NCBI GenBank assembly: GCA_003225295.1
Contig: QHYZ01000057.1
Span: forward strand, 1 to 64,000
Origin: Acidobacteriota bacterium
Lineage (GTDB): Bacteria; Acidobacteriota; Terriglobia; Acidiferrales; UBA7541
DNA length: 64,000 bases
Direction: 5' to 3'
Positions within the stretch are counted from its first letter, which is position 1; every line of letters begins with the position of its first letter. Shown here piece after piece: positions 1-64,000 of this stretch. The position numbers and the translations under genes are program-made. Under the pieces are notes generated by a model. It ran no database searches, was not told the DNA's origin, and saw only the letters and a program-made list of their open reading frames with translations.

Positions 1-960
1 TGCTTTCAGGTCGGCAGGATCACCCGAACTTAGAAGCTTTGTGAAGAAACCATCGCCCCGGTCAAGTCGCTTGCGGGTGTTTTCGCGCTGTTCCTCGAGG
101 TTTGCAATATCCGTGCGAATCGTCTGCACTGCTTCCAAGAGCGCGGTATGGGTCTGGATAGCCTCTGTGTGCCCTGGATCATGACCGGGCGTAATTCCGG
201 CTTCGCGGAGGAATTCCTGGAAAAGCGTGTCCATGGCCTCAAAGCGGTCGGGATCACGAGCATAATTGCCCAAGAGGATGTAATGTTCCAGAAAGAAAAC
301 ATCGTCCTTCCCGCCGTCGAGGAAAATCAGACGATTCTTACAAAGCTCATAATAAGAAGCGAATTCTTCGCCAAACAGCGCGCGACGGGCTTTTGCGATG
401 ACGTTGTCTTCCACGTCGACAACAATCTGCGCCACTTGCTGGCCCACCCGCCTGATGACCCCCCTCCGCGCGGACTGCAGCTCCGACAACCGTGCTTTGA
501 TGACATGCGCCTGCTGGCTGCGCTCGAAATGTTCGCCCCTCTTGCGTATCCATTCCTTGCCTTCGAGGACCAGGATGGCAAATTGATTGCCTATTTCGAA
601 GGTCAGAAATTTCAGCAGGCCCAGCCGGAAAAGCAGGTCAATCTCAATGTTTTTGTGATACTTGGCCTGCGTCAGAGAACTTTGCAGCAGCTCGGAGAGC
701 AGCTTGCGGAAGCCCCCACCATCCGGTCCGCGTGAGGTGCGAAGTTCGATCCCCGGAAGATAGGTGCTGCTGGTGTTCTGGCGAATAACGTCGAAAAGAT
801 AATCGCGAGCGGCCTGGACAAACTTGGGACTCAAGAATACATCGTGGTGGATGTTATCCACACCGATCGCCAGCGATGCCATGGGGATGGTGACGTTATA
901 GCTCGTGAGTTCGGTGCAAGCCTCTTCGGTGGCGATAAGAGTTAGAAGTTCGTTAGACAT
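1..960 (-). CDS. Unknown protein, 3' end outside the window
   Basis: An uninterrupted frame of 320 codons runs from an ATG at 958-960 to the window edge without a stop, so the C-terminus is missing. The translation starts MSNELLTLIATEEACTEL and looks soluble, with no signal peptide or membrane segment. It mixes short hydrophobic stretches with charged helices; about residues 265-310 are heptad-like and rich in E, R and L, probably coiled coil (LEEQRENTRKRLDR). I do not recognise the family. No clear Shine-Dalgarno sequence precedes the ATG, but a 7-2-7 palindrome lies 5 bases upstream (966-981). A real gene is likely because 320 stop-free codons on one strand with balanced composition are hard to explain otherwise. 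Confidence 0.75.
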   Translation of the reverse strand, partial: MSNELLTLIATEEACTELTSYNVTIPMASLAIGVDNIHHDVFLSPKFVQAARDYLFDVIRQNTSSTYLPGIELRTSRGPDGGGFRKLLSELLQSSLTQAKYHKNIEIDLLFRLGLLKFLTFEIGNQFAILVLEGKEWIRKRGEHFERSQQAHVIKARLSELQSARRGVIRRVGQQVAQIVVDVEDNVIAKARRALFGEEFASYYELCKNRLIFLDGGKDDVFFLEHYILLGNYARDPDRFEAMDTLFQEFLREAGITPGHDPGHTEAIQTHTALLEAVQTIRTDIANLEEQRENTRKRLDRGDGFFTKLLSSGDPADLKA

Positions 961-965
961 CTATT

Positions 966-981
966 TAGCTAAACTTAGCTA
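966..981. promoter_or_regulatory. Palindrome upstream of the unknown gene, candidate operator
   Basis: TAGCTAA-AC-TTAGCTA is a perfect inverted repeat with 7-base arms and a 2-base centre, 5 bases before the ATG of the minus-strand gene at 960. Size and position suit a dimeric repressor site. No regulator gene is adjacent, so the factor is unknown. Confidence 0.4.
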
Positions 982-1080
982 TTTTCACGTTAGCAGCCGC
1001 AAGGGAGCCGGGCAAGAAATCCGGATGGGTCCGTCACCAGAGAGTAAGGGCAGGCTCGCGGGCCCCAGATTTCCGGGGGC

Positions 1081-1500
1081 TTACAGGACAGTGATACGGC
1101 GGACGTCGCCTCCCAGGTGCTCAAGATGCACTCGGATCTCCGGCCAGGGAGACCGTAAGGGGAAGCGCTCTGACCACTCCAGAATCGCTACAGAGGAAGT
1201 TGTGAACATGTCCTCCATTCCCAAAGTCTCAAAATCGTGAAGACTCTCAATGCGGTATAAATCGGCGTGATAGACCTCGGCAGGCCTGCCATACACGTGA
1301 ACGAGGGTGAAGGTTGGGCTGGTGACGTCGTCTTCGTTGGCGACGCCGAGTCCGGAAACGATGCCTTTGGTCAACGTTGTTTTTCCAGTCCCCAGGTCGC
1401 CGGTGAGAAGCACCAACACGGGAGCCTTGAGGCGCTTTGAGAATTCCCTGCCCCAGCGGATGGTTTCCTCAGCGGTATGGGTGATAATTTCCTCAGACAC
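1081..1500 (-). CDS. tsaE: tRNA threonylcarbamoyladenosine biosynthesis ATPase TsaE
   Basis: TsaE is the small P-loop ATPase that works with TsaB and TsaD to make t6A37 in ANN-decoding tRNAs in the cytoplasm. The 139-residue protein has the family's usual size. It shows a Walker A motif at residues 34-42 (GDLGTGKTT), SPTF at 61-64 and HADLYR at 78-83, all family hallmarks. The start is GTG at 1498-1500 and overlaps the end of the NAD(P)HX repair gene upstream by 8 bases, so the two are probably co-translated. The nnr-tsaE neighbourhood is common in bacteria. Confidence 0.95.
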   Translation of the reverse strand: MSEEIITHTAEETIRWGREFSKRLKAPVLVLLTGDLGTGKTTLTKGIVSGLGVANEDDVTSPTFTLVHVYGRPAEVYHADLYRIESLHDFETLGMEDMFTTSSVAILEWSERFPLRSPWPEIRVHLEHLGGDVRRITVL

Positions 1501-3103
1501 TCGACCGTAATTCCTCCAGGAGTTTCAGCCGGGCGCGGGGCACAGCGTCCGCAACTTCACCGGCCAGGAGACCGGATAGATCCGTTCCATGGGAGGCCAA
1601 CTCCGCGGCCAGACCGTGAAGGTAGACGCCGAGGCTCAGCACTCGCGCCCCGTCGTTCGCGCCAAATTGCGCAAGGAGCGCCGCGAGGATCCCCGTCAGG
1701 ACATCCCCCGTGCCGCCTTTCGCCAAGCCAGCGTTGCCAGCCGTGCTGACGAAGACTTGTCCGTCCGGCGAAGCCACGATCGAGTGGTGACCCTTGAGAA
1801 CAAAGTGTGCGTTCCAGCGTCGTGCGGCATCAAGCGCCATTGCGAGGCGGTCGGCCTGAATGGTCTGGGTTGAGATTCCGAGAAGCCGACCCATTTCACC
1901 GGGGTGGGGCGTAAGAGCGAGAAAACTCGACTGGCGGTCGCGAAAAAGATCACCACTGCCGGCAAAAGCGTTCAAACCATCTGCGTCTAAAATCGTGGGC
2001 AGGGGTGTGTCGCGAACGACAGTGCGAATGAATTTCTGCGTTTCGGTGTGGGTGCCGAGACCCGGACCGATGCCAAGAACGGTCTTGCCTTTCAAGATTT
2101 CTTCGAAACTATTTCCCTCGAGGCTGCTGAAGGCAACGGTGCCTTCATCAGTCGACTCCAGACTCTCCGACATGTATTCCGGCTGGCCTCCGGCAACGTG
2201 GGGCAGCACAATGTCGGGTGTAGCTATGGTGACCAGACCGGCGCCAGTCCGCAACGCGCCACGGCCTGACAGAATCGCGGCGCCGCTCTTCCCTAACGAA
2301 CCAGCGACGAGGAGGACATGCCCGAAATTTCCTTTGTGCGCTCTGACCGCGCGAACCAGCGGCAACTGCGCAAATTCATCCGGCCCAGCCCAGCGAAGCT
2401 TTCCCTGGCCAATTTCTTCTATCAGGTCGAAAGGCGAGCCAATGGCGCAAACGTCCAAAGCACCTACAGCATCGGCATCTCGAGAAAGGAGCTGGCTGAC
2501 TTTGGGAGCGGTGAACGTGACAGTGCGATGTGCGCGGAGAACCGGACCTTCGGCATGCTGCCCGTCTGAGGGTAGCCCCGAAGGTGTATCCACTGCGAGA
2601 ATCAATGTTGGACTTGCCGCAGTCGCATGAGCTGACAAACGATTGATGTCTTCGATGGCTTGCGCAATCAATCCAGTTGCCGCGCCGCGGAGCCCCGTGC
2701 CCAAGAGGGCGTCAACGATGACCTCCGAGTCAGCAACTCCAGGCCAAACGCGCTCCCAAACAGTTTCATCCTCGATGGTCAGGATTGTATTTCCCGCTTC
2801 GAGATAACGGGCAAGGTTCGCACCCGCGTCGCCGCGCATCTCCTGCAGAGCACCAAAGAGGCACACGCGCAGGCCAATCCCCGCGGCTCTTAGGTGCCGG
2901 GCGGCGACTAAGCCGTCACCGCCATTATTTCCCTTGCCGCAGAGAACGGTGACACGCCGCGGCACTGCGGGAGAAAAGTCACGCAGTATCGCATCCGCGA
3001 CGTTTTTACCGGCAGCCTCCATCATCTGCAGGCTGGGAATACCGTAGCGCTCGGTTGTGAGGCGGTCCACCTCGCGCATTTCGGTAGCCGTGAGAGCTTT
3101 CAT
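1493..3103 (-). CDS. nnrD: Bifunctional NAD(P)H-hydrate epimerase / ADP-dependent NAD(P)H-hydrate dehydratase
   Basis: This enzyme repairs damaged nicotinamide cofactors: the N-terminal domain epimerises (R)-NAD(P)HX and the C-terminal ribokinase-like domain dehydrates the S form using ADP. The 536-residue length fits the fused NnrE-NnrD form. The epimerase half (about 1-215) contains GNNGGDGLVAARHL; the dehydratase half (about 235-530) contains HKGNFGHVLLVAGS, a DADGLNAF segment and the nucleotide-binding GGTGDVLTGILAAL. It is the first gene of a pair with tsaE, overlapping by 8 bases. The fused product is often named Nnr; nnrD is used here for the fusion. Confidence 0.95.
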   Translation of the reverse strand: MKALTATEMREVDRLTTERYGIPSLQMMEAAGKNVADAILRDFSPAVPRRVTVLCGKGNNGGDGLVAARHLRAAGIGLRVCLFGALQEMRGDAGANLARYLEAGNTILTIEDETVWERVWPGVADSEVIVDALLGTGLRGAATGLIAQAIEDINRLSAHATAASPTLILAVDTPSGLPSDGQHAEGPVLRAHRTVTFTAPKVSQLLSRDADAVGALDVCAIGSPFDLIEEIGQGKLRWAGPDEFAQLPLVRAVRAHKGNFGHVLLVAGSLGKSGAAILSGRGALRTGAGLVTIATPDIVLPHVAGGQPEYMSESLESTDEGTVAFSSLEGNSFEEILKGKTVLGIGPGLGTHTETQKFIRTVVRDTPLPTILDADGLNAFAGSGDLFRDRQSSFLALTPHPGEMGRLLGISTQTIQADRLAMALDAARRWNAHFVLKGHHSIVASPDGQVFVSTAGNAGLAKGGTGDVLTGILAALLAQFGANDGARVLSLGVYLHGLAAELASHGTDLSGLLAGEVADAVPRARLKLLEELRSSV

Positions 3104-3121
3104 AGGAGGTTTACGGCACGA

Positions 3122-3865
3122 TCAAAGCATCCAGCCGCCGCTGACATTGACAACCTGGCCGGTAACATATTCGGCCTCTTCGGAGGCGAAAAAGGCTACC
3201 GTCGCAGCAACATCTTCGACCGTCGGGGGACGCCCGATCGGAAAACGCGCGTCGTGAATCTTGCGAGCCTCTTCCAGTGTCAGCTCATTCTCATCGATGC
3301 TGGAAGGGTTCACAACGTTCACCGTGATTCCGTTCTTGGCTTCCTCAAGTGCCAAAGAACGAGACAGCGCCACAACCGCGGCCTTGGCAGCGGCATACGC
3401 CGATATTTTCGCCTGCCCGAATGCCCGTTCCGCGCCGACGGCGCCCAAATTGATGATTCGGCCCCAGCGCGCCTTCCGCATATGCGGCAGCGCGGCGCGG
3501 CACATATACAAGACCGTGAGCAGGTTCGAAGTGAAGATGCCTTCCCAGTCCTGCAGCGACGATTCAGCCAGCGTTCCCCAACGAAAATCTCCCACATTGT
3601 TGACGATGACATCGATTCGCCCGAACCGATCGACCACCGTTTTGATCAGCTGGTCGCAACGCCCAGCATCGGTGATGTCCGTCTCGACGGCCACGCAATC
3701 CGCCCCATGTGCCTGCAACTGACGCAGCGCCTGCTGTGCGGCAACTTTATTGGAGCGATAGGCGATGGCCATTCGCGCTCCATCCTGCGCCAGCCGCAGA
3801 GCAAGCCCGCGGCCAATGCCTCTGCTCCCGCCAGTTACCAGTGCCACTCGATTGCGAAGCGACAT
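3122..3865 (-). CDS. SDR-family oxidoreductase with altered active site
   Basis: A FabG-like short-chain dehydrogenase/reductase of 247 residues. The Rossmann glycine motif GGSRGIG is at 12-18, NNVG at 89-92 and the YxxxK pair at Tyr157/Lys161. The family serine is expected 13 residues before the tyrosine in a 'GS' or 'SS' pair, but here the aligned segment reads NLGAVGAERAF, with Ala142 in that place and about two extra residues. Substrate unknown; NAD(P)-dependent reduction is the family expectation but the missing serine makes it uncertain. The C-terminus (TGQVVNVSGGWML) is typical. I chose the ATG at 3865, preceded by GGGGAGAGG, over a TTG five codons upstream. Confidence 0.9.
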   Translation of the reverse strand: MSLRNRVALVTGGSRGIGRGLALRLAQDGARMAIAYRSNKVAAQQALRQLQAHGADCVAVETDITDAGRCDQLIKTVVDRFGRIDVIVNNVGDFRWGTLAESSLQDWEGIFTSNLLTVLYMCRAALPHMRKARWGRIINLGAVGAERAFGQAKISAYAAAKAAVVALSRSLALEEAKNGITVNVVNPSSIDENELTLEEARKIHDARFPIGRPPTVEDVAATVAFFASEEAEYVTGQVVNVSGGWML

Positions 3866-3925
3866 TCCTCTCCCCGGCAAATCTCTCGGAAGGATTTTCA
3901 GTATAGCCTAGCCGCAACGGAGGTA

Positions 3926-5911
3926 CTACCGAAGCCGCGCAACGATCACGGTCATGTCATCGGCCTGTTCGGGAGTACCGGCCCACTCCTCCGCCGCAGC
4001 CATCAGTGACTCCGCAACCATGAGCGGTGCGGCCCCCTGCAAGCGGACTGCGGCTTCCTGCAACCGGCGAATTCCAAATTCTTCGCCATAGACGTTCTCC
4101 GGCTCGATCAGGCCGTCACTATATCCGATCAGCAGCGCGTCGGGCCGTACCTCTAGCGATCCTTCCTCATAGACGTAATCTTCCATGACCCCCAGCACCA
4201 TGCCACCTTTATCCAATTGTTCCGAATTGCCATTGCAGATCAGAAAAGCGGGCAGGTGCCCGGCATTCGTATAGCGCAGCGTTCGCGTGGCGCTGTCGTA
4301 GATCGCGATGAAGAAGGTCGCGAACCGGTCGTCGCCAGTGTTGCGCACCAGATGCTTGTTCAGGCGTGATACCAGTTCGGCCATGTTCAAGCGCTCGCTG
4401 CCTTCTGAAAGCATCTGGCTACGCAGCGCCGCCTGCAGACTGGCCATCAGCAGGGCCGCCGAAATTCCCTTTCCCGAGATATCCGCAATGGCAACAGCAA
4501 TATGCGTCGGGCTGAGTTGAATGAAGTCATAGTAGTCGCCGCTGACGGAACGCGCGGCCTTGCAAATGGCCTCAATCTCGACTCCCGGCACTGATGGCAA
4601 GGTGCTCGGGAAAAGCTGGTTTTGCACCTCTCGAGCGATGGAAATTTCATTCTCCAACCGCTGGCGTTTATTCTGTTCTTCGATGAGTGTGCTGATGGAA
4701 CCCGTCATTTGGTTAAACGATTCGGCCAGCTCACCGAGCTGATCGCGGTGCTCGATCTGCACGCGATGAGAGAAGTCCATGGCCTGCACATACTGGGTGC
4801 CACGGTATAGATCGGCGACGGCCCTGGTAATCCGCCGTGTAAGCACAATCCCGGTGGCCAGCGCGGCGGCTTCAATTAACAGGAAAACGATTCCCACGAG
4901 AATGAGGAGGACAAGATAGGAATCGCGCAGTTCTCCGAGGGAAGTAAAAATCCTGGCATTCAGGCGGGATGGCCGCGCGTTGAATACCGCCAGCACTGGT
5001 TGGTGCAACTCCACCTTGCCATCATGCGCCACGAAGACGGAGTCAAGGCTGGACACCACGCTTACAGCAGGGTCGATCCAGAACATGGCGTCTTGGAGTA
5101 CACGGTTGCGCGCGACGATAGGCTTCGCCACCTTGTATTGTTCCTCGCCAGACGGATAGATGACCGCTTGCGGGGCACCGCCCGTATAGCGCTCCATAAG
5201 ATTCAACTGAATGGCGCCGAGGTCCGGCGCGACAGTGTTTAAGAAGTCCGGCGTCACCGGCACTCGGAGCATCACAATGCGCTCTCCCTTGCTCCCCGGG
5301 ATGGCCCGGAGACTTGTCAGGGATAGCGAATCTCCCTGCTGCAACAGGCCGGCATACGACGTCTTGTTGGAGGGAGTTATCTTTCTCAACAAAGTGGTAT
5401 CGTCCGCGAAGCTGATGCTCAATCCGAGGAGCTCACGATCGTGAATCGCGTGGGATTGGGCCGCCAGGATACGCTCCGACTCGTCTTGCGTGACACCTCG
5501 CGGAAGCGTTCCGTCTGCGATGGCAATGTGTTCCGAGATATCCGCAATCATATCGACGCGGTTCTGGATATCTTCATGCAAAATATAGGCGCCGAGCTGC
5601 GAATAGAGTATGCGTCCAGCAAGAAGAACGAGGGTGACAATCAGCAAAATCGGAACGACAGCGATAAACAGATACGCAACGATCAGGCGGTTGCGCAGAC
5701 TCCACAGCAGCCTGTTTCTCCACCAGCCGATCAGCCGGAACAAAAGATAAGCGCCAGCAAGAACCGCGAGATATTTCAAGAAGCTGAAAAGGCCGCCGCC
5801 CAACCCGAAGATGGCGGTTAGCAATCCCACGGCGGCAATTGCGGTCGAAGCCAAATCGGGCCAGGAGAGTCGGTCCCAAACTTCTTTTAGGCTGGATCGG
5901 AAGGATGTCAT
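3926..5911 (-). CDS. Membrane sensor with HAMP and SpoIIE/PP2C phosphatase domain
   Basis: A 661-residue membrane-bound serine/threonine phosphatase of the RsbU/SpoIIE type. Hydrophobic helices lie near residues 20-60 and 77-98, an extracytoplasmic sensing region follows to about 330, and a last helix at about 335-357 leads into a HAMP linker (RRITRAVADLYRGTQYV). A short coiled coil (EEQNKRQRLENEISIAREVQNQLFP) precedes the PP2C domain, which shows the metal-binding motifs SGDYYDF, ADISGKGISAAL, GYSDGLIEPEN and ADDMTVIV. Such proteins usually dephosphorylate an anti-sigma-factor antagonist; no STAS or kinase partner is adjacent, so the target is unknown. Confidence 0.92.
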   Translation of the reverse strand: MTSFRSSLKEVWDRLSWPDLASTAIAAVGLLTAIFGLGGGLFSFLKYLAVLAGAYLLFRLIGWWRNRLLWSLRNRLIVAYLFIAVVPILLIVTLVLLAGRILYSQLGAYILHEDIQNRVDMIADISEHIAIADGTLPRGVTQDESERILAAQSHAIHDRELLGLSISFADDTTLLRKITPSNKTSYAGLLQQGDSLSLTSLRAIPGSKGERIVMLRVPVTPDFLNTVAPDLGAIQLNLMERYTGGAPQAVIYPSGEEQYKVAKPIVARNRVLQDAMFWIDPAVSVVSSLDSVFVAHDGKVELHQPVLAVFNARPSRLNARIFTSLGELRDSYLVLLILVGIVFLLIEAAALATGIVLTRRITRAVADLYRGTQYVQAMDFSHRVQIEHRDQLGELAESFNQMTGSISTLIEEQNKRQRLENEISIAREVQNQLFPSTLPSVPGVEIEAICKAARSVSGDYYDFIQLSPTHIAVAIADISGKGISAALLMASLQAALRSQMLSEGSERLNMAELVSRLNKHLVRNTGDDRFATFFIAIYDSATRTLRYTNAGHLPAFLICNGNSEQLDKGGMVLGVMEDYVYEEGSLEVRPDALLIGYSDGLIEPENVYGEEFGIRRLQEAAVRLQGAAPLMVAESLMAAAEEWAGTPEQADDMTVIVARLR

Positions 5912-6271
5912 CGTGCCGTCAACGGAAACAAATACTCTACCTGAATCGGCCTAAGGAAAGCAGCGTTTGACCCCCATGGTCCCCCATGGTGAGCGCAAGC
6001 CCCGGCGTTCAGGGCCCGGTAAGCGATTGGTTTCTCTTCGGCATGGTGTATATTCTTCGCGTCGAAAAGACCTACGGGCGGATAGCCCGAAAGTTAAGCC
6101 TCCTCGTTGTCCTCCGCTGAAGTAAGGCGGCTGTGGGAGGAACCCACCGAAGAGATTCCCGCAAAACCCACGGGGACTCTGCTAGGAATCCGTGCCATGC
6201 ATGGCGGGGAGGATGCCAAAGACGGAAGACAGGCCGAGCGCCACTCCAGCCCGGCCTGCTGCAAGGAAGTC
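5912..6271. other. Intergenic region with a small tandem repeat
   Basis: 360 bases between the phosphatase start and the permease end, both on the minus strand. It must hold the phosphatase promoter, but I find no convincing -35/-10 pair. The only distinct structure is the tandem decamer at 5971-5990. No supported gene. Confidence 0.5.
5971..5990. repeat. Tandem 10-bp repeat
   Basis: CCCCCATGGT occurs twice head to tail, 60-79 bases upstream of the phosphatase start codon. Two exact copies could be a protein-binding site or simple slippage; the sequence does not decide. Confidence 0.5.
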
Positions 6272-7864
6272 CTACTGCGGTGGCCCGTTGCTGACGCGGC
6301 TGTGGTAACGGCTGTAAGTGAAATAAATCACCAATCCAATCACCAGCCAGACGATCAAGCGAGCCCAATTTATCCAGCCGAGTTTGTACATCATGTACCC
6401 GTTGAACAGGATGCCGAGAATCGGGACGACCGGAACCCAGGGGGTACGGAACGGCCGCGCCTGACCGGGATTCGTGCTGCGCAGGATCATGACCGCGATA
6501 CAAACAATGACGAACGCCAGTAGCGTGCCAATGTTCACCATCTTGCCGATATCGTCGATCGGCGTCACGCTGCCAACGATGGCGGCAAGCAATCCCACGA
6601 GCATGGTGTTCTTGTAAGGAGTGCGGAACTTGGGATGCACCGCGGCAAAGAACTTCTTTGGCAATAACCCATCATTCGCCATGGCGTAGAGAACGCGCGT
6701 CTGCCCGAGCAGCATGACCAGCATTACGCTCGTAAGTCCCGCCAATGCACCGAGGGTGATGACATGGGACGCCGTCGAAAGCCCGCGGTCCAGGAAAGCC
6801 CGGGCGATGGGCGCTTCGATGTTGACGTCCTGCCAGTGAACCATTCCCGTCAGCACACCCGCTACCGCGATGTAGAGAAATGTACAAATCAACAGCGACA
6901 CGATAATGCCGATGGGTAAATCGCGTTGCGGGTTCTTGGCTTCCTGAGCAGTTGTCGAAACGGCGTCAAAGCCTATATAGGCAAAAAAGATGTAGGCGGC
7001 GCCTGCTCCAACCCCTGAGAAGCCCATCGGCGCAAACGTGGACCAGTCGTGACCCCAATTCGCAAAGTTAACGTAATGGATGCCCAGGCCGATAACGAAC
7101 AGGACCACAGCCACCTTGATCGTCACTATCGCCGCATTGAATCTCGCACTCTCCTTGATGCCGATCACCAGAATCGCGGTGATGACCAGTGCGATCAAAA
7201 AGGCAGGCAGGTTAAAGCCGATCTCCACTCCAAAAATCGTTGGTGCATTGAGCAGCCCGTGGGCCTGCTGAACCAATTCCGGCGTCTGCGCTTTGATGAT
7301 GGCATCGACCTTATCGAGAAAAGCCTGCGTGCCTGGCTGCAAAGTGGCATCCGCCGCCTGTGCCATCTGGCGCGCGACGATCTTCGTAGCCGTATTCAGC
7401 CCCGTCCAATGGTCATAGGCCAGCCACAACGGCATTTTGATCTTGAAAATATTGAGCAGCTCGATGAAGTGGTTGGACCAGCCCGAGGAAACCGTGCTCG
7501 CGCCCATGGCGTATTCCAGCGTGAGATCCCAGCCGATGATCCAGGCGAACAGTTCACCCAGGGTAGCGTAGGCATAGGTGTAAGCGCTGCCCGCTAGCGG
7601 GATCATCGCGGCAAACTCGGCGTAGCAGAGCCCCGCAAACGCACACCCTAGCCCGGAGAGCACAAAGGAGAGCATCAAGCCGGGCCCCGCATAGTGTGCA
7701 CCCAGACCGGAAAGCACAAAGATACCCGCGCCGATGATCGCGCCGACACCCAATGCCGTCAATTGAAAGGGGCCGAGCGTGCGCTTCAGACTGTGCCCGC
7801 CTTCCTCCCGCGTTTCCGCGAGCAACATGCTCATCGGTTTTCTTGCAAACAAGGGGTTGCCCAT
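6272..7864 (-). CDS. Amino acid permease, APC superfamily (CAT/YfnA-like)
   Basis: A 530-residue secondary transporter with about twelve or more hydrophobic segments. The signature of the APC fold is at residues 36-52 (LGVGAIIGAGIFVLSG), followed by YAEFAAMIPLAGSAYTYAYATLGE, typical of cationic amino acid permeases. A long loop between membrane segments (about 150-215) is an insertion relative to short homologues. Substrate cannot be assigned. A strong Shine-Dalgarno sequence (AAAGGAGG) precedes the ATG. The gene follows another, distinct APC permease in the same direction, separated by a hairpin-containing gap, so it may be transcribed on its own. Confidence 0.93.
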   Translation of the reverse strand: MGNPLFARKPMSMLLAETREEGGHSLKRTLGPFQLTALGVGAIIGAGIFVLSGLGAHYAGPGLMLSFVLSGLGCAFAGLCYAEFAAMIPLAGSAYTYAYATLGELFAWIIGWDLTLEYAMGASTVSSGWSNHFIELLNIFKIKMPLWLAYDHWTGLNTATKIVARQMAQAADATLQPGTQAFLDKVDAIIKAQTPELVQQAHGLLNAPTIFGVEIGFNLPAFLIALVITAILVIGIKESARFNAAIVTIKVAVVLFVIGLGIHYVNFANWGHDWSTFAPMGFSGVGAGAAYIFFAYIGFDAVSTTAQEAKNPQRDLPIGIIVSLLICTFLYIAVAGVLTGMVHWQDVNIEAPIARAFLDRGLSTASHVITLGALAGLTSVMLVMLLGQTRVLYAMANDGLLPKKFFAAVHPKFRTPYKNTMLVGLLAAIVGSVTPIDDIGKMVNIGTLLAFVIVCIAVMILRSTNPGQARPFRTPWVPVVPILGILFNGYMMYKLGWINWARLIVWLVIGLVIYFTYSRYHSRVSNGPPQ

Positions 7865-7935
7865 GCAACTCCTCCTTTGGGGGATTTTCCCCGGTTATCC
7901 CTTTTCCCGGTTGCGTCCAATTTGGCTTTAAGTAT

Positions 7936-7964
7936 TGTAGGGGGCAGCGTGCTGCGCCCCTACA
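7936..7964. terminator. Hairpin between two permease genes, terminator or dispersed palindrome
   Basis: TGTAGGGGGCAGC-GT-GCTGCGCCCCTACA forms a stem of about 12 pairs with one bulge, 12 bases after the stop of the permease gene at 7976. The minus-strand sequence after it (ATACTTAAAG) is only weakly T-rich, so it may be a repetitive extragenic palindrome rather than a classical terminator. Confidence 0.5.
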
Positions 7965-7975
7965 AGAAAATTAGG

Positions 7976-9529
7976 TTATTCCCTGTTTGCGACTGGTTTG
8001 GCCCGCCGTGACCACACGAGGTAAACCGGCACGCCCAAAAGCACGATCACCAAACCCGGCCAGGCGGTCTGCGTCCTATACAGCAGCAGCACAAACATGA
8101 TGGCCAGCGCCGCAACGATGTACAACGAGGGGACAAACGGATAGCCGAACGCACGATAAGGACGTTCTGCGGTAGGTCGCTTCGCGCGCAGGACAAAGAT
8201 ACCCGCAATCGTGAGCACATAGAAGATCAAGACGGAAAAAACTACGTAGTCGAGCAGGTCACTGTAAAGATTGCCATAGGTGACCGCGCCAGCCGCGTCC
8301 ACGTGCCGTGTGCGCAGCAATATCAATACGGCGATCCAGATCCCCTGATACACCAAGGCGGTGCCAGGAACACCCCTGCTATTCAGCGTGCCGGTGGATC
8401 TAAAGAAAAGTCCGTCCTTGGCCATGGCATAGGACACCCGCGCGCCGGCCAGAATCAACCCGTTATTGCAGCCAAACGTTGAAATAATAATCGCCACGGC
8501 CATAATCATCGCGCCGGTGGGACCGAAGATAGCGTTCAAGGCCGCGCTGGCCACGCGATCGTCGGGAGCGGTCTGAATTTGCACCAGCGGAAGGGTGCAC
8601 AGGTACGCCAGATTCGCTAGGCAATACAGCGTGATTACGATAATGGTCCCGAAAGCCATGGAAAGTGCCACGTCGCGTTTCGGGTTCTTCACTTCTGCGG
8701 CCGTGAAGCCGATATTGTTCCAGGCGTCTGCGGAAAAAAGCGAACCGACTTGCGCCACTCCGTAAGCTACCAGCAACCCAAACGCACCGCCCGCCGCAGT
8801 GATGGTGGGCACAAAGCTTCTCAGGAAATTCGCACCTGGCTCGATGGGCTGTGCGTTGCGAATCGACCACAAGTGGTTGAAATTTTCGGTAATGGCCCCG
8901 GCATTTCTCCCCACGAAAATACCCAAGAAAATCAATCCCAGAACGGACAGTGTCTTTGCGCTGGTGAAGATGTTTTGGATCAGCTTCCCGAGCCGCACGC
9001 CCAGCGTATTGATGAACGTCAGGAACACGATCATCAGCACACCGACCAACTGCTGGACCGAAAGGCTGATGGCGTACTTCGAACCGAGTGCAATGGGGTG
9101 GACGATCCATACGTTCGGAGAAATCGACGGTACCAAAACACCGACGTAGCGCGCGAAACCAACAGCCACGGCTGCAATCGTTCCCGTCTGAATCACCAGG
9201 AAGAGTGTCCAGCCGTACAGAAATCCCCAAAGCGGCGAATACGCTTCACGCAAATAGACGTATTGACCGCCCGCATGCGGGAACAGGGCTGCTAGCTCTC
9301 CATAAGAAAGCGCGGCAGAAATCGTCAAGAGCCCGGTGAGAATCCAGGTGAGAAGCAAACCGCCGGCGGAACCCGTTTGCCGTGAAATATCCGCAGCCAC
9401 AATGAAGATGCCCGATCCGATCATTGAGCCCACGACAATCATGGTGCCATCAAACAATCCAATGGCCCGCACAAAGCCGGCCTCCTTCTTGGCATTGCTT
9501 TGTGGCATGGCGTGCGTAGTGTCGGCCAT
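7976..9529 (-). CDS. Amino acid permease, APC superfamily
   Basis: A 517-residue transporter with multiple hydrophobic helices and the N-terminal APC motif (GTMIVVGSMIGSGIFIVAAD). It also has the AALSYGELAALFPHAGGQYVYLREAY segment typical of LAT/YfnA-like permeases. It is clearly different in sequence from the permease downstream, so this is not a recent duplication. The ATG at 9529 lies just past the thiE stop (9541-9543) with GAGGGG upstream; an alternative TTG at 9544 would overlap thiE by 4 bases. Substrate unknown. The position behind thiE suggests read-through from the acc-thiE operon. Confidence 0.92.
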   Translation of the reverse strand: MADTTHAMPQSNAKKEAGFVRAIGLFDGTMIVVGSMIGSGIFIVAADISRQTGSAGGLLLTWILTGLLTISAALSYGELAALFPHAGGQYVYLREAYSPLWGFLYGWTLFLVIQTGTIAAVAVGFARYVGVLVPSISPNVWIVHPIALGSKYAISLSVQQLVGVLMIVFLTFINTLGVRLGKLIQNIFTSAKTLSVLGLIFLGIFVGRNAGAITENFNHLWSIRNAQPIEPGANFLRSFVPTITAAGGAFGLLVAYGVAQVGSLFSADAWNNIGFTAAEVKNPKRDVALSMAFGTIIVITLYCLANLAYLCTLPLVQIQTAPDDRVASAALNAIFGPTGAMIMAVAIIISTFGCNNGLILAGARVSYAMAKDGLFFRSTGTLNSRGVPGTALVYQGIWIAVLILLRTRHVDAAGAVTYGNLYSDLLDYVVFSVLIFYVLTIAGIFVLRAKRPTAERPYRAFGYPFVPSLYIVAALAIMFVLLLYRTQTAWPGLVIVLLGVPVYLVWSRRAKPVANRE

Positions 9530-9540
9530 TGAGGGTCCCC

Positions 9541-10194
9541 TCAAACGTCCGCCGCATGGTTCACGGCTTCCAGAAGTTCGATATATTGCCGGGCCCGGCG
9601 CCTGGGATCAGGCGCGAGGAGGATATCGCCCGCAACCGCAACGGAATCGGCGCCTGCCTGAATGACTTGTGCGGCGCATTCCAACTTAATCCCCCCGATG
9701 GCCACAATCGGCTTGTCCGTCAGCGGCCGCATCCGGCGAATCAATTCGATGCCCACCACTGGATCTGGGCTGGCCTTCGTGGACGTGGAAAACACTGGCC
9801 CTACGGCGACGGCGTCAGCGGACGTGGCGGCGGCTTCCCTGAACTGCTCCAAGTTGTGCGTCGAAACACCCAATAGCTTGCCCGCCCCGATCACCGAGCG
9901 CGCTGCTTCTGCTCGCAAGTCTTCTTGTCCCACGTGAACGCCACTGGCCTCCGCGGCCGACGCGACATCCGCGCGGTCATTCACTATAAAGATAATATCT
10001 TGGGGAACCAACAAAGAAGAAAGACGCTTCGAGCATTCGAACAATTCACGCGCTGACGCCCGTTTGTTCCGGTATTGGAGCAAACGGACACCGGCATTGA
10101 CAAGTTTCTCAGCGAAGTCTGTTTCGGGAACGGTAATCAATGCTGCGTCTAATATCACATACAGCCGCGGTAGAACAAGGCGCTTCACGCTCAT
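9541..10194 (-). CDS. thiE: Thiamine-phosphate synthase
   Basis: ThiE joins the pyrimidine (HMP-PP) and thiazole phosphate moieties to give thiamine phosphate. The 217-residue TIM-barrel protein contains [16 protein letters not shown], the diphosphate-binding [43 protein letters not shown] and PIVAIGGI, all in family order. It overlaps accC by 4 bases (10191-10194) and is immediately followed by a permease, so it sits inside an operon. I see no TPP riboswitch in this part of the operon. No other thiamine genes are in the window. Confidence 0.95.
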
Positions 10195-11540
10195 TTTCCG
10201 TTCGTTCCGAGCAATCTTTCGATGAAGTGGGTATCGATCTTCCCCGCAACAAAGTCCGCATCAGCCAGAATTCTGCGGTGCAGCGGGATCGAGGTCTTGA
10301 TGCCTTCGATGACGAACATCTCGAGCGCCCGCTTCATCCGGCCGATAGCTTCGGTGCGGTCGCGTCCCTTGACGATCAGCTTTGCTATCATCGAATCGTA
10401 GTACGGAGGAATGACGGCGTCGGCATAAGCAGCGGAATCCACGCGCACTCCCGTGCCCCCGGGTGCCTGGAAGGTCGTAATGCGACCCGCGGACGGCACA
10501 AAGGTCACCGGATCCTCGGCATTAATCCGGCATTCAATGGCATGCCCGGAGTGGTGAATCTCCCCCGTGGCATCCTCCATTCGTTCCCCGGCGGCAATCC
10601 GGATTTGCGCCTTGATCAAGTCCACTCCGGTGACGAGCTCGGTCACGGGATGCTCGACCTGAATGCGCGTATTCATCTCAATGAAGTACATCGCGCCGTC
10701 TTCATCCATCAGGAACTCGACGGTCCCCGCGTTGGTGTAGCCGATTTTCTCTAAGGCCTTCACCACCTTTGCACCAAGATCCTTCCGCCGCTTGGCATCC
10801 AGTACCGGCGAAGGCGATTCCTCCACTAATTTCTGGTGCCGCCGCTGCACACTGCATTCGCGTTCGCCCAGATGGATCACTTTTCCATGCTGGTCGCCCA
10901 GCACTTGAAACTCGATGTGCCGAGGATGCTCCAGGAATTTTTCAGCGTATACGTCGGGTGTGCCAAAGGCTTGCTGCGCCTCGCTACGGGCCGTTTGGTA
11001 GGCAGCGAGAAGCTCATCCTGCTTGCGGACCACACGCATGCCGCGACCACCTCCGCCCGCAGAGGCTTTGAGAATCAGCGGATACCCGATGTGCGCAGCC
11101 TCCTTCGCGAGTTGCTCCTCCCCTTCAACGACGCCCTCGCTTCCCGGGATGGTGGGCAGACCGGCGGTTTTCACTTCCCGCCGCGCGCGGTCCTTTTCAC
11201 CCATCATTTCGATGATTTCCGGTCGCGGGCCGATGAAGGCGATTTCCGATGCTTCGCAGACCTTGGCGAAGTTGGCATTTTCTGAGAGGAACCCGTAACC
11301 GGGATGAATCGCATCTACGTTGGTGATTTCGGCGGCGCTGATCACCTGGGGGATGTTCAGATAACTCTCGCTGCTGCGGGGCGGCCCGATACAAACCGCC
11401 TCATCCGCAAACCGCACATGGAGTGAGTTACGGTCCGCTTCGGAATACACCGCAACTGTGGATATCCCCAATTCCTTGCAGGCGCAGATGACCCGCAGGG
11501 CGATCTCCCCGCGATTGGCAACTAGGATTTTCTGGAACAT
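10191..11540 (-). CDS. accC: Acetyl-CoA carboxylase, biotin carboxylase subunit
   Basis: AccC carboxylates the biotin on AccB with bicarbonate and ATP, the first half-reaction of malonyl-CoA synthesis. At 449 residues it is full length. It begins [18 protein letters not shown], has the ATP-grasp glycine loop [26 protein letters not shown], the [13 protein letters not shown] segment and [16 protein letters not shown], the catalytic core. It lies 15 bases after accB and overlaps thiE by 4, an accB-accC-thiE run. The carboxyltransferase subunits are not in the window. Confidence 0.97.
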
Positions 11541-11555
11541 GGTCTGGCGTGCCGG

Positions 11556-12086
11556 CTACTTCTTCCGGCTCGGACGGATGCCAAAGAGAGGCTGCCCGTA
11601 TTCGACCGGCTGTCCGTTTTCCACGAAGATCCGGACGACTTCGCCAGATACGTCTGATTCGATCTCGTTCATCAGCTTCATCGCTTCCACGATGCAAAGA
11701 ATCTTTCCCGTCTCCACGTACGTACCTATTTTCACAAAAGCCTCCGTCCCGGGGCTGGGAGACTCATAAAACGTCCCGACGATAGGGGACTTGACCAAGT
11801 GCACATCTTCGGTGGTGCGCCCCTCAGCAGGAGCCGGAGCGCCGCTGGAGGTAGTCTGGGGAACTTCGACCGAACCGGGAACGATAATCTCTGGCGCGGT
11901 CACTACCCGTGGAGCCTCAACCACCACACCGGCCGAGGGCTTGCGCAGCCGGATCCGCAGATCACCTCTCGAGTATTCAAACTCTTCCAGATGGTGTTCC
12001 GTCATGAACTGGAGGAGCTGCTCGATCTGCTGAATTTCCGGGTTGGCCAACGACAGACTGGACTTGCTGGACTTTTTGCGTTTCAT
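11556..12086 (-). CDS. accB: Acetyl-CoA carboxylase, biotin carboxyl carrier protein
   Basis: AccB carries the biotin that shuttles CO2 between AccC and the carboxyltransferase. The 176-residue protein has an N-terminal helical part (about 1-55), a flexible Pro/Ala/Val-rich linker (about 55-95) and a C-terminal biotinyl domain. The biotin attachment site is Lys137 in EAMKLMNE. The first ten residues are unusually lysine- and serine-rich (MKRKKSSKSS). It directly precedes accC and follows the M24 peptidase by 7 bases. Confidence 0.96.
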   Translation of the reverse strand: MKRKKSSKSSLSLANPEIQQIEQLLQFMTEHHLEEFEYSRGDLRIRLRKPSAGVVVEAPRVVTAPEIIVPGSVEVPQTTSSGAPAPAEGRTTEDVHLVKSPIVGTFYESPSPGTEAFVKIGTYVETGKILCIVEAMKLMNEIESDVSGEVVRIFVENGQPVEYGQPLFGIRPSRKK

Positions 12087-12093
12087 GCCTACT

Positions 12094-13173
12094 CTAGATC
12101 TCGATGAGATCCCGCGGTGCGCGGGTCAGTACTTCTGTTCGGTCGGCGTGAACGGCAACATCATCTTCAATGCGAATCCCCCCGATACCTTCCGAATACA
12201 CGCCAGGTTCAATTGTGATTACGTTTCCAGGCTCCAGGGGCCTCTTCTGCCCCCGCGCCACCCTGGGATCCTCGTGCACTTCCAGCCCGAGTCCATGGCC
12301 CGTGCTGTGAACAAAAAGATGGTCGAAGTGGTACCCCGTCAGGACTTGCCTCGCTGCCCTATCGACATCCCCGCAGGCCGCGCCATTCTTGGCCGCCGCG
12401 ATCGCCGCCGCCTGGGCCTCCAAAACCGCCTGGTACCAGCTCCGGATGCGCTTTGGGGCCCGCCCCAGGTACACCGTGCGGGTAATGTCGCTGCAATAGT
12501 GGCCGAGTATAGCACCCAGGTCCAGCACGACCAACTCATTTTTCCTCAGTCGTTTGGCCGTGGGGCGCGCGTGCGGCAGGGCGGCTCGTTCTCCAAATGC
12601 AACAATCGTTTCAAAGGCCGGTCCCGACGCGCCTTTTTTTCGCATCTGATATTCGATCTCTGCTCCCACCTCAAATTCCCGAATTCCTGGTTTCAGCAAA
12701 CCAATCGCCTGTTCGACCACCTCACCCGCCAGGATGGCCGCCCGTCGCATTTGCGCCAGCTCTCCTCGATCCTTACGCATTCGGAGGCTCTCCACCTTGC
12801 CCGCCGCCGGGATCCAGCGCACCCGGGTACCAGCCTCTTTCTCGAGACTCTGCAACTGCCCCACGGTAACCTGGGAGGGGTCGAATCCCACGCGCCTGGA
12901 GTGTGAAACCTTCAAGAACTGGCCGACGGATTCAAACAGGGCGCCTTTCTGCTCGTGAATGCGGACTCCACTCGTCTCGACACGGCCCTGCGCTATAAAC
13001 CGGCCATCGGTAACGAGGGTAGAACCTTTCCGTGACACCACCAGGGCCCCGGACTCCCCGCTGAAGCCGGTCAAGTAATACCAGTTGGTCGGTTTGGTTA
13101 TCAACAGCGCATCGATTTTCGCAGCAGGAAGGCTGGAGATCAGGCTGCGGAGGCGTTCGAATGGTGTCTTCAT
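12094..13173 (-). CDS. M24-family aminopeptidase P / Xaa-Pro dipeptidase-like protein
   Basis: A 359-residue cytoplasmic metallopeptidase of the PepP/PepQ group, cleaving peptide bonds next to proline. It has a creatinase N-domain (about 5-130) with NWYYLTGFSGESGALVV and a pita-bread catalytic domain. The metal-ligand motifs are visible: LDLGAILGHYCSDITRT (two Asp), HSTGHGLGLEVHEDP (His) and VITIEPGVY and GGIRIEDDV (two Glu). The pepQ-accB-accC order is widespread in bacteria. The exact substrate (dipeptide or longer) cannot be told from sequence. Confidence 0.94.
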   Translation of the reverse strand: MKTPFERLRSLISSLPAAKIDALLITKPTNWYYLTGFSGESGALVVSRKGSTLVTDGRFIAQGRVETSGVRIHEQKGALFESVGQFLKVSHSRRVGFDPSQVTVGQLQSLEKEAGTRVRWIPAAGKVESLRMRKDRGELAQMRRAAILAGEVVEQAIGLLKPGIREFEVGAEIEYQMRKKGASGPAFETIVAFGERAALPHARPTAKRLRKNELVVLDLGAILGHYCSDITRTVYLGRAPKRIRSWYQAVLEAQAAAIAAAKNGAACGDVDRAARQVLTGYHFDHLFVHSTGHGLGLEVHEDPRVARGQKRPLEPGNVITIEPGVYSEGIGGIRIEDDVAVHADRTEVLTRAPRDLIEI

Positions 13174-13237
13174 AAATGGAACGAGGAGACGATAGTCTCC
13201 TCGTTTCAGCCCTTAGTTGGAGAGAGTATTTCCCGAA

Positions 13238-15244
13238 TTACCCCGGGATAATCCGCGGAGTCAGGAAGAACATCAGTTCCTGCGACGTGGTCGTAACGCT
13301 GGTCCGCTTGAACAAGTGCCCGATCAGGGGCAGGCTGCCCACCAGCGGAACCTGTTGGATGTCGGTGCGCTGCGAGGAGATGATGATGCCGCCGATTACC
13401 ACGGTACCGCCATCGGCCACCGTCACCTTGGTTTCCGCCGACTCGGTATTTAGAGCCGGGATTCCCGACACGCGGGGGATACCGGTGTCGATCTGCGTGT
13501 TTTCAACAAGCACGTCCATGAACACCGTGCCTTCGGCGGTAATTTGCGGAGTAACTTCCAGCTTGAGCACGGCATCGATGAACTGCACCGAAATGGTGTT
13601 GTTGATGGTCGTCTGAATCGGAATCTTAGTGCCCTGCTTGACCGTCGCTTTCTCGTTGTTCTGCGTGGTGATCTTGGGTTTCGAAAGGAGCTTGCCGACG
13701 CCTTTGGCTTCCGCGGCGGTGATGAAGAAGTCGACCGCAAAGTTAGGCGAGCGGTGGCCAAGGAACAGTCCGCTCGTCGGGGCACCGGCTGCAAGGTTGG
13801 TGTTCAGCGGCAGGCTGGTGGTTCCCACGGAGGTAAGAAATGGAGGCGGAGTACTTGTGACACTGCTGGTACCGACCGACGAATCTCCACCCATAATTGA
13901 CCGTCCGCTCGTGGTTTGTCCCGCAAAGCCCAACTGCGTGCCGATATCCAAGGCGAAAGAACGCGACGCGGAAACCACGCGCGCTTCGATTTCCACCTGC
14001 TGCGACTTGCGGTCCAGCTGGCGGATCAGGTTATCAAGGACTGGAATGACCGAAGGAATGTCACGGATGATGACCTGGTTCGAACGGTCATCGAACAAAA
14101 TATCGCCGCGCGAACTAAGGAACTTCTTCAGGGTCGGCGCCATCGAAGCCGCCTTGGCATAGCTGAGTACGCGGGTCACGGTCACCGGAGCGATGGCTTC
14201 GGCTTGCGCCTTCTCCAGATCGCGCAGAGTTTCCGCTTCATTCTTCAGTGTAGAGCGTGTCGCGATGCGCAGAACATTGCCGTTAAGCTGCTTGTCGAGA
14301 CTGTTATTCTGCATCACAATGTCGAGGGCCTGATCCCATGGCACTTCGTCCAGAACGATGGTGAGGCTCCCCTTCACGGCAGGATCCAACACCACGTTCA
14401 ATCCGCTGATTTCGTGAATCAGGCGAAAGAAGTCCTTGAGGTCCACGTCTTTAAGGTTTACGGAAATCGGCTCGCCGGTATACTTTCCTGCTGCTGGAGC
14501 CGCTGCTGCCGGGGCCTGCGTTGCCACCGATGTCGCCATCGCTGTGGCGGCCCTGTTTGCCTGCTGCACCGCTTGCCCAGCCGCCGCTGGTTCTGTCGTG
14601 GAGTCCGGGCGAACAGCTTCCTTCTTCCCGCTGAACGATGCCAGAGTGAGTGAGGGCTGGGTCAGTTCGCCTGGCAAAGCGAAGCGAGGAGCTGAAATCT
14701 GTAAATCCTTCGCTGCACGTCCCGCAACCAGGCGGGGCGACACTGCGCTGTAACCGAATTCCGGACGCGTCGTCTCCATCTGCCGGGACGCTAACGTTGT
14801 TACCCGGGGCGCGGAATCCTCGGGAGTCGTTGATGGTACCTCGAAGTAGATGACCACGGCATCGCCGTCGCGAGAAACCTGGTAAGGACTCGCCGTAGTA
14901 AGGTCGACAACCACGCGCACTACATCCGGCCGGTATTGCCCAATGCGCACTCCGCGCACGGGAGCGGATATCCCCGGGATGACGGTCTGCTGCACCGCCA
15001 GCCGGGCTCCCGCGAAATCAAGCACTAGGCGATCCGGGTTCTGCAGACGAGCGGCGTGAGCGTCGAGACGTCCCTGGCCTTGCACGCGAACCGCTGCCCG
15101 TTGCGGCGCTTGGGTAATGGCAACGCTGGAGATCACCGCCGCCGCTCTGCCAGCGGGCGTCTGTGCAAGCACAGAGCTGTTCGCCAGTGCCATGCTTGCA
15201 AGGATCACATAGCCATGCCGAAGGGCCGGCCAATTCGTCTTCAT
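13238..15244 (-). CDS. pilQ: Type IV pilus outer-membrane secretin PilQ
   Basis: PilQ forms the outer-membrane ring through which the type IV pilus passes. The 668-residue protein has a signal peptide (1-28, cleaved after SSVLAQ), an AMIN domain (about 36-140) expected to bind peptidoglycan, a low-complexity Ala/Thr linker, an STN/N0 domain at about 260-330 (VNLKDVDLKDFFRLIHEIS), an N1 domain and the secretin barrel at about 480-665. The secretin signature VPLVGSLPLIGHLFK is near the C-terminus. The ATG overlaps the pilP stop by 4 bases. It is the last gene of the pilMNOPQ cluster. Confidence 0.96.
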   Translation of the reverse strand: MKTNWPALRHGYVILASMALANSSVLAQTPAGRAAAVISSVAITQAPQRAAVRVQGQGRLDAHAARLQNPDRLVLDFAGARLAVQQTVIPGISAPVRGVRIGQYRPDVVRVVVDLTTASPYQVSRDGDAVVIYFEVPSTTPEDSAPRVTTLASRQMETTRPEFGYSAVSPRLVAGRAAKDLQISAPRFALPGELTQPSLTLASFSGKKEAVRPDSTTEPAAAGQAVQQANRAATAMATSVATQAPAAAAPAAGKYTGEPISVNLKDVDLKDFFRLIHEISGLNVVLDPAVKGSLTIVLDEVPWDQALDIVMQNNSLDKQLNGNVLRIATRSTLKNEAETLRDLEKAQAEAIAPVTVTRVLSYAKAASMAPTLKKFLSSRGDILFDDRSNQVIIRDIPSVIPVLDNLIRQLDRKSQQVEIEARVVSASRSFALDIGTQLGFAGQTTSGRSIMGGDSSVGTSSVTSTPPPFLTSVGTTSLPLNTNLAAGAPTSGLFLGHRSPNFAVDFFITAAEAKGVGKLLSKPKITTQNNEKATVKQGTKIPIQTTINNTISVQFIDAVLKLEVTPQITAEGTVFMDVLVENTQIDTGIPRVSGIPALNTESAETKVTVADGGTVVIGGIIISSQRTDIQQVPLVGSLPLIGHLFKRTSVTTTSQELMFFLTPRIIPG

Positions 15245-15885
15245 TGCTGTTCTCCTGGACTGGAGTAAATTCGCTTATTCACTTGGCGTTCGACGGGCTT
15301 CCCGAATGCATCTTTTCCTTCTTCATGGAAGGAAACGCCATCCATCGAAATCTTTTCCACGCTGCCATCATACAGACGGTCGCCTTCACGCAGGAAATAG
15401 GTGCGCGCTTGCGGATTGGATACCACCGCGATCATCCCGTTTGGCGCACGCACGATGCCGTCAAGACGCAGGGTGCTGACCTGCAGACCCAGCTTGCCCG
15501 GCGGTAGATTCGCCGGAGCCTTGTTCAACTGCCGGCCGAGCAAGGATTCAAAAGGATCACGGCGAGCCTGTTTCACTTCGCTTTCCGCGGCCGCTGGCGC
15601 GGAGCCAGGAGTAGCAGGTTTTTCCACCGCATGGACAGCCCTTTTCGCAGCCGGCTTCTTGGCGGTGCCCTTCGCAGCATGCTTTCCGGTGGGTTTCCCG
15701 GCCGCCTTATCAGCCTGTGGTGCGGATTTGGTCGCCGCGGGCTTGGCCGCTTGTTGCGCGGGTTTGCCGGCTTCCCCCAGTGCGGACTTCACACTGTTGG
15801 GCGTTGACGGGTTCACCTGCGCGCGTAGGCCGGGCGTGGCTGCCGCGATCAAAATCCCTAGTCCGAGAGTTATCGCTGAACGCAT
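15241..15885 (-). CDS. pilP: Type IV pilus assembly protein PilP-like
   Basis: A 214-residue exported protein with a signal sequence (ends LRAQ at about 23) but no lipobox cysteine, unlike the PilP lipoproteins of proteobacteria. A long Ala/Lys/Pro-rich stretch (about 30-105) is followed by a compact PilP-like domain: ARRDPFESLL, LRLDGIVRAPNGMIAVVSNP and YFLREGDRLYDGSVEKI. PilP links the inner-membrane PilN-PilO pair to the PilQ secretin. It overlaps pilQ by 4 bases and follows pilO by 17, which supports the assignment more than sequence alone. Confidence 0.88.
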   Translation of the reverse strand: MRSAITLGLGILIAAATPGLRAQVNPSTPNSVKSALGEAGKPAQQAAKPAATKSAPQADKAAGKPTGKHAAKGTAKKPAAKRAVHAVEKPATPGSAPAAAESEVKQARRDPFESLLGRQLNKAPANLPPGKLGLQVSTLRLDGIVRAPNGMIAVVSNPQARTYFLREGDRLYDGSVEKISMDGVSFHEEGKDAFGKPVERQVNKRIYSSPGEQQ

Positions 15886-15902
15886 AGTTCGCTCATTCCC
15901 GC

Positions 15903-16547
15903 TCAGGGTTTCCCAGCCGCGCCAGGCTTGGCTCCAGCTGCCGGAGCCGCACCCGTATCGGCGGGCTTGGTGAAGAATGTTGTTGCCGTGAAAATCCCAG
16001 AAACCGTCGTTCCCGGTCGCGTGGGGTACCTCGTTCCTCTTGGCTTTTCCGGATCGTCAAACGTCAGGTCGCCCACGTTGATGATTCGCGATAGGCGGCC
16101 CAGCCTCCCGAAGAAATCCAACAGATTGAAGTACGGGCCATCGGCCTGCACCTCAAATGGCATCTCGTAATGGTATTCCTTGGGAACGATGGCCTGCGAC
16201 GTCAAACGTCGGATCTGCACGCTAGAGGCGCTCGCCGCTCCCTGCAACAGCCGGATAAACTCGTCGGTCTCTTTTTCTTCGGGCACGATGGTTTTCAGCG
16301 TATCCAATTGTTTGGAGAGCGCATCCATCTGCTGCTTCAATTCTCCGTAGCGCTGTTTGTAAACCTGGAGTTGCGTGACTTCCTGGTTTAACTTGGTGCG
16401 CTTCTGGACGGCACTATCCACCTCGTCCCGCTCTCGAGCAATCGGAGACCCCGGCACGTAGACGCCCACCAGAACCAGCACAACGGCAACCGCTGCAGCC
16501 ACCAGGGCCTGCATGATAACGGACATGTCGCGAAACGGATTGGCCAT
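15903..16547 (-). CDS. pilO: Type IV pilus inner-membrane protein PilO
   Basis: PilO pairs with PilN in the inner-membrane alignment complex. The 214-residue protein has a short cytoplasmic N-terminus, one membrane helix (about 12-30), a periplasmic coiled coil (about 38-90, RTKLNQEVTQLQVYKQRYGELKQ split by short breaks) and a ferredoxin-like domain with YHYEMPFEVQADGPYFNLLDF. A Pro/Ala/Gly-rich tail closes it. Spacing to pilN is 9 bases. Confidence 0.93.
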   Translation of the reverse strand: MANPFRDMSVIMQALVAAAVAVVLVLVGVYVPGSPIARERDEVDSAVQKRTKLNQEVTQLQVYKQRYGELKQQMDALSKQLDTLKTIVPEEKETDEFIRLLQGAASASSVQIRRLTSQAIVPKEYHYEMPFEVQADGPYFNLLDFFGRLGRLSRIINVGDLTFDDPEKPRGTRYPTRPGTTVSGIFTATTFFTKPADTGAAPAAGAKPGAAGKP

Positions 16548-16556
16548 GGCGTCCCC

Positions 16557-17195
16557 TTATCCTTTCTTCGCTGGCGCCTTCGCAGCCGCACCGGGAGCCG
16601 GCGCGTTGGCCGGCCTTGTCTGCACTCCGGCGGGCGGAGTGATCTCAGCGGAAATCTGGAACACGAAGGACTGCACTGCCGCGTTCTTCTCGTCCTGCTT
16701 CGTTTCCTTGATTTCGACCTTCTGGAAATAGCCCGAACGCTTCAGCGCGGTGATAAAGTTTGCGACTGCGTTGATGGACGCAGACGAGCCTTCCAGCGAA
16801 AGCGTATTGCCCTTGCGGATCATCTCTGTGAGCCAGAGGTTCTCCGTCCGCGATACGGTATTGGCGACCATGTCGAGCAGTTCCTGCCCGCCGGTGCGGT
16901 CGCGTTGCAACTGCTCGATCGTCGAGACTCTCTGCTGCAAGACTATCTTTTGTTTCTCGAAGGCCTCGACTTGCAGCTTGGTCTGCTCCAGATCCGTCTT
17001 TTGCGCCGTCAATCTCTTGATTTCCGTGTTTTCTTTGTTGAGCTGGTTCTGCCACGTGTAATAGAAAAATCCGAGTACCAGGGCGCCGAGAACCAGTCCC
17101 GCGCCGATGAATACCACCGGCAGCGCTGCTCCCGTGTCTACCGGACGCCGGGCGGCCTTTGGTCGAATTTGTCCAAGAAGGTTTATGCGGATCAT
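16557..17195 (-). CDS. pilN: Type IV pilus inner-membrane protein PilN
   Basis: PilN contacts PilM through its cytoplasmic N-terminus, here MIRINLLGQIRPK, which matches the INLL motif that binds PilM. One membrane helix follows (about 24-48), then a coiled coil (about 50-95) and a periplasmic fold with NLWLTEMIRKGNTLSLEG. The 212-residue length is normal. The ATG lies 2 bases after the pilM stop, so translation is probably coupled. Confidence 0.94.
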   Translation of the reverse strand: MIRINLLGQIRPKAARRPVDTGAALPVVFIGAGLVLGALVLGFFYYTWQNQLNKENTEIKRLTAQKTDLEQTKLQVEAFEKQKIVLQQRVSTIEQLQRDRTGGQELLDMVANTVSRTENLWLTEMIRKGNTLSLEGSSASINAVANFITALKRSGYFQKVEIKETKQDEKNAAVQSFVFQISAEITPPAGVQTRPANAPAPGAAAKAPAKKG

Positions 17196-17197
17196 GG

Positions 17198-18247
17198 CTA
17201 GTCGAAGCTCCTCAGCGCCAAACCTACGGCGATGGCCATCCGCGGCGCCAGCTCGCGGATCTGCTCATCACTGTGTCGGTTGGGATCGATCAGCACGCGG
17301 CGGAACGGATTCAATTCTTCCACCGGCATAGCAAATTCTTCCCTCAGCAAGTCCACTAGCCCCGGGACGCGCGCCGTGCCACCCGCTACCACGATTCGTT
17401 GAATATTTTCGCCGCTTGCGGTGGCCCGGAAGAAGTCAAACGTTTTTTGAATTTCCAGTGTCAGAATGTCCGAAACGCTTCTCAGAATCTGCTGCTTCTG
17501 CTCGTCAGTGACGCTCGGCAGCGAGTCGCCCCTCTTCAAGCGCTCTGCATCTTCAAAGCTAAGGTCCAGTTCCTTCTGCAGCGCGTCGGTGTACTGGTTG
17601 CCGCCCACGCTGACGTCGCGCGTGAACAACGGCACGCCCCCCCGCACGATGTTAATGTTCATGACGCTCGCGCCGATGTTCAACAGTGCCACCGTTTGCC
17701 CGGCGTCCGGTTCATAATTGATTTCGAAGCAGTTCTGCAAGCCGAAGGCATCGATATCCACCACCACTGGCGTCTTGCCCGCTTGCGCCAATACGTTGGT
17801 GTGATTCAAAATCTTGTCCTTCTTCACCGCCACCAGCAAAACGTCCATCTGCGAGTCCATCGACTCCAGCAGTTGATAGCTCAGGTTCACGTCCGCGATG
17901 TCGAAGGGAATGTGCTGGCTGGCCTCTGAAGGAATGCGGTCGTAAAGCTCGTCTTCGGTCATTAACGGAAGCGGCACGCGCTTAACGATCACGGAATGTC
18001 CGGAAACCGAAGTAGCCACGTTCTTCGTCTTCACCCGCTGGGCGTCGAAAATCTTGCTGATGGCGTTCGCCACTTGCGGCGCATCCATGATGGCGCCGTC
18101 CACCACCGTGTCCGGGGCCAGTGCTTCCATCCCGAAGCTCACGAGCTCATAGCCTGCTTTCGTCGATTTTAGTTCCACGGCCTTGATCGAACTGGATCCG
18201 ATGTCCAGTCCCACGAGCTGCCGGCTCTTCTTTCCCAGTCCAAACAT
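17198..18247 (-). CDS. pilM: Type IV pilus assembly ATPase-fold protein PilM
   Basis: PilM is an actin-like (FtsA-related) cytoplasmic protein that binds PilN and couples the motor to the pilus base. The 349-residue protein has the phosphate-binding motif LVGLDIGSSSIKAVEL near residue 12, GHSVIVKRVPLPLMTEDEL, the second phosphate loop TVALLNIGASVMNINIV and the adenosine motif IVVAGGTARVPGL. Upstream, 33 bases away, is a small HTH gene, then a 373-base promoter-like gap, so pilM probably heads the pilus transcript. Confidence 0.96.
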   Translation of the reverse strand: MFGLGKKSRQLVGLDIGSSSIKAVELKSTKAGYELVSFGMEALAPDTVVDGAIMDAPQVANAISKIFDAQRVKTKNVATSVSGHSVIVKRVPLPLMTEDELYDRIPSEASQHIPFDIADVNLSYQLLESMDSQMDVLLVAVKKDKILNHTNVLAQAGKTPVVVDIDAFGLQNCFEINYEPDAGQTVALLNIGASVMNINIVRGGVPLFTRDVSVGGNQYTDALQKELDLSFEDAERLKRGDSLPSVTDEQKQQILRSVSDILTLEIQKTFDFFRATASGENIQRIVVAGGTARVPGLVDLLREEFAMPVEELNPFRRVLIDPNRHSDEQIRELAPRMAIAVGLALRSFD

Positions 18248-18280
18248 TTCGCGGCCTCTTTCCCTGTTCCCCGCGCCAGA

Positions 18281-18502
18281 CTACCGGCGTCTCGCGGTCG
18301 CCTGGGTCATTTTTCGTTCCATCCAGCGGTCCAGGATCGTTTTACGCAGTTTCCAACGGTTGCCAAGCTTAAAAGCGGGAATCTCGCCCTCGGTGATGTA
18401 ACGGTACAGGGTATCCGGGGAGATGCCCAGATATTGCGAGGCCTGCCGCACATTCATTACTTCACGCGATTCGCTCACGAGGAACGCTACCCCGGCATCC
18501 AA
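18281..18502 (-). CDS. Small excisionase-family HTH DNA-binding protein
   Basis: A 73-residue protein whose core (NVRQASQYLGISPDTLYRYI) is the winged helix-turn-helix of the excisionase/MerR-like HTH_17 family, followed by IPAFKLGNRWKLRKT, the wing, and a basic C-terminus. It is almost nothing but the DNA-binding domain. An internal ATG at residue 16 is an alternative start. It sits directly before pilM on the same strand, so a role in controlling the pilus cluster is possible but only inferred. I see no phage or integrase genes that would make it a true excisionase. Confidence 0.85.
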   Translation of the reverse strand: MDAGVAFLVSESREVMNVRQASQYLGISPDTLYRYITEGEIPAFKLGNRWKLRKTILDRWMERKMTQATARRR

Positions 18503-18570
18503 ACAACCCAGACATCACCACCGCTCGCTGTTCCCCGCCTGCCGTCCCGGGGATGCAGCCCGTGTGTGAT

Positions 18571-18600
18571 TTATGACACTCTACCACTCCGAGCGTCAAG
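18571..18600 (-). promoter_or_regulatory. Candidate promoter of the HTH-pilMNOPQ cluster
   Basis: On the minus strand TTGACG (18600-18595) and CATAAA (18576-18571) are separated by 18 bases, a reasonable sigma-70-type pair. They lie about 70 bases upstream of the HTH start codon. Confidence 0.4.
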
Positions 18601-18607
18601 GGAATCT

Positions 18608-18625
18608 ATAGGACTGTTGTCCTAT
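18608..18625. promoter_or_regulatory. Inverted repeat upstream of the pilus promoter, candidate operator
   Basis: ATAGGAC-TGTT-GTCCTAT is a perfect repeat with 7-base arms, starting 8 bases beyond the candidate -35 box. An activator or repressor site is plausible; the factor is unknown. Confidence 0.4.
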
Positions 18626-18875
18626 GAATATGGGTAATTTTAGGCAGTTGGGGGGTATTGACGGGTAGTACCCTACGATGTAGTGGGTGCCCCTGGTTGA
18701 TGCCACAATTACTTGTTGTTCCCCACGCTTTGACCCCTGTACGCAAGGACGGTTATCGTTTGAAATCAGTCTCCCGCGCTCGTTCAAGTACTACTCGGGA
18801 TTTCCGCTTGCCGATCGGCTTTCTCCATCCCTTCGTGCACCCCACGGGAACGATGCGTGTCTAGTTTGGTTCGAG

Positions 18876-20375
18876 TCACGTGCCATCCGGCGAGAGCGAT
18901 TTCCATAGGGCATCGACCCGTGTCTTCGTGGCTTCGTCCATCAGAATCTCATCCGGCCACGGCCGCGCAAAACCTTCCGAGGGCCACTTGCGCGTCGCGT
19001 CGATCCCCATCTTCGATCCGAAGTCCTGCATCCGCGCCGCGTGATCCAGCGTATCCACCGGGCCCAGTGAGAACTGCACATCCCGCTCCGGATCCAGCGC
19101 GCAGAGCGTCTTCCAAACCACTTCACTGTAGTTATGGATGTTCACGTCGTGATCTACCACCACAATCACTTTCGTAAACATGGCCTGCCCCAGCGACCAA
19201 ATTGCATTCATGATCTTCCGTGCATGCCCGGGATAGGACTTTCGAATGGCCACGATCATCAGGTTGTGGAAAATCCCCTCGGCGGGCATGGTCACGTCAA
19301 CAATTTCCGGATGCTGCATTTTCATCACCGGCAGGAACACCCGTTCCACGGCGTACCCCATATAGAAGTCTTCCTGCGGGGGCGGCCCCACAACCGTCGT
19401 CAAATAGATCGGTTCTTTGCGGCGCGTGACGCATTCCACGTGGAAGACCGGGTACTCCCCTTCCAGTGAGTAAAAACCCGTGTGGTCCCCGAAGGGGCCC
19501 TCCGTGCGCATTTCATTCAGATTGACGTAGCCCTCCAGCACAATCTCGGCATTCGCAGGCACTTCCAAGTCGTTGGTCTCGCAGGGCACCATCTCCACCG
19601 GCTCGCGCCGCAAGAAGCCCGCGAACATCATTTCGTCGAGGTCCGGCGGAATCGGCAGCATCCCCGCCAGTGCCGTCGCCGGATCGGCGCCAATCACCAC
19701 GCTTACTGAAATTCTGCCTTCCGGATTCTTCGCCTTCGCTCGCCGAAAATGCTCCGCTCCGTGTTTCTGCGTCTGCCAGTGCATTCCCGTCGTCCGCTCG
19801 TCGTAAACCTGCATCCGGTAGATCCCCACATTCCGTTTCCCGGTCTCTGGATTCCTTGTAAACACCAAAGGAAATGTGATGAAGCGCCCGCCATCCTGCG
19901 GCCAGCATTTGAGAATGGGGAAGGCCCAGAGGTTCACGTCACTTCCCTTCTGAATGATTTCCTTGCAAGCGCCGGACTTCACGCTCTTGGGGAAAAACGA
20001 ACCGAGCTCCGCCAGCTTCGGGAGCATCTTGATTTTGTCGAAGAGCCCTCGCGGCGTCTCCATGGCCAGGAATCCCTGAACTCGCGCCGCCACCTCATCC
20101 AGATCCTGCACTTCAAACGCTAGCGCCATTCGTCGCACGCTTCCAAACGCATTGATCAGCACGGGATGCCGTGACCCCTTCGGCTTTTCGAACAGTAGCG
20201 CCGGGTTACCTCCGAGCGGGACAGGCATGCCTGTCTGTCCGCCTTGCTTGCCCCGCATGACCCGCTGCACCACTTCTGCAATCTCCAAAACGGGGTCGAC
20301 TTCTGCGCGCACACGCTTTAATTCGCCTTCGGTTTCCAGTTTTAGCACAAACTCCCGCAAATCCTGATACGCCAC
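18876..20375 (-). CDS. UbiD-family prenylated-FMN decarboxylase
   Basis: A 499-residue decarboxylase of the UbiD/MenX-like family, which needs prenylated FMN made by UbiX. Recognisable blocks are NVGIYRMQVYDERTTGMHWQ, SVVIGADPATALAG, AEIVLEGYVN, RTEGPFGDHTGFYS, the PPQEDFYMGYAVERVFLP segment and the metal-binding VVVDHDVNIHN. In quinone-making bacteria such proteins decarboxylate hydroxybenzoate- or futalosine-pathway intermediates, but other aromatic acids are possible. No ubiX or other quinone gene is in the window, so the substrate is open. The start has a run of Met-Ala-Tyr typical of this family. Confidence 0.92.
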   Translation of the reverse strand: MAYQDLREFVLKLETEGELKRVRAEVDPVLEIAEVVQRVMRGKQGGQTGMPVPLGGNPALLFEKPKGSRHPVLINAFGSVRRMALAFEVQDLDEVAARVQGFLAMETPRGLFDKIKMLPKLAELGSFFPKSVKSGACKEIIQKGSDVNLWAFPILKCWPQDGGRFITFPLVFTRNPETGKRNVGIYRMQVYDERTTGMHWQTQKHGAEHFRRAKAKNPEGRISVSVVIGADPATALAGMLPIPPDLDEMMFAGFLRREPVEMVPCETNDLEVPANAEIVLEGYVNLNEMRTEGPFGDHTGFYSLEGEYPVFHVECVTRRKEPIYLTTVVGPPPQEDFYMGYAVERVFLPVMKMQHPEIVDVTMPAEGIFHNLMIVAIRKSYPGHARKIMNAIWSLGQAMFTKVIVVVDHDVNIHNYSEVVWKTLCALDPERDVQFSLGPVDTLDHAARMQDFGSKMGIDATRKWPSEGFARPWPDEILMDEATKTRVDALWKSLSPDGT

Positions 20376-20689
20376 ACATCCTCCGTAAGAGATTTATGAA
20401 CCCCAATAATTCGCAGTTTGTAACGGCGGCTTTAGTCCGCCAAGCCTTCGACGGCAGGCACCCTGAACCGGAAACTGTAGCACGAACACACCGTCGGAGC
20501 GGCCTCCTCGGCACCCCCATTCCTGCGATCCTCGAAACTAATTTACCTTCTCGCCGCAATCCCCGTGCTGCAGAAAGGAAAACCAATCAGACATAACTTA
20601 GCTAGCGACCCGGAGCGAAGCATCCAAGAGATGAGCTGCAGATGACGAGGCCAGCGTAGCGAGGAATCGGTAGATGCCCAAGATGGAAG
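20376..20689. other. Intergenic region upstream of the UbiD-family gene
   Basis: About 310 bases with no supported gene. It holds a short palindrome (GGCGG at 20425-20429 with CCGCC at 20437-20441) of the extragenic-repeat type. Frames on the minus strand here (20543-21032) have no recognisable content. Confidence 0.5.
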
Positions 20690-20978
20690 ATAGCCGTGGT
20701 GACGAAGCCCGGTGACAAGTTCGAGATCGAAGGGCGCGATATTCCCCAGCCCGGTCCTGGTCATGTGCGCATCCGCCATGGCCCCCCGCGAACTGCCTCC
20801 CAGGAAACTTCTCTTCGGCAGCAAACGCATCCAAGGCTGGAATCCCCGCGGACTCCGATTCGCCGAACTGACCAGCATCCGAACCGATGATCGAGAAATA
20901 TCCCTCGACAAAGTGAACGAAGCCTGGGAACGCATGGGCAGCGGCAAGGCTGAATGCCGCGTCGTCTTGATCACGTAA
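20690..20978 (+). pseudogene. Decayed zinc-dependent alcohol dehydrogenase
   Basis: Pieces of an MDR-type alcohol dehydrogenase survive in different frames. One frame gives VTKPGDKFEIEGRDIPQPG followed by GHVRIR, the family N-terminus. A second frame gives LLFGSKRIQGW, LRFAELTSIR and LDKVNEAWERMGSGKAE before RVVLIT and a stop at 20976-20978, the family C-terminus. Between them AGIPADSDS, matching the usual GTPADSED segment, is read in a third frame, as is MIEKYP. The zinc-binding and cofactor-binding middle, well over 200 residues, is missing. Large deletion plus several frameshifts make it non-functional. Confidence 0.85.
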
Positions 20979-21384
20979 TTCAGGTGATCCCGGACCACGG
21001 CGGCTTCTCAGCTGGGCTCGGAGTCGTTTCAAGCTGACACATTCTGTCTCAGGATGGTCAATTTTCGCTTGAGCACCATGCGCCTTTCCCGCTGCCGTTT
21101 ACTGCTACTGCCCTAATCCCTCCTCACGCAACGACTTACCATCGTCACGGGAGACAAGTCCTTGCTCCGTGCCAGCGCACGATTGGCCGCCCAATTGCAA
21201 CCTAATCTGACGGCGCTGGAGGGATCGCTCGCACACCGTGCGTAACGTCCCTAAAAAAAAACCGCAAACGCTGTTTTCGCCGGGGGAGCAATGGGCCTGG
21301 CCAGCTAGAAAAAGAGAGTCGTAGAACCACGGGTCTGGCGGCCAATCGTTCCGCCAGTTTCTTGCTCTGGTTCGTTTACTTCAC
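20979..21384. other. Intergenic region between the pseudogene and the PnuC-like gene
   Basis: About 405 bases with no gene I can support. A short frame around 21127-21246 is unlike anything I recognise. An A9 run occurs at 21253-21261. The stretch probably includes the promoter of the plus-strand genes that follow. Confidence 0.5.
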
Positions 21385-21657
21385 ATGTTGAACATGCTCC
21401 ATCTGATTCGACTCGATTATCTATCCTGCGTTTTGACCGTGCTCGCCACTGTGCTGATTGGCAAGAAACTCTGGCAAGGCTGGGTAGTTGCCGGAATCAA
21501 TAGCGCCGTCGTATGCGTCATCGGGATCCGCACCGCCCAATTCGGTTTCGTCCCCGCAAATCTGCTGTGCATCGCCCTCTACACCAGCAACCTGTTCAAC
21601 TGGCGGGTCAGAACGCTGCCTTCTCGCCAGACGAAAAGCGCGGAGCCCGAATCCTAG
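21385..21657 (+). CDS. Small PnuC-like membrane protein
   Basis: A 90-residue protein with three hydrophobic segments (about 13-30, 33-50 and 53-70). The pattern LDYLSCVLTVLATVLIGKKLWQGW followed by NSAVVCVIGIRTAQFGFVPANLLCIALY resembles one repeat of PnuC nicotinamide riboside transporters, as in several short bacterial homologues. Full PnuC proteins are over twice as long, so this may oligomerise or do something else. It stands alone, with a 113-base gap to the cysteine desulfurase. A polar tail of about 15 residues ends it. Confidence 0.78.
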   Translation: MLNMLHLIRLDYLSCVLTVLATVLIGKKLWQGWVVAGINSAVVCVIGIRTAQFGFVPANLLCIALYTSNLFNWRVRTLPSRQTKSAEPES

Positions 21658-21770
21658 GTCGCGCCTCTTACGACCTACGATTTGCCTAGCACTCCCCGAC
21701 CACCGTTAACTTCTAGCCCTTAGGTTAACTCGCCACTTTATCCAGGCCCTGCTATCCTGAGAGCACCGCC

Positions 21771-23003
21771 ATGAACCGCGTCTACCTCGACTTCAACGCC
21801 ACGACGCCGGTCGAGCCGGAAGTGCTCGACGCCATGCTTCCCTTTTTCTCCACGGAATTTGGCAATGCGGCATCCATCCATACGTTTGGCCAAAAGTCTC
21901 GCGCTGCCGTTGAAACGGCGCGTGAAAAAGTGGCCGCGCTGATCGGAGCACGGCCCCAGGAAATCGTGTTCACCAGCGGTGGCACGGAATCCGACAATCA
22001 CGCCATCTTTGGGGTTGTGCTACAGCCGCTCCTGCAGGCCCGGAGCGAAGTCGAAGGGAGCGTAGCGCATGGGGCTGTGCGCTCCGGCGAAATCGGTAGG
22101 CACATCATCACCACTGCCATCGAACACGAAGCCGTCCTCAACGCCTGCCAGGCCCTCGAAAAAGAAGGTGTTGCCGTCACCTATCTACCGACCGATCAAG
22201 AAGGACAGATCGATCTGGAGGAGCTGCGCCGCGCCATCCGGCCAGAAACCATCCTCATCACTGTCATGCACGCGAACAACGAGCTGGGCACCATCCAGCC
22301 ACTCGAAGAAATCGGCCGACTGGCCGCCGAAGCCGATGTCTACCTACACACCGATGCAGTGCAATCCGCGGGGAAAATCCCGATTGATGTCAACGCGTTG
22401 GGAGTCGATCTCCTCTCCCTTTCTGGGCACAAATTGTACGCGCCAAAGGGAATCGGCGCCCTGTATGTCCGCGGCGGCACTCGTTTGCGCCAGCTGCTCT
22501 ACGGCGGACATCACCAGCGCGGCTTCCGCCCGGGGACAGAAAACGTCGCCGGCATCGTGGGCTTCGGTAAGGCCGCAGAGATTGCCCGCAAGTCTCTTAG
22601 AGAGACCGCCCAACGCGTGTCTACCCTTCGAGACAAATTGGAGCAAGGTCTGCTGCACCGCGTTCCCCAGTCGCGTGTGAACGGCGGGGCTGCACCGCGC
22701 ACTCCGAACACCGCAAATCTGGTCTTCCCAGGCGTTGAAGGCGAAGCCCTGCTGATTGCCCTCGACCTAAGAGGTCTGGCCTGCTCGACCGGAGCCGCTT
22801 GTTCCTCAGGCGCGGTGGAGCCATCCCACGTGCTTACCGCCATAGGCCTGCCGCCGGAAGACGCCCGCGCCAGTCTCCGCTTCAGCCTAGGCCGTCACAC
22901 CACTTCGGCAGACCTTGATTTTGCCCTCAACGTGGTTCCCGCCGCGGTCGCCCAGCTCCGCGAGTTATCCCCCGCCTATCGAAAGGCAGCTAAAGCCAGG
23001 TAA
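21771..23003 (+). CDS. Cysteine desulfurase (NifS/IscS family) with an in-frame insertion
   Basis: This PLP enzyme takes sulfur from cysteine onto an active-site cysteine and passes it on for Fe-S clusters or thiolated tRNA. The 410-residue protein has YLDFNATTPV at the N-terminus, the PLP lysine at Lys221 in SLSGHKLYAPKG and the catalytic cysteine at Cys344 in GAACSSGAVEPSHV. Relative to E. coli IscS there is an extra stretch of about 18-25 residues at about 84-110, encoded by a palindromic DNA segment (22040-22087). mnmA follows 44 bases downstream, so supplying sulfur for tRNA 2-thiouridine is the likely main role. Confidence 0.95.
   Translation: MNRVYLDFNATTPVEPEVLDAMLPFFSTEFGNAASIHTFGQKSRAAVETAREKVAALIGARPQEIVFTSGGTESDNHAIFGVVLQPLLQARSEVEGSVAHGAVRSGEIGRHIITTAIEHEAVLNACQALEKEGVAVTYLPTDQEGQIDLEELRRAIRPETILITVMHANNELGTIQPLEEIGRLAAEADVYLHTDAVQSAGKIPIDVNALGVDLLSLSGHKLYAPKGIGALYVRGGTRLRQLLYGGHHQRGFRPGTENVAGIVGFGKAAEIARKSLRETAQRVSTLRDKLEQGLLHRVPQSRVNGGAAPRTPNTANLVFPGVEGEALLIALDLRGLACSTGAACSSGAVEPSHVLTAIGLPPEDARASLRFSLGRHTTSADLDFALNVVPAAVAQLRELSPAYRKAAKAR
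22040..22087. repeat. Palindromic element inside the cysteine desulfurase gene
   Basis: CCGGAGCG (22040-22047) and CGCTCCGG (22080-22087) are perfect inverted repeats 32 bases apart. Between them GAAGTCGAAGGGAGCG and GTAGCGC resemble short dispersed palindromes in other bacteria. The segment coincides with residues absent from related enzymes and keeps the frame open. Confidence 0.6.
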
Positions 23004-23047
23004 AATGAAGCTGTAGGGGTACGATCAATCGTGTCCTTCTTGAACGC

Positions 23048-24199
23048 ATGACGACCATCACCCAATTCGACACCCTCCCCCAGTGCGCCAAGACCCGGCG
23101 CGGCCTCGTGGCCGTCGCCATGTCCGGCGGCGTCGACTCTTCCGCTGTTGCCGCGCTCTTGCAGCAGCAGGGCTGCACTGTCGTGGGCCTCACCATGCAG
23201 CTCTGGAACCAGCGCCGCCTCCCTGAACTTCAAGGCGCCGGCCCCGCACGGCACCGCTGCTGCTCGCTCGATGACGTCTATGACGCCAAGGCGGTAGCGC
23301 AACACTTGAATTTCCCGCACTATGTGGTGAACTTCGAGGAGCACTTCGAGGATCGCGTTGTGCGTCCGTTTGTCGACCAGTATCTCACCGGCCGGACGCC
23401 CATCGCCTGCACCAATTGCAACACGGATGTGAAGTTTGAGCCGCTTTTGCGTATGGCGCGCCAGATCGGGGCCGAGCGTCTGGCCACCGGTCACTACGCG
23501 CGAATTCGCAAGAATGCCGGTTCCGGCCGCAGTGAATTGCTGCGCGCCCGCGACGAAACGAAAGACCAATCTTATTTTCTCTGGGGGCTCTCCGAAGAGC
23601 AGCTCTCGCGCAGCGACTTTCCCCTCGGCGAGCTCACCAAGGAAGAAGTGCGCGCTCTGGCCCGCCGCGCGAATCTGCCCGTTGCAGAAAAGCCGGAAAG
23701 CATGGAATTGTGCTTCGTGCCGAACGGGAACTACGTCCAATTCATCCAGGCGTATTCACAAGAGCGCGGAATCTCCCTACGGAACGGAGAAGGTGAAATC
23801 GTAAGCGAGAGCGGCGAGCTGATCGGACGTCACCACGGCGTTCAGAATTTTACCATCGGTCAGCGCAAAGGCCTCGGTTTTGCTGCCGGCAAGCCCCTCT
23901 ACGTCCTCTCCATTGACCCGCAGAAGAACCGCGTCGTCGTCGGCGAAGACCACGTTCTCCGAAAGACAGTATGCGAAGTCGACGGCGTGAATTGGATTTC
24001 CTGCGAGAAGCCCGGCGCCTCGATTCGCGCCTTCGCCAAAATCCGCCACAAGCACGAGCCCGCGGCAGCCACTATCGAGCCGCTGGATGCCTGCAGCGCG
24101 CGTGTCGCCTTCGACACGCCGCAACGCGCCATCACCCCCGGCCAGGCCGTCGTATTCTACGCCGGCGACATTGTCCTAGGCGGCGGCTGGATCCGCTGA
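23048..24199 (+). CDS. mnmA: tRNA-specific 2-thiouridylase MnmA
   Basis: MnmA adenylates U34 of Lys, Glu and Gln tRNAs and inserts sulfur to give s2U34. The 383-residue protein shows the PP-loop SGGVDSSAVAALL at about residue 26, GLTMQLWN, the TPIACTNCNTDVKF segment holding the first catalytic cysteine, ATGHYARI, KDQSYFLWGL and the second cysteine in MELCFVPNGNY. The C-terminal GQRKGLGFA block is also typical. It is the second gene of the desulfurase-mnmA pair. The ATG at 23048 gives about 20 residues before the PP-loop strand. Confidence 0.96.
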   Translation: MTTITQFDTLPQCAKTRRGLVAVAMSGGVDSSAVAALLQQQGCTVVGLTMQLWNQRRLPELQGAGPARHRCCSLDDVYDAKAVAQHLNFPHYVVNFEEHFEDRVVRPFVDQYLTGRTPIACTNCNTDVKFEPLLRMARQIGAERLATGHYARIRKNAGSGRSELLRARDETKDQSYFLWGLSEEQLSRSDFPLGELTKEEVRALARRANLPVAEKPESMELCFVPNGNYVQFIQAYSQERGISLRNGEGEIVSESGELIGRHHGVQNFTIGQRKGLGFAAGKPLYVLSIDPQKNRVVVGEDHVLRKTVCEVDGVNWISCEKPGASIRAFAKIRHKHEPAAATIEPLDACSARVAFDTPQRAITPGQAVVFYAGDIVLGGGWIR

Positions 24200-24364
24200 A
24201 CAACACCTTTTTTGTGAGCAGGCCGTAACGATTGCCGACCGGCGGAAACAGACACAGGGTGGAGCAGAATTCCTTTGCAGCATGGGTGAAGCTCACCGGA
24301 GGGGACGGCCGACGGGAAAAAAGGATTCCGAAAAGTTCTCTTACTGCTGAAAGCTAAGAACTTG

Positions 24365-24877
24365 CTAAATGAAGAGTTCCTCTTCCTGCTGTTCGCGCGG
24401 CTCATCTCCACGGGAGCGGCTACGCCGGGACCGCAACAGATCGAGCCCGACCTTAATTCCCTGCACCAGCGCCGAGGCCTTCTGCACCGGCCGCCAGAAA
24501 CTGTGACTGAACTTCGCTCCCGCATCCTCCAGCGCCTCGAGGGTCCCCGCCAAGATGCGATCCGCACGCACCAACTGACCGCGCAGTCGGTCCGCGGCGT
24601 CGGTAAACACACGGTCGATCTTCTGCGCCTGTCCGCGCGCCAAATACACGATGTGCGAGGCGTCGTTCACCATGCTCGAGATTTTCGGTTGCGTATCATC
24701 CAAAAGAATCTGCACGCGCGTCAGGATGGGGCCGACTCGCGAATGCAACTCGCCCACCAGCCGATTCATATTCTCCGTCGTGCGGCGAAGCTGAAAGAAC
24801 AGCGCCGTCAGGATCACCACCTGCACCACCAGAGCCATTGCCGCGACGATGCTGAAAATTTCGAGCCACAATTGCAT
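24365..24877 (-). CDS. Membrane-anchored DUF948-like protein
   Basis: A 170-residue protein with one N-terminal membrane helix (about 7-28), followed by long amphipathic helices with repeated hydrophobic heptads (TENMNRLVGELHSRVGPIL, ILLDDTQPKISSMVN), as in DUF948 proteins. A basic, Arg/Ser-rich stretch and an acidic EEEEL tail end it. Function unknown. I prefer the ATG at 24877 over a GTG four codons upstream. A YtxH-like gene lies 60 bases upstream on the same strand, a common partner of DUF948 genes, suggesting a joint envelope or stress role. Confidence 0.82.
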   Translation of the reverse strand: MQLWLEIFSIVAAMALVVQVVILTALFFQLRRTTENMNRLVGELHSRVGPILTRVQILLDDTQPKISSMVNDASHIVYLARGQAQKIDRVFTDAADRLRGQLVRADRILAGTLEALEDAGAKFSHSFWRPVQKASALVQGIKVGLDLLRSRRSRSRGDEPREQQEEELFI

Positions 24878-24936
24878 TAGCTGCCCCACCCGCCCCGTTA
24901 AGAGACGGAACCCCGTGCTACCGCCTTGCCGCGCCC

Positions 24937-25224
24937 TTAGGACTTCGCTTCGCGCAGATACGCTTCGCGTCCGGCCTCCACTGCCGCCGAGATAGAATCC
25001 TTCTTGCGCACCGCAACTTCCTTACTGCGCTCGATCAACTCATCGGCGCGCTCGCGTAATTCGCGGGCCTTCTTCTGGGCGTAATCCTTGCCCTCATCCG
25101 CCTTCTTCGCCAGAAAATCGCGGGTCTCTTCCCCGGACTTCGGCGCAAACAAAATACCGACCAGCGCTCCAACTCCCAGCCCTACCAGGAAATACGTCAC
25201 CTTGGAACCGACATTGTCCGCCAT
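24937..25224 (-). CDS. YtxH-domain membrane-associated protein
   Basis: A 95-residue protein with one glycine-rich membrane helix (VTYFLVGLGVGALVGILFAP) directly followed by KSGEETRDFLAKKA, the YtxH signature, and a charged helical region rich in Lys, Glu and Arg. YtxH proteins are general-stress proteins in Bacillus and of unknown mechanism elsewhere. The ATG at 25224 is preceded by GGAGG at the right spacing; a longer frame to 25269 lacks such a site. It pairs with the DUF948-like gene downstream. Confidence 0.88.
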   Translation of the reverse strand: MADNVGSKVTYFLVGLGVGALVGILFAPKSGEETRDFLAKKADEGKDYAQKKARELRERADELIERSKEVAVRKKDSISAAVEAGREAYLREAKS

Positions 25225-25302
25225 AGCAACCTCCACAGAAACCGTAGCATAGCAGCTGAAAGCGCGCAATACAGCCTAACCGCTATGTCCCTCCCCAACC
25301 GG

Positions 25303-27135
25303 TTACTGCGGCGTCGAAGCACCCAGCTGACTCAGTATTTTCTCGGCACTCTTCCGCGAAATAACGCTGCTCAATTTTTCCAACCCCGCCCGCTGAATGT
25401 TTGCCACACTCCCAAATTCCTTCAATAGTTTCTGCGCCGTCTTTACCCCCACACCAGGGATTTCGCTGAGCGCGGTTTCTGTCTGCCGTTTCCCGCGCCG
25501 CTGGCGGTGGAAGGTGACGGCAAACCGGTGCGTTTCGTCGCGGATCTGCTGAATAAGGTGCAGCACCGGCGAGTGTCGCTCCAATACGATCGGCTCATCT
25601 TCCTGGCCCAAGACGTAAAGAATCTCCTCTTTTTTCGCGATGCTCGCGACCGGCTGATTGATGATCTGCAGTGATTCGAGCGCCCGCGCCGCGGCGTGAA
25701 GTTGTCCGATGCCACCATCGACCAGGATCAGCTCGGGAAGTTCTTTCTTCTCTTCCTGCAAACGGCGATAGCGCCGGGCCACGGCTTCACGCATGCTGGC
25801 AAAGTCGTCGTTCTGCCACCGAACATTTCCGTTGGGTGCTTGTTCGCCACGAATGATGAACTTGCGGTAGTCCGATTTCTTCATGCGCCCTTTTTCCCAA
25901 ACGACCATAGACGCGACGGTGTCCGTTCCTTGCATGTGAGAAATGTCGAAGCTCTCGATGCGCCTCGGCTCTTCCGCGAGGTTGAGCGCATTCTGCAGCG
26001 CTTCGCCAATCGCTTTCGACGTCGGCGTCAAAACCCGGAATCGCTGTTCGAACGAATGTTTCGCGTTGCTCTCCACGAGATCCAGGAAAGCCCGCTTGGT
26101 TCCGCGCTGCGGCGTGAAGATCTCCACTTTGTGTCCCGCGCGCTCCGTCAGGGTCACCTCCAGCAGTTCGCGATCTTCAAAATCCGCCGAGACGTGAATG
26201 GCTTTCGGCAGATATTCCGCCTCCAGGTACAGCTGCTTCAGAAGAGAAGGCACGAATTCCTGCGGGTCAAACTCTTCCAGCTCCTCCCAATAGAATTCGC
26301 GCCGATCCACTACGCGTCCGCCGCGCAAGTGAAAAAGATCAGCAGCAACGAGCGGTGGTTCGGCGTGATAGGCAAGAACGTCGGTGTCATCTCCCTGTGC
26401 CGCGGCGATGCGCTGGCGTTCTTCAATGTCTTCCAGTGTCCGCAGCAAGTCGCGGTAAGCGGCCGCCTGTTCGAACAGCTCCTTCTCCGCCGCTGCCGTC
26501 ATCCGCTCTTCGAGACTCTTGATCAAATCGTGTCGGCGCCCTTCAAGAAACAACCGCACATCGCGCGTGGCTTCCGTGTAGCGTTCGTCCGTCGTGAGCC
26601 CGGCTACGCACGGCCCAAGGCACCGCTTGATGTAATACTGCAGGCAAGGCCGCGGATGGTTGCGCGTCAGATCGACCGTGCAGGAAGGAACCAGGAACCG
26701 CTTGTGAACAAAATGCAAAATGCGGCGCGCCAGGCTCGCAGGAAAATACGGTCCGAAATAGAGTGACCCATCTTTCTTGATGCGCCGCGTGAAGTACACC
26801 CGTGGATATTTTTCTGCCGCCGTGAATTTGATATAGGGATAGGTCTTGTCGTCGCGAAGCACGACGTTGAATTTCGGACGATACTGTTTGATAAGATTGT
26901 GTTCGAGCGCCAGCGCTTCGCGCTCATTGCCCACGACAATCGTCTCCAGATCGGCAATCTCGCGGGCCAGCGATCCCGTCTTGGCATCGATCCAGCGCGA
27001 CTCGAGGAAGTAGGAGCGCACGCGGCTGCGCAGGTTGCGCGCCTTGCCAACGTAAAGGATCGTCCCCCCGGCATCCTTGAAGAGATACACGCCCGGGCTT
27101 TCCGGAAGCTGCGCGGCTTTTTCGCGGGGTTCCAT
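25303..27135 (-). CDS. uvrC: Excinuclease ABC subunit C
   Basis: UvrC makes both incisions in nucleotide excision repair. The 610-residue protein has the GIY-YIG nuclease at the N-terminus (PGVYLFKDAGGTILYVGKA), a cysteine region (CLQYYIKRCLGPCVAG), a UVR domain (about 205-240), an RNase H-like nuclease (IESFDISHMQGTDTVASMVV, PELILVDGGIGQLHAA) and C-terminal helix-hairpin-helix motifs (LSEIPGVGVKTAQKLLKEFG). The ATG at 27135 matches family N-termini; an upstream ATG at 27171 adds 12 residues. uvrA is also in the window but not linked. Confidence 0.97.
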   Translation of the reverse strand: MEPREKAAQLPESPGVYLFKDAGGTILYVGKARNLRSRVRSYFLESRWIDAKTGSLAREIADLETIVVGNEREALALEHNLIKQYRPKFNVVLRDDKTYPYIKFTAAEKYPRVYFTRRIKKDGSLYFGPYFPASLARRILHFVHKRFLVPSCTVDLTRNHPRPCLQYYIKRCLGPCVAGLTTDERYTEATRDVRLFLEGRRHDLIKSLEERMTAAAEKELFEQAAAYRDLLRTLEDIEERQRIAAAQGDDTDVLAYHAEPPLVAADLFHLRGGRVVDRREFYWEELEEFDPQEFVPSLLKQLYLEAEYLPKAIHVSADFEDRELLEVTLTERAGHKVEIFTPQRGTKRAFLDLVESNAKHSFEQRFRVLTPTSKAIGEALQNALNLAEEPRRIESFDISHMQGTDTVASMVVWEKGRMKKSDYRKFIIRGEQAPNGNVRWQNDDFASMREAVARRYRRLQEEKKELPELILVDGGIGQLHAAARALESLQIINQPVASIAKKEEILYVLGQEDEPIVLERHSPVLHLIQQIRDETHRFAVTFHRQRRGKRQTETALSEIPGVGVKTAQKLLKEFGSVANIQRAGLEKLSSVISRKSAEKILSQLGASTPQ

Positions 27136-27213
27136 GGAGGCTCGAAACACAAAGCTACAATCACCAGACAACTTCCATCATACTAGACCGAATCGGAGTA
27201 CAGGGAGACCTCC

Positions 27214-27702
27214 GTGAAAGGTCTAAGAGTCACCCGTCCGATTCCTGCTGTCGCGGCACTTTTTCTGCTGCTTGCCGCCGGCCAGGCGCACGCCGAGGAT
27301 CCGCAACAGGAGTCCTCCTCAAAACCTGCCGACGCACCCACGGCCACGCCGCCAAAGTCCACCGCCAAGCAGACGAAAGACACCGCCACGCGAAGCGCAC
27401 CCGACCAGCCCGCCTGGGACCCGCTACGCGCGGAGAAAGATCTGGAAGTCGGTCAGTACTACATGAAGAAGGGCGATTGGGATGCGGCCATCGATCGCTT
27501 TCAGGACGCCACGGTAGCGAAACCCGGCTATGCCATTCCTTTTCGATACCTTGCCGAAGCCCAGGAGAAGAAAGGCCTGAGGAAACAAGCCATCAAGTCC
27601 TACCAGCGCTATCTTGATCTATATCCGCACGCCGAAGACGGCGACAAAGTTCGGAAAAAGATCGAAAAACTCTACAAGAACGTCGAAAAGGAGAAAAAGT
27701 AG
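27214..27702 (+). CDS. Exported TPR protein
   Basis: A 162-residue protein with a signal peptide (cleaved near AHAED at about 27-28), a Lys/Thr/Pro-rich linker and two TPR-like units (KDLEVGQYYMKKGDWDAAID, then PFRYLAEAQEKKGLRKQAIK with SYQRYLDLYP). It ends in a very lysine-rich tail. The layout resembles small BamD/YbgF-type periplasmic scaffolds, but the match is general. The start ATG/GTG position is supported by the signal peptide. It is divergent from uvrC with about 78 bases between. Confidence 0.83.
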   Translation: MKGLRVTRPIPAVAALFLLLAAGQAHAEDPQQESSSKPADAPTATPPKSTAKQTKDTATRSAPDQPAWDPLRAEKDLEVGQYYMKKGDWDAAIDRFQDATVAKPGYAIPFRYLAEAQEKKGLRKQAIKSYQRYLDLYPHAEDGDKVRKKIEKLYKNVEKEKK

Positions 27703-27756
27703 CTCCGCCGCAACATCCTTCGGCTCCCCTTGGAACGTCCGTTGCGCTCCCCAAAA

Positions 27757-28476
27757 TCAGCGGGCCAGACGGTCCAGGATGCGACGCGCGCGCTCGAATT
27801 CCGGAAAACGCTTCTCTTCTTCTCGAAATTCCAGCGAATGAGAAACCATGCTGCAGCCCGACCGGCGAGTCGGGTGCTTGACGTGTAGCATCTCATGAAA
27901 TAAAACGTATTCCACTGCGCAGGCCGGAACGCCCGCGCGATCCATGCGGCGATTCAGCAGAATTTGATTCGGTCCGGGATCGTAACAGCCGAATTGCCGC
28001 CGCCAGCTCCGTGTGCTCCATCCGATGTGCGAACGTTGCAACTTCCCCTCAAAGTATTTCCCATTGAGCTCATGGAAAAGCCTGTCCAGATCGAAATGCT
28101 CCCCGCGCGGGCTCGTGGGCGCCAGGCGAACACGCCGGCGGCGCATCCGGTTCATGCGCCTCCGTGTGCGACCGCAGCGCGCGTACTCCCGATAGGCTTC
28201 CGTGATAGCCGCCGAGGCTTTGCGGCGGTACACGCGCGCAAGCAGCAGCGCGGCCGCGCCTTCCAGCACGGCAAGCGGCGCTCGTCGCAAGAGGTCGGAG
28301 AAACGAACGTATACGACTTCCTCCCGACGTCGAATCGTCAGCACCAAACTGGAATAGGGATAAAACTCCACTCGGAAGCGCGGCGGCCGACCGTCACAAC
28401 CCAGCCGCGTGAACATCCGCTGAAAAAGAGGCCCGCCTCCCGGAACCAGACCGCTTTTATTTTTCTTCGATCTCAT
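27757..28476 (-). CDS. SprT/YgjP-like zinc metalloprotease-like protein
   Basis: A 239-residue protein with a clear HExxH zinc motif at 194-198 (VLFHEMLHVKHP) and a candidate third ligand at His201 or His213. NQILLNRRMDRAGVP precedes it, the strand typical of YgjP/SprT-like proteins. The N-terminal half is basic and contains a run of arginines (TRRRMNRMRRRRVRLAP). It could be a DNA-protein crosslink protease or an unrelated peptidase; the substrate is unknown. It converges with the TPR gene, 54 bases away. Confidence 0.82.
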   Translation of the reverse strand: MRSKKNKSGLVPGGGPLFQRMFTRLGCDGRPPRFRVEFYPYSSLVLTIRRREEVVYVRFSDLLRRAPLAVLEGAAALLLARVYRRKASAAITEAYREYARCGRTRRRMNRMRRRRVRLAPTSPRGEHFDLDRLFHELNGKYFEGKLQRSHIGWSTRSWRRQFGCYDPGPNQILLNRRMDRAGVPACAVEYVLFHEMLHVKHPTRRSGCSMVSHSLEFREEEKRFPEFERARRILDRLAR

Positions 28477-28639
28477 ATGCTCAACGGATTCCCGGATTGC
28501 TCGTGAATGTTATGCTTTCGCCAGCTTCTTTCGTCCACTTCTGTAATCCCGCGGACAACCAGCAGCCTAGCAGCGCGCAAAGGCAAAAAAAGCAATCTAT
28601 TCTCTGACTGAGAACTTAAAAACCGGCGGCTGACGCGCA

Positions 28640-29164
28640 TCAGTTCTTCCGCCGGACGGGCGGCGGCGCAACTTTCTTCTTCGCCTTTTCCGCGTCATTC
28701 ATCGCGTCGCGAGTGCCCTCGATCGCGTCGTCCAGATTGTCTTTATAAAGCTCGCGCTCGGGACCTTCAGTGGGGAGTTTCCCGAGCACGGCCAGAAATT
28801 CCTTGGTGCGCGAAGTCATCAGGTCGATTCCCTGCCGGATATTTTCCTGTTTCTCGAGCCCCAGTTGGATAAGGTCCGCAGCGTCGTCCACGCACCCGAC
28901 GTAAGCGTTTAAAAGCGAATTGAGCATGTCGCCGTGGCGATTCGAGGAGGGATGCTCCAATTCGTATTGGAATTTCTTCAAGCGATCCTCGGCAAACATC
29001 AGAAACAGTTTTATACGTTCGTTGACCGTCTGCGCATCGCGAATTTTGTCCGCTTCGAGCGCCGAGAGATAGTCCTTCTGTTGCGGTGCTCCGGCGCGAA
29101 CAAACGGGGGCGCGACCCGCAGGCCGAAAACCAGGAGGAGAAAAAGAGGCCATTTGAAGTTCAT
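28640..29164 (-). CDS. Exported protein of unknown function
   Basis: A 174-residue protein with a signal peptide (about 1-24, ends PPFVRAG), then an all-helical, charged region with KDYLSALEADKIRDAQTVNE and a lysine-rich C-terminus (KAKKKVAPPPVRRKN). I do not recognise the family. It overlaps the preceding gene by 4 bases (29161-29164) and is the last member of a uvrA-TPR-unknown-unknown run, so it is probably a periplasmic partner of the gene before it. Confidence 0.78.
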   Translation of the reverse strand: MNFKWPLFLLLVFGLRVAPPFVRAGAPQQKDYLSALEADKIRDAQTVNERIKLFLMFAEDRLKKFQYELEHPSSNRHGDMLNSLLNAYVGCVDDAADLIQLGLEKQENIRQGIDLMTSRTKEFLAVLGKLPTEGPERELYKDNLDDAIEGTRDAMNDAEKAKKKVAPPPVRRKN

Positions 29165-29673
29165 GGTTGTTTCTCCGCGGGAGGCGCAGCCCCGTGCTGT
29201 TCCACGGGCCGGTGGGGAAAAAGCAGTTTCAGAAGCTCTTCATCCGCGCTAATCAGATCCCGGCGGACAATCTGGAGCGGTGGCTTGTAGCCTTCCGGGG
29301 ACACCAGCAGTGTTTCGTCGACTTCGCGGATGCCCTTTCGCACGTGCATCTCCAGTTGACGGTATCCGTTGGATTGTCTTTCGGCGTCCGGGTGTTGTTT
29401 CTTCAAGGCCTCCACCGCCGCGCGAACATTGTCCCGGTATTTTTCGAGCGTCAAACCCACGGAGTTATATTCGCCGGCTTTTCCGGCACGGCGCGCTTCC
29501 TCCAGTTGTGCGTCCCCCAATTTTTCAATTAATTTGGCTTTATGAACGCCGTTCGTTTCACGATCGAAGCGCGCCTGAAGGTCGGCCAGGCTCTCGGTGA
29601 CGCCGGCAGGCAGGAACAAGAGTAAAACTAGCAGGCCGCACACTGCTCCCGGGGACGTCCCGCCGGCACTCAT
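29161..29673 (-). CDS. Exported protein of unknown function
   Basis: A 170-residue protein with a signal peptide (about 1-30, hydrophobic VCGLLVLLLFLPAGV, then TESLADLQARFDRETNG). The mature part is helical, with LIEKLGDAQLEEARRAGKAG and EMHVRKGIREVDETLL. No recognised domain. The ATG at 29673 lies 4 bases after the TPR gene's stop and has AAGG upstream; a longer frame to 29796 would overlap that gene extensively. Both this gene and the next encode similarly sized helical exported proteins. Confidence 0.76.
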   Translation of the reverse strand: MSAGGTSPGAVCGLLVLLLFLPAGVTESLADLQARFDRETNGVHKAKLIEKLGDAQLEEARRAGKAGEYNSVGLTLEKYRDNVRAAVEALKKQHPDAERQSNGYRQLEMHVRKGIREVDETLLVSPEGYKPPLQIVRRDLISADEELLKLLFPHRPVEQHGAAPPAEKQP

Positions 29674-29677
29674 GGGC

Positions 29678-31069
29678 TTACCTTTTCCGTTCCAGCATGC
29701 GTTCGAGCACCTTGCTCCGCTCCTTGGCTTGCCAGATTTGATCGGGATTCTTGTCCTGATCGAGCTCGAGAAACTTCTGGTAAGCCTCCAAAGCAATCTT
29801 CGGCTGGTTCAGCTTATCGTAGCAAATCGCGCGGACAAACCAGACTCCTGCGCCCGGTTGTTCCATTTTAGCTATCTCGTCAAGCGTCACCAGCGCCGCC
29901 GGATAATTTCCTCCCAGAAAAAACGTGGAGCTGAGGTCTTTCCAATAATCCAGATTCTTGCCATCCACACGCAGCGCCATACGCAGCTCTTTCTCGGCAG
30001 CAGCAAAGTCACGTTTCTGGAGAAATATGCGCCCCAGACCACCGTGCAGTTGGGCGTCATGGGGGGCCAGCGCGAGAGCTTGCTGAAGGGTGGCCACCGA
30101 ATCATCCCACTTCTTCCCGGCAATCTGGATGTCGGCACGGAGCTTGAGCGATCCGAGCGTGGGCTGCTTTCCGTCGTCCAAGCGATTTAGTTCCGCGAGG
30201 GCCGCGTCGTTCTGTTTCTGTTCGACGAGAAGATGGATGAGCCGAGCCCGCGCTTCGGAATCATCGGGCTGGAGTTCGAGATACTCATGGTAGGCGCCGG
30301 CGGCCTCGGGCTTTTTCTGGGCGTCCAGGCTTTCCGCAAGACCCTTGCGCCCCCCAGCCGCATTCGGCTGAACTTCCAGCGCGCGCCGGAATCGGGCTTC
30401 GGCTTGTTCAGCCTGGCCCTTCTGCAGGGCCGCCCAACCCAGGTAATCGATGGCGGTGATGTCGTTGGGATCCAGATGCAGCAGCGCTTCGAAGGATTCC
30501 CCAGCGCCAGCCCGATCTCCCGAGCGGTCCAGCGCGACCCCCAGAAGGTATCGGGGCCGGCTTTGTGACGGAAGCAGTTCCACCGCTTTGCGCAACGGCG
30601 CTACCGCGGCCGCGTCTTCCTGCTGGTCGAGAAGCACCATGCCGAGATTGAGATAAGCCTCGGACATCTTTGGATCGATAGCGATGGTGCGTGTGTATTC
30701 GGCGCGAGCCTCATCCGTCCTCTTCAATGCGGTGTAGACATAGGCGAGTTGAAAGTGCGCGTAGGCAAATTCAGGTTGTTCGGCGATAACTTTCTGCAGG
30801 GGAGCGAGGGCATCGGCAAAATTGTTTTTGTCGATTTCGCGCTGAGCTTCCTCCAGCAAGTCGTTCAGAGGGTTCGCGACCTTTTGAGACTTGGATATTG
30901 TGTCGGCCTTGGGCTTAGGCGTGGAAGAAGACTGGGCCCGGGCACTGGCCTGGTTTTCTTGCCGGGACGCAGCTTTATCCTGAGCGCCCGCCCAGGAGTG
31001 CGCCCCGGCAATACAAAAGCCGTACAACAGCGTCCGTATCGCAATCGAACGGAGATGAGCAAGCTTCAT
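29678..31069 (-). CDS. Exported TPR-repeat protein
   Basis: A 463-residue protein with a signal peptide (about 1-29, ends SWAGAQ), a low-complexity Ser/Lys region and at least ten TPR units from about residue 65 to 450, for example YAHFQLAYVYTALKRTDEA, AYLNLGMVLLDQQEDAAA and DYLGWAALQKGQAEQAEARF. TPR arrays bind other proteins, and an extracytoplasmic scaffold is likely. It begins 2 bases after the uvrA stop. Nothing links it to DNA repair beyond shared transcription. Confidence 0.88.
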   Translation of the reverse strand: MKLAHLRSIAIRTLLYGFCIAGAHSWAGAQDKAASRQENQASARAQSSSTPKPKADTISKSQKVANPLNDLLEEAQREIDKNNFADALAPLQKVIAEQPEFAYAHFQLAYVYTALKRTDEARAEYTRTIAIDPKMSEAYLNLGMVLLDQQEDAAAVAPLRKAVELLPSQSRPRYLLGVALDRSGDRAGAGESFEALLHLDPNDITAIDYLGWAALQKGQAEQAEARFRRALEVQPNAAGGRKGLAESLDAQKKPEAAGAYHEYLELQPDDSEARARLIHLLVEQKQNDAALAELNRLDDGKQPTLGSLKLRADIQIAGKKWDDSVATLQQALALAPHDAQLHGGLGRIFLQKRDFAAAEKELRMALRVDGKNLDYWKDLSSTFFLGGNYPAALVTLDEIAKMEQPGAGVWFVRAICYDKLNQPKIALEAYQKFLELDQDKNPDQIWQAKERSKVLERMLERKR

Positions 31070-31071
31070 GG

Positions 31072-34000
31072 TTAGGCCGGCGGAATCTTAGCGCCGTCGG
31101 AAATTGGGGCCGCCGGGCCTGCTGATTTGGATGCCTCGTTCGCGGGACGCTTTGCCTGGCCGTTTCCGTTCAGGACACGCGCGAGAAAGTGGCCCGTGTG
31201 CGATTGCGTATTGCGGGCCACCTGCTCGGGAGTTCCCGTCGCGATGATCTTGCCGCCCTGGTCGCCCCCCTCAGGGCCCATATCGATTAGCCAGTCCGCC
31301 GACTTGATGACCTCAAGGTTATGTTCGATAACCAGCAGCGAAGCACCGCCTTCCAGCAGTTTGCGGAATGCGCTGAGCAGCTTGGCAATGTCATCGAAAT
31401 GCAATCCCGTCGTCGGTTCGTCGAGAATGTAGAGGATGCCCTCATTGTCGGTGCGGCTCAGGTGCGCCGCGAGCTTCAGGCGCTGCGCTTCTCCGCCAGA
31501 AAGCGTGGTCGCCGATTGTCCGAGACGCAAGTAGCCCAGGCCAATCTCATTCAGAACTCTGAGTTTGGAAACGATCTTGGGAACATTGACGAAAAAAGCC
31601 AGGGCTTCGCGGACCGTGAACTGCAATACCTCGTGGATATTCTTCCCGTGATACCGCACTTCCAGAACGCCGCTCTTGAAGCGCGTGCCCCGGCACTCCT
31701 CGCAGACCAGCTCGACGTCCGCCAGAAACTGCATCTCCACGGTAACCGTGCCGTCCCCCTGGCAGGTTTCGCAGCGGCCTCCCGGCACGTTGAAGGAAAA
31801 GTGACCTGCGGCATAGCCGCGGCGCTTCGAATCGGGGGTATCAGCAAATACTTCCCGGATCGCGTCGAACGCTTTCAGATAGGTGGCCGGATTCGAACGC
31901 GGTGTGCGGCCGATCGGCGATTGATCCACGATTACCACTTCCTGGACATGCGCATCCCCTTCCAGCCGCTCGCAGAATTCTTTGACGCTGCCTCCAACGC
32001 GTTTCGTGGTGAGCGCCTTGTACAGCACGTCATGAACCAGCGTGGACTTGCCGGAACCGCTCACCCCAGTGACCACCGTGAGCGTGCCCAGCGGTATCAT
32101 CAAATCCAGATCCTGCAGGTTGTGCAAACTCGCGCCGTAAAGCCGGAGGAATCTGCCCGTGGGTTTGTGGCGCAAATTGGGCACGGGAATCCGCAGCTCC
32201 CCGCTCAGATACCGGCCGGTCAGGGATTTATGCTCCTCGAGCATGGCCGCATAAGAGCCGGCAAAGAGCAGCTTGCCGCCGAGTTCGCCAGCGCCAGGAC
32301 CGAGATCGATGACGTAATCCGCGGCCTGGATGGTGTCGGGATCGTGCTCCACGACGAGAACCGTGTTTCCCAGATCGCGAAGCGACTTGAGAATATCGAT
32401 GAGCCTCTGCGTGTCGCGCGGGTGCAGGCCAATCGAAGGCTCGTCAAGCACGTAAAGTGCGCCAACGAGATGCGAACCGAGCGATGTGGCGAGCTGGATC
32501 CGCTGTGACTCCCCGCCGGAAAGCGTGGAAGTGAGCCGGTCGAGTGTGAGGTAGTCGAGACCGACTTCATCCAGAAACTGTAAGCGCGTTCGAATCTCTT
32601 CGAGGATCCGGTCGGCGATGCTCATGTGCCCTTCGGAGAGTTGCAGGGTGGAAAAGAAAGCGCGCGCTTCCTTCACGGTAAGCTTCGAAACCTCGGTGAT
32701 GGGTTTTCCCGCTACCCGGACGGCACGGGCCTCGGCGCGCAAACGAGTCCCGCCACATTCCGGGCAGGTGGCATAGCCACGGAAGCGGCTGAGGAACACG
32801 CGCACGTGCAGCTTGTATTTCTTCCGCTCCAGCCAGTTGAAAAAGCCTTTGACCCCCTCGTAGTCGTTCTCCGCATCGCCGTCGAGAATCAAGCGGCGCT
32901 GTTCTGCGGTGAGTTGTCGCCACGGCACGTTGGTCGGAATTCCGCGTCCGCGGGCCCACTTTTTTGCGCCCTGCAAGAGCACGCGATAGCGCGGCTTGGC
33001 CCACGGTTCGATGGCCCCGTCGTCAAGCGACTTACTAGGATCGGGCACTACCAGATTCAAGTCGAAGTCGATGGTGTTGCCGAACCCCTGACAGCGCGAA
33101 CACGCCCCATACGGATTGTTAAAGGAGAAAAGTCGGGGCTCGGGTTCCTGGTATAGAATTCCGTCGTTCTTGCATTCGAATCGTTCGTTGAACGTGAGGC
33201 GCTCGGCGGAATTCCCCGCGCCGTCGGCAATAAACTCGAGAATGGCTTCGCCCTGCCCTTCGCGGTAACAAACTTCGATGGAGTCGACGAGGCGCGCGCG
33301 CGACTCCGGACTGACCGCCAGACGGTCGACAAGGACGTAGACGGGTTTCGAAAACTCGACATCCAGAAGCGATTCCGGCGACGAAAATTCGTGGATTCGT
33401 CCCGCCTGGTAAAGTCGGTTGAAACCTCGCTTCTGCAGATCAACTAGCCCCTGCCGAACTTGTTCTTGTGAGGGTCCGGCGTCCGGTTTCTTGGCTCCGC
33501 GTTTCGAAACGGCTGTTGCGCCGGACGTAGCGATTCGAAACTGGTGCAAAACGTAAAACCGCCGCCCCGCCGCCAGCGACAGAATGCGCGTAGCGATTTC
33601 GTCCGGACTGTCCCGCCGAACTTCGGCCCCGCATTTGATGCACAAAGTTTGCCCGCATCGCGCAAAAAGCAATCGCAGATAATCGTAAATTTCCGTCGCC
33701 GTCGCCACGTTCGAACGCGGGTTCCGCGTTGAATTTTTCTGCCGAATGGCCACCGCCGGGGCGATCCCGGAAATTTCCTCCACGTCCGGTTTTTCCATGC
33801 GCTCGAGAAATTGGCGGGCATAGGCGGACAGCGATTCCACGTAGCGGCGCTGGCCCTCCGCGTAGATGGTGTCAAAGGCCAGCGACGATTTTCCGGAGCC
33901 ACTGACGCCAGTGACGACGGTAATGGCGTTATGCGGAATTTCAACGCTGATATTTTTTAAATTGTGGACGCGGGCGCCGCGGACGCGGATGGACTCCTGT

Positions 34001-34080
34001 TCCGGCCGGATATCCGTGGTTGCGTGGGTAATCTCTTTCGTCGCCAAAGGGAAAGCCCAGACAACGCGTTTCGAGCGCAT
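31072..34080 (-). CDS. uvrA: Excinuclease ABC subunit A
   Basis: UvrA is the damage-recognition ATPase of nucleotide excision repair. The 1002-residue protein has two ABC modules: Walker A at about 60 ([15 protein letters not shown]) and at about 665 ([15 protein letters not shown]), signature sequences [12 protein letters not shown] and [12 protein letters not shown], and zinc-binding CxxC pairs ([19 protein letters not shown] with CEECRGTRF). It is longer than most UvrA proteins because of an insert with [11 protein letters not shown] near 200 and a disordered C-terminal tail. Three unrelated exported-protein genes follow on the same transcript. Confidence 0.97.
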
Positions 34081-34147
34081 TGCCTAAACTTTAAATTATA
34101 CGACCGCTGTCAAAGCGGGGCAAACGCCGATTCTCGCGGACCTCAAT

Positions 34148-35092
34148 TCACGGTTCCTGCGTGAGGGTGATTTGACCGATGCCGCCTTCCACTTTCAAGT
34201 GGATGGTCGCAGTGGATTTTCCATAAGCAGCGTTGGTGTAGGAGTCCCCATCGTGTTTCAGGCCACGTACGTCGATCGAGCCGATGCCCCCGGATGCGTA
34301 TGCCATGACCCCGACGTTTTTCGGGAGGCGGATGTTGGCCTGCCCCACACCCCCTTCAATGTTGGCAGTCAAATCGGTCTTGCGGTCGCCCGTAAAGTCC
34401 ACATCCATTTGGCCCGCTCCGAGATTCAGATCCAGCCGTGTAAGAGGAATATCTCGAAAATGGAGATTTCCCTGTCCCGCGCCCATATCCACTTTCAACT
34501 CCAGCGGGAGTTCCTTGCTGAAATGTAGATTCCAATCGTTTTGCGAGCGGCCGAAGTGCAGGGAGTGGGACTGTTGAGAAATGTCGAGTTGGCCAACGCC
34601 ACCGGCCACGCTGTAGTCGACCCGGGGGGCGTCGAATGAATAACTATAGGTGAAGTCCGCTTCCAGCATGTGACTCGAGCCGCCGTTGATAATGAGCTGT
34701 CCGGCGCCCATTTCCAGCCTGGCGTGCGCCGACTTGGCTCCCTGCAGATCCACAGTTTGGGTGTTGTGCTGTGACCTCGAATCGAAGCCATGGCTACGGG
34801 AATAGCCGCGTCCGTGCCAGAGCAGCACGACCAGCACGACGACAAAGGCGATCGTACCAATGGCGGCGCCGACGGAGACTCCGGGAGGCGCGTCGGGATT
34901 GCGCCCTCTTTGCAGGTTGTCCCATATCTTTCCGACGCCGATAAAAATGAGAATGAGTGGCCAGTAGGTCCAGAGAATAGGCACGGGATCGAAACCCGGA
35001 CGCCAATTGCGGAACAGAAAGAGAGCACCGATGGTAATGAGGATAATCGGGAAGACGAGGGAGACTCTCTTGGGATTGCCACCCTGGGCCAT
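34148..35092 (-). CDS. LiaF-like membrane protein with toast-rack domain
   Basis: A 314-residue protein. Two membrane helices (about 9-27 and 40-55) with PLILIFIGVGKIWDN match the LiaI/LiaF-type N-terminal region, followed by another helix (about 75-92). The rest is a repetitive beta-structure with recurring GAGQ/GVGQ turns (MGAGQLIINGG, GGVGQLDIS, LGAGQMDVDF, GGIGSIDVRG), as in DUF4097/toast-rack proteins. LiaF-like proteins sense envelope stress with a two-component system in Firmicutes; no such system is adjacent, so function is open. Confidence 0.86.
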   Translation of the reverse strand: MAQGGNPKRVSLVFPIILITIGALFLFRNWRPGFDPVPILWTYWPLILIFIGVGKIWDNLQRGRNPDAPPGVSVGAAIGTIAFVVVLVVLLWHGRGYSRSHGFDSRSQHNTQTVDLQGAKSAHARLEMGAGQLIINGGSSHMLEADFTYSYSFDAPRVDYSVAGGVGQLDISQQSHSLHFGRSQNDWNLHFSKELPLELKVDMGAGQGNLHFRDIPLTRLDLNLGAGQMDVDFTGDRKTDLTANIEGGVGQANIRLPKNVGVMAYASGGIGSIDVRGLKHDGDSYTNAAYGKSTATIHLKVEGGIGQITLTQEP

Positions 35093-35343
35093 GGCGCACC
35101 TCCGCTATGTGGTACTACGCACGCGAAAGGAAAATAGTTCAGCGAGCGGTTGGATACACTGTACGACAAGCAAAGCCAGAACTGTGAGCGCCGGCTGGAC
35201 GGGAGTACGAAAAACCGATCTCCTTCGCCCGCGCTGATGACAAATTTCCCCCGGCCACTACAGGAAACCGGAATCGCTGCGTGGCAATGGCGAACAGCGG
35301 GGTGTGGTAAAGTTCGGCTGAAAGCAGCTTGAGGGGCCGGGAT

Positions 35344-36546
35344 ATGAGAGAATTCGAGAGAATTTTCTGGATCGTGCTGGACAGCGTTGGGATAGGTGAG
35401 CTCCCGGATGCGGCGGACTACGGCGACGTCGGCAGGAACACGCTTGGACACATCGCGGAATCGCGGCCGCTGGAAATCCCGAATTTAGTGCGGCTTGGAC
35501 TGGTAAATATCGCGCCTCTCAAACATCACGCGCCGGCTAGTGCTCCGCTTGGAGCGTTTGGAAAAGGCTCGACGCGTTCCCCCGGAAAAGACACCACCAC
35601 GGGTCACTGGGAAATGGCGGGCGTCTGGCTAGATCGGGCCTTTCCGGTCTACAAGAACGGATTCCCGAAGGAATTGATTGAAGAGTTTGAGAAACAGATT
35701 GGCCGGAAGACAATTGGAAACAAGCCGGCATCCGGTACCGAGATCATCAAGGAATTAGGTGAAGAACACCTGCGCACAGGCAAGCCGATTGTGTATACCT
35801 CGGGCGACAGTGTGTTTCAGATCGCCACGCATGAAGAGGTGATTCCGGTGGCCGAGCTTTACCGCATGTGCGAAATTGCCAGGCAATTGCTGGATGGGCC
35901 ACATCGCGTGGGGCGCGTGATTGCTCGGCCGTTTGCAGGAACGGCAGGAAACTTCGTGCGGACCACGCGGCGGCACGATTATGCGGTGGATCCGCCAAAG
36001 CCGATGCTGATGGATGTTCTCGCGGAGCACAAAGTTCGTGTTTTCGGAGTTGGCAAGATTCATGACATTTACAATGGCCGCGGAGTCGAAGAGTACGTCA
36101 CGACTAAGAACAATACCGACGGAATGGAGAAACTGACCGCCGCGGTGAGCGAGCGCGAGAGCGGGCTAATCTTCTGCAATTTGGTGGATTTCGATATGTT
36201 GTATGGCCACCGGAAAGACGTTGAAGGGTTTGCCAAGTCACTAGAAGAATTTGACACCATGCTCACAGAGTTCTTGCCGCAGCTGAGTCTCTCCGACATG
36301 CTGATGATCACCGCGGACCATGGATGCGATCCTGATCCGCGATGGGCTACCACGGACCATTCGCGAGAGTACGTGCCGATATTGGCGTATTCGCCGGGAG
36401 GCGGCGCGGGCGTGAACTTGGGAGTGCGCGACACGCTGGCGGATATGGGCCAGACGGTCGCGGAGAATTTTGATGCGAAGATTCCGCATGGGACGAGCTT
36501 CCTCACTGACCTGAGGAAGCAACAACGTAATGAGGTAGCGACCTAA
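35344..36546 (+). CDS. deoB: Phosphopentomutase
   Basis: DeoB interconverts (deoxy)ribose 1-phosphate and 5-phosphate in nucleoside catabolism, with Mn2+. The 400-residue protein has FWIVLDSVGIGELPDA, the metal and phosphate-acceptor region KGSTRSPGKDTTTGHWEMAG, IVYTSGDSVFQIATHE, VGRVIARPF and the C-terminal ITADHGCDPDPRW with TTDHSREYVPIL, all alkaline-phosphatase-fold metal motifs. I chose the ATG at 35344 over a TTG five codons upstream. It stands alone, divergent from the LiaF-like gene. Confidence 0.96.
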   Translation: MREFERIFWIVLDSVGIGELPDAADYGDVGRNTLGHIAESRPLEIPNLVRLGLVNIAPLKHHAPASAPLGAFGKGSTRSPGKDTTTGHWEMAGVWLDRAFPVYKNGFPKELIEEFEKQIGRKTIGNKPASGTEIIKELGEEHLRTGKPIVYTSGDSVFQIATHEEVIPVAELYRMCEIARQLLDGPHRVGRVIARPFAGTAGNFVRTTRRHDYAVDPPKPMLMDVLAEHKVRVFGVGKIHDIYNGRGVEEYVTTKNNTDGMEKLTAAVSERESGLIFCNLVDFDMLYGHRKDVEGFAKSLEEFDTMLTEFLPQLSLSDMLMITADHGCDPDPRWATTDHSREYVPILAYSPGGGAGVNLGVRDTLADMGQTVAENFDAKIPHGTSFLTDLRKQQRNEVAT

Positions 36547-36755
36547 GCGGAGGAGAAAACCGTGACCGGTGATGGCTCGCAGCGAAATCCCGCGACGCGA
36601 TGCTGCTCAGGACCGATTTCCTGATCGGAAATCTAATTCAACGTAACACCCACCGCCCCCCTGTTTCCAGGAGTGAAAGAAGCGGTTATAACCATACTGT
36701 TAACCACCAACTCGCAATCTTGGGGACAAGATCGGGCCGACTGAGAATTCCCGCA

Positions 36756-36899
36756 TCAGAACCAGTCGCTGCGGTAGGCCACCCACCAGCTAAAGATGCC
36801 GATAGGAATCGTGGCCAGAAGCGACCATAAGATGGGCAAAGTGAAGTCCGCCGTCAATCCCAGCGCGATGAAAGTAGCCCAGAAGACCTTGCGTTGCAT
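36756..36899 (-). CDS. 47-residue membrane protein
   Basis: A short frame from ATG at 36897-36899 to TGA at 36756-36758 encodes 47 residues: MQRKVFWATFIALGLTADF, then one hydrophobic segment and the end SWWVAYRSDWF. The composition (many aromatics, two helices, positive N-terminus) is that of a small membrane protein. No clear Shine-Dalgarno sequence is visible. A 78-codon frame on the same strand (36902-37138) stops 2 bases before this ATG, so coupling is possible, but that frame has no recognisable content. Confidence 0.55.
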   Translation of the reverse strand: MQRKVFWATFIALGLTADFTLPILWSLLATIPIGIFSWWVAYRSDWF

Positions 36900-37242
36900 A
36901 CTTATATTCTAGCGCGCGCAATGGTGTTATGGCCGCTAGTTAGGCCAGGCCAGGTTTCGAGAAAAGAAATCTTGAAGAACACGATGACCATTTCGGCAGG
37001 ACCGGCGCTAGAAACAAAACCAGGAACAATGGTCAGTTGCCGGAGGCTGAAGAGGCGGGTCCATGTGGCCAGCCAGCGCTCGCCGCCCGCCGTCGGTTGC
37101 CGAGCAACATCCAAGCCGGGACGGACCGGCATTAACATGGGAGCGCAGAGCGGTCTTCAGCGAGGAATGCGGGGATAGGGTAGAGATGGAGGGCTGCAAA
37201 GGGGTCTAACTCTTGTAAACTACTTGAAGCTGCGGCCACCGC
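36900..37242. other. Intergenic region before the DoxX-like gene
   Basis: About 340 bases without a supported gene. A 78-codon minus-strand frame (36902-37138) is open but unrecognised. The promoter of the plus-strand gene at 37243 should lie in the last 100 bases; no clear boxes are seen. Confidence 0.45.
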
Positions 37243-38019
37243 GTGAACACGACACCAGTCCTCTCCACCAGGGAAACGAGCCAAACGCTTGGACGAATCT
37301 TTGTGGCCATTTCCTTGGTTGTTTTCGGGGTTCAACACTTTCTGTATGGCGGTTTCGTGGCCGGATTGGTGCCTGCGTGGATGCCGGGACGGCTGTTCTG
37401 GGCGTACTTTGTGGGGGTGGCGTTCCTTGCGGCGGCTGTCGGTATCCTCGTCGAACTATTGGCGCGGCCGGCAGCGACCATGCTGGGCGTGATGTTTTTT
37501 CTTTTCTTGGTGCTCCTGCATATCCCCAGGATCGTCTTGCATTCGCACGACGGAAATGAATGGACCAGCGGATTTGTGGCCCTAGCGATGTGTGGAGGCG
37601 CCTGGGTTCTGGCCAGCGCTTCTCCTCTATACGAGCGCGAAACCGCGGATCCATTCCTCAAATTCGGGCAATACATTTTTGCCATGGCCTTTGTGGCTTT
37701 CGGGATTCAGCATTTTGTTTACGCCCGTCTTGCCGTAGGGCTAGGTCCGCCCTGGTTTCCTGTTCGGCCACTTTGGGCCTGCGCGATCGGCGTCGTTTTG
37801 GTTGCCGCGGGCGCGGCGATCATTTTCGGGAAAAAAGCGCGATTTGCGGCCGCTCTCTTGGGAACGATCCTCTTTCTCGTCTTCCTACTGCTGCACATCC
37901 CTCGCATCAGCGCGCATCTGCACGATCCGGGACCATGGACTAGCGGTTTTGAAGTCCTGGCACTGGGCGCAGACGCTTTGGTCCTGGCCAGCACCCTAGC
38001 AAGACAAGACCGAGAATAG
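37243..38019 (+). CDS. DoxX-like membrane protein with internal duplication
   Basis: A 258-residue membrane protein made of two homologous halves of about 120 residues, each with four hydrophobic helices. The half-repeats align: FGVQHFLYGGFVAGLVPAW with FGIQHFVYARLAVGLGPPW, and LLHIPRIVLHSHDGNEWTSGF with LLHIPRISAHLHDPGPWTSGF (split here for length). The repeated HxPR and WTSGF motifs suggest conserved functional positions. It resembles DoxX/DUF-type four-helix proteins of unknown or redox-related function. The start is GTG at 37243. No operon partners. Confidence 0.85.
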   Translation: MNTTPVLSTRETSQTLGRIFVAISLVVFGVQHFLYGGFVAGLVPAWMPGRLFWAYFVGVAFLAAAVGILVELLARPAATMLGVMFFLFLVLLHIPRIVLHSHDGNEWTSGFVALAMCGGAWVLASASPLYERETADPFLKFGQYIFAMAFVAFGIQHFVYARLAVGLGPPWFPVRPLWACAIGVVLVAAGAAIIFGKKARFAAALLGTILFLVFLLLHIPRISAHLHDPGPWTSGFEVLALGADALVLASTLARQDRE

Positions 38020-38053
38020 CTATCCAGACGCCGCCCGTCCGACTCCAGCTGCG

Positions 38054-39061
38054 TCAATGGAGCAAGGCGACGTTGGGCGAAGGTGCGGCACGGAGAGCAA
38101 GCGACCGGGCCCGCAGCTTTGCCTCGGTTAGCTGCTCAGGAGTTAATTGGGTTTCGAGCGATAGGAGCGTGGCGCGGCCGCGGGTGTCACCTTCGAAAGT
38201 GGCGGCGGAGATCCAAAGATAGGCGGATTGCAAATCTTTTGGGGTGTCGCGGCCGAGGGCGTACATGGAGCCGAGCATGATGCGCGCGGTGGTGTGTCCC
38301 TGAAGCGCGGCTTTCTGGAACCACGCCAAGGCCACGGCCTCGTCGTGAGGAACTCCTTCCCCGTGGAGGTACAGATCGGCGTGGTTGTACTGAGCTTGGG
38401 GCTCACCACGTTCGGCAGCCTGGCGATACCAGGAGGCAGCGACGGCGTGGTTCTGAATGACCCCGAGGCCGTGGTCGTACATGTAGCCCAGATTTACTTC
38501 GGACGCGGCGTCGCCGCTGCGCGAAGCCTGGTCAAAAAAGCGCAGCGCTTCGGCGTAGTCCTGCTGTACCCCACAACCTTTAAAGTAGAGGATACCGAGG
38601 TTATAAGAGGCCGGCGCGTAGCCTCGATTCACGGCTTCTTGCAGCCAGTACAAAGCGGCGCCGGCGTTCGGCGGCGTGCCCCGGCCGGCCAGTGAGGACA
38701 CCGCAAGATTCACCATGGCGGCAGGATGCCCCTGGCGTGCTTCCCTTTCAAAGACTTTGTAGGCTTCTCTGGCGGTGCGGTCCGCGAAGGGGCTCAAAAT
38801 GGCGGGTCCATTCTCGGCGTGTTCAAGCGCGCTTCGCTCTTGACCGCCAAGCACCGCGACGGGGCTTACGCGCACCGAGAGACCATCCGGAACGATAAGC
38901 GCCGCCAGGTCCGACGGGACACAGGCCGACGCCCGGGACACTTCTTTCTGTTGAGCGCGAACCAGCGGCAGCACGGACAAAACACCGAGAACCACAACGG
39001 AGCACACCCGGCAATACCCGCGGACCACCACCATCATCGTTTTCCCTTCGAATCGTTTCAT
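38054..39061 (-). CDS. Exported Sel1-repeat protein
   Basis: A 335-residue protein with a signal peptide (about 9-36, ends PLVRAQ) and five to six Sel1-like repeats between about 110 and 305, for example ALYWLQEAVNRGYAPASYNLG, RFFDQASRSGDAASEVNLGYM and ASWYRQAAERGEPQAQYNHA. Sel1 repeats form solenoids that bind proteins, often in envelope assembly or signalling. It follows the padR-permease pair on the same strand after 159 bases that carry copies of a motif also found before padR (39131-39160), hinting at shared control. Confidence 0.88.
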   Translation of the reverse strand: MKRFEGKTMMVVVRGYCRVCSVVVLGVLSVLPLVRAQQKEVSRASACVPSDLAALIVPDGLSVRVSPVAVLGGQERSALEHAENGPAILSPFADRTAREAYKVFEREARQGHPAAMVNLAVSSLAGRGTPPNAGAALYWLQEAVNRGYAPASYNLGILYFKGCGVQQDYAEALRFFDQASRSGDAASEVNLGYMYDHGLGVIQNHAVAASWYRQAAERGEPQAQYNHADLYLHGEGVPHDEAVALAWFQKAALQGHTTARIMLGSMYALGRDTPKDLQSAYLWISAATFEGDTRGRATLLSLETQLTPEQLTEAKLRARSLALRAAPSPNVALLH

Positions 39062-39130
39062 GACTGTCCTCCTCCCCGAACACCAGACTTGCGGAACCGC
39101 AAGGGACCGCTGACCCAGTAGGCAGAGTCC

Positions 39131-39160
39131 CTACCTGTAGGTATTCTACCTATGTACCTA
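39131..39160. promoter_or_regulatory. Candidate PadR-type operator upstream of the Sel1 gene
   Basis: TACCT-GT-AGGTA (39132-39143) is an inverted repeat, followed by TTCTACCTAT and a second TACCTA. TTCTACCTAT also occurs upstream of padR at 41009-41018. The site is about 70-100 bases upstream of the Sel1 start codon. Confidence 0.4.
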
Positions 39161-39220
39161 GACGTTCTACTCGTAAAAATGTTCCACGAAAAATAGACCG
39201 GGAGGAGAACTCCTCTTTGA

Positions 39221-40630
39221 TTATTCGTAGCGCAGGGCGGTCGAGGGGTTGACGCGGGTGGCGCGGCGGGCGGGAATCCAGCAGGCCATCAGACCGACCA
39301 GGAGTAGCAACGAGGCGACCGCGGCGAGGGTGAGAGGGTCGTGCGGGGAAACGCCCCAAAGCTGGCTGACGAGGAGACGAGAGACGGCAAAACTGGCGGC
39401 CAGGCCGATGGCAATACCGAGGAGGAGAAGTTGAAGGCCTTTTCCGAGGACCATCTTAAGGACGTCGGAACGGGCGGCGCCAAGGGCGGAGCGCAGGGCG
39501 AATTCCCTTTCGCGAGTGGTGGCGCGGGCGAGCAAGAGATTGGCCACATTGGCGCAGCCGATCAGGAGCAGAAGTACGACAGCGGCAAAGAGAACATAGA
39601 GAATCTTGCGAAATTGTTCCGGGACGACGGCGTGCGCAAAGGAATCGACTTCAATGGAGAAGCGCTTTGGATATTCCTCAGGATAGAGAATGGCAAGGCG
39701 TTGGGCGATCACCGTGAGATCGGCTTGCGCTTCCCGGAGGGAGACGCCGGGGCGAAGATGGGCCACCATTCCCCAGTAGCGCCGAAAGTGGCCGTCGAGA
39801 CGGACCTCGACGGCATCCGGGCTGCGCGGGAGCCACAACTCGACGCCGCCCCAGGCGAAGCGCGGTGCCATGACACCCACGAGCGTTCGGGAGATGCCGT
39901 TCAAATTGAAGGTCTTGCCAATAAGAGCAGGATCGGCCTGAAACTGGCTGACCCAAGTGGCGTAACGCAGAACAAAAACAGGCGGAGCGCCGGGCTGGAA
40001 GTCGGATGGTTCGAGGGCCCGGCCCATGAAGGGTGGGACGCCGAAAAATTCGAATGTGCCGGGGGTGACGTAGTCTCCGCCGAAGCGGAAGGTGGTCCCT
40101 CCGGCGGTGTAGACAATGTCGTCTTCGACGTTGGCGACGGCGGCGTCAAAGACGTGGTTGTAAGCCATGTACTCGCGAAGTTCCGGATAGAAGAATGCGC
40201 CGCGCCATTCACGATCGGCACTATCCCGGTTGTGAATCCGAATGACTACAAGGTGGCGGGAATCTTTATAGGGGAAGGGCTCGAAAAGGGCGTTGTCCAC
40301 GACACTGAAGATGGCGGTGGAAGCGCCGATGCCGAGGGCGAGGGCAAAAATGGAGATAAGAGCAAAGCGGCGGTCTTTCAGCAGACCGCGAAATGCAAAT
40401 CGAAAGTCGCGGGCGAAGATGTCCAAATGATTCTCCCAGCGGGCCTCGCGGCACTCCTCCTTGAAGCGTTCGAGGCAGCCAAATTCGAGGGAGGCACGGC
40501 GGCGGGCTTCGCTGGGGGGCAGGCCGGAAGCGACGTAGTCCGCGATTTGCTGCTCGAGGTGGAATTGCAGCTCGGAGTCGAGGCGCCTTTCGGTCAGGGC
40601 CTTTTGCCAAAGACGGCGGAACCAGCGCAT
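39221..40630 (-). CDS. MacB/FtsX-type ABC permease with prefix domain, half-length
   Basis: A 469-residue permease of the acidobacterial PadR-linked group. It has the N-terminal prefix domain (about 1-80; ELQFHLEQQIADYV, GLPPSEARRRASLEFG), a membrane helix with LGIGASTAIFSVVDN, a MacB-type periplasmic domain (about 110-350) and one FtsX domain (CANVANLLLARATTRERE to the end, IPARRATRVNPSTALRYE). Relatives such as the 832-residue protein at 60217 have two MacB/FtsX units. The sequence begins like a first unit and ends like a second, so an internal deletion between repeats is likely. It starts 12 bases after padR. No ATPase gene is adjacent. Confidence 0.9.
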   Translation of the reverse strand: MRWFRRLWQKALTERRLDSELQFHLEQQIADYVASGLPPSEARRRASLEFGCLERFKEECREARWENHLDIFARDFRFAFRGLLKDRRFALISIFALALGIGASTAIFSVVDNALFEPFPYKDSRHLVVIRIHNRDSADREWRGAFFYPELREYMAYNHVFDAAVANVEDDIVYTAGGTTFRFGGDYVTPGTFEFFGVPPFMGRALEPSDFQPGAPPVFVLRYATWVSQFQADPALIGKTFNLNGISRTLVGVMAPRFAWGGVELWLPRSPDAVEVRLDGHFRRYWGMVAHLRPGVSLREAQADLTVIAQRLAILYPEEYPKRFSIEVDSFAHAVVPEQFRKILYVLFAAVVLLLLIGCANVANLLLARATTREREFALRSALGAARSDVLKMVLGKGLQLLLLGIAIGLAASFAVSRLLVSQLWGVSPHDPLTLAAVASLLLLVGLMACWIPARRATRVNPSTALRYE

Positions 40631-40641
40631 GGGCAGCCCCT

Positions 40642-40977
40642 CTACTCCGCAGTTCGGAGGATCAAAGCGACGGCATCAGAGAGGCGCTCCCAATTCGATA
40701 CTTCCGTCTCCAGCTGTTTGTGGCCCTTGCGCGTGAGCGTGTAAAACTTCGCTTCCCTGCCGGTGGAGGTGTCTTTCCATTGGGCCTCGAGCCAGTCCTG
40801 CTCCTCAAGACGGTGAAGGGCGGGATAGAGGGAACCCTGCGGGACCTGAAAGAAATCCCTGGAAATCTGCTGGATGCGCTGGGAGATGGCGTAGCCGTGA
40901 AGAGGTCCGGCAGCGACGATCTTGAGGATCAGCATGTCGAGAGTTCCCTTGAGGAGCTCCACTTTTTCCTGCGCCAT
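40642..40977 (-). CDS. PadR-family transcriptional regulator
   Basis: A 111-residue winged-helix repressor. LKGTLDMLILKIVAAGPLHG with YAISQRI, then QGSLYPALHRLEEQDWLEA and RKFYTLTRKG-like wing residues (AKFYTLTRKGHKQLE) are the PadR signature. PadR proteins respond to phenolic acids, drugs or unknown ligands. It is transcribed with the permease gene 12 bases downstream; palindromes just upstream (40989-41020) suggest it represses itself and the permease. Confidence 0.94.
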   Translation of the reverse strand: MAQEKVELLKGTLDMLILKIVAAGPLHGYAISQRIQQISRDFFQVPQGSLYPALHRLEEQDWLEAQWKDTSTGREAKFYTLTRKGHKQLETEVSNWERLSDAVALILRTAE

Positions 40978-40988
40978 CGCTTACACCT

Positions 40989-41020
40989 AGTAGTACTACC
41001 TATATGAGTTCTACCTATAC
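40989..41020. promoter_or_regulatory. Candidate operator of the padR-permease pair
   Basis: GTAGTACTAC (40990-40999) is a perfect palindrome followed by CTA, and TTCTACCTAT lies at 41009-41018. Both are within 45 bases upstream of the padR start. The motif recurs upstream of the Sel1 gene. Confidence 0.45.
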
Positions 41021-41059
41021 GCAAGCTGCGCACCAATGTCAAGGGGAAGAGCGGAGAGC

Positions 41060-41085
41060 GGCGGGAGGGCTGCTGCCCTCCCGCC
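41060..41085. terminator. Strong hairpin after the VWA gene, probable terminator
   Basis: GGCGGGAGGGC-TGCT-GCCCTCCCGCC is a perfect 11-pair stem with a 4-base loop, 7 bases after the stop of the minus-strand VWA gene. The sequence beyond it on that strand is C/T-rich rather than a pure T run. Confidence 0.6.
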
Positions 41086-41092
41086 ATAGCTG

Positions 41093-42076
41093 TCAGTTAC
41101 CGGAGGCGGAGGAGGCCGCGCCGGGAGCGTAGTAGCCGTTGCGCGTGCGGGCCACGAGTTTGCCGCGGCCATGCGGGGGAATCACTTCCACCTGGATGGC
41201 GCGAAAGGTTCCGTCGCGGCGGGTGTTGGTGGGATAGTAGGCCAAAATGTACTGGTTGCGAATGTCATGAGCCACGTGTTCGCAGATGTTGTGCACGTCA
41301 TCGACGTTTTCCGGGAAGAAGGCTAGCCCGCCGGAGGCCGCGGCGATTTGCTCGAGCGCTTTGCGGGCGCGCTTGGCTTCCTTCTTGTTTTCCTGGCCGA
41401 GGAGACCGATTGTGTAAATCACCGTATCGGTCTTCTGGACTTCTCGAATCATTTTCTCTAGGGAATTACGGCTGGCGTTGTCTTCGCCGTCGGTGACGAC
41501 GAGCAGGACCTTCTTGTCCTTGCTAGCCTTCTTAAGATGATCGAGCGACCCCAGGATAGCGTCGCGTAGGGCCGTGCTGCCGCGTGAATCAATGCGCTCG
41601 AGGGCTTCCTTGAGCTCGGGAATGCTGCTGGTGAAATCCTTGTCGAGATCGAGATAGAAGTCGTCGTTGAAATTGACGACGAACGCTTCATCCTGGGGGT
41701 TGCTGGCCTGCACCAGAGTGATGGCGGCTTCATTGACGCGCGGGCGCTTGTCGCGCATGCTGCCGCTATTGTCGATGACCAGTCCCATGCTCACGGGCAC
41801 ATCTTCGCGCTTAAACACGGAAAGTTTTTGTTCAACTTTGTCTTCAAAGACGCGGAAATTTTCCGGCTTCAGGCCGTCGGCGAAGCGCTGGCGGTCATCG
41901 ATGACGGTGGTGTGCAGCACGACTAAGTTAACGTCCACCTTGATGCTGGGACCTTGTTTACCGGCGTCCGGGTCCTGACTAGGTGGAGGCGGCACCGAAT
42001 TGGGGATGGGAATCTGGGCGAAGGCGGCGGAAGCCAAGATAGCGGCGGCGCAAATCAAGACAGAGAGATAGCGCAA
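41093..42076 (-). CDS. Exported VWA-domain protein
   Basis: A protein of about 327 residues with a signal peptide (SVLICAAAILASAAFAQ) and one von Willebrand A domain. The metal-ion-dependent adhesion motif is VIDNSGSMRDKRP, preceded by GLKPENFRVFEDKVEQKLS, the acidobacterial VWFA-related signature. It likely binds a protein or glycan at the cell surface. The stop-free frame extends to 42319, inside the upstream gene, so the real start is probably the TTG at 42074-42076, the only start codon just before the signal peptide; this choice is uncertain. It is a paralogue of the gene upstream. Confidence 0.8.
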   Translation of the reverse strand: MRYLSVLICAAAILASAAFAQIPIPNSVPPPPSQDPDAGKQGPSIKVDVNLVVLHTTVIDDRQRFADGLKPENFRVFEDKVEQKLSVFKREDVPVSMGLVIDNSGSMRDKRPRVNEAAITLVQASNPQDEAFVVNFNDDFYLDLDKDFTSSIPELKEALERIDSRGSTALRDAILGSLDHLKKASKDKKVLLVVTDGEDNASRNSLEKMIREVQKTDTVIYTIGLLGQENKKEAKRARKALEQIAAASGGLAFFPENVDDVHNICEHVAHDIRNQYILAYYPTNTRRDGTFRAIQVEVIPPHGRGKLVARTRNGYYAPGAASSASGN

Positions 42077-42101
42077 GGAAGGAAGGAAACCCCTCGAGAA
42101 C

Positions 42102-43160
42102 TCAGTGGCTGGGGGCGTAATAACCGGTCTTGGAAAAGACGCTGAGGGGCGGAAGCCCCTTGGGCGCTCGCAACTTGATCTTGAGCTTGCGCCAGCGAGC
42201 GTCGTGGACCTTGTTGCTTGGTCGATAGCCGAGGACATATTGGTTTCGCAGCTCCATGCCGATTTTTGAAGCGATATCCGGCAGTTCATCCAGCTTCTCC
42301 ACGGCGAACACGCGCCCACCGGTCATTTCCGTTACTTCGCTGAGAAGCGATGGGCCGCTCAGTTCCTCTGGAGACCGGTTGCGATAACCAAGCGGGTCAA
42401 AGATGCCGATGGCATAGAGTTGCGTGTCCGCTTCCTTTACCAACCGCTTGATATCGCTTTCGTTGTACCTACTATGATTATCACCTCCATCGGATAGGAT
42501 GAGCAAGGCACGTTTGGCGTTGTGTCCACCCCGCATTTGGCTGAGACCGAGATAGATGGCATCGAGGAGCGCGGTGCGGCCCTTGGGCGCAGTGAGCAGC
42601 ATGCGGCTCTGCAGGTCTTCCACACTGTTGGTAAAGGAACTGGTCAGTTCCGCGCGCTCGTTGAAGCTCACCAGGAAGAATTCATCCTGAGGATTAGCGG
42701 TTTTGAAAAATTGGATGGCGGCTTCGCGGGCCTTGGCTACTTTGTTGGCCATGCTGCCGCTGAAATCAAAGATCACGCCGATGGAGATGGGAACGTCTTC
42801 GGCGGAGAAGGTGACGACTTCTTGCTCGATGCTGTCCTCAAAGACACGGAAATTGTCAGGTTCGAGGCCGGTGACCAAGCGATTGTAGGGGTCGGTGACC
42901 GTAACGTTGATGAGCGCGAGGTCGACATCAAAATGAATCGTTCCCCCCGGCTTGAAAGGAGTGCCCGGCGTATCTTTCCGGACATCGTCTTGCTTGACTT
43001 CCTTAACTTCCTCGCGTTTGGCTTCCTCCTTGGGCTTGCTTTCGTCGGAACTGGATTGAGCGGCGGCTGGCACTACCGCGGGTAACGCCAGCAGACAAAC
43101 CATCAGCAAAACATGGAAGGAGAAAAATAGAACGCGAAAACCTGGTAGATCGCGTTTCAC
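42102..43160 (-). CDS. Exported VWA-domain protein
   Basis: A 352-residue protein with a signal peptide (1-35, ends PAAAQ), a Glu/Lys-rich spacer (SDESKPKEEAKREEVKEV) and a von Willebrand A domain with an intact metal site in VIFDFSGSMANKVAK. The segment GLEPDNFRVFEDSIEQEV parallels that of the downstream paralogue. The C-terminal part with QYVLGYRPSN also matches it. The pair is transcribed in the same direction with about 25 bases between. Function at the cell surface is inferred from the family. Confidence 0.9.
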   Translation of the reverse strand: MKRDLPGFRVLFFSFHVLLMVCLLALPAVVPAAAQSSSDESKPKEEAKREEVKEVKQDDVRKDTPGTPFKPGGTIHFDVDLALINVTVTDPYNRLVTGLEPDNFRVFEDSIEQEVVTFSAEDVPISIGVIFDFSGSMANKVAKAREAAIQFFKTANPQDEFFLVSFNERAELTSSFTNSVEDLQSRMLLTAPKGRTALLDAIYLGLSQMRGGHNAKRALLILSDGGDNHSRYNESDIKRLVKEADTQLYAIGIFDPLGYRNRSPEELSGPSLLSEVTEMTGGRVFAVEKLDELPDIASKIGMELRNQYVLGYRPSNKVHDARWRKLKIKLRAPKGLPPLSVFSKTGYYAPSH

Positions 43161-43386
43161 GGCACCCTCGTCATCCCGGCCTGCCGGGATGGCCGCGCGG
43201 TTCGGACTAACAGAAATTCTACCACTCGGTTTCGCGAAAACAAGCGTAAATGCTGCTGCTCAGTATTGAACAGGTTGATGGCCGACCGGACCGAGTGGCC
43301 TGTGGTAGCATCGCGGAACTCTCCCTGCTCAGCGTAGACCATGCCTGAGGAGCTATTATTCCGGGCGAGTGGAGAACCAAAAAGAG

Positions 43387-44127
43387 ATGAGCTTGGCCAA
43401 AGTCGTGGTGGTCATTCCTGCGAGATATGGTTCGACGCGGTTGCCCGGCAAACCGCTGGTATCGCTCGCCGGGAAGCCCATGATTCAGCGGGTCTACGAG
43501 CGGGCCAAGCTGGCGGAGCGGGCGGACCGCGTGATCGTGGCCACCGATGACCAACGCATTGTGAAAGCCGTGGAGGGATTTGGTGGCGAGGCGAGGATGA
43601 CGCGGACTGCCCATCGCACCGGTACGGAACGCGTCGCGGAAGTGGCGGCGCGCGAAGGGGGCGACGTATTCGTAAACGTGCAGGGAGACGAGCCAATGGT
43701 GGATCCCCAGTCGATCGATGTGGCGGTAAATGCCCTACTGGAGGAACCCCAGGCTTCCATCAGCACGGTGGCCACGCTGATTAAAACACCTGGCGACATC
43801 ATGGACCCGAATGTAGTGAAGGCAGTGCTGGATTTCGACGGGAACGCGATCTATTTCTCGCGCGCGCCGATTCCCTGGGTGCGGGATCGGGCCAGCAAGA
43901 TTCAGGTGCGCCACCTGAAACATCTCGGGCTATACGTTTTTCAACGTGAGGCACTGCTGGAATACCCGACCTTGCCGCAGGGTGAGCTCGAAAGAATCGA
44001 ACAACTTGAGCAACTGCGCTGGATCGAAAACGCGTGGAAGATCCGCGTGGCGGAAGTGCAGCACGACGCGGTGAGCGTGGATGTGCCGGAAGACGTGGCG
44101 CGCGTCGAAAAGCTCCTGCAGAAATAG
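43387..44127 (+). CDS. kdsB: 3-deoxy-manno-octulosonate cytidylyltransferase
   Basis: KdsB activates Kdo with CTP to CMP-Kdo for lipopolysaccharide core assembly. The 246-residue protein has the nucleotide-binding VVVIPARYGSTRLPGKPLV, VIVATDDQRI, RTGTERVAEVA, VNVQGDEPMVD and IYFSRAPIPWVRD, all conserved. The ATG at 43387 fits family N-termini; a GTG at 43369 would add six residues. It is the first of five plus-strand genes for CMP-Kdo supply spread to 52497. The presence of Kdo genes indicates a Gram-negative outer membrane. Confidence 0.96.
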   Translation: MSLAKVVVVIPARYGSTRLPGKPLVSLAGKPMIQRVYERAKLAERADRVIVATDDQRIVKAVEGFGGEARMTRTAHRTGTERVAEVAAREGGDVFVNVQGDEPMVDPQSIDVAVNALLEEPQASISTVATLIKTPGDIMDPNVVKAVLDFDGNAIYFSRAPIPWVRDRASKIQVRHLKHLGLYVFQREALLEYPTLPQGELERIEQLEQLRWIENAWKIRVAEVQHDAVSVDVPEDVARVEKLLQK

Positions 44128-44185
44128 GGCCAGCCGGCCTCCGAAAGACCGCGGCGGGCCGGAACCGTTCGTTTCCAGTCAGCGA

Positions 44186-45721
44186 TCAGGGCTGCCGCGT
44201 GTTTATGCCGGCAATGACGCGACTGGTATCCACGCCGACCAGGAGAGTGGTGTTGGGGTCGACGGCGTACGCACTGAATTTATAAGTGGTCTGTGGAGAA
44301 GGAGTCGTCGTCACCATCAGCGTGTTGCGACCAGTGGGATCAGTACCGAGAGTCAGCGATCCATTGAACGGATAGTTGAAGAATTGCTTACCCAGGCCGA
44401 AGAGGTTGAAGTCCATGGCGCCGGTAATATTTGATGTCGCAGTGCTGGTTATGGCCATTTGACCGACGAAATCATCTTCGCCGGTGCTCACGCCGTTCCA
44501 ATTGAATGCGTAGTTGCCGGCCAGCGATGATGCCGTAAGCGGACCGGATGTCTGTGCCAGGAAAGAGCCGTCGCTGGTGATGTTGTTGTCGGTTTCCTGG
44601 AAGACGGCCTTCGTGGGCGACGCCAGATAAAAGATAAACGAAAATGTGCCGGACTTGGAATCCGTCCAAGTGGCCGTGCCGCCGCCAAAATGGTTGGCGT
44701 CGACGGTATAAGAGCCCGTGACAGTGCCACCGGAGGAAGGCAACGGAGTCAATCCACCGTTGTTGTTTTCATCAATCACGATCGAAGTGAGGTTGCCGGC
44801 TCCATCCGTCGTGAAGCGCCCCGCGGTAGAGGTCGGTCCCGCCGTGCTCCCGCCCCCGATGAGGAAAGCAAAAGGACCGTTGAGAGAAGTGATGTCGAAT
44901 GAGGTGTTTAGCTGGGCGATGGCGTCTCCCACAAGAGCTTCTGGGAAGTCGAGGTTAGAACTTAGAAATTTCAAGCGCGTGCTATCAACGATGTACAAGG
45001 TCAGGTTCTTCCCGGCAATATTTGCGGTCCCGCGACCGGATTGGGGGAAGGCCGCATCAAGCTGGTAAAAAGCGCCATTGGGGAACGCCAATTGTCCGGA
45101 CAGAACACCCCCGGTATTGGAATCAAAAAGGCCGTTCAGGATTCCACCGCCGCCATCCGCGTCGAGCCGGCCGATGATGGATTGCTGGACGAGATTGTTG
45201 CTGGAGTCAAAACCCACACCGGAAAAATCGAAAACATAGCCGCTGGCGATCATGGTAATAGAGAAAGCTGCGGTGTCCTGCTTTTGGAACGAACCGCCCG
45301 CGGTCACGGTGGAGTCGGTCTGGACAATTGAGCCTTGGCTGATGGTCGAAAGTGTGATGCTGTAATTCGTAGTGCCCGTGACGTTCGTCAGACTGAGCGT
45401 GCCGCGGCCGTCGGCCTGAATTGCATAACTGCTATTTGTGAGGACCAGAGTGCTGGTACCGGTGCAGACATTTACGTCTTCGACGCCGCCGGTAATCTTG
45501 CCGTTGCCGTCGGCCGTAAATGTGCCGATGCGGCCGAAGAAACTGGCGGTACGACCGCAGGGCTCAGTTCCGCTCATGGAGAAAGCGTATTGTCCCATCA
45601 GGCTGACGTTTGAAAAATTTCCTACGGGCGGAGGAGGGGGAGGCAGCGTGGAGCCACTGCCACCGCAGGCCGCTTCAAAGGCCGCTGCAAGGAGCGCTAA
45701 ACAAAAAATCAAGCGCTTCAC
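44186..45721 (-). CDS. Acidobacterial repetitive lipoprotein
   Basis: About 511 residues, starting with GTG at 45719-45721 (overlapping the upstream stop by 4 bases as GTGA) and a lipoprotein signal: KRLIFCLALLAAAFEAAC, with the lipidated cysteine at about 19, then a Pro-rich linker. The rest is beta-rich and Gly/Thr/Ser-rich with repeated motifs of the type GxYxFxxxG, FTADGNGKITGG, RFTTDGAGNLTS and LAGNYAFNWNG, so it has about four related units. Probably a surface-anchored protein; function unknown. Many acidobacteria have such genes. Confidence 0.85.
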   Translation of the reverse strand: MKRLIFCLALLAAAFEAACGGSGSTLPPPPPPVGNFSNVSLMGQYAFSMSGTEPCGRTASFFGRIGTFTADGNGKITGGVEDVNVCTGTSTLVLTNSSYAIQADGRGTLSLTNVTGTTNYSITLSTISQGSIVQTDSTVTAGGSFQKQDTAAFSITMIASGYVFDFSGVGFDSSNNLVQQSIIGRLDADGGGGILNGLFDSNTGGVLSGQLAFPNGAFYQLDAAFPQSGRGTANIAGKNLTLYIVDSTRLKFLSSNLDFPEALVGDAIAQLNTSFDITSLNGPFAFLIGGGSTAGPTSTAGRFTTDGAGNLTSIVIDENNNGGLTPLPSSGGTVTGSYTVDANHFGGGTATWTDSKSGTFSFIFYLASPTKAVFQETDNNITSDGSFLAQTSGPLTASSLAGNYAFNWNGVSTGEDDFVGQMAITSTATSNITGAMDFNLFGLGKQFFNYPFNGSLTLGTDPTGRNTLMVTTTPSPQTTYKFSAYAVDPNTTLLVGVDTSRVIAGINTRQP

Positions 45722-46206
45722 AGAGCACCGGGCTGCTGAGATTTCTGGACTCCTCCGCGTTGCGCCCGCGCTCCGGCAAGCCAAAGCGGCGCGCCGTTGA
45801 CAGAACGCAAGGCTAGCGCCCGTGCCCCCTGCTGAATAATGCGCGCGAGAAACGTGGTGCCCTGTCCGTAAGAAACGTTCTGGCCGGTAATCTTCACGCT
45901 GCCGCCTTCGGTGAGCGTGAACTTATTGAACTTGAGAAATCTTGCATCCCCCAAATGAACGTCAACGGGTCCGGACGAGGTCTCCACGGTGAGGTGCGCG
46001 CCAAGAGGAGGCACGGAAGAGTTCTCCGTATATTTCAAGACGGTTCCTTCGAGAACCATGTCGCGATTCGGGTCGTATGCGGATGTGCGCGGTTTAGCGG
46101 TCTGCTGCGCCTTTGGCCGCACCTGCTGGGCGCCGGCAACAACCGCGAGAAGAAGCGCGCCAACAAGAAAGACACTGCTCGTTCTCATGAGAATGATTGG
46201 TTTCAT
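45718..46206 (-). CDS. Exported protein of unknown function
   Basis: A 162-residue protein with a signal peptide (about 10-26, ends VVAGAQ), a basic spacer and a small beta-rich domain: MVLEGTVLKYTENSS, AHLTVETSSGPVDVHLGD, FNKFTLTEGGSVKITGQNV and TTFLARIIQQGARAL. This looks like an OB-fold-type domain often annotated as DUF-containing in acidobacteria. It overlaps the lipoprotein gene by 4 bases and probably heads a two-gene operon. Confidence 0.8.
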   Translation of the reverse strand: MKPIILMRTSSVFLVGALLLAVVAGAQQVRPKAQQTAKPRTSAYDPNRDMVLEGTVLKYTENSSVPPLGAHLTVETSSGPVDVHLGDARFLKFNKFTLTEGGSVKITGQNVSYGQGTTFLARIIQQGARALALRSVNGAPLWLAGARAQRGGVQKSQQPGAL

Positions 46207-48275
<2,069 letters not shown>

Positions 48276-48279
48276 GCGT

Positions 48280-48903
48280 TCAGTGGCCGGGGTAGTTTGA
48301 TTTCTCCTGCAAGCGTAGATCGATTTCGCAGTGCAAAACTCCGTCTTTATCCCGGGAAAGTGGACGAATCGTTGCGAATTTTCCGAGCGCCTGGGACTCG
48401 TTTTTCATCGCTTCCGTCAAGTACGAATCGCCCATGAAGCGCAACTCCTCGGTCCATTGAACCGGATATCCGGCTCCCCATAAGTTGAAATGAACGTGCG
48501 CGGGGATATGCATTCCCGGGTAACGTCCCGGCCGGATGGTATGCAACTCGAAGCGCCCTTGGGGGTCGGTTTTCATATAGCCCTTGATACGCGGATGGCC
48601 GACCTTGCCGTCCGGCGAATAGTAGCCGTCCTTATCGGTGTTGTACGCGTAAACGACGACTCCCGCGACGGTGTGCTCACCATCGGGCGCAAAGACGCGG
48701 CCCGCGACGACCAGCGGATCGCCGGGCTCTCCGGACGGCACAATGGTAGCCGTCCAGGTTGTGTCCGGTGGTTCTGGAGGCGGAGGAGGCGGGTTCTGCC
48801 CTTTCACGAGCGAGGCGGTCAGATAAGAACCCGTAGCGCACGCTAGTCCCCATCTGGCCATCCGTTGAAGAAAATCGCGGCGGCTTTTGTCTTCAAGCTT
48901 CAT
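48280..48903 (-). CDS. Exported intradiol ring-cleavage dioxygenase-like protein
   Basis: A 207-residue protein with a twin-arginine signal (KSRRDFLQRMARWGLACATG), a Pro-rich linker and a domain resembling protocatechuate 3,4-dioxygenase. Candidate iron ligands are the tyrosine in RPGRYPGM and the His-x-His in HIPAHVHFNLWG. The Tat signal suggests export of a folded, cofactor-bound protein. The ATG at 48903 has AAGGAG upstream; 14 more residues are possible in frame. Substrate unknown. It is convergent with pyrG, ending 4 bases past its stop. Confidence 0.86.
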   Translation of the reverse strand: MKLEDKSRRDFLQRMARWGLACATGSYLTASLVKGQNPPPPPPEPPDTTWTATIVPSGEPGDPLVVAGRVFAPDGEHTVAGVVVYAYNTDKDGYYSPDGKVGHPRIKGYMKTDPQGRFELHTIRPGRYPGMHIPAHVHFNLWGAGYPVQWTEELRFMGDSYLTEAMKNESQALGKFATIRPLSRDKDGVLHCEIDLRLQEKSNYPGH

Positions 48904-49099
48904 CGCTTTGCTCCTTTGCTCCGAAAGACGGATCGGCAGCAGCAAGTGTTAACAAGCCGATTCGGGGCGCCTGGTCCCCAGGTCGCTCGCTTAACACTTC
49001 GCCGGTTCTGAACGTCTTGCCTAACAGTATGATTTCTGCGTCGCGGCACGAGCGAGCCCCGGCGCCAAACAGCCGATTGATTCGTGGAGGGAGGACCTC

Positions 49100-49723
49100 A
49101 TGAGGACGATCCGAATTGTCGCCGCCATTGTAATTCTCGCGGCACTTCCGCTGACAGCGGCTGCCAGGCGCAGGACAACACCGTTAGCATCGAAATCCGA
49201 AGCAAAGACTTACGCCGTGAGCAAGGCCTATACGATGCTGTCCTTTACAGCGACGAAATGGATGGTCTTCAAAGAAGAAGGATTGTTTCAGGAGTTCAGC
49301 GGGACGCTGACCTACAGTTCTCAAGATCCCGCCAAATGCAAGATCGACCTGACCGTGCAGGCCGCCAGTCTCGACACGCGCAATTCGACTCGCGACAAAG
49401 TTTTGCGTTCCGATGATTTCTTTGAGGTCCAGAAATACCCTACGCTGGCTTTTCGCAGCACGAGGGTAACCCGCACGGGGAAAGAAACCTACGCTATCGA
49501 GGGTGACTTGACCATTCACGGCGTTAGCAAGCGAATCACTGTGCCCGCAAAGGTGATTGGTGTTCGCGTGATGCCGGGAATCGGCGACTTTGCGGGATTC
49601 GAAACGACCTTCCACATTGACCGGCGTGAGTTCGGCGTTCTTGGTTCGCGCTGGAGTGGCAATACCTTGGCCGTCGATCCGACAGTCGTCCTTCACCTCA
49701 TCATCGGCGGCGTCCACGAGTAA
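49100..49723 (+). CDS. YceI-family exported protein
   Basis: A 207-residue protein with a signal peptide (about 1-22, ends PLTAAA) and a YceI lipocalin-like domain: SFTATKWMVFKEEGLFQEFSG with the split, DLTVQAASLDTRNSTRDK, FFEVQKYPTLAFRSTRV and EGDLTIHGVSKRITVP. YceI proteins bind isoprenoid lipids in the periplasm. It precedes kdsA on the same strand by about 110 bases but is probably independent of Kdo synthesis. Confidence 0.93.
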   Translation: MRTIRIVAAIVILAALPLTAAARRRTTPLASKSEAKTYAVSKAYTMLSFTATKWMVFKEEGLFQEFSGTLTYSSQDPAKCKIDLTVQAASLDTRNSTRDKVLRSDDFFEVQKYPTLAFRSTRVTRTGKETYAIEGDLTIHGVSKRITVPAKVIGVRVMPGIGDFAGFETTFHIDRREFGVLGSRWSGNTLAVDPTVVLHLIIGGVHE

Positions 49724-49835
49724 CGAGCACGGCTCACAAGCGTCGCCCTTCCCGTCCCCGCGGTGCTGGCAGGTCGCGGCCGCCCGTGCCGCTTTGGCAA
49801 CGCCTCCAGCCTCTGTGCTATCTTCAAAGCTCCTC

Positions 49836-50675
49836 ATGACGGCAGGTAAAGAAATCAGTCTGGGTTCCTTGCGCCTCGGTGGCGGAAATCCGTTGTTCCT
49901 GATTGCGGGGCCGTGCGTCATTGAAAGCGAAATACATGCTTTGGTGATGGCGGAGAAGGTTGCCAAGATCGCGGACGATGCGGGCATGCCGTATATCTTT
50001 AAGGCTTCCTACGACAAGGCCAACCGTTCCTCGATGAAAGGATTCCGGGGCCCAGGGATGAAGGAAGGCTTGCGGATTCTCGGCAAGATCAAGTCGGAAC
50101 TGAAACTGCCGATACTCACTGACATACACGATGCTTCCCAGGCAGGACCTGCGGCGGAAGTTTGCGACGTGCTCCAGATTCCCGCATTCCTGGCGCGTCA
50201 AACCGATCTGCTGCTTGCGGCTGGCAAGACCGGCCGGATCATCAACGTGAAGAAAGCGCAGTTTCTATCACCCTGGGATATGGGCAACGTCACGGAGAAA
50301 GTCGCCAGCACCGGAAACACAAAGATTATTCTCACCGAGCGTGGGTCTTCATTTGGATACCAGAATCTTGTCGTGGACATGCGCTCCTTCCCGATCATGC
50401 AACGAACCGGTTACCCGGTGGTATTTGATGTAACGCATGCCGTGCAGCTTCCGGCCGGACAAGGACACTCCAGCGGTGGCCAGCCGCAGTTTATTGAACC
50501 GCTGGCGCGCGCGGGCGTGGCGGCCGGCGTGGACGGCATTTTCTTGGAAACCCATGACAATCCCGCCAAAGCGCTTTCCGACGGACCCAACGCGCTGCCG
50601 CTTTCGGAACTCCTTAGCCTGCTGATGAAATTAAAGGGACTCAGCGCCGTGGTACGCCGCTGGAGTGCGAAATGA
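49836..50675 (+). CDS. kdsA: 2-dehydro-3-deoxyphosphooctonate aldolase (Kdo-8-P synthase)
   Basis: KdsA condenses PEP and arabinose 5-phosphate to Kdo 8-phosphate. The 279-residue protein has LFLIAGPCVIESE, FKASYDKANRSS, PILTDIHDASQA, LQIPAFLARQTDLL, GNTKIILTERGSSFGY and PVVFDVTHAVQLP. The ATG at 49836 matches family lengths; the open frame extends upstream to 49590 without similarity. It overlaps kdsD by 4 bases (ATGA at 50672-50675), so the two are translated together. Confidence 0.97.
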   Translation: MTAGKEISLGSLRLGGGNPLFLIAGPCVIESEIHALVMAEKVAKIADDAGMPYIFKASYDKANRSSMKGFRGPGMKEGLRILGKIKSELKLPILTDIHDASQAGPAAEVCDVLQIPAFLARQTDLLLAAGKTGRIINVKKAQFLSPWDMGNVTEKVASTGNTKIILTERGSSFGYQNLVVDMRSFPIMQRTGYPVVFDVTHAVQLPAGQGHSSGGQPQFIEPLARAGVAAGVDGIFLETHDNPAKALSDGPNALPLSELLSLLMKLKGLSAVVRRWSAK

Positions 50676-51631
50676 GCCTGGACACAGCAAGGCGCGTTCT
50701 GAGGATTGAAGCGCAAGCGATTCAGGATGTGCTGAGGCGGCTCGACGCCACGTTTGAAAAGGCGGTCGACGTGCTCTTTCAGTGCAAAGGGCGCGTTGTA
50801 GTCACCGGCATGGGCAAATCCGGATTGATTGGCCGGAAAATTTCCGCCACGTTATCGAGCACCGGCACTCCATCGTTCTTCCTGCACCCCGCCGAAGCTC
50901 TGCACGGCGACTTGGGGATGCTCGCGCGCGGCGACGCCATGCTGGCGGTTTCCTATGGCGGCGAGACGGAAGAGATCATAAGGCTGCTGGAAGCGCTGAA
51001 GCGACTGGAGATGCCGCTAGTGACGCTGACGGGAAAAATTCACTCGACGCTCGCCGAGGCGTGCGACGTGGCTCTGGACGTGAGCGTGAAGGAAGAGGCC
51101 TGCTCTTTGAATCTGGCGCCCACGGCAAGTACGACGGTAGCCATGGCGATGGGCGATGCGCTGGCGGTTTCCCTCCTCGAGCGGCGCAATTTTCGGCACG
51201 ATGATTTTGCGGCGCTGCATCCCGCTGGGCGCCTCGGCAAGAAGCTGCTTCGCGTGGAGCACCTGATGCATGCGGGAGAAGCGCTGCCGCGCGTTTCGAA
51301 AGACACGCCCATGCCCGACGTGTTTCACGAAATGTCCGCGAAGAAGCTGGGCATGACCACCGTGCTCGAAGCAGACGGCCGCCTGGCCGGAATTTTGACC
51401 GACGGAGACTTGCGCCGCTTGATGGAGAAGCACCGCGGAGCAGTCCTCGAGATGCGCGCGGCGGAGGGCATGACCAAGAATCCGCACACGATAGGGCCAC
51501 ACGTACTGGCCAGCGAAGCCTTGAACTTGATGGAAAAAAGAAAGATTACGTCAGTTGTGGTGGTGGATGAGGCCAAAGGCGTGCTGGGGGTGGTGCATCT
51601 GCACGACTTGTGGACCCTGGAGCTGATGTAA
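50672..51631 (+). CDS. kdsD: Arabinose 5-phosphate isomerase (SIS and CBS domains)
   Basis: KdsD makes arabinose 5-phosphate from ribulose 5-phosphate, feeding KdsA. The 319-residue protein has a SIS domain with VVVTGMGKSGLIGRKIS and DAMLAVSYGGETEEI, then two CBS domains (about 205-318) with LGMTTVLEADGRLAGILTDG (broken here) and ITSVVVVDEAKGVLGVVHLHD. It starts inside the kdsA stop and is followed by a 305-base gap before kdsC. Confidence 0.96.
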   Translation: MSLDTARRVLRIEAQAIQDVLRRLDATFEKAVDVLFQCKGRVVVTGMGKSGLIGRKISATLSSTGTPSFFLHPAEALHGDLGMLARGDAMLAVSYGGETEEIIRLLEALKRLEMPLVTLTGKIHSTLAEACDVALDVSVKEEACSLNLAPTASTTVAMAMGDALAVSLLERRNFRHDDFAALHPAGRLGKKLLRVEHLMHAGEALPRVSKDTPMPDVFHEMSAKKLGMTTVLEADGRLAGILTDGDLRRLMEKHRGAVLEMRAAEGMTKNPHTIGPHVLASEALNLMEKRKITSVVVVDEAKGVLGVVHLHDLWTLELM

Positions 51632-51936
51632 TGTTTTGTACGGCAAATTATCTCGTAATGCTTTCTGCGTCTGAGAGTTTTCGCTCCGACATAAAAGCGC
51701 GCCGTCGTTGGGCGTTAGCCCCTGGGGAAAATGCTTTGCACCGAAGCATTTGTGAGGTGATTTATGACATTTGAAGAAGACTCCCAGGAGACCGCGGGCA
51801 TGTAGCACGTGTAGGGGCTGGCTTGCCTGGGCCGCGCCGTGCGCACTTTTGCAGAATCATTCGAGGACATCACCAACTCTGGCCTAGAGACGCGCGGAGC
51901 GCAGAGGAAGACGCAAGAAATAACAAGGAGAAAGCA
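51632..51936. other. Intergenic region between kdsD and kdsC with palindromes
   Basis: 305 bases. It contains GGGC-GTTA-GCCC (near 51705-51716) and the larger palindrome at 51729-51751, which look like dispersed extragenic repeats. No gene is supported upstream of the kdsC TTG. Confidence 0.5.
51729..51751. repeat. Intergenic palindrome between kdsD and kdsC
   Basis: AAATGCTT (51729-51736) and AAGCATTT (51744-51751) are perfect inverted repeats around TGCACCG. Together with the GGGC/GCCC hairpin just before it this forms a composite palindromic element. Confidence 0.5.
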
Positions 51937-52497
51937 TTGGCTAAGCGAGGAAAGACAATTCCGGGAAAACTGGCGAAGCGAGCGAAGCAGATTCTCGTAG
52001 TGCTGATGGACGTGGACGGAACACTGACCGATGGCAGCGTGACGTTACTGTCGCAGTCGGATGGTTCGGCTCTCGAATGCAAGACGTTTGACGCCCACGA
52101 CGGCCAGGGCCTCACGCTTGCCGTCACCGCCGGGTTGCGGACGGGCGTCATTACCGGACGCGGCAGCGCGGCTCTGCGCAGACGGTGTAAAGAGCTGGAC
52201 ATCGAGTTTGTCTACGAGAAGCAGGGCCACAAGGTGGCCGCTTACGAAGACGTCCTGCGGAAAACCGGCGCCAAGGAATCGGAAGTCGCCTTTCTCGGCG
52301 ATGACCTGCCGGACTTGACGCTCATGAAGCGGGTAGGACTGGCCGTCGCCGTTCACAACGCCACCCCGGAAGTCCGCCGGACCGCCCACTACACCACCAA
52401 AGCCGATGGCGGCAAAGGTGCCGCACGCGAACTCGTCGAGATCATCCTCAAGTCCAAAGGCATCTGGGAAGAAATGATCGACAAAGCCCGGGCCTGA
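51937..52497 (+). CDS. kdsC: 3-deoxy-D-manno-octulosonate 8-phosphate phosphatase
   Basis: KdsC removes the phosphate from Kdo 8-phosphate. The 186-residue HAD-family protein has LMDVDGTLTDGSVTL, GVITGRGSAALRRR, KVAAYEDVLRKTG and VAFLGDDLPDLTLMKRVG, in the order of the family. The start is TTG at 51937-51939 with AAGGAG six to seven bases upstream; the open frame reaches back to 51823 but without similarity. It completes a kdsA-kdsD-kdsC set. Confidence 0.93.
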   Translation: MAKRGKTIPGKLAKRAKQILVVLMDVDGTLTDGSVTLLSQSDGSALECKTFDAHDGQGLTLAVTAGLRTGVITGRGSAALRRRCKELDIEFVYEKQGHKVAAYEDVLRKTGAKESEVAFLGDDLPDLTLMKRVGLAVAVHNATPEVRRTAHYTTKADGGKGAARELVEIILKSKGIWEEMIDKARA

Positions 52498-52742
52498 AGC
52501 CGCGCCCCTTCCTTGCTTTCCCGTGCCAGCGTGCGGCGAACCAACCATCTCACAGCGACGGAACGACTTATCGCTAAATAAGAAAAGTGGATTATCCGAC
52601 CAGGAGATGGCACGCCGCCATGAGAGGCGGTGCCTACGAATTGTTGCCAAATCCGGTCGGTCTTCTACTCACGCTTCCTGGCACCCCAGGTCCACTCCAG
52701 TCATAATGTTATCCGGCGCCGCGTTTCGAGGGATCCTTAACG

Positions 52743-53297
52743 ATGCTCCACGCATGGCACGACGTTTCTCCCGGCCACGACCTCCCGCGGGATTTTCAAG
52801 CGGTGATCGAGATCCCGCTGGGCTCCAACGTGAAATACGAGTTGGACAAGGCTAGCGGGCTACTGAAAGTGGATCGCATCATCCATTCGGCAGTATTCTA
52901 TCCCGCAAATTATGGGTTTATCCCGCAGACGTATGCCGAAGATAATGATCCCCTCGATGTGCTGGTATTGTGTCAGGAGCCGGTACAGCCGCTGGCGCTC
53001 ATCAAAGCGCGGGCCATTGGGTTGATGACCATGGTCGATACCGGGGCCAGCGACGACAAGGTCATCGCCGTCGCGACGAACGATCCGGAGTTCAACAGCT
53101 ACGTTGAGGCGAACGAATTGCCACCGCACCGCTTGCTTGTTCTGAGGCGTTTTTTCCAGGACTATAAGCAACTGGAAGGCAAGCAGGTCCAGGTAGATGA
53201 CATCCGTCCGGCGCACGCGGCAGTCAAGGTTATCGAGAATGCGCTGGCGCGTTACAGGGACCAAAGAAACACACTTCGCGCAAAGGACCACCTCTAA
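52743..53297 (+). CDS. ppa: Inorganic pyrophosphatase (family I)
   Basis: This soluble enzyme hydrolyses pyrophosphate, driving biosynthesis. The 184-residue protein has the N-terminal AVIEIPLGSNVKYELDK, FYPANYGFIPQTYAEDNDPLD (the metal-binding Asp cluster in EDNDPLDVLVL) and KARAIGLMTMVDTGASDDKV. The length is typical of family I enzymes. It is followed, on the same strand, by the selenoprotein after 140 bases; a T-rich stretch (53392-53400) in between may end its transcript. Confidence 0.96.
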   Translation: MLHAWHDVSPGHDLPRDFQAVIEIPLGSNVKYELDKASGLLKVDRIIHSAVFYPANYGFIPQTYAEDNDPLDVLVLCQEPVQPLALIKARAIGLMTMVDTGASDDKVIAVATNDPEFNSYVEANELPPHRLLVLRRFFQDYKQLEGKQVQVDDIRPAHAAVKVIENALARYRDQRNTLRAKDHL

Positions 53298-53379
53298 TAC
53301 AAATGCGCTATTTTGGGGTCATGAACTCAATGTTAGCTTGCATCCACGAAAGCAACGCGGGTTGGGCCCGGGGCGGCTT

Positions 53380-53400
53380 GGCGATGGCTCGTTTTTTTTT
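53380..53400 (+). terminator. Possible terminator after ppa
   Basis: A run of nine T (53392-53400) follows a G-rich stretch with only a weak stem. It may be a rho-independent terminator for ppa, but the hairpin is poor. Confidence 0.25.
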
Positions 53401-53437
53401 GGTGCGCGTCTAAGTTTATGCGCTGGAGCAAAACGGC

Positions 53438-54169
53438 ATGAATCGCTTCTGGAGGTGGGTGGCGGGAATTTTGGGCGTGCTGTTCCTTGCTGCCTTTGCT
53501 GTGTTGTCCTTCATCGCGGGAAGTCCGAAGGACGCGTACGGCATGGTGCGGTACGCGCTGCCGCACATGCATCGCGGCACGCTCAAAGTGGGCAGCGATG
53601 CGCCGGACGCACGGATTGTCGCGCTGGATGGCGTCAGCCGCTTCCACATCCGAGAGCGAACCCATGAGCGGCCGCTCGTGCTGGTGTTTGGGAGTTTCAC
53701 TTGACCGCCGTTTCGCCGCCAGGTGGGCGACATCGTTCAGATTTATGAAGACTACCAAGGGCGAGCAGATTTCTTGACCGTTTACGTTCGCGAAGCTCAT
53801 CCCACCGATGAATGGCAGATGAAATCCAACGTGAAGGACGATGTCTGTTACGCGCAGCCGAAAACACTGGCGCAGCGCGTGGCTATTGCCAATGATTTTA
53901 CCAAGAGATTCAAGTTCCCTTTACCGTTCGGAATCGACGACATGAGCAACGCCGCGAATGATGCGTATGCTGCATGGCCGGAGCGGATTTACATTATTGA
54001 TGAAAGCGGTCGTATCGCCTACCGCGGCGGGATGGGCCCGTTCAACTACAAGCCGGAAGAAGCCCGGGAATGGCTCGCCGCCCGTTATGGGGCGGTGAAA
54101 CACGACGCGCCGAAATCGCCAGCAGATGAGGCGCCGCCGAGGCCTCGCCCAGCCGCTCCGGCGAAATGA
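53438..54169 (+). CDS. Deiodinase-like selenoprotein with in-frame UGA
   Basis: Read through one in-frame TGA (53702-53704, residue 89) the frame encodes 243 residues. An N-terminal membrane helix (about 7-28) is followed by a thioredoxin-fold domain. The active site reads VFGSFT-U-PPFRRQVGD, matching the GSCT-Sec-PPF motif of iodothyronine deiodinases, and further family blocks lie after the TGA in the same frame: VYVREAHPTDEW (Glu119, His121) and GGMGPFNYKPEEAREWL near the C-terminus. A SECIS-like hairpin starts about 9 bases after the TGA. The ATG has GGAG upstream, and the stop overlaps the next gene by 4 bases. Whether it acts on iodinated compounds is unknown; a redox role with thiols is equally possible. 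selA, selB and selC are not in the window. Confidence 0.9.
53705..53730 (+). promoter_or_regulatory. SECIS-like hairpin downstream of the UGA
   Basis: TCGC (53713-53716) and CC (53719-53720) can pair with GG (53725-53726) and GCGA (53727-53730), leaving a 2-base bulge and the apical loop AGGT. The loop begins 16 bases after the UGA. In the E. coli fdhF SECIS an AGGUCU loop begins about 17 bases after its UGA, so position and loop both fit a SelB-binding element. Confidence 0.6.
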
Positions 54170-54975
54170 CCCAGCCCGTGAAACGGAAAACCAGCAGCAA
54201 GAAACGGGAAGCCGGCCCGCTTAAAAGAGTGGGGTTGGCGCGGGCGCTCTCGAAACTCGGCTATTGCTCCCGATCCCGCGCTGCCGAGCTGATTGCTGCC
54301 GGGCAGGTGAAATGGAATGGAGCGGTGCGCCGCGATCCGCAAACGCCGGTGCACCTCGGAAGGGACCGGATCGAAATCGACGGGCAGCCGTTAGCACCTA
54401 GTTCCAAAATTTATCTTGCTCTCAACAAACCTCGCGGCGTAGTGACCACCGCGGCAGACGAAAAAAGCCGGGAGACCGTGTACGCGTATTTGCCGGAGGG
54501 CCTGCCATGGATTGCGCCGGTCGGCCGGCTCGACAAAGCCAGCGAAGGATTACTGCTTCTTACGAATGATTCGGAATGGGCGGCCCGCATTACCGCACCG
54601 GAGACCCATCTCGATAAGACGTACCACGTGCAAATTCGGGCCATTGCCGATGAAGCGCTGGTGCAGGCATTGCGAAGCGGAATCCGCGCCAAGGATGGCG
54701 AATTGCTGTGCTTGAAAAAAGTCTGCATTCTTCGCCATGGCGAACGTTATTCGTGGCTCGAAATTGTGCTGGAAGAAGGCAAGAACCGGCACATCAGGCG
54801 AATGCTCGAAGCGCTGAAAATAGAAGTGCGCCGGCTCGTGCGTGTGGCCATCGGGCCGCTGGCGCTGGGCGAACTTCCGAAGGGCGGAACTCGTCCGCTG
54901 GAACAGCAAGAGAAGCAGGAGTTGGATCGCGCCATGCGTGCGCCGAACCGCGAACCCGCTTCTTCTGCTCGGTAG
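54166..54975 (+). CDS. RsuA/RluB-family rRNA pseudouridine synthase
   Basis: A 269-residue enzyme isomerising uridine in ribosomal RNA. It has an S4 RNA-binding domain (VGLARALSKLGYCSRSRAAEL, IAAGQVKWNG) and a catalytic domain with the aspartate in VGRLDKASEGLLLLTND, plus KTYHVQI and LEEGKNRHIRRMLEAL. The N-terminus carries a basic lead (KRKTSSKKREAG). It starts within the stop of the selenoprotein gene (ATGA), so the two are probably co-translated. RluB, RluE and RsuA act on different sites; the target here is uncertain. Confidence 0.94.
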   Translation: MTQPVKRKTSSKKREAGPLKRVGLARALSKLGYCSRSRAAELIAAGQVKWNGAVRRDPQTPVHLGRDRIEIDGQPLAPSSKIYLALNKPRGVVTTAADEKSRETVYAYLPEGLPWIAPVGRLDKASEGLLLLTNDSEWAARITAPETHLDKTYHVQIRAIADEALVQALRSGIRAKDGELLCLKKVCILRHGERYSWLEIVLEEGKNRHIRRMLEALKIEVRRLVRVAIGPLALGELPKGGTRPLEQQEKQELDRAMRAPNREPASSAR

Positions 54976-54981
54976 CCAGAC

Positions 54982-57198
54982 CTATTTGGATTTGTAAGTG
55001 AAGTTCACTTTTGTTTCTTCCTCGAGAACCAGCGGCCTGACAAAGTTGTACGAATTCCCTGCCCTGGGCACGTCCACGCGAACCGGCAGCACACCGGAAA
55101 TGCGTTGCTGGAGATTCGTGACGTTCGAGGAAGCGGCCATCTGCTGCTTCTCGGCGTTCTTACGAACGTCGCGCTGAAGACGTTCTAAATCAAGAGTCGA
55201 ATAGCCATTGAGTGGCCCGTTGGCGGCGGTAACTTCCACCAATTCCGAAGCCGCACCAAGGCTGAGAGCGAAATTGAACGGCACCGGCCCGCCGCCGTCA
55301 TAATTGATCTGACTTACAAGCTGCTTGAAGCCCAACGCATTGACTGCAATCTTGACTCGTCCCGTGGACAAGTTCGAAACGATCCAGCGACCCGAATTGT
55401 CTGTTACCACGGTTCGCTGCGCTCCCGTGTCGATCTGCGTCACCGTGACTTGCGCGTTGGGGACCATTGCTCCGGTGGGGTCTACAACGATTCCGCCTAG
55501 CTGTCCGGGAAGCAAAGACAACATGTCGAAGGAATATCCCCTGGCCATCCCGTTCAGAGCACCTTCCGCTCCGGAGACATCCAGCGAAGTAGCCGGCAAC
55601 AAATTCGCGGCGATGGCGTCGCCGCCAAAGTCTTTCACCTTGTACTGTTCCGGGAGAAAGACCTCCCATTCCAAGAGGTTGATCGGGACGTCCATCTTCG
55701 GAAGCACAAGGTCGGAGCCGCCTTTTTTCGCGAACGGCGCACCCGAATGCATGAATACGAACGAAACCGTGTAGGAGTCGACTGGCCGGAAGCCCGCGCG
55801 CAGCAAGGGCACTCGGTTGCCATCCGGCCCCTCAACGGGCTTCACTTTTTCCCCGGCAACTTCGGCGGACAGAATGCTCGCGCCTGCGGGCAAAGCCACT
55901 TTCAAGAACGGCTGCGCCTGATTTTTGATGGTGAGTCTTATTTCCGTTAACGAGCGGCCCTCGGTAGTCACGAGCGTAGTAACCACCGCACGTTCGGCGA
56001 CCGCCGCGATCACGCTGCTGTCCGGAAAGCGCGTCCACTCGAGCGCGAGGGCAGGTTTCTCGTTCGGCTGTTTGTGATAACGAAATGCCGCTTGCATGGG
56101 AGAGTGCGCGAGCGAACGCAGATACGGACTCATCTCCTTGAAATCTATACGCTTGAGGCCGCCGGCTTCCGTGGCGGTTAACTCGATCGTTCCGGCGCCC
56201 TCGACCAGAACTTCGCCGGTTTCGCGCTGGGCATCCTTGAAGCTGAGAAACGGGGCGTCTGCCCTGGTGGCGGAGATGGATTTCTCCATGGAGATCAGGA
56301 ACTCGTGGCTTCGCTGGGCTGGGCCGGTGACCTTCAGGGTCAAGACGCCGGATTCCACCTCGCTGGACTCCACCGATGCGCCGGTCGCGCCGGTGATTTC
56401 AAATCCTGTTGGGACTTCAATTTGAAATTGAGAGGGCTCGCCTTGCACAACAGTAATATCGGCGAGGGCGGCGATTCGAATGTCTGCTTCGCTGACGGAA
56501 ACGAGGGTCTCGACGTCAGAGAGAAAGCGCACCTCTTTGGGCACAACAGGGGTGGCCGTCTCCCGGGTTGTCCACCAGATGTTCGTGGGCTGTCCAGGGA
56601 CGAGCGTGGCTTCGATGGCAGTTTGCCCCTTCTCGGAGGACCTGGAGGTGATGAGGCCGAGGCTGATTCGAACGTTGGTGTGGTCGCCCGGAACAACAAG
56701 CGCGAGCCGCACACTACCCGCCGACGGCACGGGAAGACTAAAGGAAGCGCGCCCCGCTTCCATGGTCAAGGGAAGGCCGGCATCGAGGGTGACGGCGAAG
56801 TCCGCCGGTCCAACAAGAACAGCCGTGTGGGTTCCATTTTCTAGTGCGAGAGGCAGGCCCTTCCCTTCTTGGCGAGCGTCGAGAATAGCCATGCCCGTGG
56901 TCAGAGGAATCTTGGTTGCGCCCTTGTGAAGGATTTCTCCCTGCAATTGCACCGTGCCCTGCACCGATTCGTTGGCCACACGGAACTTCAGGTCGGCGCG
57001 CTTCATGGTGTACGGGACAGGCGGCGCATCTGGTTTCCTGGCAGGTTTGCCGGCCAGTTCGATCAGCCGGTTGTATTCGTCGAGAGGGAGCGTCACATTG
57101 CCAGCAGCCGGTACGGGAGGACGAGCGAGTTCGTCTGCTGCTGCAAAACAAGGGAGCACCAGCACCCATGCCACCATTATTGATAAGATCTTTTTCAC
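54982..57198 (-). CDS. Large exported protein with a carboxypeptidase-regulatory-like domain
   Basis: A 738-residue protein with a signal peptide (about 1-22, ends CFAAADE). A long beta-rich region (about 30-550) has no recognised domain; then GGIVVDPTGAMVPNAQVTVTQ to about 640 forms a carboxypeptidase-regulatory-like (Cna-B-type) domain as in many outer-membrane proteins. It shares its beginning (LPLDEYNRLIELAGKP, PPVPYTMKRADLKFRV) and end (SGVLPVRVDVPRAG) with the protein encoded just upstream, so the two are paralogues. Its start overlaps that gene's stop by 4 bases. Function unknown; probably outer-membrane or periplasmic. Confidence 0.88.
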   Translation of the reverse strand: MKKILSIMVAWVLVLPCFAAADELARPPVPAAGNVTLPLDEYNRLIELAGKPARKPDAPPVPYTMKRADLKFRVANESVQGTVQLQGEILHKGATKIPLTTGMAILDARQEGKGLPLALENGTHTAVLVGPADFAVTLDAGLPLTMEAGRASFSLPVPSAGSVRLALVVPGDHTNVRISLGLITSRSSEKGQTAIEATLVPGQPTNIWWTTRETATPVVPKEVRFLSDVETLVSVSEADIRIAALADITVVQGEPSQFQIEVPTGFEITGATGASVESSEVESGVLTLKVTGPAQRSHEFLISMEKSISATRADAPFLSFKDAQRETGEVLVEGAGTIELTATEAGGLKRIDFKEMSPYLRSLAHSPMQAAFRYHKQPNEKPALALEWTRFPDSSVIAAVAERAVVTTLVTTEGRSLTEIRLTIKNQAQPFLKVALPAGASILSAEVAGEKVKPVEGPDGNRVPLLRAGFRPVDSYTVSFVFMHSGAPFAKKGGSDLVLPKMDVPINLLEWEVFLPEQYKVKDFGGDAIAANLLPATSLDVSGAEGALNGMARGYSFDMLSLLPGQLGGIVVDPTGAMVPNAQVTVTQIDTGAQRTVVTDNSGRWIVSNLSTGRVKIAVNALGFKQLVSQINYDGGGPVPFNFALSLGAASELVEVTAANGPLNGYSTLDLERLQRDVRKNAEKQQMAASSNVTNLQQRISGVLPVRVDVPRAGNSYNFVRPLVLEEETKVNFTYKSK

Positions 57199-59195
57199 TT
57201 GCCACCTGCCTTTTTCTCGTGCTGATAACTTAATCCCGGGGAAGGAGCCTGATTTTCGCCGGTCAGTTCGGAGACCAAGTAGAGCGAAGGTCCAAATGCG
57301 GGGAACGCCACACGAATGGGGAGAATCCCAGCGCGCTTCCCTGCCAACGAGTCGGCCCTGAATTTATCGACAAGAGCCTGAGTTGCGACTTGAGAGCGCT
57401 TCGATTTTTGTTCGTCTTTGGAATCCATGTCCGGTGACGGTGGCAACGGAGTGACCGGGGAGGCCACGGCCGCAACTGTTCCTCCGACCCCGCCGCTGAA
57501 TTTCGCTGGAGGATTTAGCGCGGAGGAGATGGGATTTTCATAGGGTTCGGTTCGAAACGCTCCTGGTTCGGGCGTCACTCTAAAGAGCGGCGGATGATAA
57601 ACCAGGAGTCCCGTGCGCGAGACCGGCAGATCAAGAGCGGGCAACGCCAATTTGAACTGGCCCTTGTCATTCCAGGCGGCGCCGCGGCTCAAATAGACAA
57701 CCTCAACGGCGAACTCCGGCGCTTCTTCGCCGGCGCGCGCTTTATCGAGGGGCAAGAGGAGGCTGCCGTCCGGCGACTGCCCCGGCCGCACCGCTTTGCC
57801 CCCAAGGGAGGCGCTCCAAAGCGTGGCACCCGGCGGCAAGGTAATCTTCAGGAAGTTGCGCTGGTTATTTCGAACCGCGTAGCGCGCCTGGACCAGCGTT
57901 TTCCCTTCGCTGCTGACGAGCACCTGGTAGCGCGCTTCCGAGACGTTGGCCATCAGCACGGCTTGAGGCGTATAACGCGCCACGTTCAAGCTGAGCGACC
58001 GCGTCAATTTCCCGTCTCCGGTGCGAAACCGGAATGCCGCGAGCGAAGGAGACTGTCGATTCGAAACCATTTCGCCGAGGTCCGTCGCGTCCGCGCTATC
58101 AAGTCCTTCGGATTGGAGATCCTTGATTTCTCCGGCGCCGAGGACTTCCACCGCAACGCCGCCGTTTTCGCGCTCGGTGTTGAGAAGACGAAGAAGAGGA
58201 ATTTCGATCTGTCCTTCGCGGGGGCTGCGAGTTTCTCCGATCACGACGAACCGTGCGCTTTGCTCTACGACTTCCAGGAATGTAACCGAGAGCTCGTTGG
58301 CCTTTACCTCCCAGTCAGCCACCATTGCGCCGAGAACCTCGTTGATCGTTACTTTATCTGGGATCTCAATTCGCGCGACGCGTGCTGCGCCCTGCGTTAC
58401 CTCCAGATTTACTTCGGCGTTGATGGAGGTCGAGTCTTCGCCCAGCCCCAGGAGTTGCGTCAGCGATCCGCGCATTCGCAAAGGCTGCGTGGCGCGGTGG
58501 TCCTCGGTTTTCCTATGCCAAGCGAACGCCAGTGCTTCGTTTCCGCGTCCGTAAGCGATCCACTTGCTTTCCGCCGCGGATTCGGATTTCTCAGAGAGAA
58601 GGCCGCCCGTGAGTCTGACGTCCACGCCCGGGCGAGGAAGTTGCACGGACGCGCGCGTAACGCCGGACGCGGTCGAAGGCAGCGTAATACTCTCTTCGCC
58701 CGTCGACGAAGCCACGGGAATGGCGATATCAAGCAGCAAGACCGCCCGGCCCGAATGGGAAAGGAGTGCGGAGAGCTGGCTTCCCGCCTTGCCGCTGGTA
58801 TCGGACACGAGAGAAACAAGTTTGCCGTCGAGTCTTGCTTCGCGAACCAGCAGACCCGCCGGAACCGGGACGCGTACCCAGCCGTCCTTCAAGACATCGA
58901 CCGTCAGACTCGCACGGCCGGAGGCGAGTTCGCCATCAATGCGAAGCTCGTAGTCGACGCGCGTGAGCGTGGCTTCGACCGGAGGCGGCTCCGGGTCGCG
59001 TTCAACGGGATAAGCCTTCGCGTGCAGGGTCCGATATTCATCGACAGGTAAGACCACCCAGCCCGGAGAATGAGGGGTGGTCTGTCCAAAGGAGCGGGCC
59101 ACAGAAAGAAATACAAGTATGAGCAGATAAGCACAGCAGAGTGGCCATCCGGGCCTTTTTTTCAGCGGGAGAGTCGCGACAATTTGTGCGGGCAT
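57195..59195 (-). CDS. Large exported protein, paralogue of its downstream neighbour
   Basis: A 666-residue protein with an N-terminal membrane anchor or signal (LCCAYLLILVFLSVARSFGQ). Sequence blocks WVVLPVDEYRTLHAKAYP, PPVEATLTRVDYELRI and the C-terminal GILPIRVAFPAFGPSLYLV align with those of the 738-residue downstream protein, but it lacks the carboxypeptidase-like domain. The ATG at 59195 has GGAGG at the right distance; the frame stays open to 59312. It is the first gene of the pair. Function unknown. Confidence 0.85.
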   Translation of the reverse strand: MPAQIVATLPLKKRPGWPLCCAYLLILVFLSVARSFGQTTPHSPGWVVLPVDEYRTLHAKAYPVERDPEPPPVEATLTRVDYELRIDGELASGRASLTVDVLKDGWVRVPVPAGLLVREARLDGKLVSLVSDTSGKAGSQLSALLSHSGRAVLLLDIAIPVASSTGEESITLPSTASGVTRASVQLPRPGVDVRLTGGLLSEKSESAAESKWIAYGRGNEALAFAWHRKTEDHRATQPLRMRGSLTQLLGLGEDSTSINAEVNLEVTQGAARVARIEIPDKVTINEVLGAMVADWEVKANELSVTFLEVVEQSARFVVIGETRSPREGQIEIPLLRLLNTERENGGVAVEVLGAGEIKDLQSEGLDSADATDLGEMVSNRQSPSLAAFRFRTGDGKLTRSLSLNVARYTPQAVLMANVSEARYQVLVSSEGKTLVQARYAVRNNQRNFLKITLPPGATLWSASLGGKAVRPGQSPDGSLLLPLDKARAGEEAPEFAVEVVYLSRGAAWNDKGQFKLALPALDLPVSRTGLLVYHPPLFRVTPEPGAFRTEPYENPISSALNPPAKFSGGVGGTVAAVASPVTPLPPSPDMDSKDEQKSKRSQVATQALVDKFRADSLAGKRAGILPIRVAFPAFGPSLYLVSELTGENQAPSPGLSYQHEKKAGGK

Positions 59196-59443
59196 AGATG
59201 TAGCCTCCTCATCTTCAAGGTGGACCAACGAGTAAGTTCTGCTGGCGACCCGGGGACGGAGCGTGCTGTTGGGTGGATAGGATGGCGCGCTGGGCGAAGA
59301 TGGTTGTTCCATCGAGTGACTCCTTCAGAAAAAACGATCGAGCACGGCATACGACTGCCGGTACTCTGCGGTTAGAACGGCGAGTGGATTATTTCTTGCA
59401 GGGCTCGTCAGCGAGGTGGAACTCTAACGCCTGCAATTTCCCC

Positions 59444-59472
59444 TTGACACCCCACCACGGGAGATGTATTTA
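59444..59472 (+). promoter_or_regulatory. Promoter of the ArsR-type regulator
   Basis: TTGACA (59444-59449) and TATTTA (59467-59472) are 17 bases apart. The -10 box runs into the palindrome at 59470-59485, and transcription would begin near 59479. Confidence 0.55.
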
Positions 59473-59485
59473 ACCTCTAGGTTAA
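59470..59485. promoter_or_regulatory. Operator palindrome of the ArsR-type regulator
   Basis: TTAACCT-CT-AGGTTAA, with perfect 7-base arms and a 2-base centre, spans the -10 box to the predicted start of transcription. Bound repressor would block the promoter, the usual autoregulation of ArsR proteins. Confidence 0.65.
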
Positions 59486-59492
59486 TTATGCC

Positions 59493-59867
59493 ATGATCTC
59501 CGATCGCCTCAGCGCCACTTTCGCGGCCCTTGCCGATCCCACCCGTCGCGCAATCCTGGCGCGTCTAGTGTCCGGAGAGGCCTCGGTCACGCAACTGGCT
59601 GCGCCGTTCGAGATCAGCATGCCCGCCATCTCCAAGCACCTTAAGGTGCTGGAGCGCGCCGGGCTTATCGCGCGTGGACATGAGGCACAATGGAGGCCCT
59701 GCCGACTCAAGGCAGGTCCGCTCAAGGACGTTGCCGATTGGGCGGAGCACTACCGGCGGTACTGGACGGAGAGCTTTGATCGTCTGGATGACTATTTGCG
59801 CGACGTAGAGAATAGGGAGAAGAAGCATGGCTACGGGAAGCACGGTGACAAAAGAAAAAGAGCATGA
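59493..59867 (+). CDS. ArsR-family transcriptional regulator
   Basis: A 124-residue winged-helix repressor. ADPTRRAILARLVSGEASVT and ISMPAISKHLKVLERAGLIA are the ArsR HTH; the GHEAQWRPCRLKAGPLKDVAD segment with a following WAEHYRRYW belongs to the subgroup that precedes SRPBCC/AHSA1 genes. The metal-binding cysteines of classical ArsR proteins are absent. Its end overlaps the SRPBCC-type frame by 41 bases, the usual arrangement for this pair, but here the partner is decayed. Confidence 0.94.
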   Translation: MISDRLSATFAALADPTRRAILARLVSGEASVTQLAAPFEISMPAISKHLKVLERAGLIARGHEAQWRPCRLKAGPLKDVADWAEHYRRYWTESFDRLDDYLRDVENREKKHGYGKHGDKRKRA

Positions 59868-60220
59868 ACTGGTGCTCACGCCGGTCTGCGATGCTCCAAG
59901 AGAGCCTGTTTTCAAGCGTGGACCGATCCAAGCACATGGTGGGGTTCCGATCACGGGGGTTTATCCGGAGATCGTTGCGTCCGAACGGTTCGTCTTCATA
60001 AGGGCGGCGCTGGACAAAGAGGGTGATGGGCCCCTTGAAGTGCTGGGAAGTGTGACCTTCCCCGAGCAAGGCGGCTAAGAGGAAACAAATGTGGTAGACG
60101 CGCGTCATTAGCACTGCTAAGACCACTGCGGATCTCCCGGGAATGGAAGCGGGCTGGAAACAAAGCTTAGAGCGTCGCAACGCATATCTAGCAGCAGAAT
60201 CAAAGGAGGAATCATCATGA
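59827..60220 (+). pseudogene. Frameshifted SRPBCC/AHSA1-domain gene
   Basis: The frame from 59827 gives MATGSTVTKEKEHELVLTPV, the usual start of AHSA1-type SRPBCC proteins, then jumps after VFK to ITGVYPEIVASERFVFIRAA, so about 35 residues are missing, and stops at 60076-60078 after EQGG. The C-terminal part continues in another frame (frame 2): TRVISTAKTTADLPGMEAGW and KQSLERRNAYLAAE, ending at a TGA (60218-60220) that overlaps the next gene's ATG. A TAG at 60095-60097 also interrupts. So an internal deletion, a frameshift and a stop have inactivated it. Confidence 0.85.
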
Positions 60221-62715
60221 CCGAAGACCACACGCAAGATTCACAACTCCTCGAGTTCCTCCTGACCCTCTTGCGCGATCTGAAATACGCGGTCCGCTCG
60301 CTTGCTCGTGTCAAGGGGCTTGCCGTCACCGTGGTGCTCACGCTGGCGCTGGGCATCGGCGCCAACGCCGCCATCTTCAGCGTGGTGCGCGGTGTGCTGC
60401 TGCGGCCGCTCGTCAACCGCGACGAGGACCGGCTGATCTACATCCGCCAAAGTGCGCGCGGCATCGGCGCCGACAACGTTGCGTTCTCCGTGCCGGAAAT
60501 TCAGGATCTGCGCGCACGCGTCAAAACGCTGAGCGCGTTCGGCGACTTCTCCACCATCGGCTTCACCATGGTCGGCCTTGGCGAGCCGCGCGAGGTGCGT
60601 GCCGGCGTCGTCGGCGGATCGTATTTCGAGGTGATGGGGCTGCACCCAGTGCTTGGCCGACTGCTCGACGCGCGGGACGATGGCCCCAACGCCGCCGGCG
60701 CGGCCGTGCTGACCTACCGTTTCTGGAAGACCGGGCTCAACAGCGATCCGTCCGTTCTCGGCAAAACGGTCAGGCTCGGCACGCGCTCGGCCACTATCGT
60801 CGGCGTGTTGGAACCGGCGGTACCGTATCCGGCGGAGACCGAGATCATCGCCAACGTGGTGACCAGCCCGCATCATCTGTCAGCCACCATGGTGACCGGC
60901 CGCGTCCATCGGATGACTGAGCTATTCGGCCGGCTCGCTCCCGGCGCGGATCTCGCGTCGGCGCGCGCCGAGCTGCGCGCCGTTCATGGGGCGATCGTTA
61001 AAGAACACCCCGAAGCGTATTCGGCGAAAGCGGACTTCCAGATCGACGCCGTGCTGATGCGCGACCAGATCACTTCGCGCGCGCGGACGGTGCTGCTGGT
61101 GCTGCTGGCTGCCTCAGCGCTGGTGTTCGTCATTGCGTGTTCCAACGTTGCCAACCTGATTCTCTCGCGGACGGTTCGGCGCGAAGGCGAGCTGGCGATC
61201 CGGGCGGCGCTCGGCGCAAGCCGCAGCGCGCTGCGGCGTACGCTGCTGGCCGAAAGCCTGCTGCTCTGCGGAGCTGGAGCGACACTCGGAGTGCTGAGCG
61301 CGCGGCCGATGGTGGCCATCCTGGCCCGGTACGCGGCGCGCTTCTCGGTGCGAGCGCTGGATCTGACGGTGGACTCCAGCATGCTGTGGGTCGGAGCGGT
61401 GCTGGCGGTCGCCGCGGCGGTGCTTTTGGCATATGTCCCGCACCTGCCGTCGGCCGATACGTCGAATGGATTGGGCCTATCGAATGGCAGTCTGCGGATC
61501 ACTGGCAGCACGAGTCGCCGGCTACGCGTCTTTGCCGTGACTCAAATCGCAGCGTCCTTCGTGCTGCTGGCCGGCGCCAGCATGTTGCTTAAGACACTGC
61601 TCGCGTTGCAAACCGCGCAGACCGGCCTCGACACGCGCCACGTGCTCGCAATCAACGTACCGGCGATTTCCTACGGACGGACGCCCGATCAGATCACCGC
61701 TTTTTACAAAGAATCCATGCGGCGCATTACGCAGTTGCCCAGCGTGGATCGCGTCGCCTTTGGCATCGTCGTTCCTTGGCGCGACGCCGGCAGCTTCGGT
61801 CCCGGCTTCGAGTTTTCGGCGGACGGTCACGTGCGGGCGTCCGGCGAAGAAGATCCGCGAGCGCAGTTGCGGACCATCTCGCCAGGATTTTTTGCGGCCC
61901 TGGGCGTCCCGATGATCGCCGGACGCGACTTCAACGACGCCGATCGCCTAGGCGGTGAGTCGGTCGTCATCGTGAGCCAGAGTCTGGCGCAGCGGATGTT
62001 TCCCAATCAGGATGCGGTTAACCGCCACATTATGTGGACCGATCCGGTGATGAAGTTCATCGACATCAGCGCGGCACCCCGGCGCATCGTCGGCGTCGCA
62101 GCCGACGTGGACGACGAACACGTGGTGCCGGGCCCGACCTTGACCGTATACCACCCCTTCGAGCAGCAGGAGATTTGGGGAGGCCGTCTGTTCGTTCACG
62201 TAAGCGCGAATCCGTACGCTCTGGTGACCCCGATCACTCGCATTATCCGGGACATGTCCGTGGACCAGCCGGTCGAGCGCGCGGCGACGCTCGAAGACGT
62301 CCGCGCAGAGGTGCTCACGCCAGACCGGCTGAACACGCTAGTGTTCGGCGGCTTCGCCGCCGTCGCCCTGGCAATCGCGGTGGTCGGCGTGGCCGGCGTG
62401 CTGGCATTTTCGGTCAGTGGGCGGACACGTGAATTCGGTATCCGGCTGGCGATCGGATCGCAGCCCCGGCATCTCCTAACGGGTGTCATCGCCGAGGGCG
62501 CAGTGATGGCGTCGGCCGGCGTCGCGGCAGGCGCGGTATGCGGGTTCGCGCTGGCGCGTCTGGCGGGCAGCTATTTCCAGGACGTGCACATGCCGGGTGC
62601 CGTGCCGGTGACCGGCTCGGCGGCCGTGCTGCTGGCCGCAGCAGTGGTTGCATCGGTGGTGCCGGCGGCGCGCGCCGCACGCGTCGACGTCATGCAGGCG
62701 CTGCGATCAGACTGA
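60217..62715 (+). CDS. Duplicated MacB/FtsX-type ABC permease
   Basis: An 832-residue permease with two MacB/FtsX units. Unit one: helix with ALGIGANAAIFSVVRGVLL at about 45, periplasmic domain to about 285, and FtsX helices from about 290 (CSNVANLILSRTVRREGE) to 410. Unit two: RLRVFAVTQIAASFVLLAGAS at about 435, periplasmic domain (about 465-665), FtsX helices (about 690-825) with FSVSGRTREFGIRLAIG, ending ARAARVDVMQALRSD. It lacks the prefix domain seen in the permease at 39221. AAAGGAGG precedes the ATG. It follows the ArsR gene and the decayed SRPBCC gene in one operon. Such permeases usually have no dedicated ATPase gene nearby; function unknown. The stretch looks richer in G+C than its neighbours. 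Confidence 0.92.
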   Translation: MTEDHTQDSQLLEFLLTLLRDLKYAVRSLARVKGLAVTVVLTLALGIGANAAIFSVVRGVLLRPLVNRDEDRLIYIRQSARGIGADNVAFSVPEIQDLRARVKTLSAFGDFSTIGFTMVGLGEPREVRAGVVGGSYFEVMGLHPVLGRLLDARDDGPNAAGAAVLTYRFWKTGLNSDPSVLGKTVRLGTRSATIVGVLEPAVPYPAETEIIANVVTSPHHLSATMVTGRVHRMTELFGRLAPGADLASARAELRAVHGAIVKEHPEAYSAKADFQIDAVLMRDQITSRARTVLLVLLAASALVFVIACSNVANLILSRTVRREGELAIRAALGASRSALRRTLLAESLLLCGAGATLGVLSARPMVAILARYAARFSVRALDLTVDSSMLWVGAVLAVAAAVLLAYVPHLPSADTSNGLGLSNGSLRITGSTSRRLRVFAVTQIAASFVLLAGASMLLKTLLALQTAQTGLDTRHVLAINVPAISYGRTPDQITAFYKESMRRITQLPSVDRVAFGIVVPWRDAGSFGPGFEFSADGHVRASGEEDPRAQLRTISPGFFAALGVPMIAGRDFNDADRLGGESVVIVSQSLAQRMFPNQDAVNRHIMWTDPVMKFIDISAAPRRIVGVAADVDDEHVVPGPTLTVYHPFEQQEIWGGRLFVHVSANPYALVTPITRIIRDMSVDQPVERAATLEDVRAEVLTPDRLNTLVFGGFAAVALAIAVVGVAGVLAFSVSGRTREFGIRLAIGSQPRHLLTGVIAEGAVMASAGVAAGAVCGFALARLAGSYFQDVHMPGAVPVTGSAAVLLAAAVVASVVPAARAARVDVMQALRSD

Positions 62716-62755
62716 AACAGGCCGTACGCTTTCCTCCCACCGGCCGCTTCACGAC

Positions 62756-64000
62756 CTACACCCGCATACGATCGGCGATTCGCTCCGCAAGGGCGCTGAT
62801 CGTGCGCGAGGGATTTACACCCAGCGGTTTGGGAATAATTGCACCGTCGGCAACGTAGAGATTCTTGTATCCAAACACTTCGCCTTCGTGATTGACGACG
62901 CCGTCATTGGGCGTCGCGGCCATATTGCAGCCTCCCAGGGGATGCGGAGTAATCAGTTCGTGTGAAAGTGCCCAAGTTGGCAAGGGAAACGGATGGCCGT
63001 CGGTAGCCTCCGCAAGTGTATGATGCCGCTTTTCGATGGTTTTAAACAACGGCAGCGAACGCGTGATGTCCCACTTCAAATCCAAGGTTCCGTTGGTTAG
63101 CAATAATTCGCCATCCCCCGCATCGACTCCTTGAGCGAACCAGGGCATCATATGCTTGAAAACGTCGAAATTGGCGGCAAATAAAGTCAAATGCTGGAGC
63201 AGGGACTTCATATTGAACCCTTCAAGAAGATGGCTTTCACTTGGTTGTTTTCGTACGCGGTTGAGCAAAGCTTCAAAATATTTGTTCATCACGTTGGGGG
63301 TGCCGCCGTCTTGAATCCAGTAAGTCTTCCCGTTGTCGCTGGCATCGAGGTAATCGATCACTGCGCCAATGGTCGTTCCGCGATCGGGCCAGAGCGTGCG
63401 ACGCAAATACATCGCTGGCGTGAGAAAGTCGCCGTTGCTGCTCCAGTGTTTGCCTAAGGAAGGACTGAGACCAGGCAGGGTACGGTGAATGTCCCTGCAT
63501 TGCAGCAGAAGTTCCGTGGAACCCATCGATCCGGCGGCGAGGATCACACGCTCAGCCGTGGTGGAACCCGGAACGGAGCCGCCATTCTTGAATTCCTGGT
63601 GGTAGACGCGGTAACCGCCGGCGATGGCCTCAATTTTGGTGACCAGATGGAGGGGGCGAATCTCGGCTCCATTCTTGTCGGCAATATGCAGATAGTTCTT
63701 GTCTAAAGTGTTTTTTGCATCTGCTCGGCAGCCAATATCGCACTCTCCCAAATGGGCGCAAGTTCCCTGCTCTACGCCGTGCTTGTTGGTGAAGCGCTTG
63801 CTGTTCTTGAGGTTGGGCTCGGTATCGAAGTCATAGACGAGATTGCTGTCAAATGAAACGGCGAGCTTGGCGGGGCGGAAACGCTGGCTCTGCCCCAGTT
63901 TGTCTGCCGCCTCCTTCATCAAGCGAACGCGGGGGCTCCACTGATTCTGCGGCACTTCGTGAATGTCTAAAACGTCAGCGACGGTCGCGTAGTAGGACTG
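62756..64000 (-). CDS. GMC-family oxidoreductase, 5' end outside the window
   Basis: The last 415 codons of an FAD-dependent glucose-methanol-choline-type oxidoreductase; the frame is open to the window edge, so the N-terminal FAD-binding motif lies outside. Visible blocks are GECDIGCRADAKNTLDKNYL, AERVILAAGSMGSTELLL, the C-terminal HPLGGCNMA and GYKNLYVADGAIIPKPLGVNP with SRTISALAERIADRM. These match the cholesterol-oxidase-like subgroup. A GTG at 63955 is in frame but too late to be the start. Substrate unknown. Confidence 0.93.
   Translation of the reverse strand, partial: QSYYATVADVLDIHEVPQNQWSPRVRLMKEAADKLGQSQRFRPAKLAVSFDSNLVYDFDTEPNLKNSKRFTNKHGVEQGTCAHLGECDIGCRADAKNTLDKNYLHIADKNGAEIRPLHLVTKIEAIAGGYRVYHQEFKNGGSVPGSTTAERVILAAGSMGSTELLLQCRDIHRTLPGLSPSLGKHWSSNGDFLTPAMYLRRTLWPDRGTTIGAVIDYLDASDNGKTYWIQDGGTPNVMNKYFEALLNRVRKQPSESHLLEGFNMKSLLQHLTLFAANFDVFKHMMPWFAQGVDAGDGELLLTNGTLDLKWDITRSLPLFKTIEKRHHTLAEATDGHPFPLPTWALSHELITPHPLGGCNMAATPNDGVVNHEGEVFGYKNLYVADGAIIPKPLGVNPSRTISALAERIADRMRV

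Follow-up and report, generated by a model that had tools for sequence, protein, structure and literature searches.

Here, we describe a gene from an Acidobacteriota bacterium that very probably encodes one selenoprotein of the deiodinase-like family. It lies in a stretch of 64,000 nucleotides, in the following called the window, and its frame is interrupted by a UGA at codon 89 that is almost certainly read as selenocysteine. The first of these judgements covers the selenoprotein and its family, not each step of the mechanism proposed below. We read the UGA as selenocysteine because it is conserved as a coding position, is followed by a hairpin and occurs in a genome that holds the selenocysteine machinery. 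The gene is a well-supported addition to a known bacterial family, and its cysteine arrangement is the part that a specialist might not expect.

One reading frame interrupted by a TGA

The frame extends over 243 codons from an ATG at 53438 to a terminal TGA at 54167-54169 and is broken only once (Table 1). The product has 243 residues, and a GGAG is found 9 nt upstream of the start codon. The active-site motif GSFT-U-PPF surrounds codon 89, and the blocks AHPTDEW and GPFNY follow downstream. When the TGA is read through, the product matches the Pfam family T4_deiodinase (PF00837) over residues 49-214 with 145.5 bits, where the curated cut-off is 27. Each piece also matches PF00837 separately, the first with 20.1 bits, which is below the cut-off, and the second with 98.2 bits. 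In a mechanical list of open reading frames the gene appears as 53438-53704 and a GTG-started 53723-54169, and ordinary gene calling would cut it into two. The original prediction had described an otherwise continuous frame split by this TGA, with both halves in one family, the three motifs in the translation and two short proteins as the output of standard gene callers. Frame and coordinates match the sequence on all of these points, and the alignment of the full translation to Pfam, which the prediction had suggested as a check, runs through the TGA.

If the UGA were a true stop, the locus would yield two products, a membrane peptide of 88 residues and a protein of 148 residues that starts at a GTG. 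We consider this very unlikely. Mechanical open reading frames do exist for both pieces, and a truncated product is expected at low selenium, as it is from any selenoprotein gene. A true stop would, however, divide one fold at its active site and leave a downstream frame without a nucleophile, and it is at odds with the SECIS-like hairpin and with the tRNA-Sec, SelA, SelB and SelD described below. The preferred reading is a single selenoprotein gene.

The window contains eight further candidates for TGA-interrupted frames. Six of them were read through against Pfam, and in no case did the two sides of the TGA belong to a single family: one consists of two different genes that happen to be in frame, one of a thiamine-phosphate synthase with an unmatched leader, and four had no match.

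Table 1. Position of the selenoprotein gene, its parts and its direct neighbours in the window
Feature	Position	Strand	Basis
Deiodinase-like selenoprotein gene (very probable), 243 residues, TGA codon 89 as Sec	53438..54169	+	Frame, Pfam, homologues, PDB matches
In-frame TGA, almost certainly Sec89	53702..53704	+	Frame and conservation in homologues
Residues 3-27, predicted N-terminal helix and presumed membrane anchor	53444..53518	+	Helix from model; anchor and topology inferred from sequence
Deiodinase/thioredoxin-fold catalytic domain, residues 46-219	53573..54094	+	Pfam and predicted-structure comparison
Cys137, candidate resolving cysteine, in stretch matching the deiodinase-specific loop	53846..53848	+	Alignment; role inferred
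Stretch analysed for bacterial SECIS-like hairpin; core CGCC-AGGUG-GGCG, 4 bp, loop from 16 nt after the UGA	53705..53764	+	Comparative; single-sequence tests negative
Candidate SECIS hairpin core	53717..53729	+	Sequence and comparative fold
Inorganic pyrophosphatase, upstream neighbour	52743..53297	+	PF00719, 188.7 bits
S4-domain pseudouridine synthase (TIGR00093)	54166..54975	+	Start overlaps selenoprotein stop (ATGA 54166-54169)

Selenocysteine machinery and conservation of the UGA

The genome from which the window comes is 96% complete and contains all four parts of the machinery that the original prediction had proposed to look for. SelA was found with 574 bits, SelB with 359 bits over profile positions 1-578 of 581, SelD with 345 bits and tRNA-Sec, with the anticodon tca, with 68.7 bits (gathering score 47). 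The SelD of this genome (G000:C197:16214-17179, L023) is itself a likely selenoprotein with an in-frame TGA in VKAAG-U-AAKL.

The family was found in 57 of 151 related genomes, with 62 matches to PF00837. Three matches start beyond the Sec site (G018:C3, the second piece in G029, and G069), and the remaining 59 cross it. Exactly one TGA is present in 57 of these 59, while the other two have TGT (Cys). All 55 loci that were fetched and read have the TGA at exactly codon 89; the TGA matches of G005 and G029 were not among the 55. The match in G029, a genome of the same genus, comes in two pieces 10 bases apart (G029:C548:5714-6194), perhaps because of a frameshift or an assembly fault. Within the window's genus 32 of the 36 genomes searched carry the family.

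Named relatives number at least 531. In the best 80 of them, a choice that leans towards the query and includes many loci from the genomes of the first set, codon 89 is TGA in 76 and TGC in four. The TGA loci belong to Acidobacteria, Myxococcota, Planctomycetota, Verrucomicrobia, Armatimonadetes and Poribacteria. The nearest named relatives among the matches listed are metagenome-assembled Acidobacteria of subdivision gp2; the protein of the 'Candidatus Acidiferrum typicum' record (L119) is 71.186% identical to the query. A record titled Betaproteobacteria (L101, CAJCHZ010000056.1) is 72.881% identical to the query, as in the same-genus G006, and its title looks mislabelled. Homologues with Cys at residue 89, which the prediction had suggested to look for, use the same codon and have TGT in L056 and L057 and TGC in L108, L149, L161 and L163. 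The gene has a UGA in frame at a redox-active position where some homologues have Cys. The sequences behind these counts are related and hence not independent.

After the TGA, dN is 0.03-0.10 and dS at least 0.8 or saturated in seven of eight same-genus pairs. The eighth pair (L037) was compared ungapped and is out of register, apparently because of an insertion. SelA was detected in 55 of the 57 gene-bearing genomes and in 72 of the 94 others (Fisher p 0.001, only a guide since the genomes are related). The two gene-bearing genomes without SelA are 59% and 55% complete.

A nonsense mutation in a pseudogene, or a TGC or TGT misread in sequencing or assembly, has in our judgement a negligible probability as the origin of the TGA. 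The codons of the Cys homologues are one base away from TGA, but the TGA recurs at this codon in many assemblies and several phyla, neither TAA nor TAG was seen there in the 151-genome and 80-locus sets, dN stays far below dS behind it, and the hairpin 3' of it is conserved. The original prediction could have failed on a genome lacking the selenocysteine machinery or on homologues whose alignment ends at the UGA; the machinery is present and the alignments run straight through.

A SECIS-like hairpin behind the UGA

According to the bacterial SECIS model as described in PMC13188914, the loop lies 16-37 nt after the UGA, a G stands in one of the first two loop positions and the energy is at most -7.5 kcal/mol. 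The case for such an element is a comparative one, since the window's own copy is weak when taken alone and the stem of one same-genus locus is nearly lost. A loop-G hairpin of -4.5 kcal/mol or below was found in 103 of 105 distinct sequences, compared with 20.7 +/- 4.1 in synonymous controls (200 sets in which the codons were redrawn with the protein unchanged). At -7.5 kcal/mol or below the numbers were 74 of 105 and 5.9 +/- 2.2. The subset of 27 sequences that are less than 60% identical gave 26 hairpins of -4.5 kcal/mol or below against 5.6 +/- 1.8 in controls, and in a looser test for any 4-bp hairpin with a loop G all 105 sequences scored, against 55.9 +/- 4.6. The loop of the kept hairpin begins 16-21 nt after the UGA, and position and loop G agree with the model across the family.

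For counts with slid pairs we separated the 105 sequences into a main register of 90 and a second one of 15. In the main register 322 of the 360 cells for the four stem pairs are paired, compared with 139-201 when one arm is slid, and 80 of the 90 sequences have GGT as their loop. The two inner stem pairs alternate between G-C and C-G, which is covariation. This switch accompanies the residues after Sec, which are either Gln-Val-Gly or else Glu-Val-Pro or Ser-Val-Glu, and since stem and amino acids change together the RNA stem may constrain the protein residues behind Sec. The second register has its loop at 21 nt and pairs in 90 of 90 cells; its 15 sequences were chosen for pairing and this figure is not evidence.

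In the window itself the hairpin has 4 bp and -4.8 kcal/mol, and 515 of 2000 synonymous controls are just as stable. Its position, its loop G and its 4-bp stem agree with the published model. The energy misses the limit of -7.5 kcal/mol if that limit is a hairpin energy, whereas the published program computes energy in its own way; 31 of the 105 sequences, the window included, miss it. A single-sequence fold of the 60 nt around the window hairpin gave a z of 0.04 and a different best structure. The stem is degraded in the same-genus L035 (-0.1) and poor in L158 (-3.3). In the cell, SelB would bind the hairpin, which starts about 12 nt after the UGA, and would deliver Sec-tRNA. Taken together, machinery, codon conservation and the family-wide hairpin back the claim of the original prediction that the UGA is decoded as selenocysteine.

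Family and fold

The best sequence matches in the PDB are mouse DIO2 (9h48, E 6.1e-29) and mouse DIO3 (4tr3, E 1.2e-27), two of the animal deiodinases, which act on thyroid hormone. An AlphaFold2 model, built from an input alignment of 44 sequences with the window's own among them, has a mean pLDDT of 90.9. In VIA-align this model reaches Z 24.5 with DIO2 and 24.4 with DIO3 over 171 residues, and the next listed entry has Z 17.3. With a distance of 7 Z units to the next listed entry, the likeness goes beyond a mere thioredoxin core and is one to the deiodinase fold. The NCBIfam model NF038285 (deiodinase_rel) matched with 192 bits, below its cut-off of 250. The match covers positions 177-337 of its 347 and leaves its first half unaligned, and we do not count the protein as a member. 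The name deiodinase-like, which the original prediction had used, is correct for family and fold (PF00837, PDB matches, Z to DIO2 and DIO3). We use it in this sense, and do not file the protein as an iodothyronine deiodinase enzyme.

An unrooted quick tree, computed without bootstrap and with many weak forks, places the mouse DIO pair on a long branch away from all bacterial rows, so that no bacterial clade can be named as nearest kin.

Active site and cysteines

Residues were counted in 109 distinct bacterial proteins, obtained from 132 rows after 9 incomplete or duplicate loci had been excluded. The active-site Sec aligns with that of DIO3, and Glu119, His121 and Trp126 align with DIO3 Glu200, His202 and Trp207. 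Glu119 and His121 are present in all 109 proteins and Trp126 in 103, and Phe stands at position +3 from Sec in 108. In animal deiodinases the selenolate takes the iodine formally as I+, and the Glu, His and Trp near the deiodinase-specific loop have been proposed to serve in a proton relay or in substrate binding (PMC11592359, PMC9141512). The loop itself corresponds to residues 161-188 of mouse DIO2 and is described as specific to deiodinases (PMC11592359).

The cysteines are arranged differently. DIO1 carries a proximal Cys at position -2 from Sec, and the selenenyl-sulfide formed by this Cys is reduced by glutathione (PMC11592359, PMC9141512). This position is Phe87 in the window protein and Cys in only 2 of the 109 proteins. 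A distal Cys would be expected 69-76 residues after Sec; the aligned column 162 is Cys in none of the 109, and the window protein has no Cys after residue 137, while 6 of the 109 have a Cys at column 164, inside the distal-Cys span. Both mouse enzymes have a loop His that would correspond to DIO1 His174; the window protein has Pro141 there, and Pro is found in 100 of the 109.

Apart from these positions, the window protein has a single cysteine, Cys137, within the stretch that matches the deiodinase-specific loop. Cys137 is found in 47 of the 109 proteins and Cys154 in 53, and no protein has both. Of the nine with neither, four have Cys155 and five have none of the three. In the quick tree (101 rows, two mouse proteins included) the Cys137 and Cys154 types fall mostly into two groups. 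One Cys-for-Sec relative (L108, about 62% identical), a single case, lacks Cys137. Conservation and loop position would fit a role of Cys137 as resolving residue, to which we give an even chance, and at about even odds Cys137 and Cys154 would be two alternative resolving cysteines.

A second, more distant type of deiodinase-like selenoprotein has Cys154 and is about 28-46% identical to the window protein. It occurs at L060, L063 and L066 (genomes G021, G009 and G010) and at gp1 loci such as L131, and is spread over other acidobacterial lineages. Four genomes (G018, G021, G139 and G140) have two matches each, on different contigs.

In the AlphaFold2 model residues 3-27 are helical and are preceded by a positively charged start. 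The relative L071 begins with an apparent signal peptide, which fits an extracytoplasmic domain. Judged from these sequence features, the protein is probably membrane-anchored and extracytoplasmic. The protein would be a Sec redox enzyme that acts outside the cytoplasm through a Sec89-Cys137 intermediate, and it could work as follows. Residues 3-27 would hold the product in the inner membrane with the catalytic domain outside the cytoplasm, where Sec89 would attack an oxidised or halogenated substrate. Glu119, His121 and Trp126 would occupy the places of the animal residues proposed for proton relay or substrate binding. Cys137 would then take the part that the proximal Cys plays in DIO1 and DIO3 and form a selenenyl-sulfide with Sec89, to be reduced by an external thiol.

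Gene neighbourhood

The original prediction had called the position behind a pyrophosphatase gene and the coupling to a pseudouridine synthase gene an unusual setting. Both neighbours are there, but the setting is a recurrent one within the genus. We compared 26 loci of the window's type from the genus, not counting the window itself. The pyrophosphatase precedes the gene in 22 of them, the pseudouridine synthase follows it in 22, and 19 have both neighbours. None of the eight loci of this type from other genera of the family has both. The flanks compared were about 1.3-2.1 kb. The 26 exclude five further loci of the genus: L054, which is cut off upstream, and L059, L060, L063 and L066, which are of another type and lack the pyrophosphatase and pseudouridine synthase neighbours. 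As the setting is kept in the genus and in none of the eight loci outside, it says little about function.

The recurrent order in the genus is KdsA-KdsD-KdsC-like-pyrophosphatase-selenoprotein-pseudouridine synthase. In the window, genes for KDO-8-phosphate synthase, a KpsF/GutQ-type isomerase and a KdsC-type phosphatase stand in a row just upstream, at 49590-52497. Two large proteins are encoded on the minus strand further downstream, one with a carboxypeptidase regulatory-like domain (54982-57198) and one without a Pfam or NCBIfam match at E 0.001 (57195-59312).

Outside the genus, 62 flanking open reading frames at 16 loci were listed and eight of them were assigned by Pfam: SelB, acetamidase/formamidase, an AsmA-like protein, a sugar transporter, a histidine kinase, DUF58, cytochrome c554 and an ABC-2 permease. 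All eight belong to different families, so that no function follows from the neighbourhood. In the verrucomicrobial locus L144 the SelB gene lies upstream of the deiodinase-like gene on the same strand, with one opposite-strand open reading frame between them.

Possible function and comparison with known systems

Fold and core residues suggest that a substrate would be bound as in deiodinases, and the changed auxiliary residues together with the absence of thyroid hormone point to a peroxide, a disulfide or a small halogenated aromatic. As natural reaction, reduction of a peroxide or disulfide is a coin toss in our estimate, and reductive dehalogenation is rather doubtful. The selenoprotein reading is compatible with a peroxide- or disulfide-reducing selenoenzyme of the peroxiredoxin or thioredoxin type that is no dehalogenase, a reading to which we give an even chance. 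The thioredoxin/peroxiredoxin core is common (Z 15-17 to ResA, AhpE and Tpx entries), the proximal Cys, distal Cys and loop His of the animal enzymes are missing from the window protein, and a redox role was suggested for bacterial relatives in PMC1088965 on the ground that thyroid hormones are not expected in bacteria. On the other hand, the active site retains Sec, Pro, Glu119, His121 and Trp126, with no exception for Glu119 and His121 among the 109 proteins, and DIO2 and DIO3 stand clearly above the next listed entry in the structural comparison.

In its boldest form, which we think unlikely, the dehalogenase reading would make these proteins a large and little-studied branch of membrane-anchored, extracytoplasmic bacterial deiodinases that dehalogenate soil aromatics, with the selenium-rescuing Cys in the loop (Cys137) or, in a sister branch, in the following helix (Cys154). 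If so, Cys137 and Cys154 would be two solutions that were in no case seen together and that both differ from the animal one. The two alternative cysteine arrangements give a direct route to ask about re-reduction, substrate and bacterial role of deiodinase relatives.

The claim that bacterial deiodinase-like selenoproteins exist has been in print since 2005, when Zhang, Fomenko and Gladyshev described a family with four Sec and six Cys sequences from the Sargasso Sea (PMC1088965). Reviews of 2022 and 2026 list the motif of this bacterial family as UxxC, and the review of 2026 calls the functions of bacterial deiodinase-like and similar families largely uncharacterised. For Acidobacteria, four selenoproteins of three families were reported by Zhang 2006 and three selenoprotein genes in Occallatibacter riparius by deep-Sep 2025; in the accessible text of both the families are not named. 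The word deiodinase is absent from the accessible main text of these two papers, of a 2016 ISME paper and of the Porphyra Planctomycetes paper. In the open-access literature, supplements aside, we found no printed account of a deiodinase-like selenoprotein gene in Acidobacteria, and tabulated mentions may exist.

The window protein shares with the marine family of PMC1088965 the membership in PF00837, a Sec or Cys active site and a bacterial SECIS, which in the window's own copy is a candidate one. By description it is set apart by UPPF instead of UxxC, by its N-terminal helix and by its occurrence in soil acidobacteria. With NF038285 it shares the C-side profile, at a score below the cut-off. 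The thioredoxin-type core is common to the AhpE, Bcp and Tpx peroxiredoxins and the ResA thiol-disulfide oxidoreductase, but their listed alignments are shorter, with 10-20% identity, and the loop insertion is described as deiodinase-specific (PMC11592359).

The closest comparison is that with DIO1-3 (9h48, 4tr3). The catalytic-core fold, the Sec-Pro-Pro-Phe motif, the Glu/His/Trp residues and, as predicted for the window protein, a membrane region before the domain are alike, and UPPF is also the motif of mouse DIO2 and DIO3, in whose structures Sec is mutated to Cys. The window protein differs in having Phe87 at the place of the proximal Cys, which is likewise missing in DIO2 (PMC11592359), in lacking a distal Cys, and in having Pro141 in place of the loop His and Cys137 in the loop. 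In contrast to DIO1-3, the SECIS-like hairpin of the window gene lies inside the coding region.
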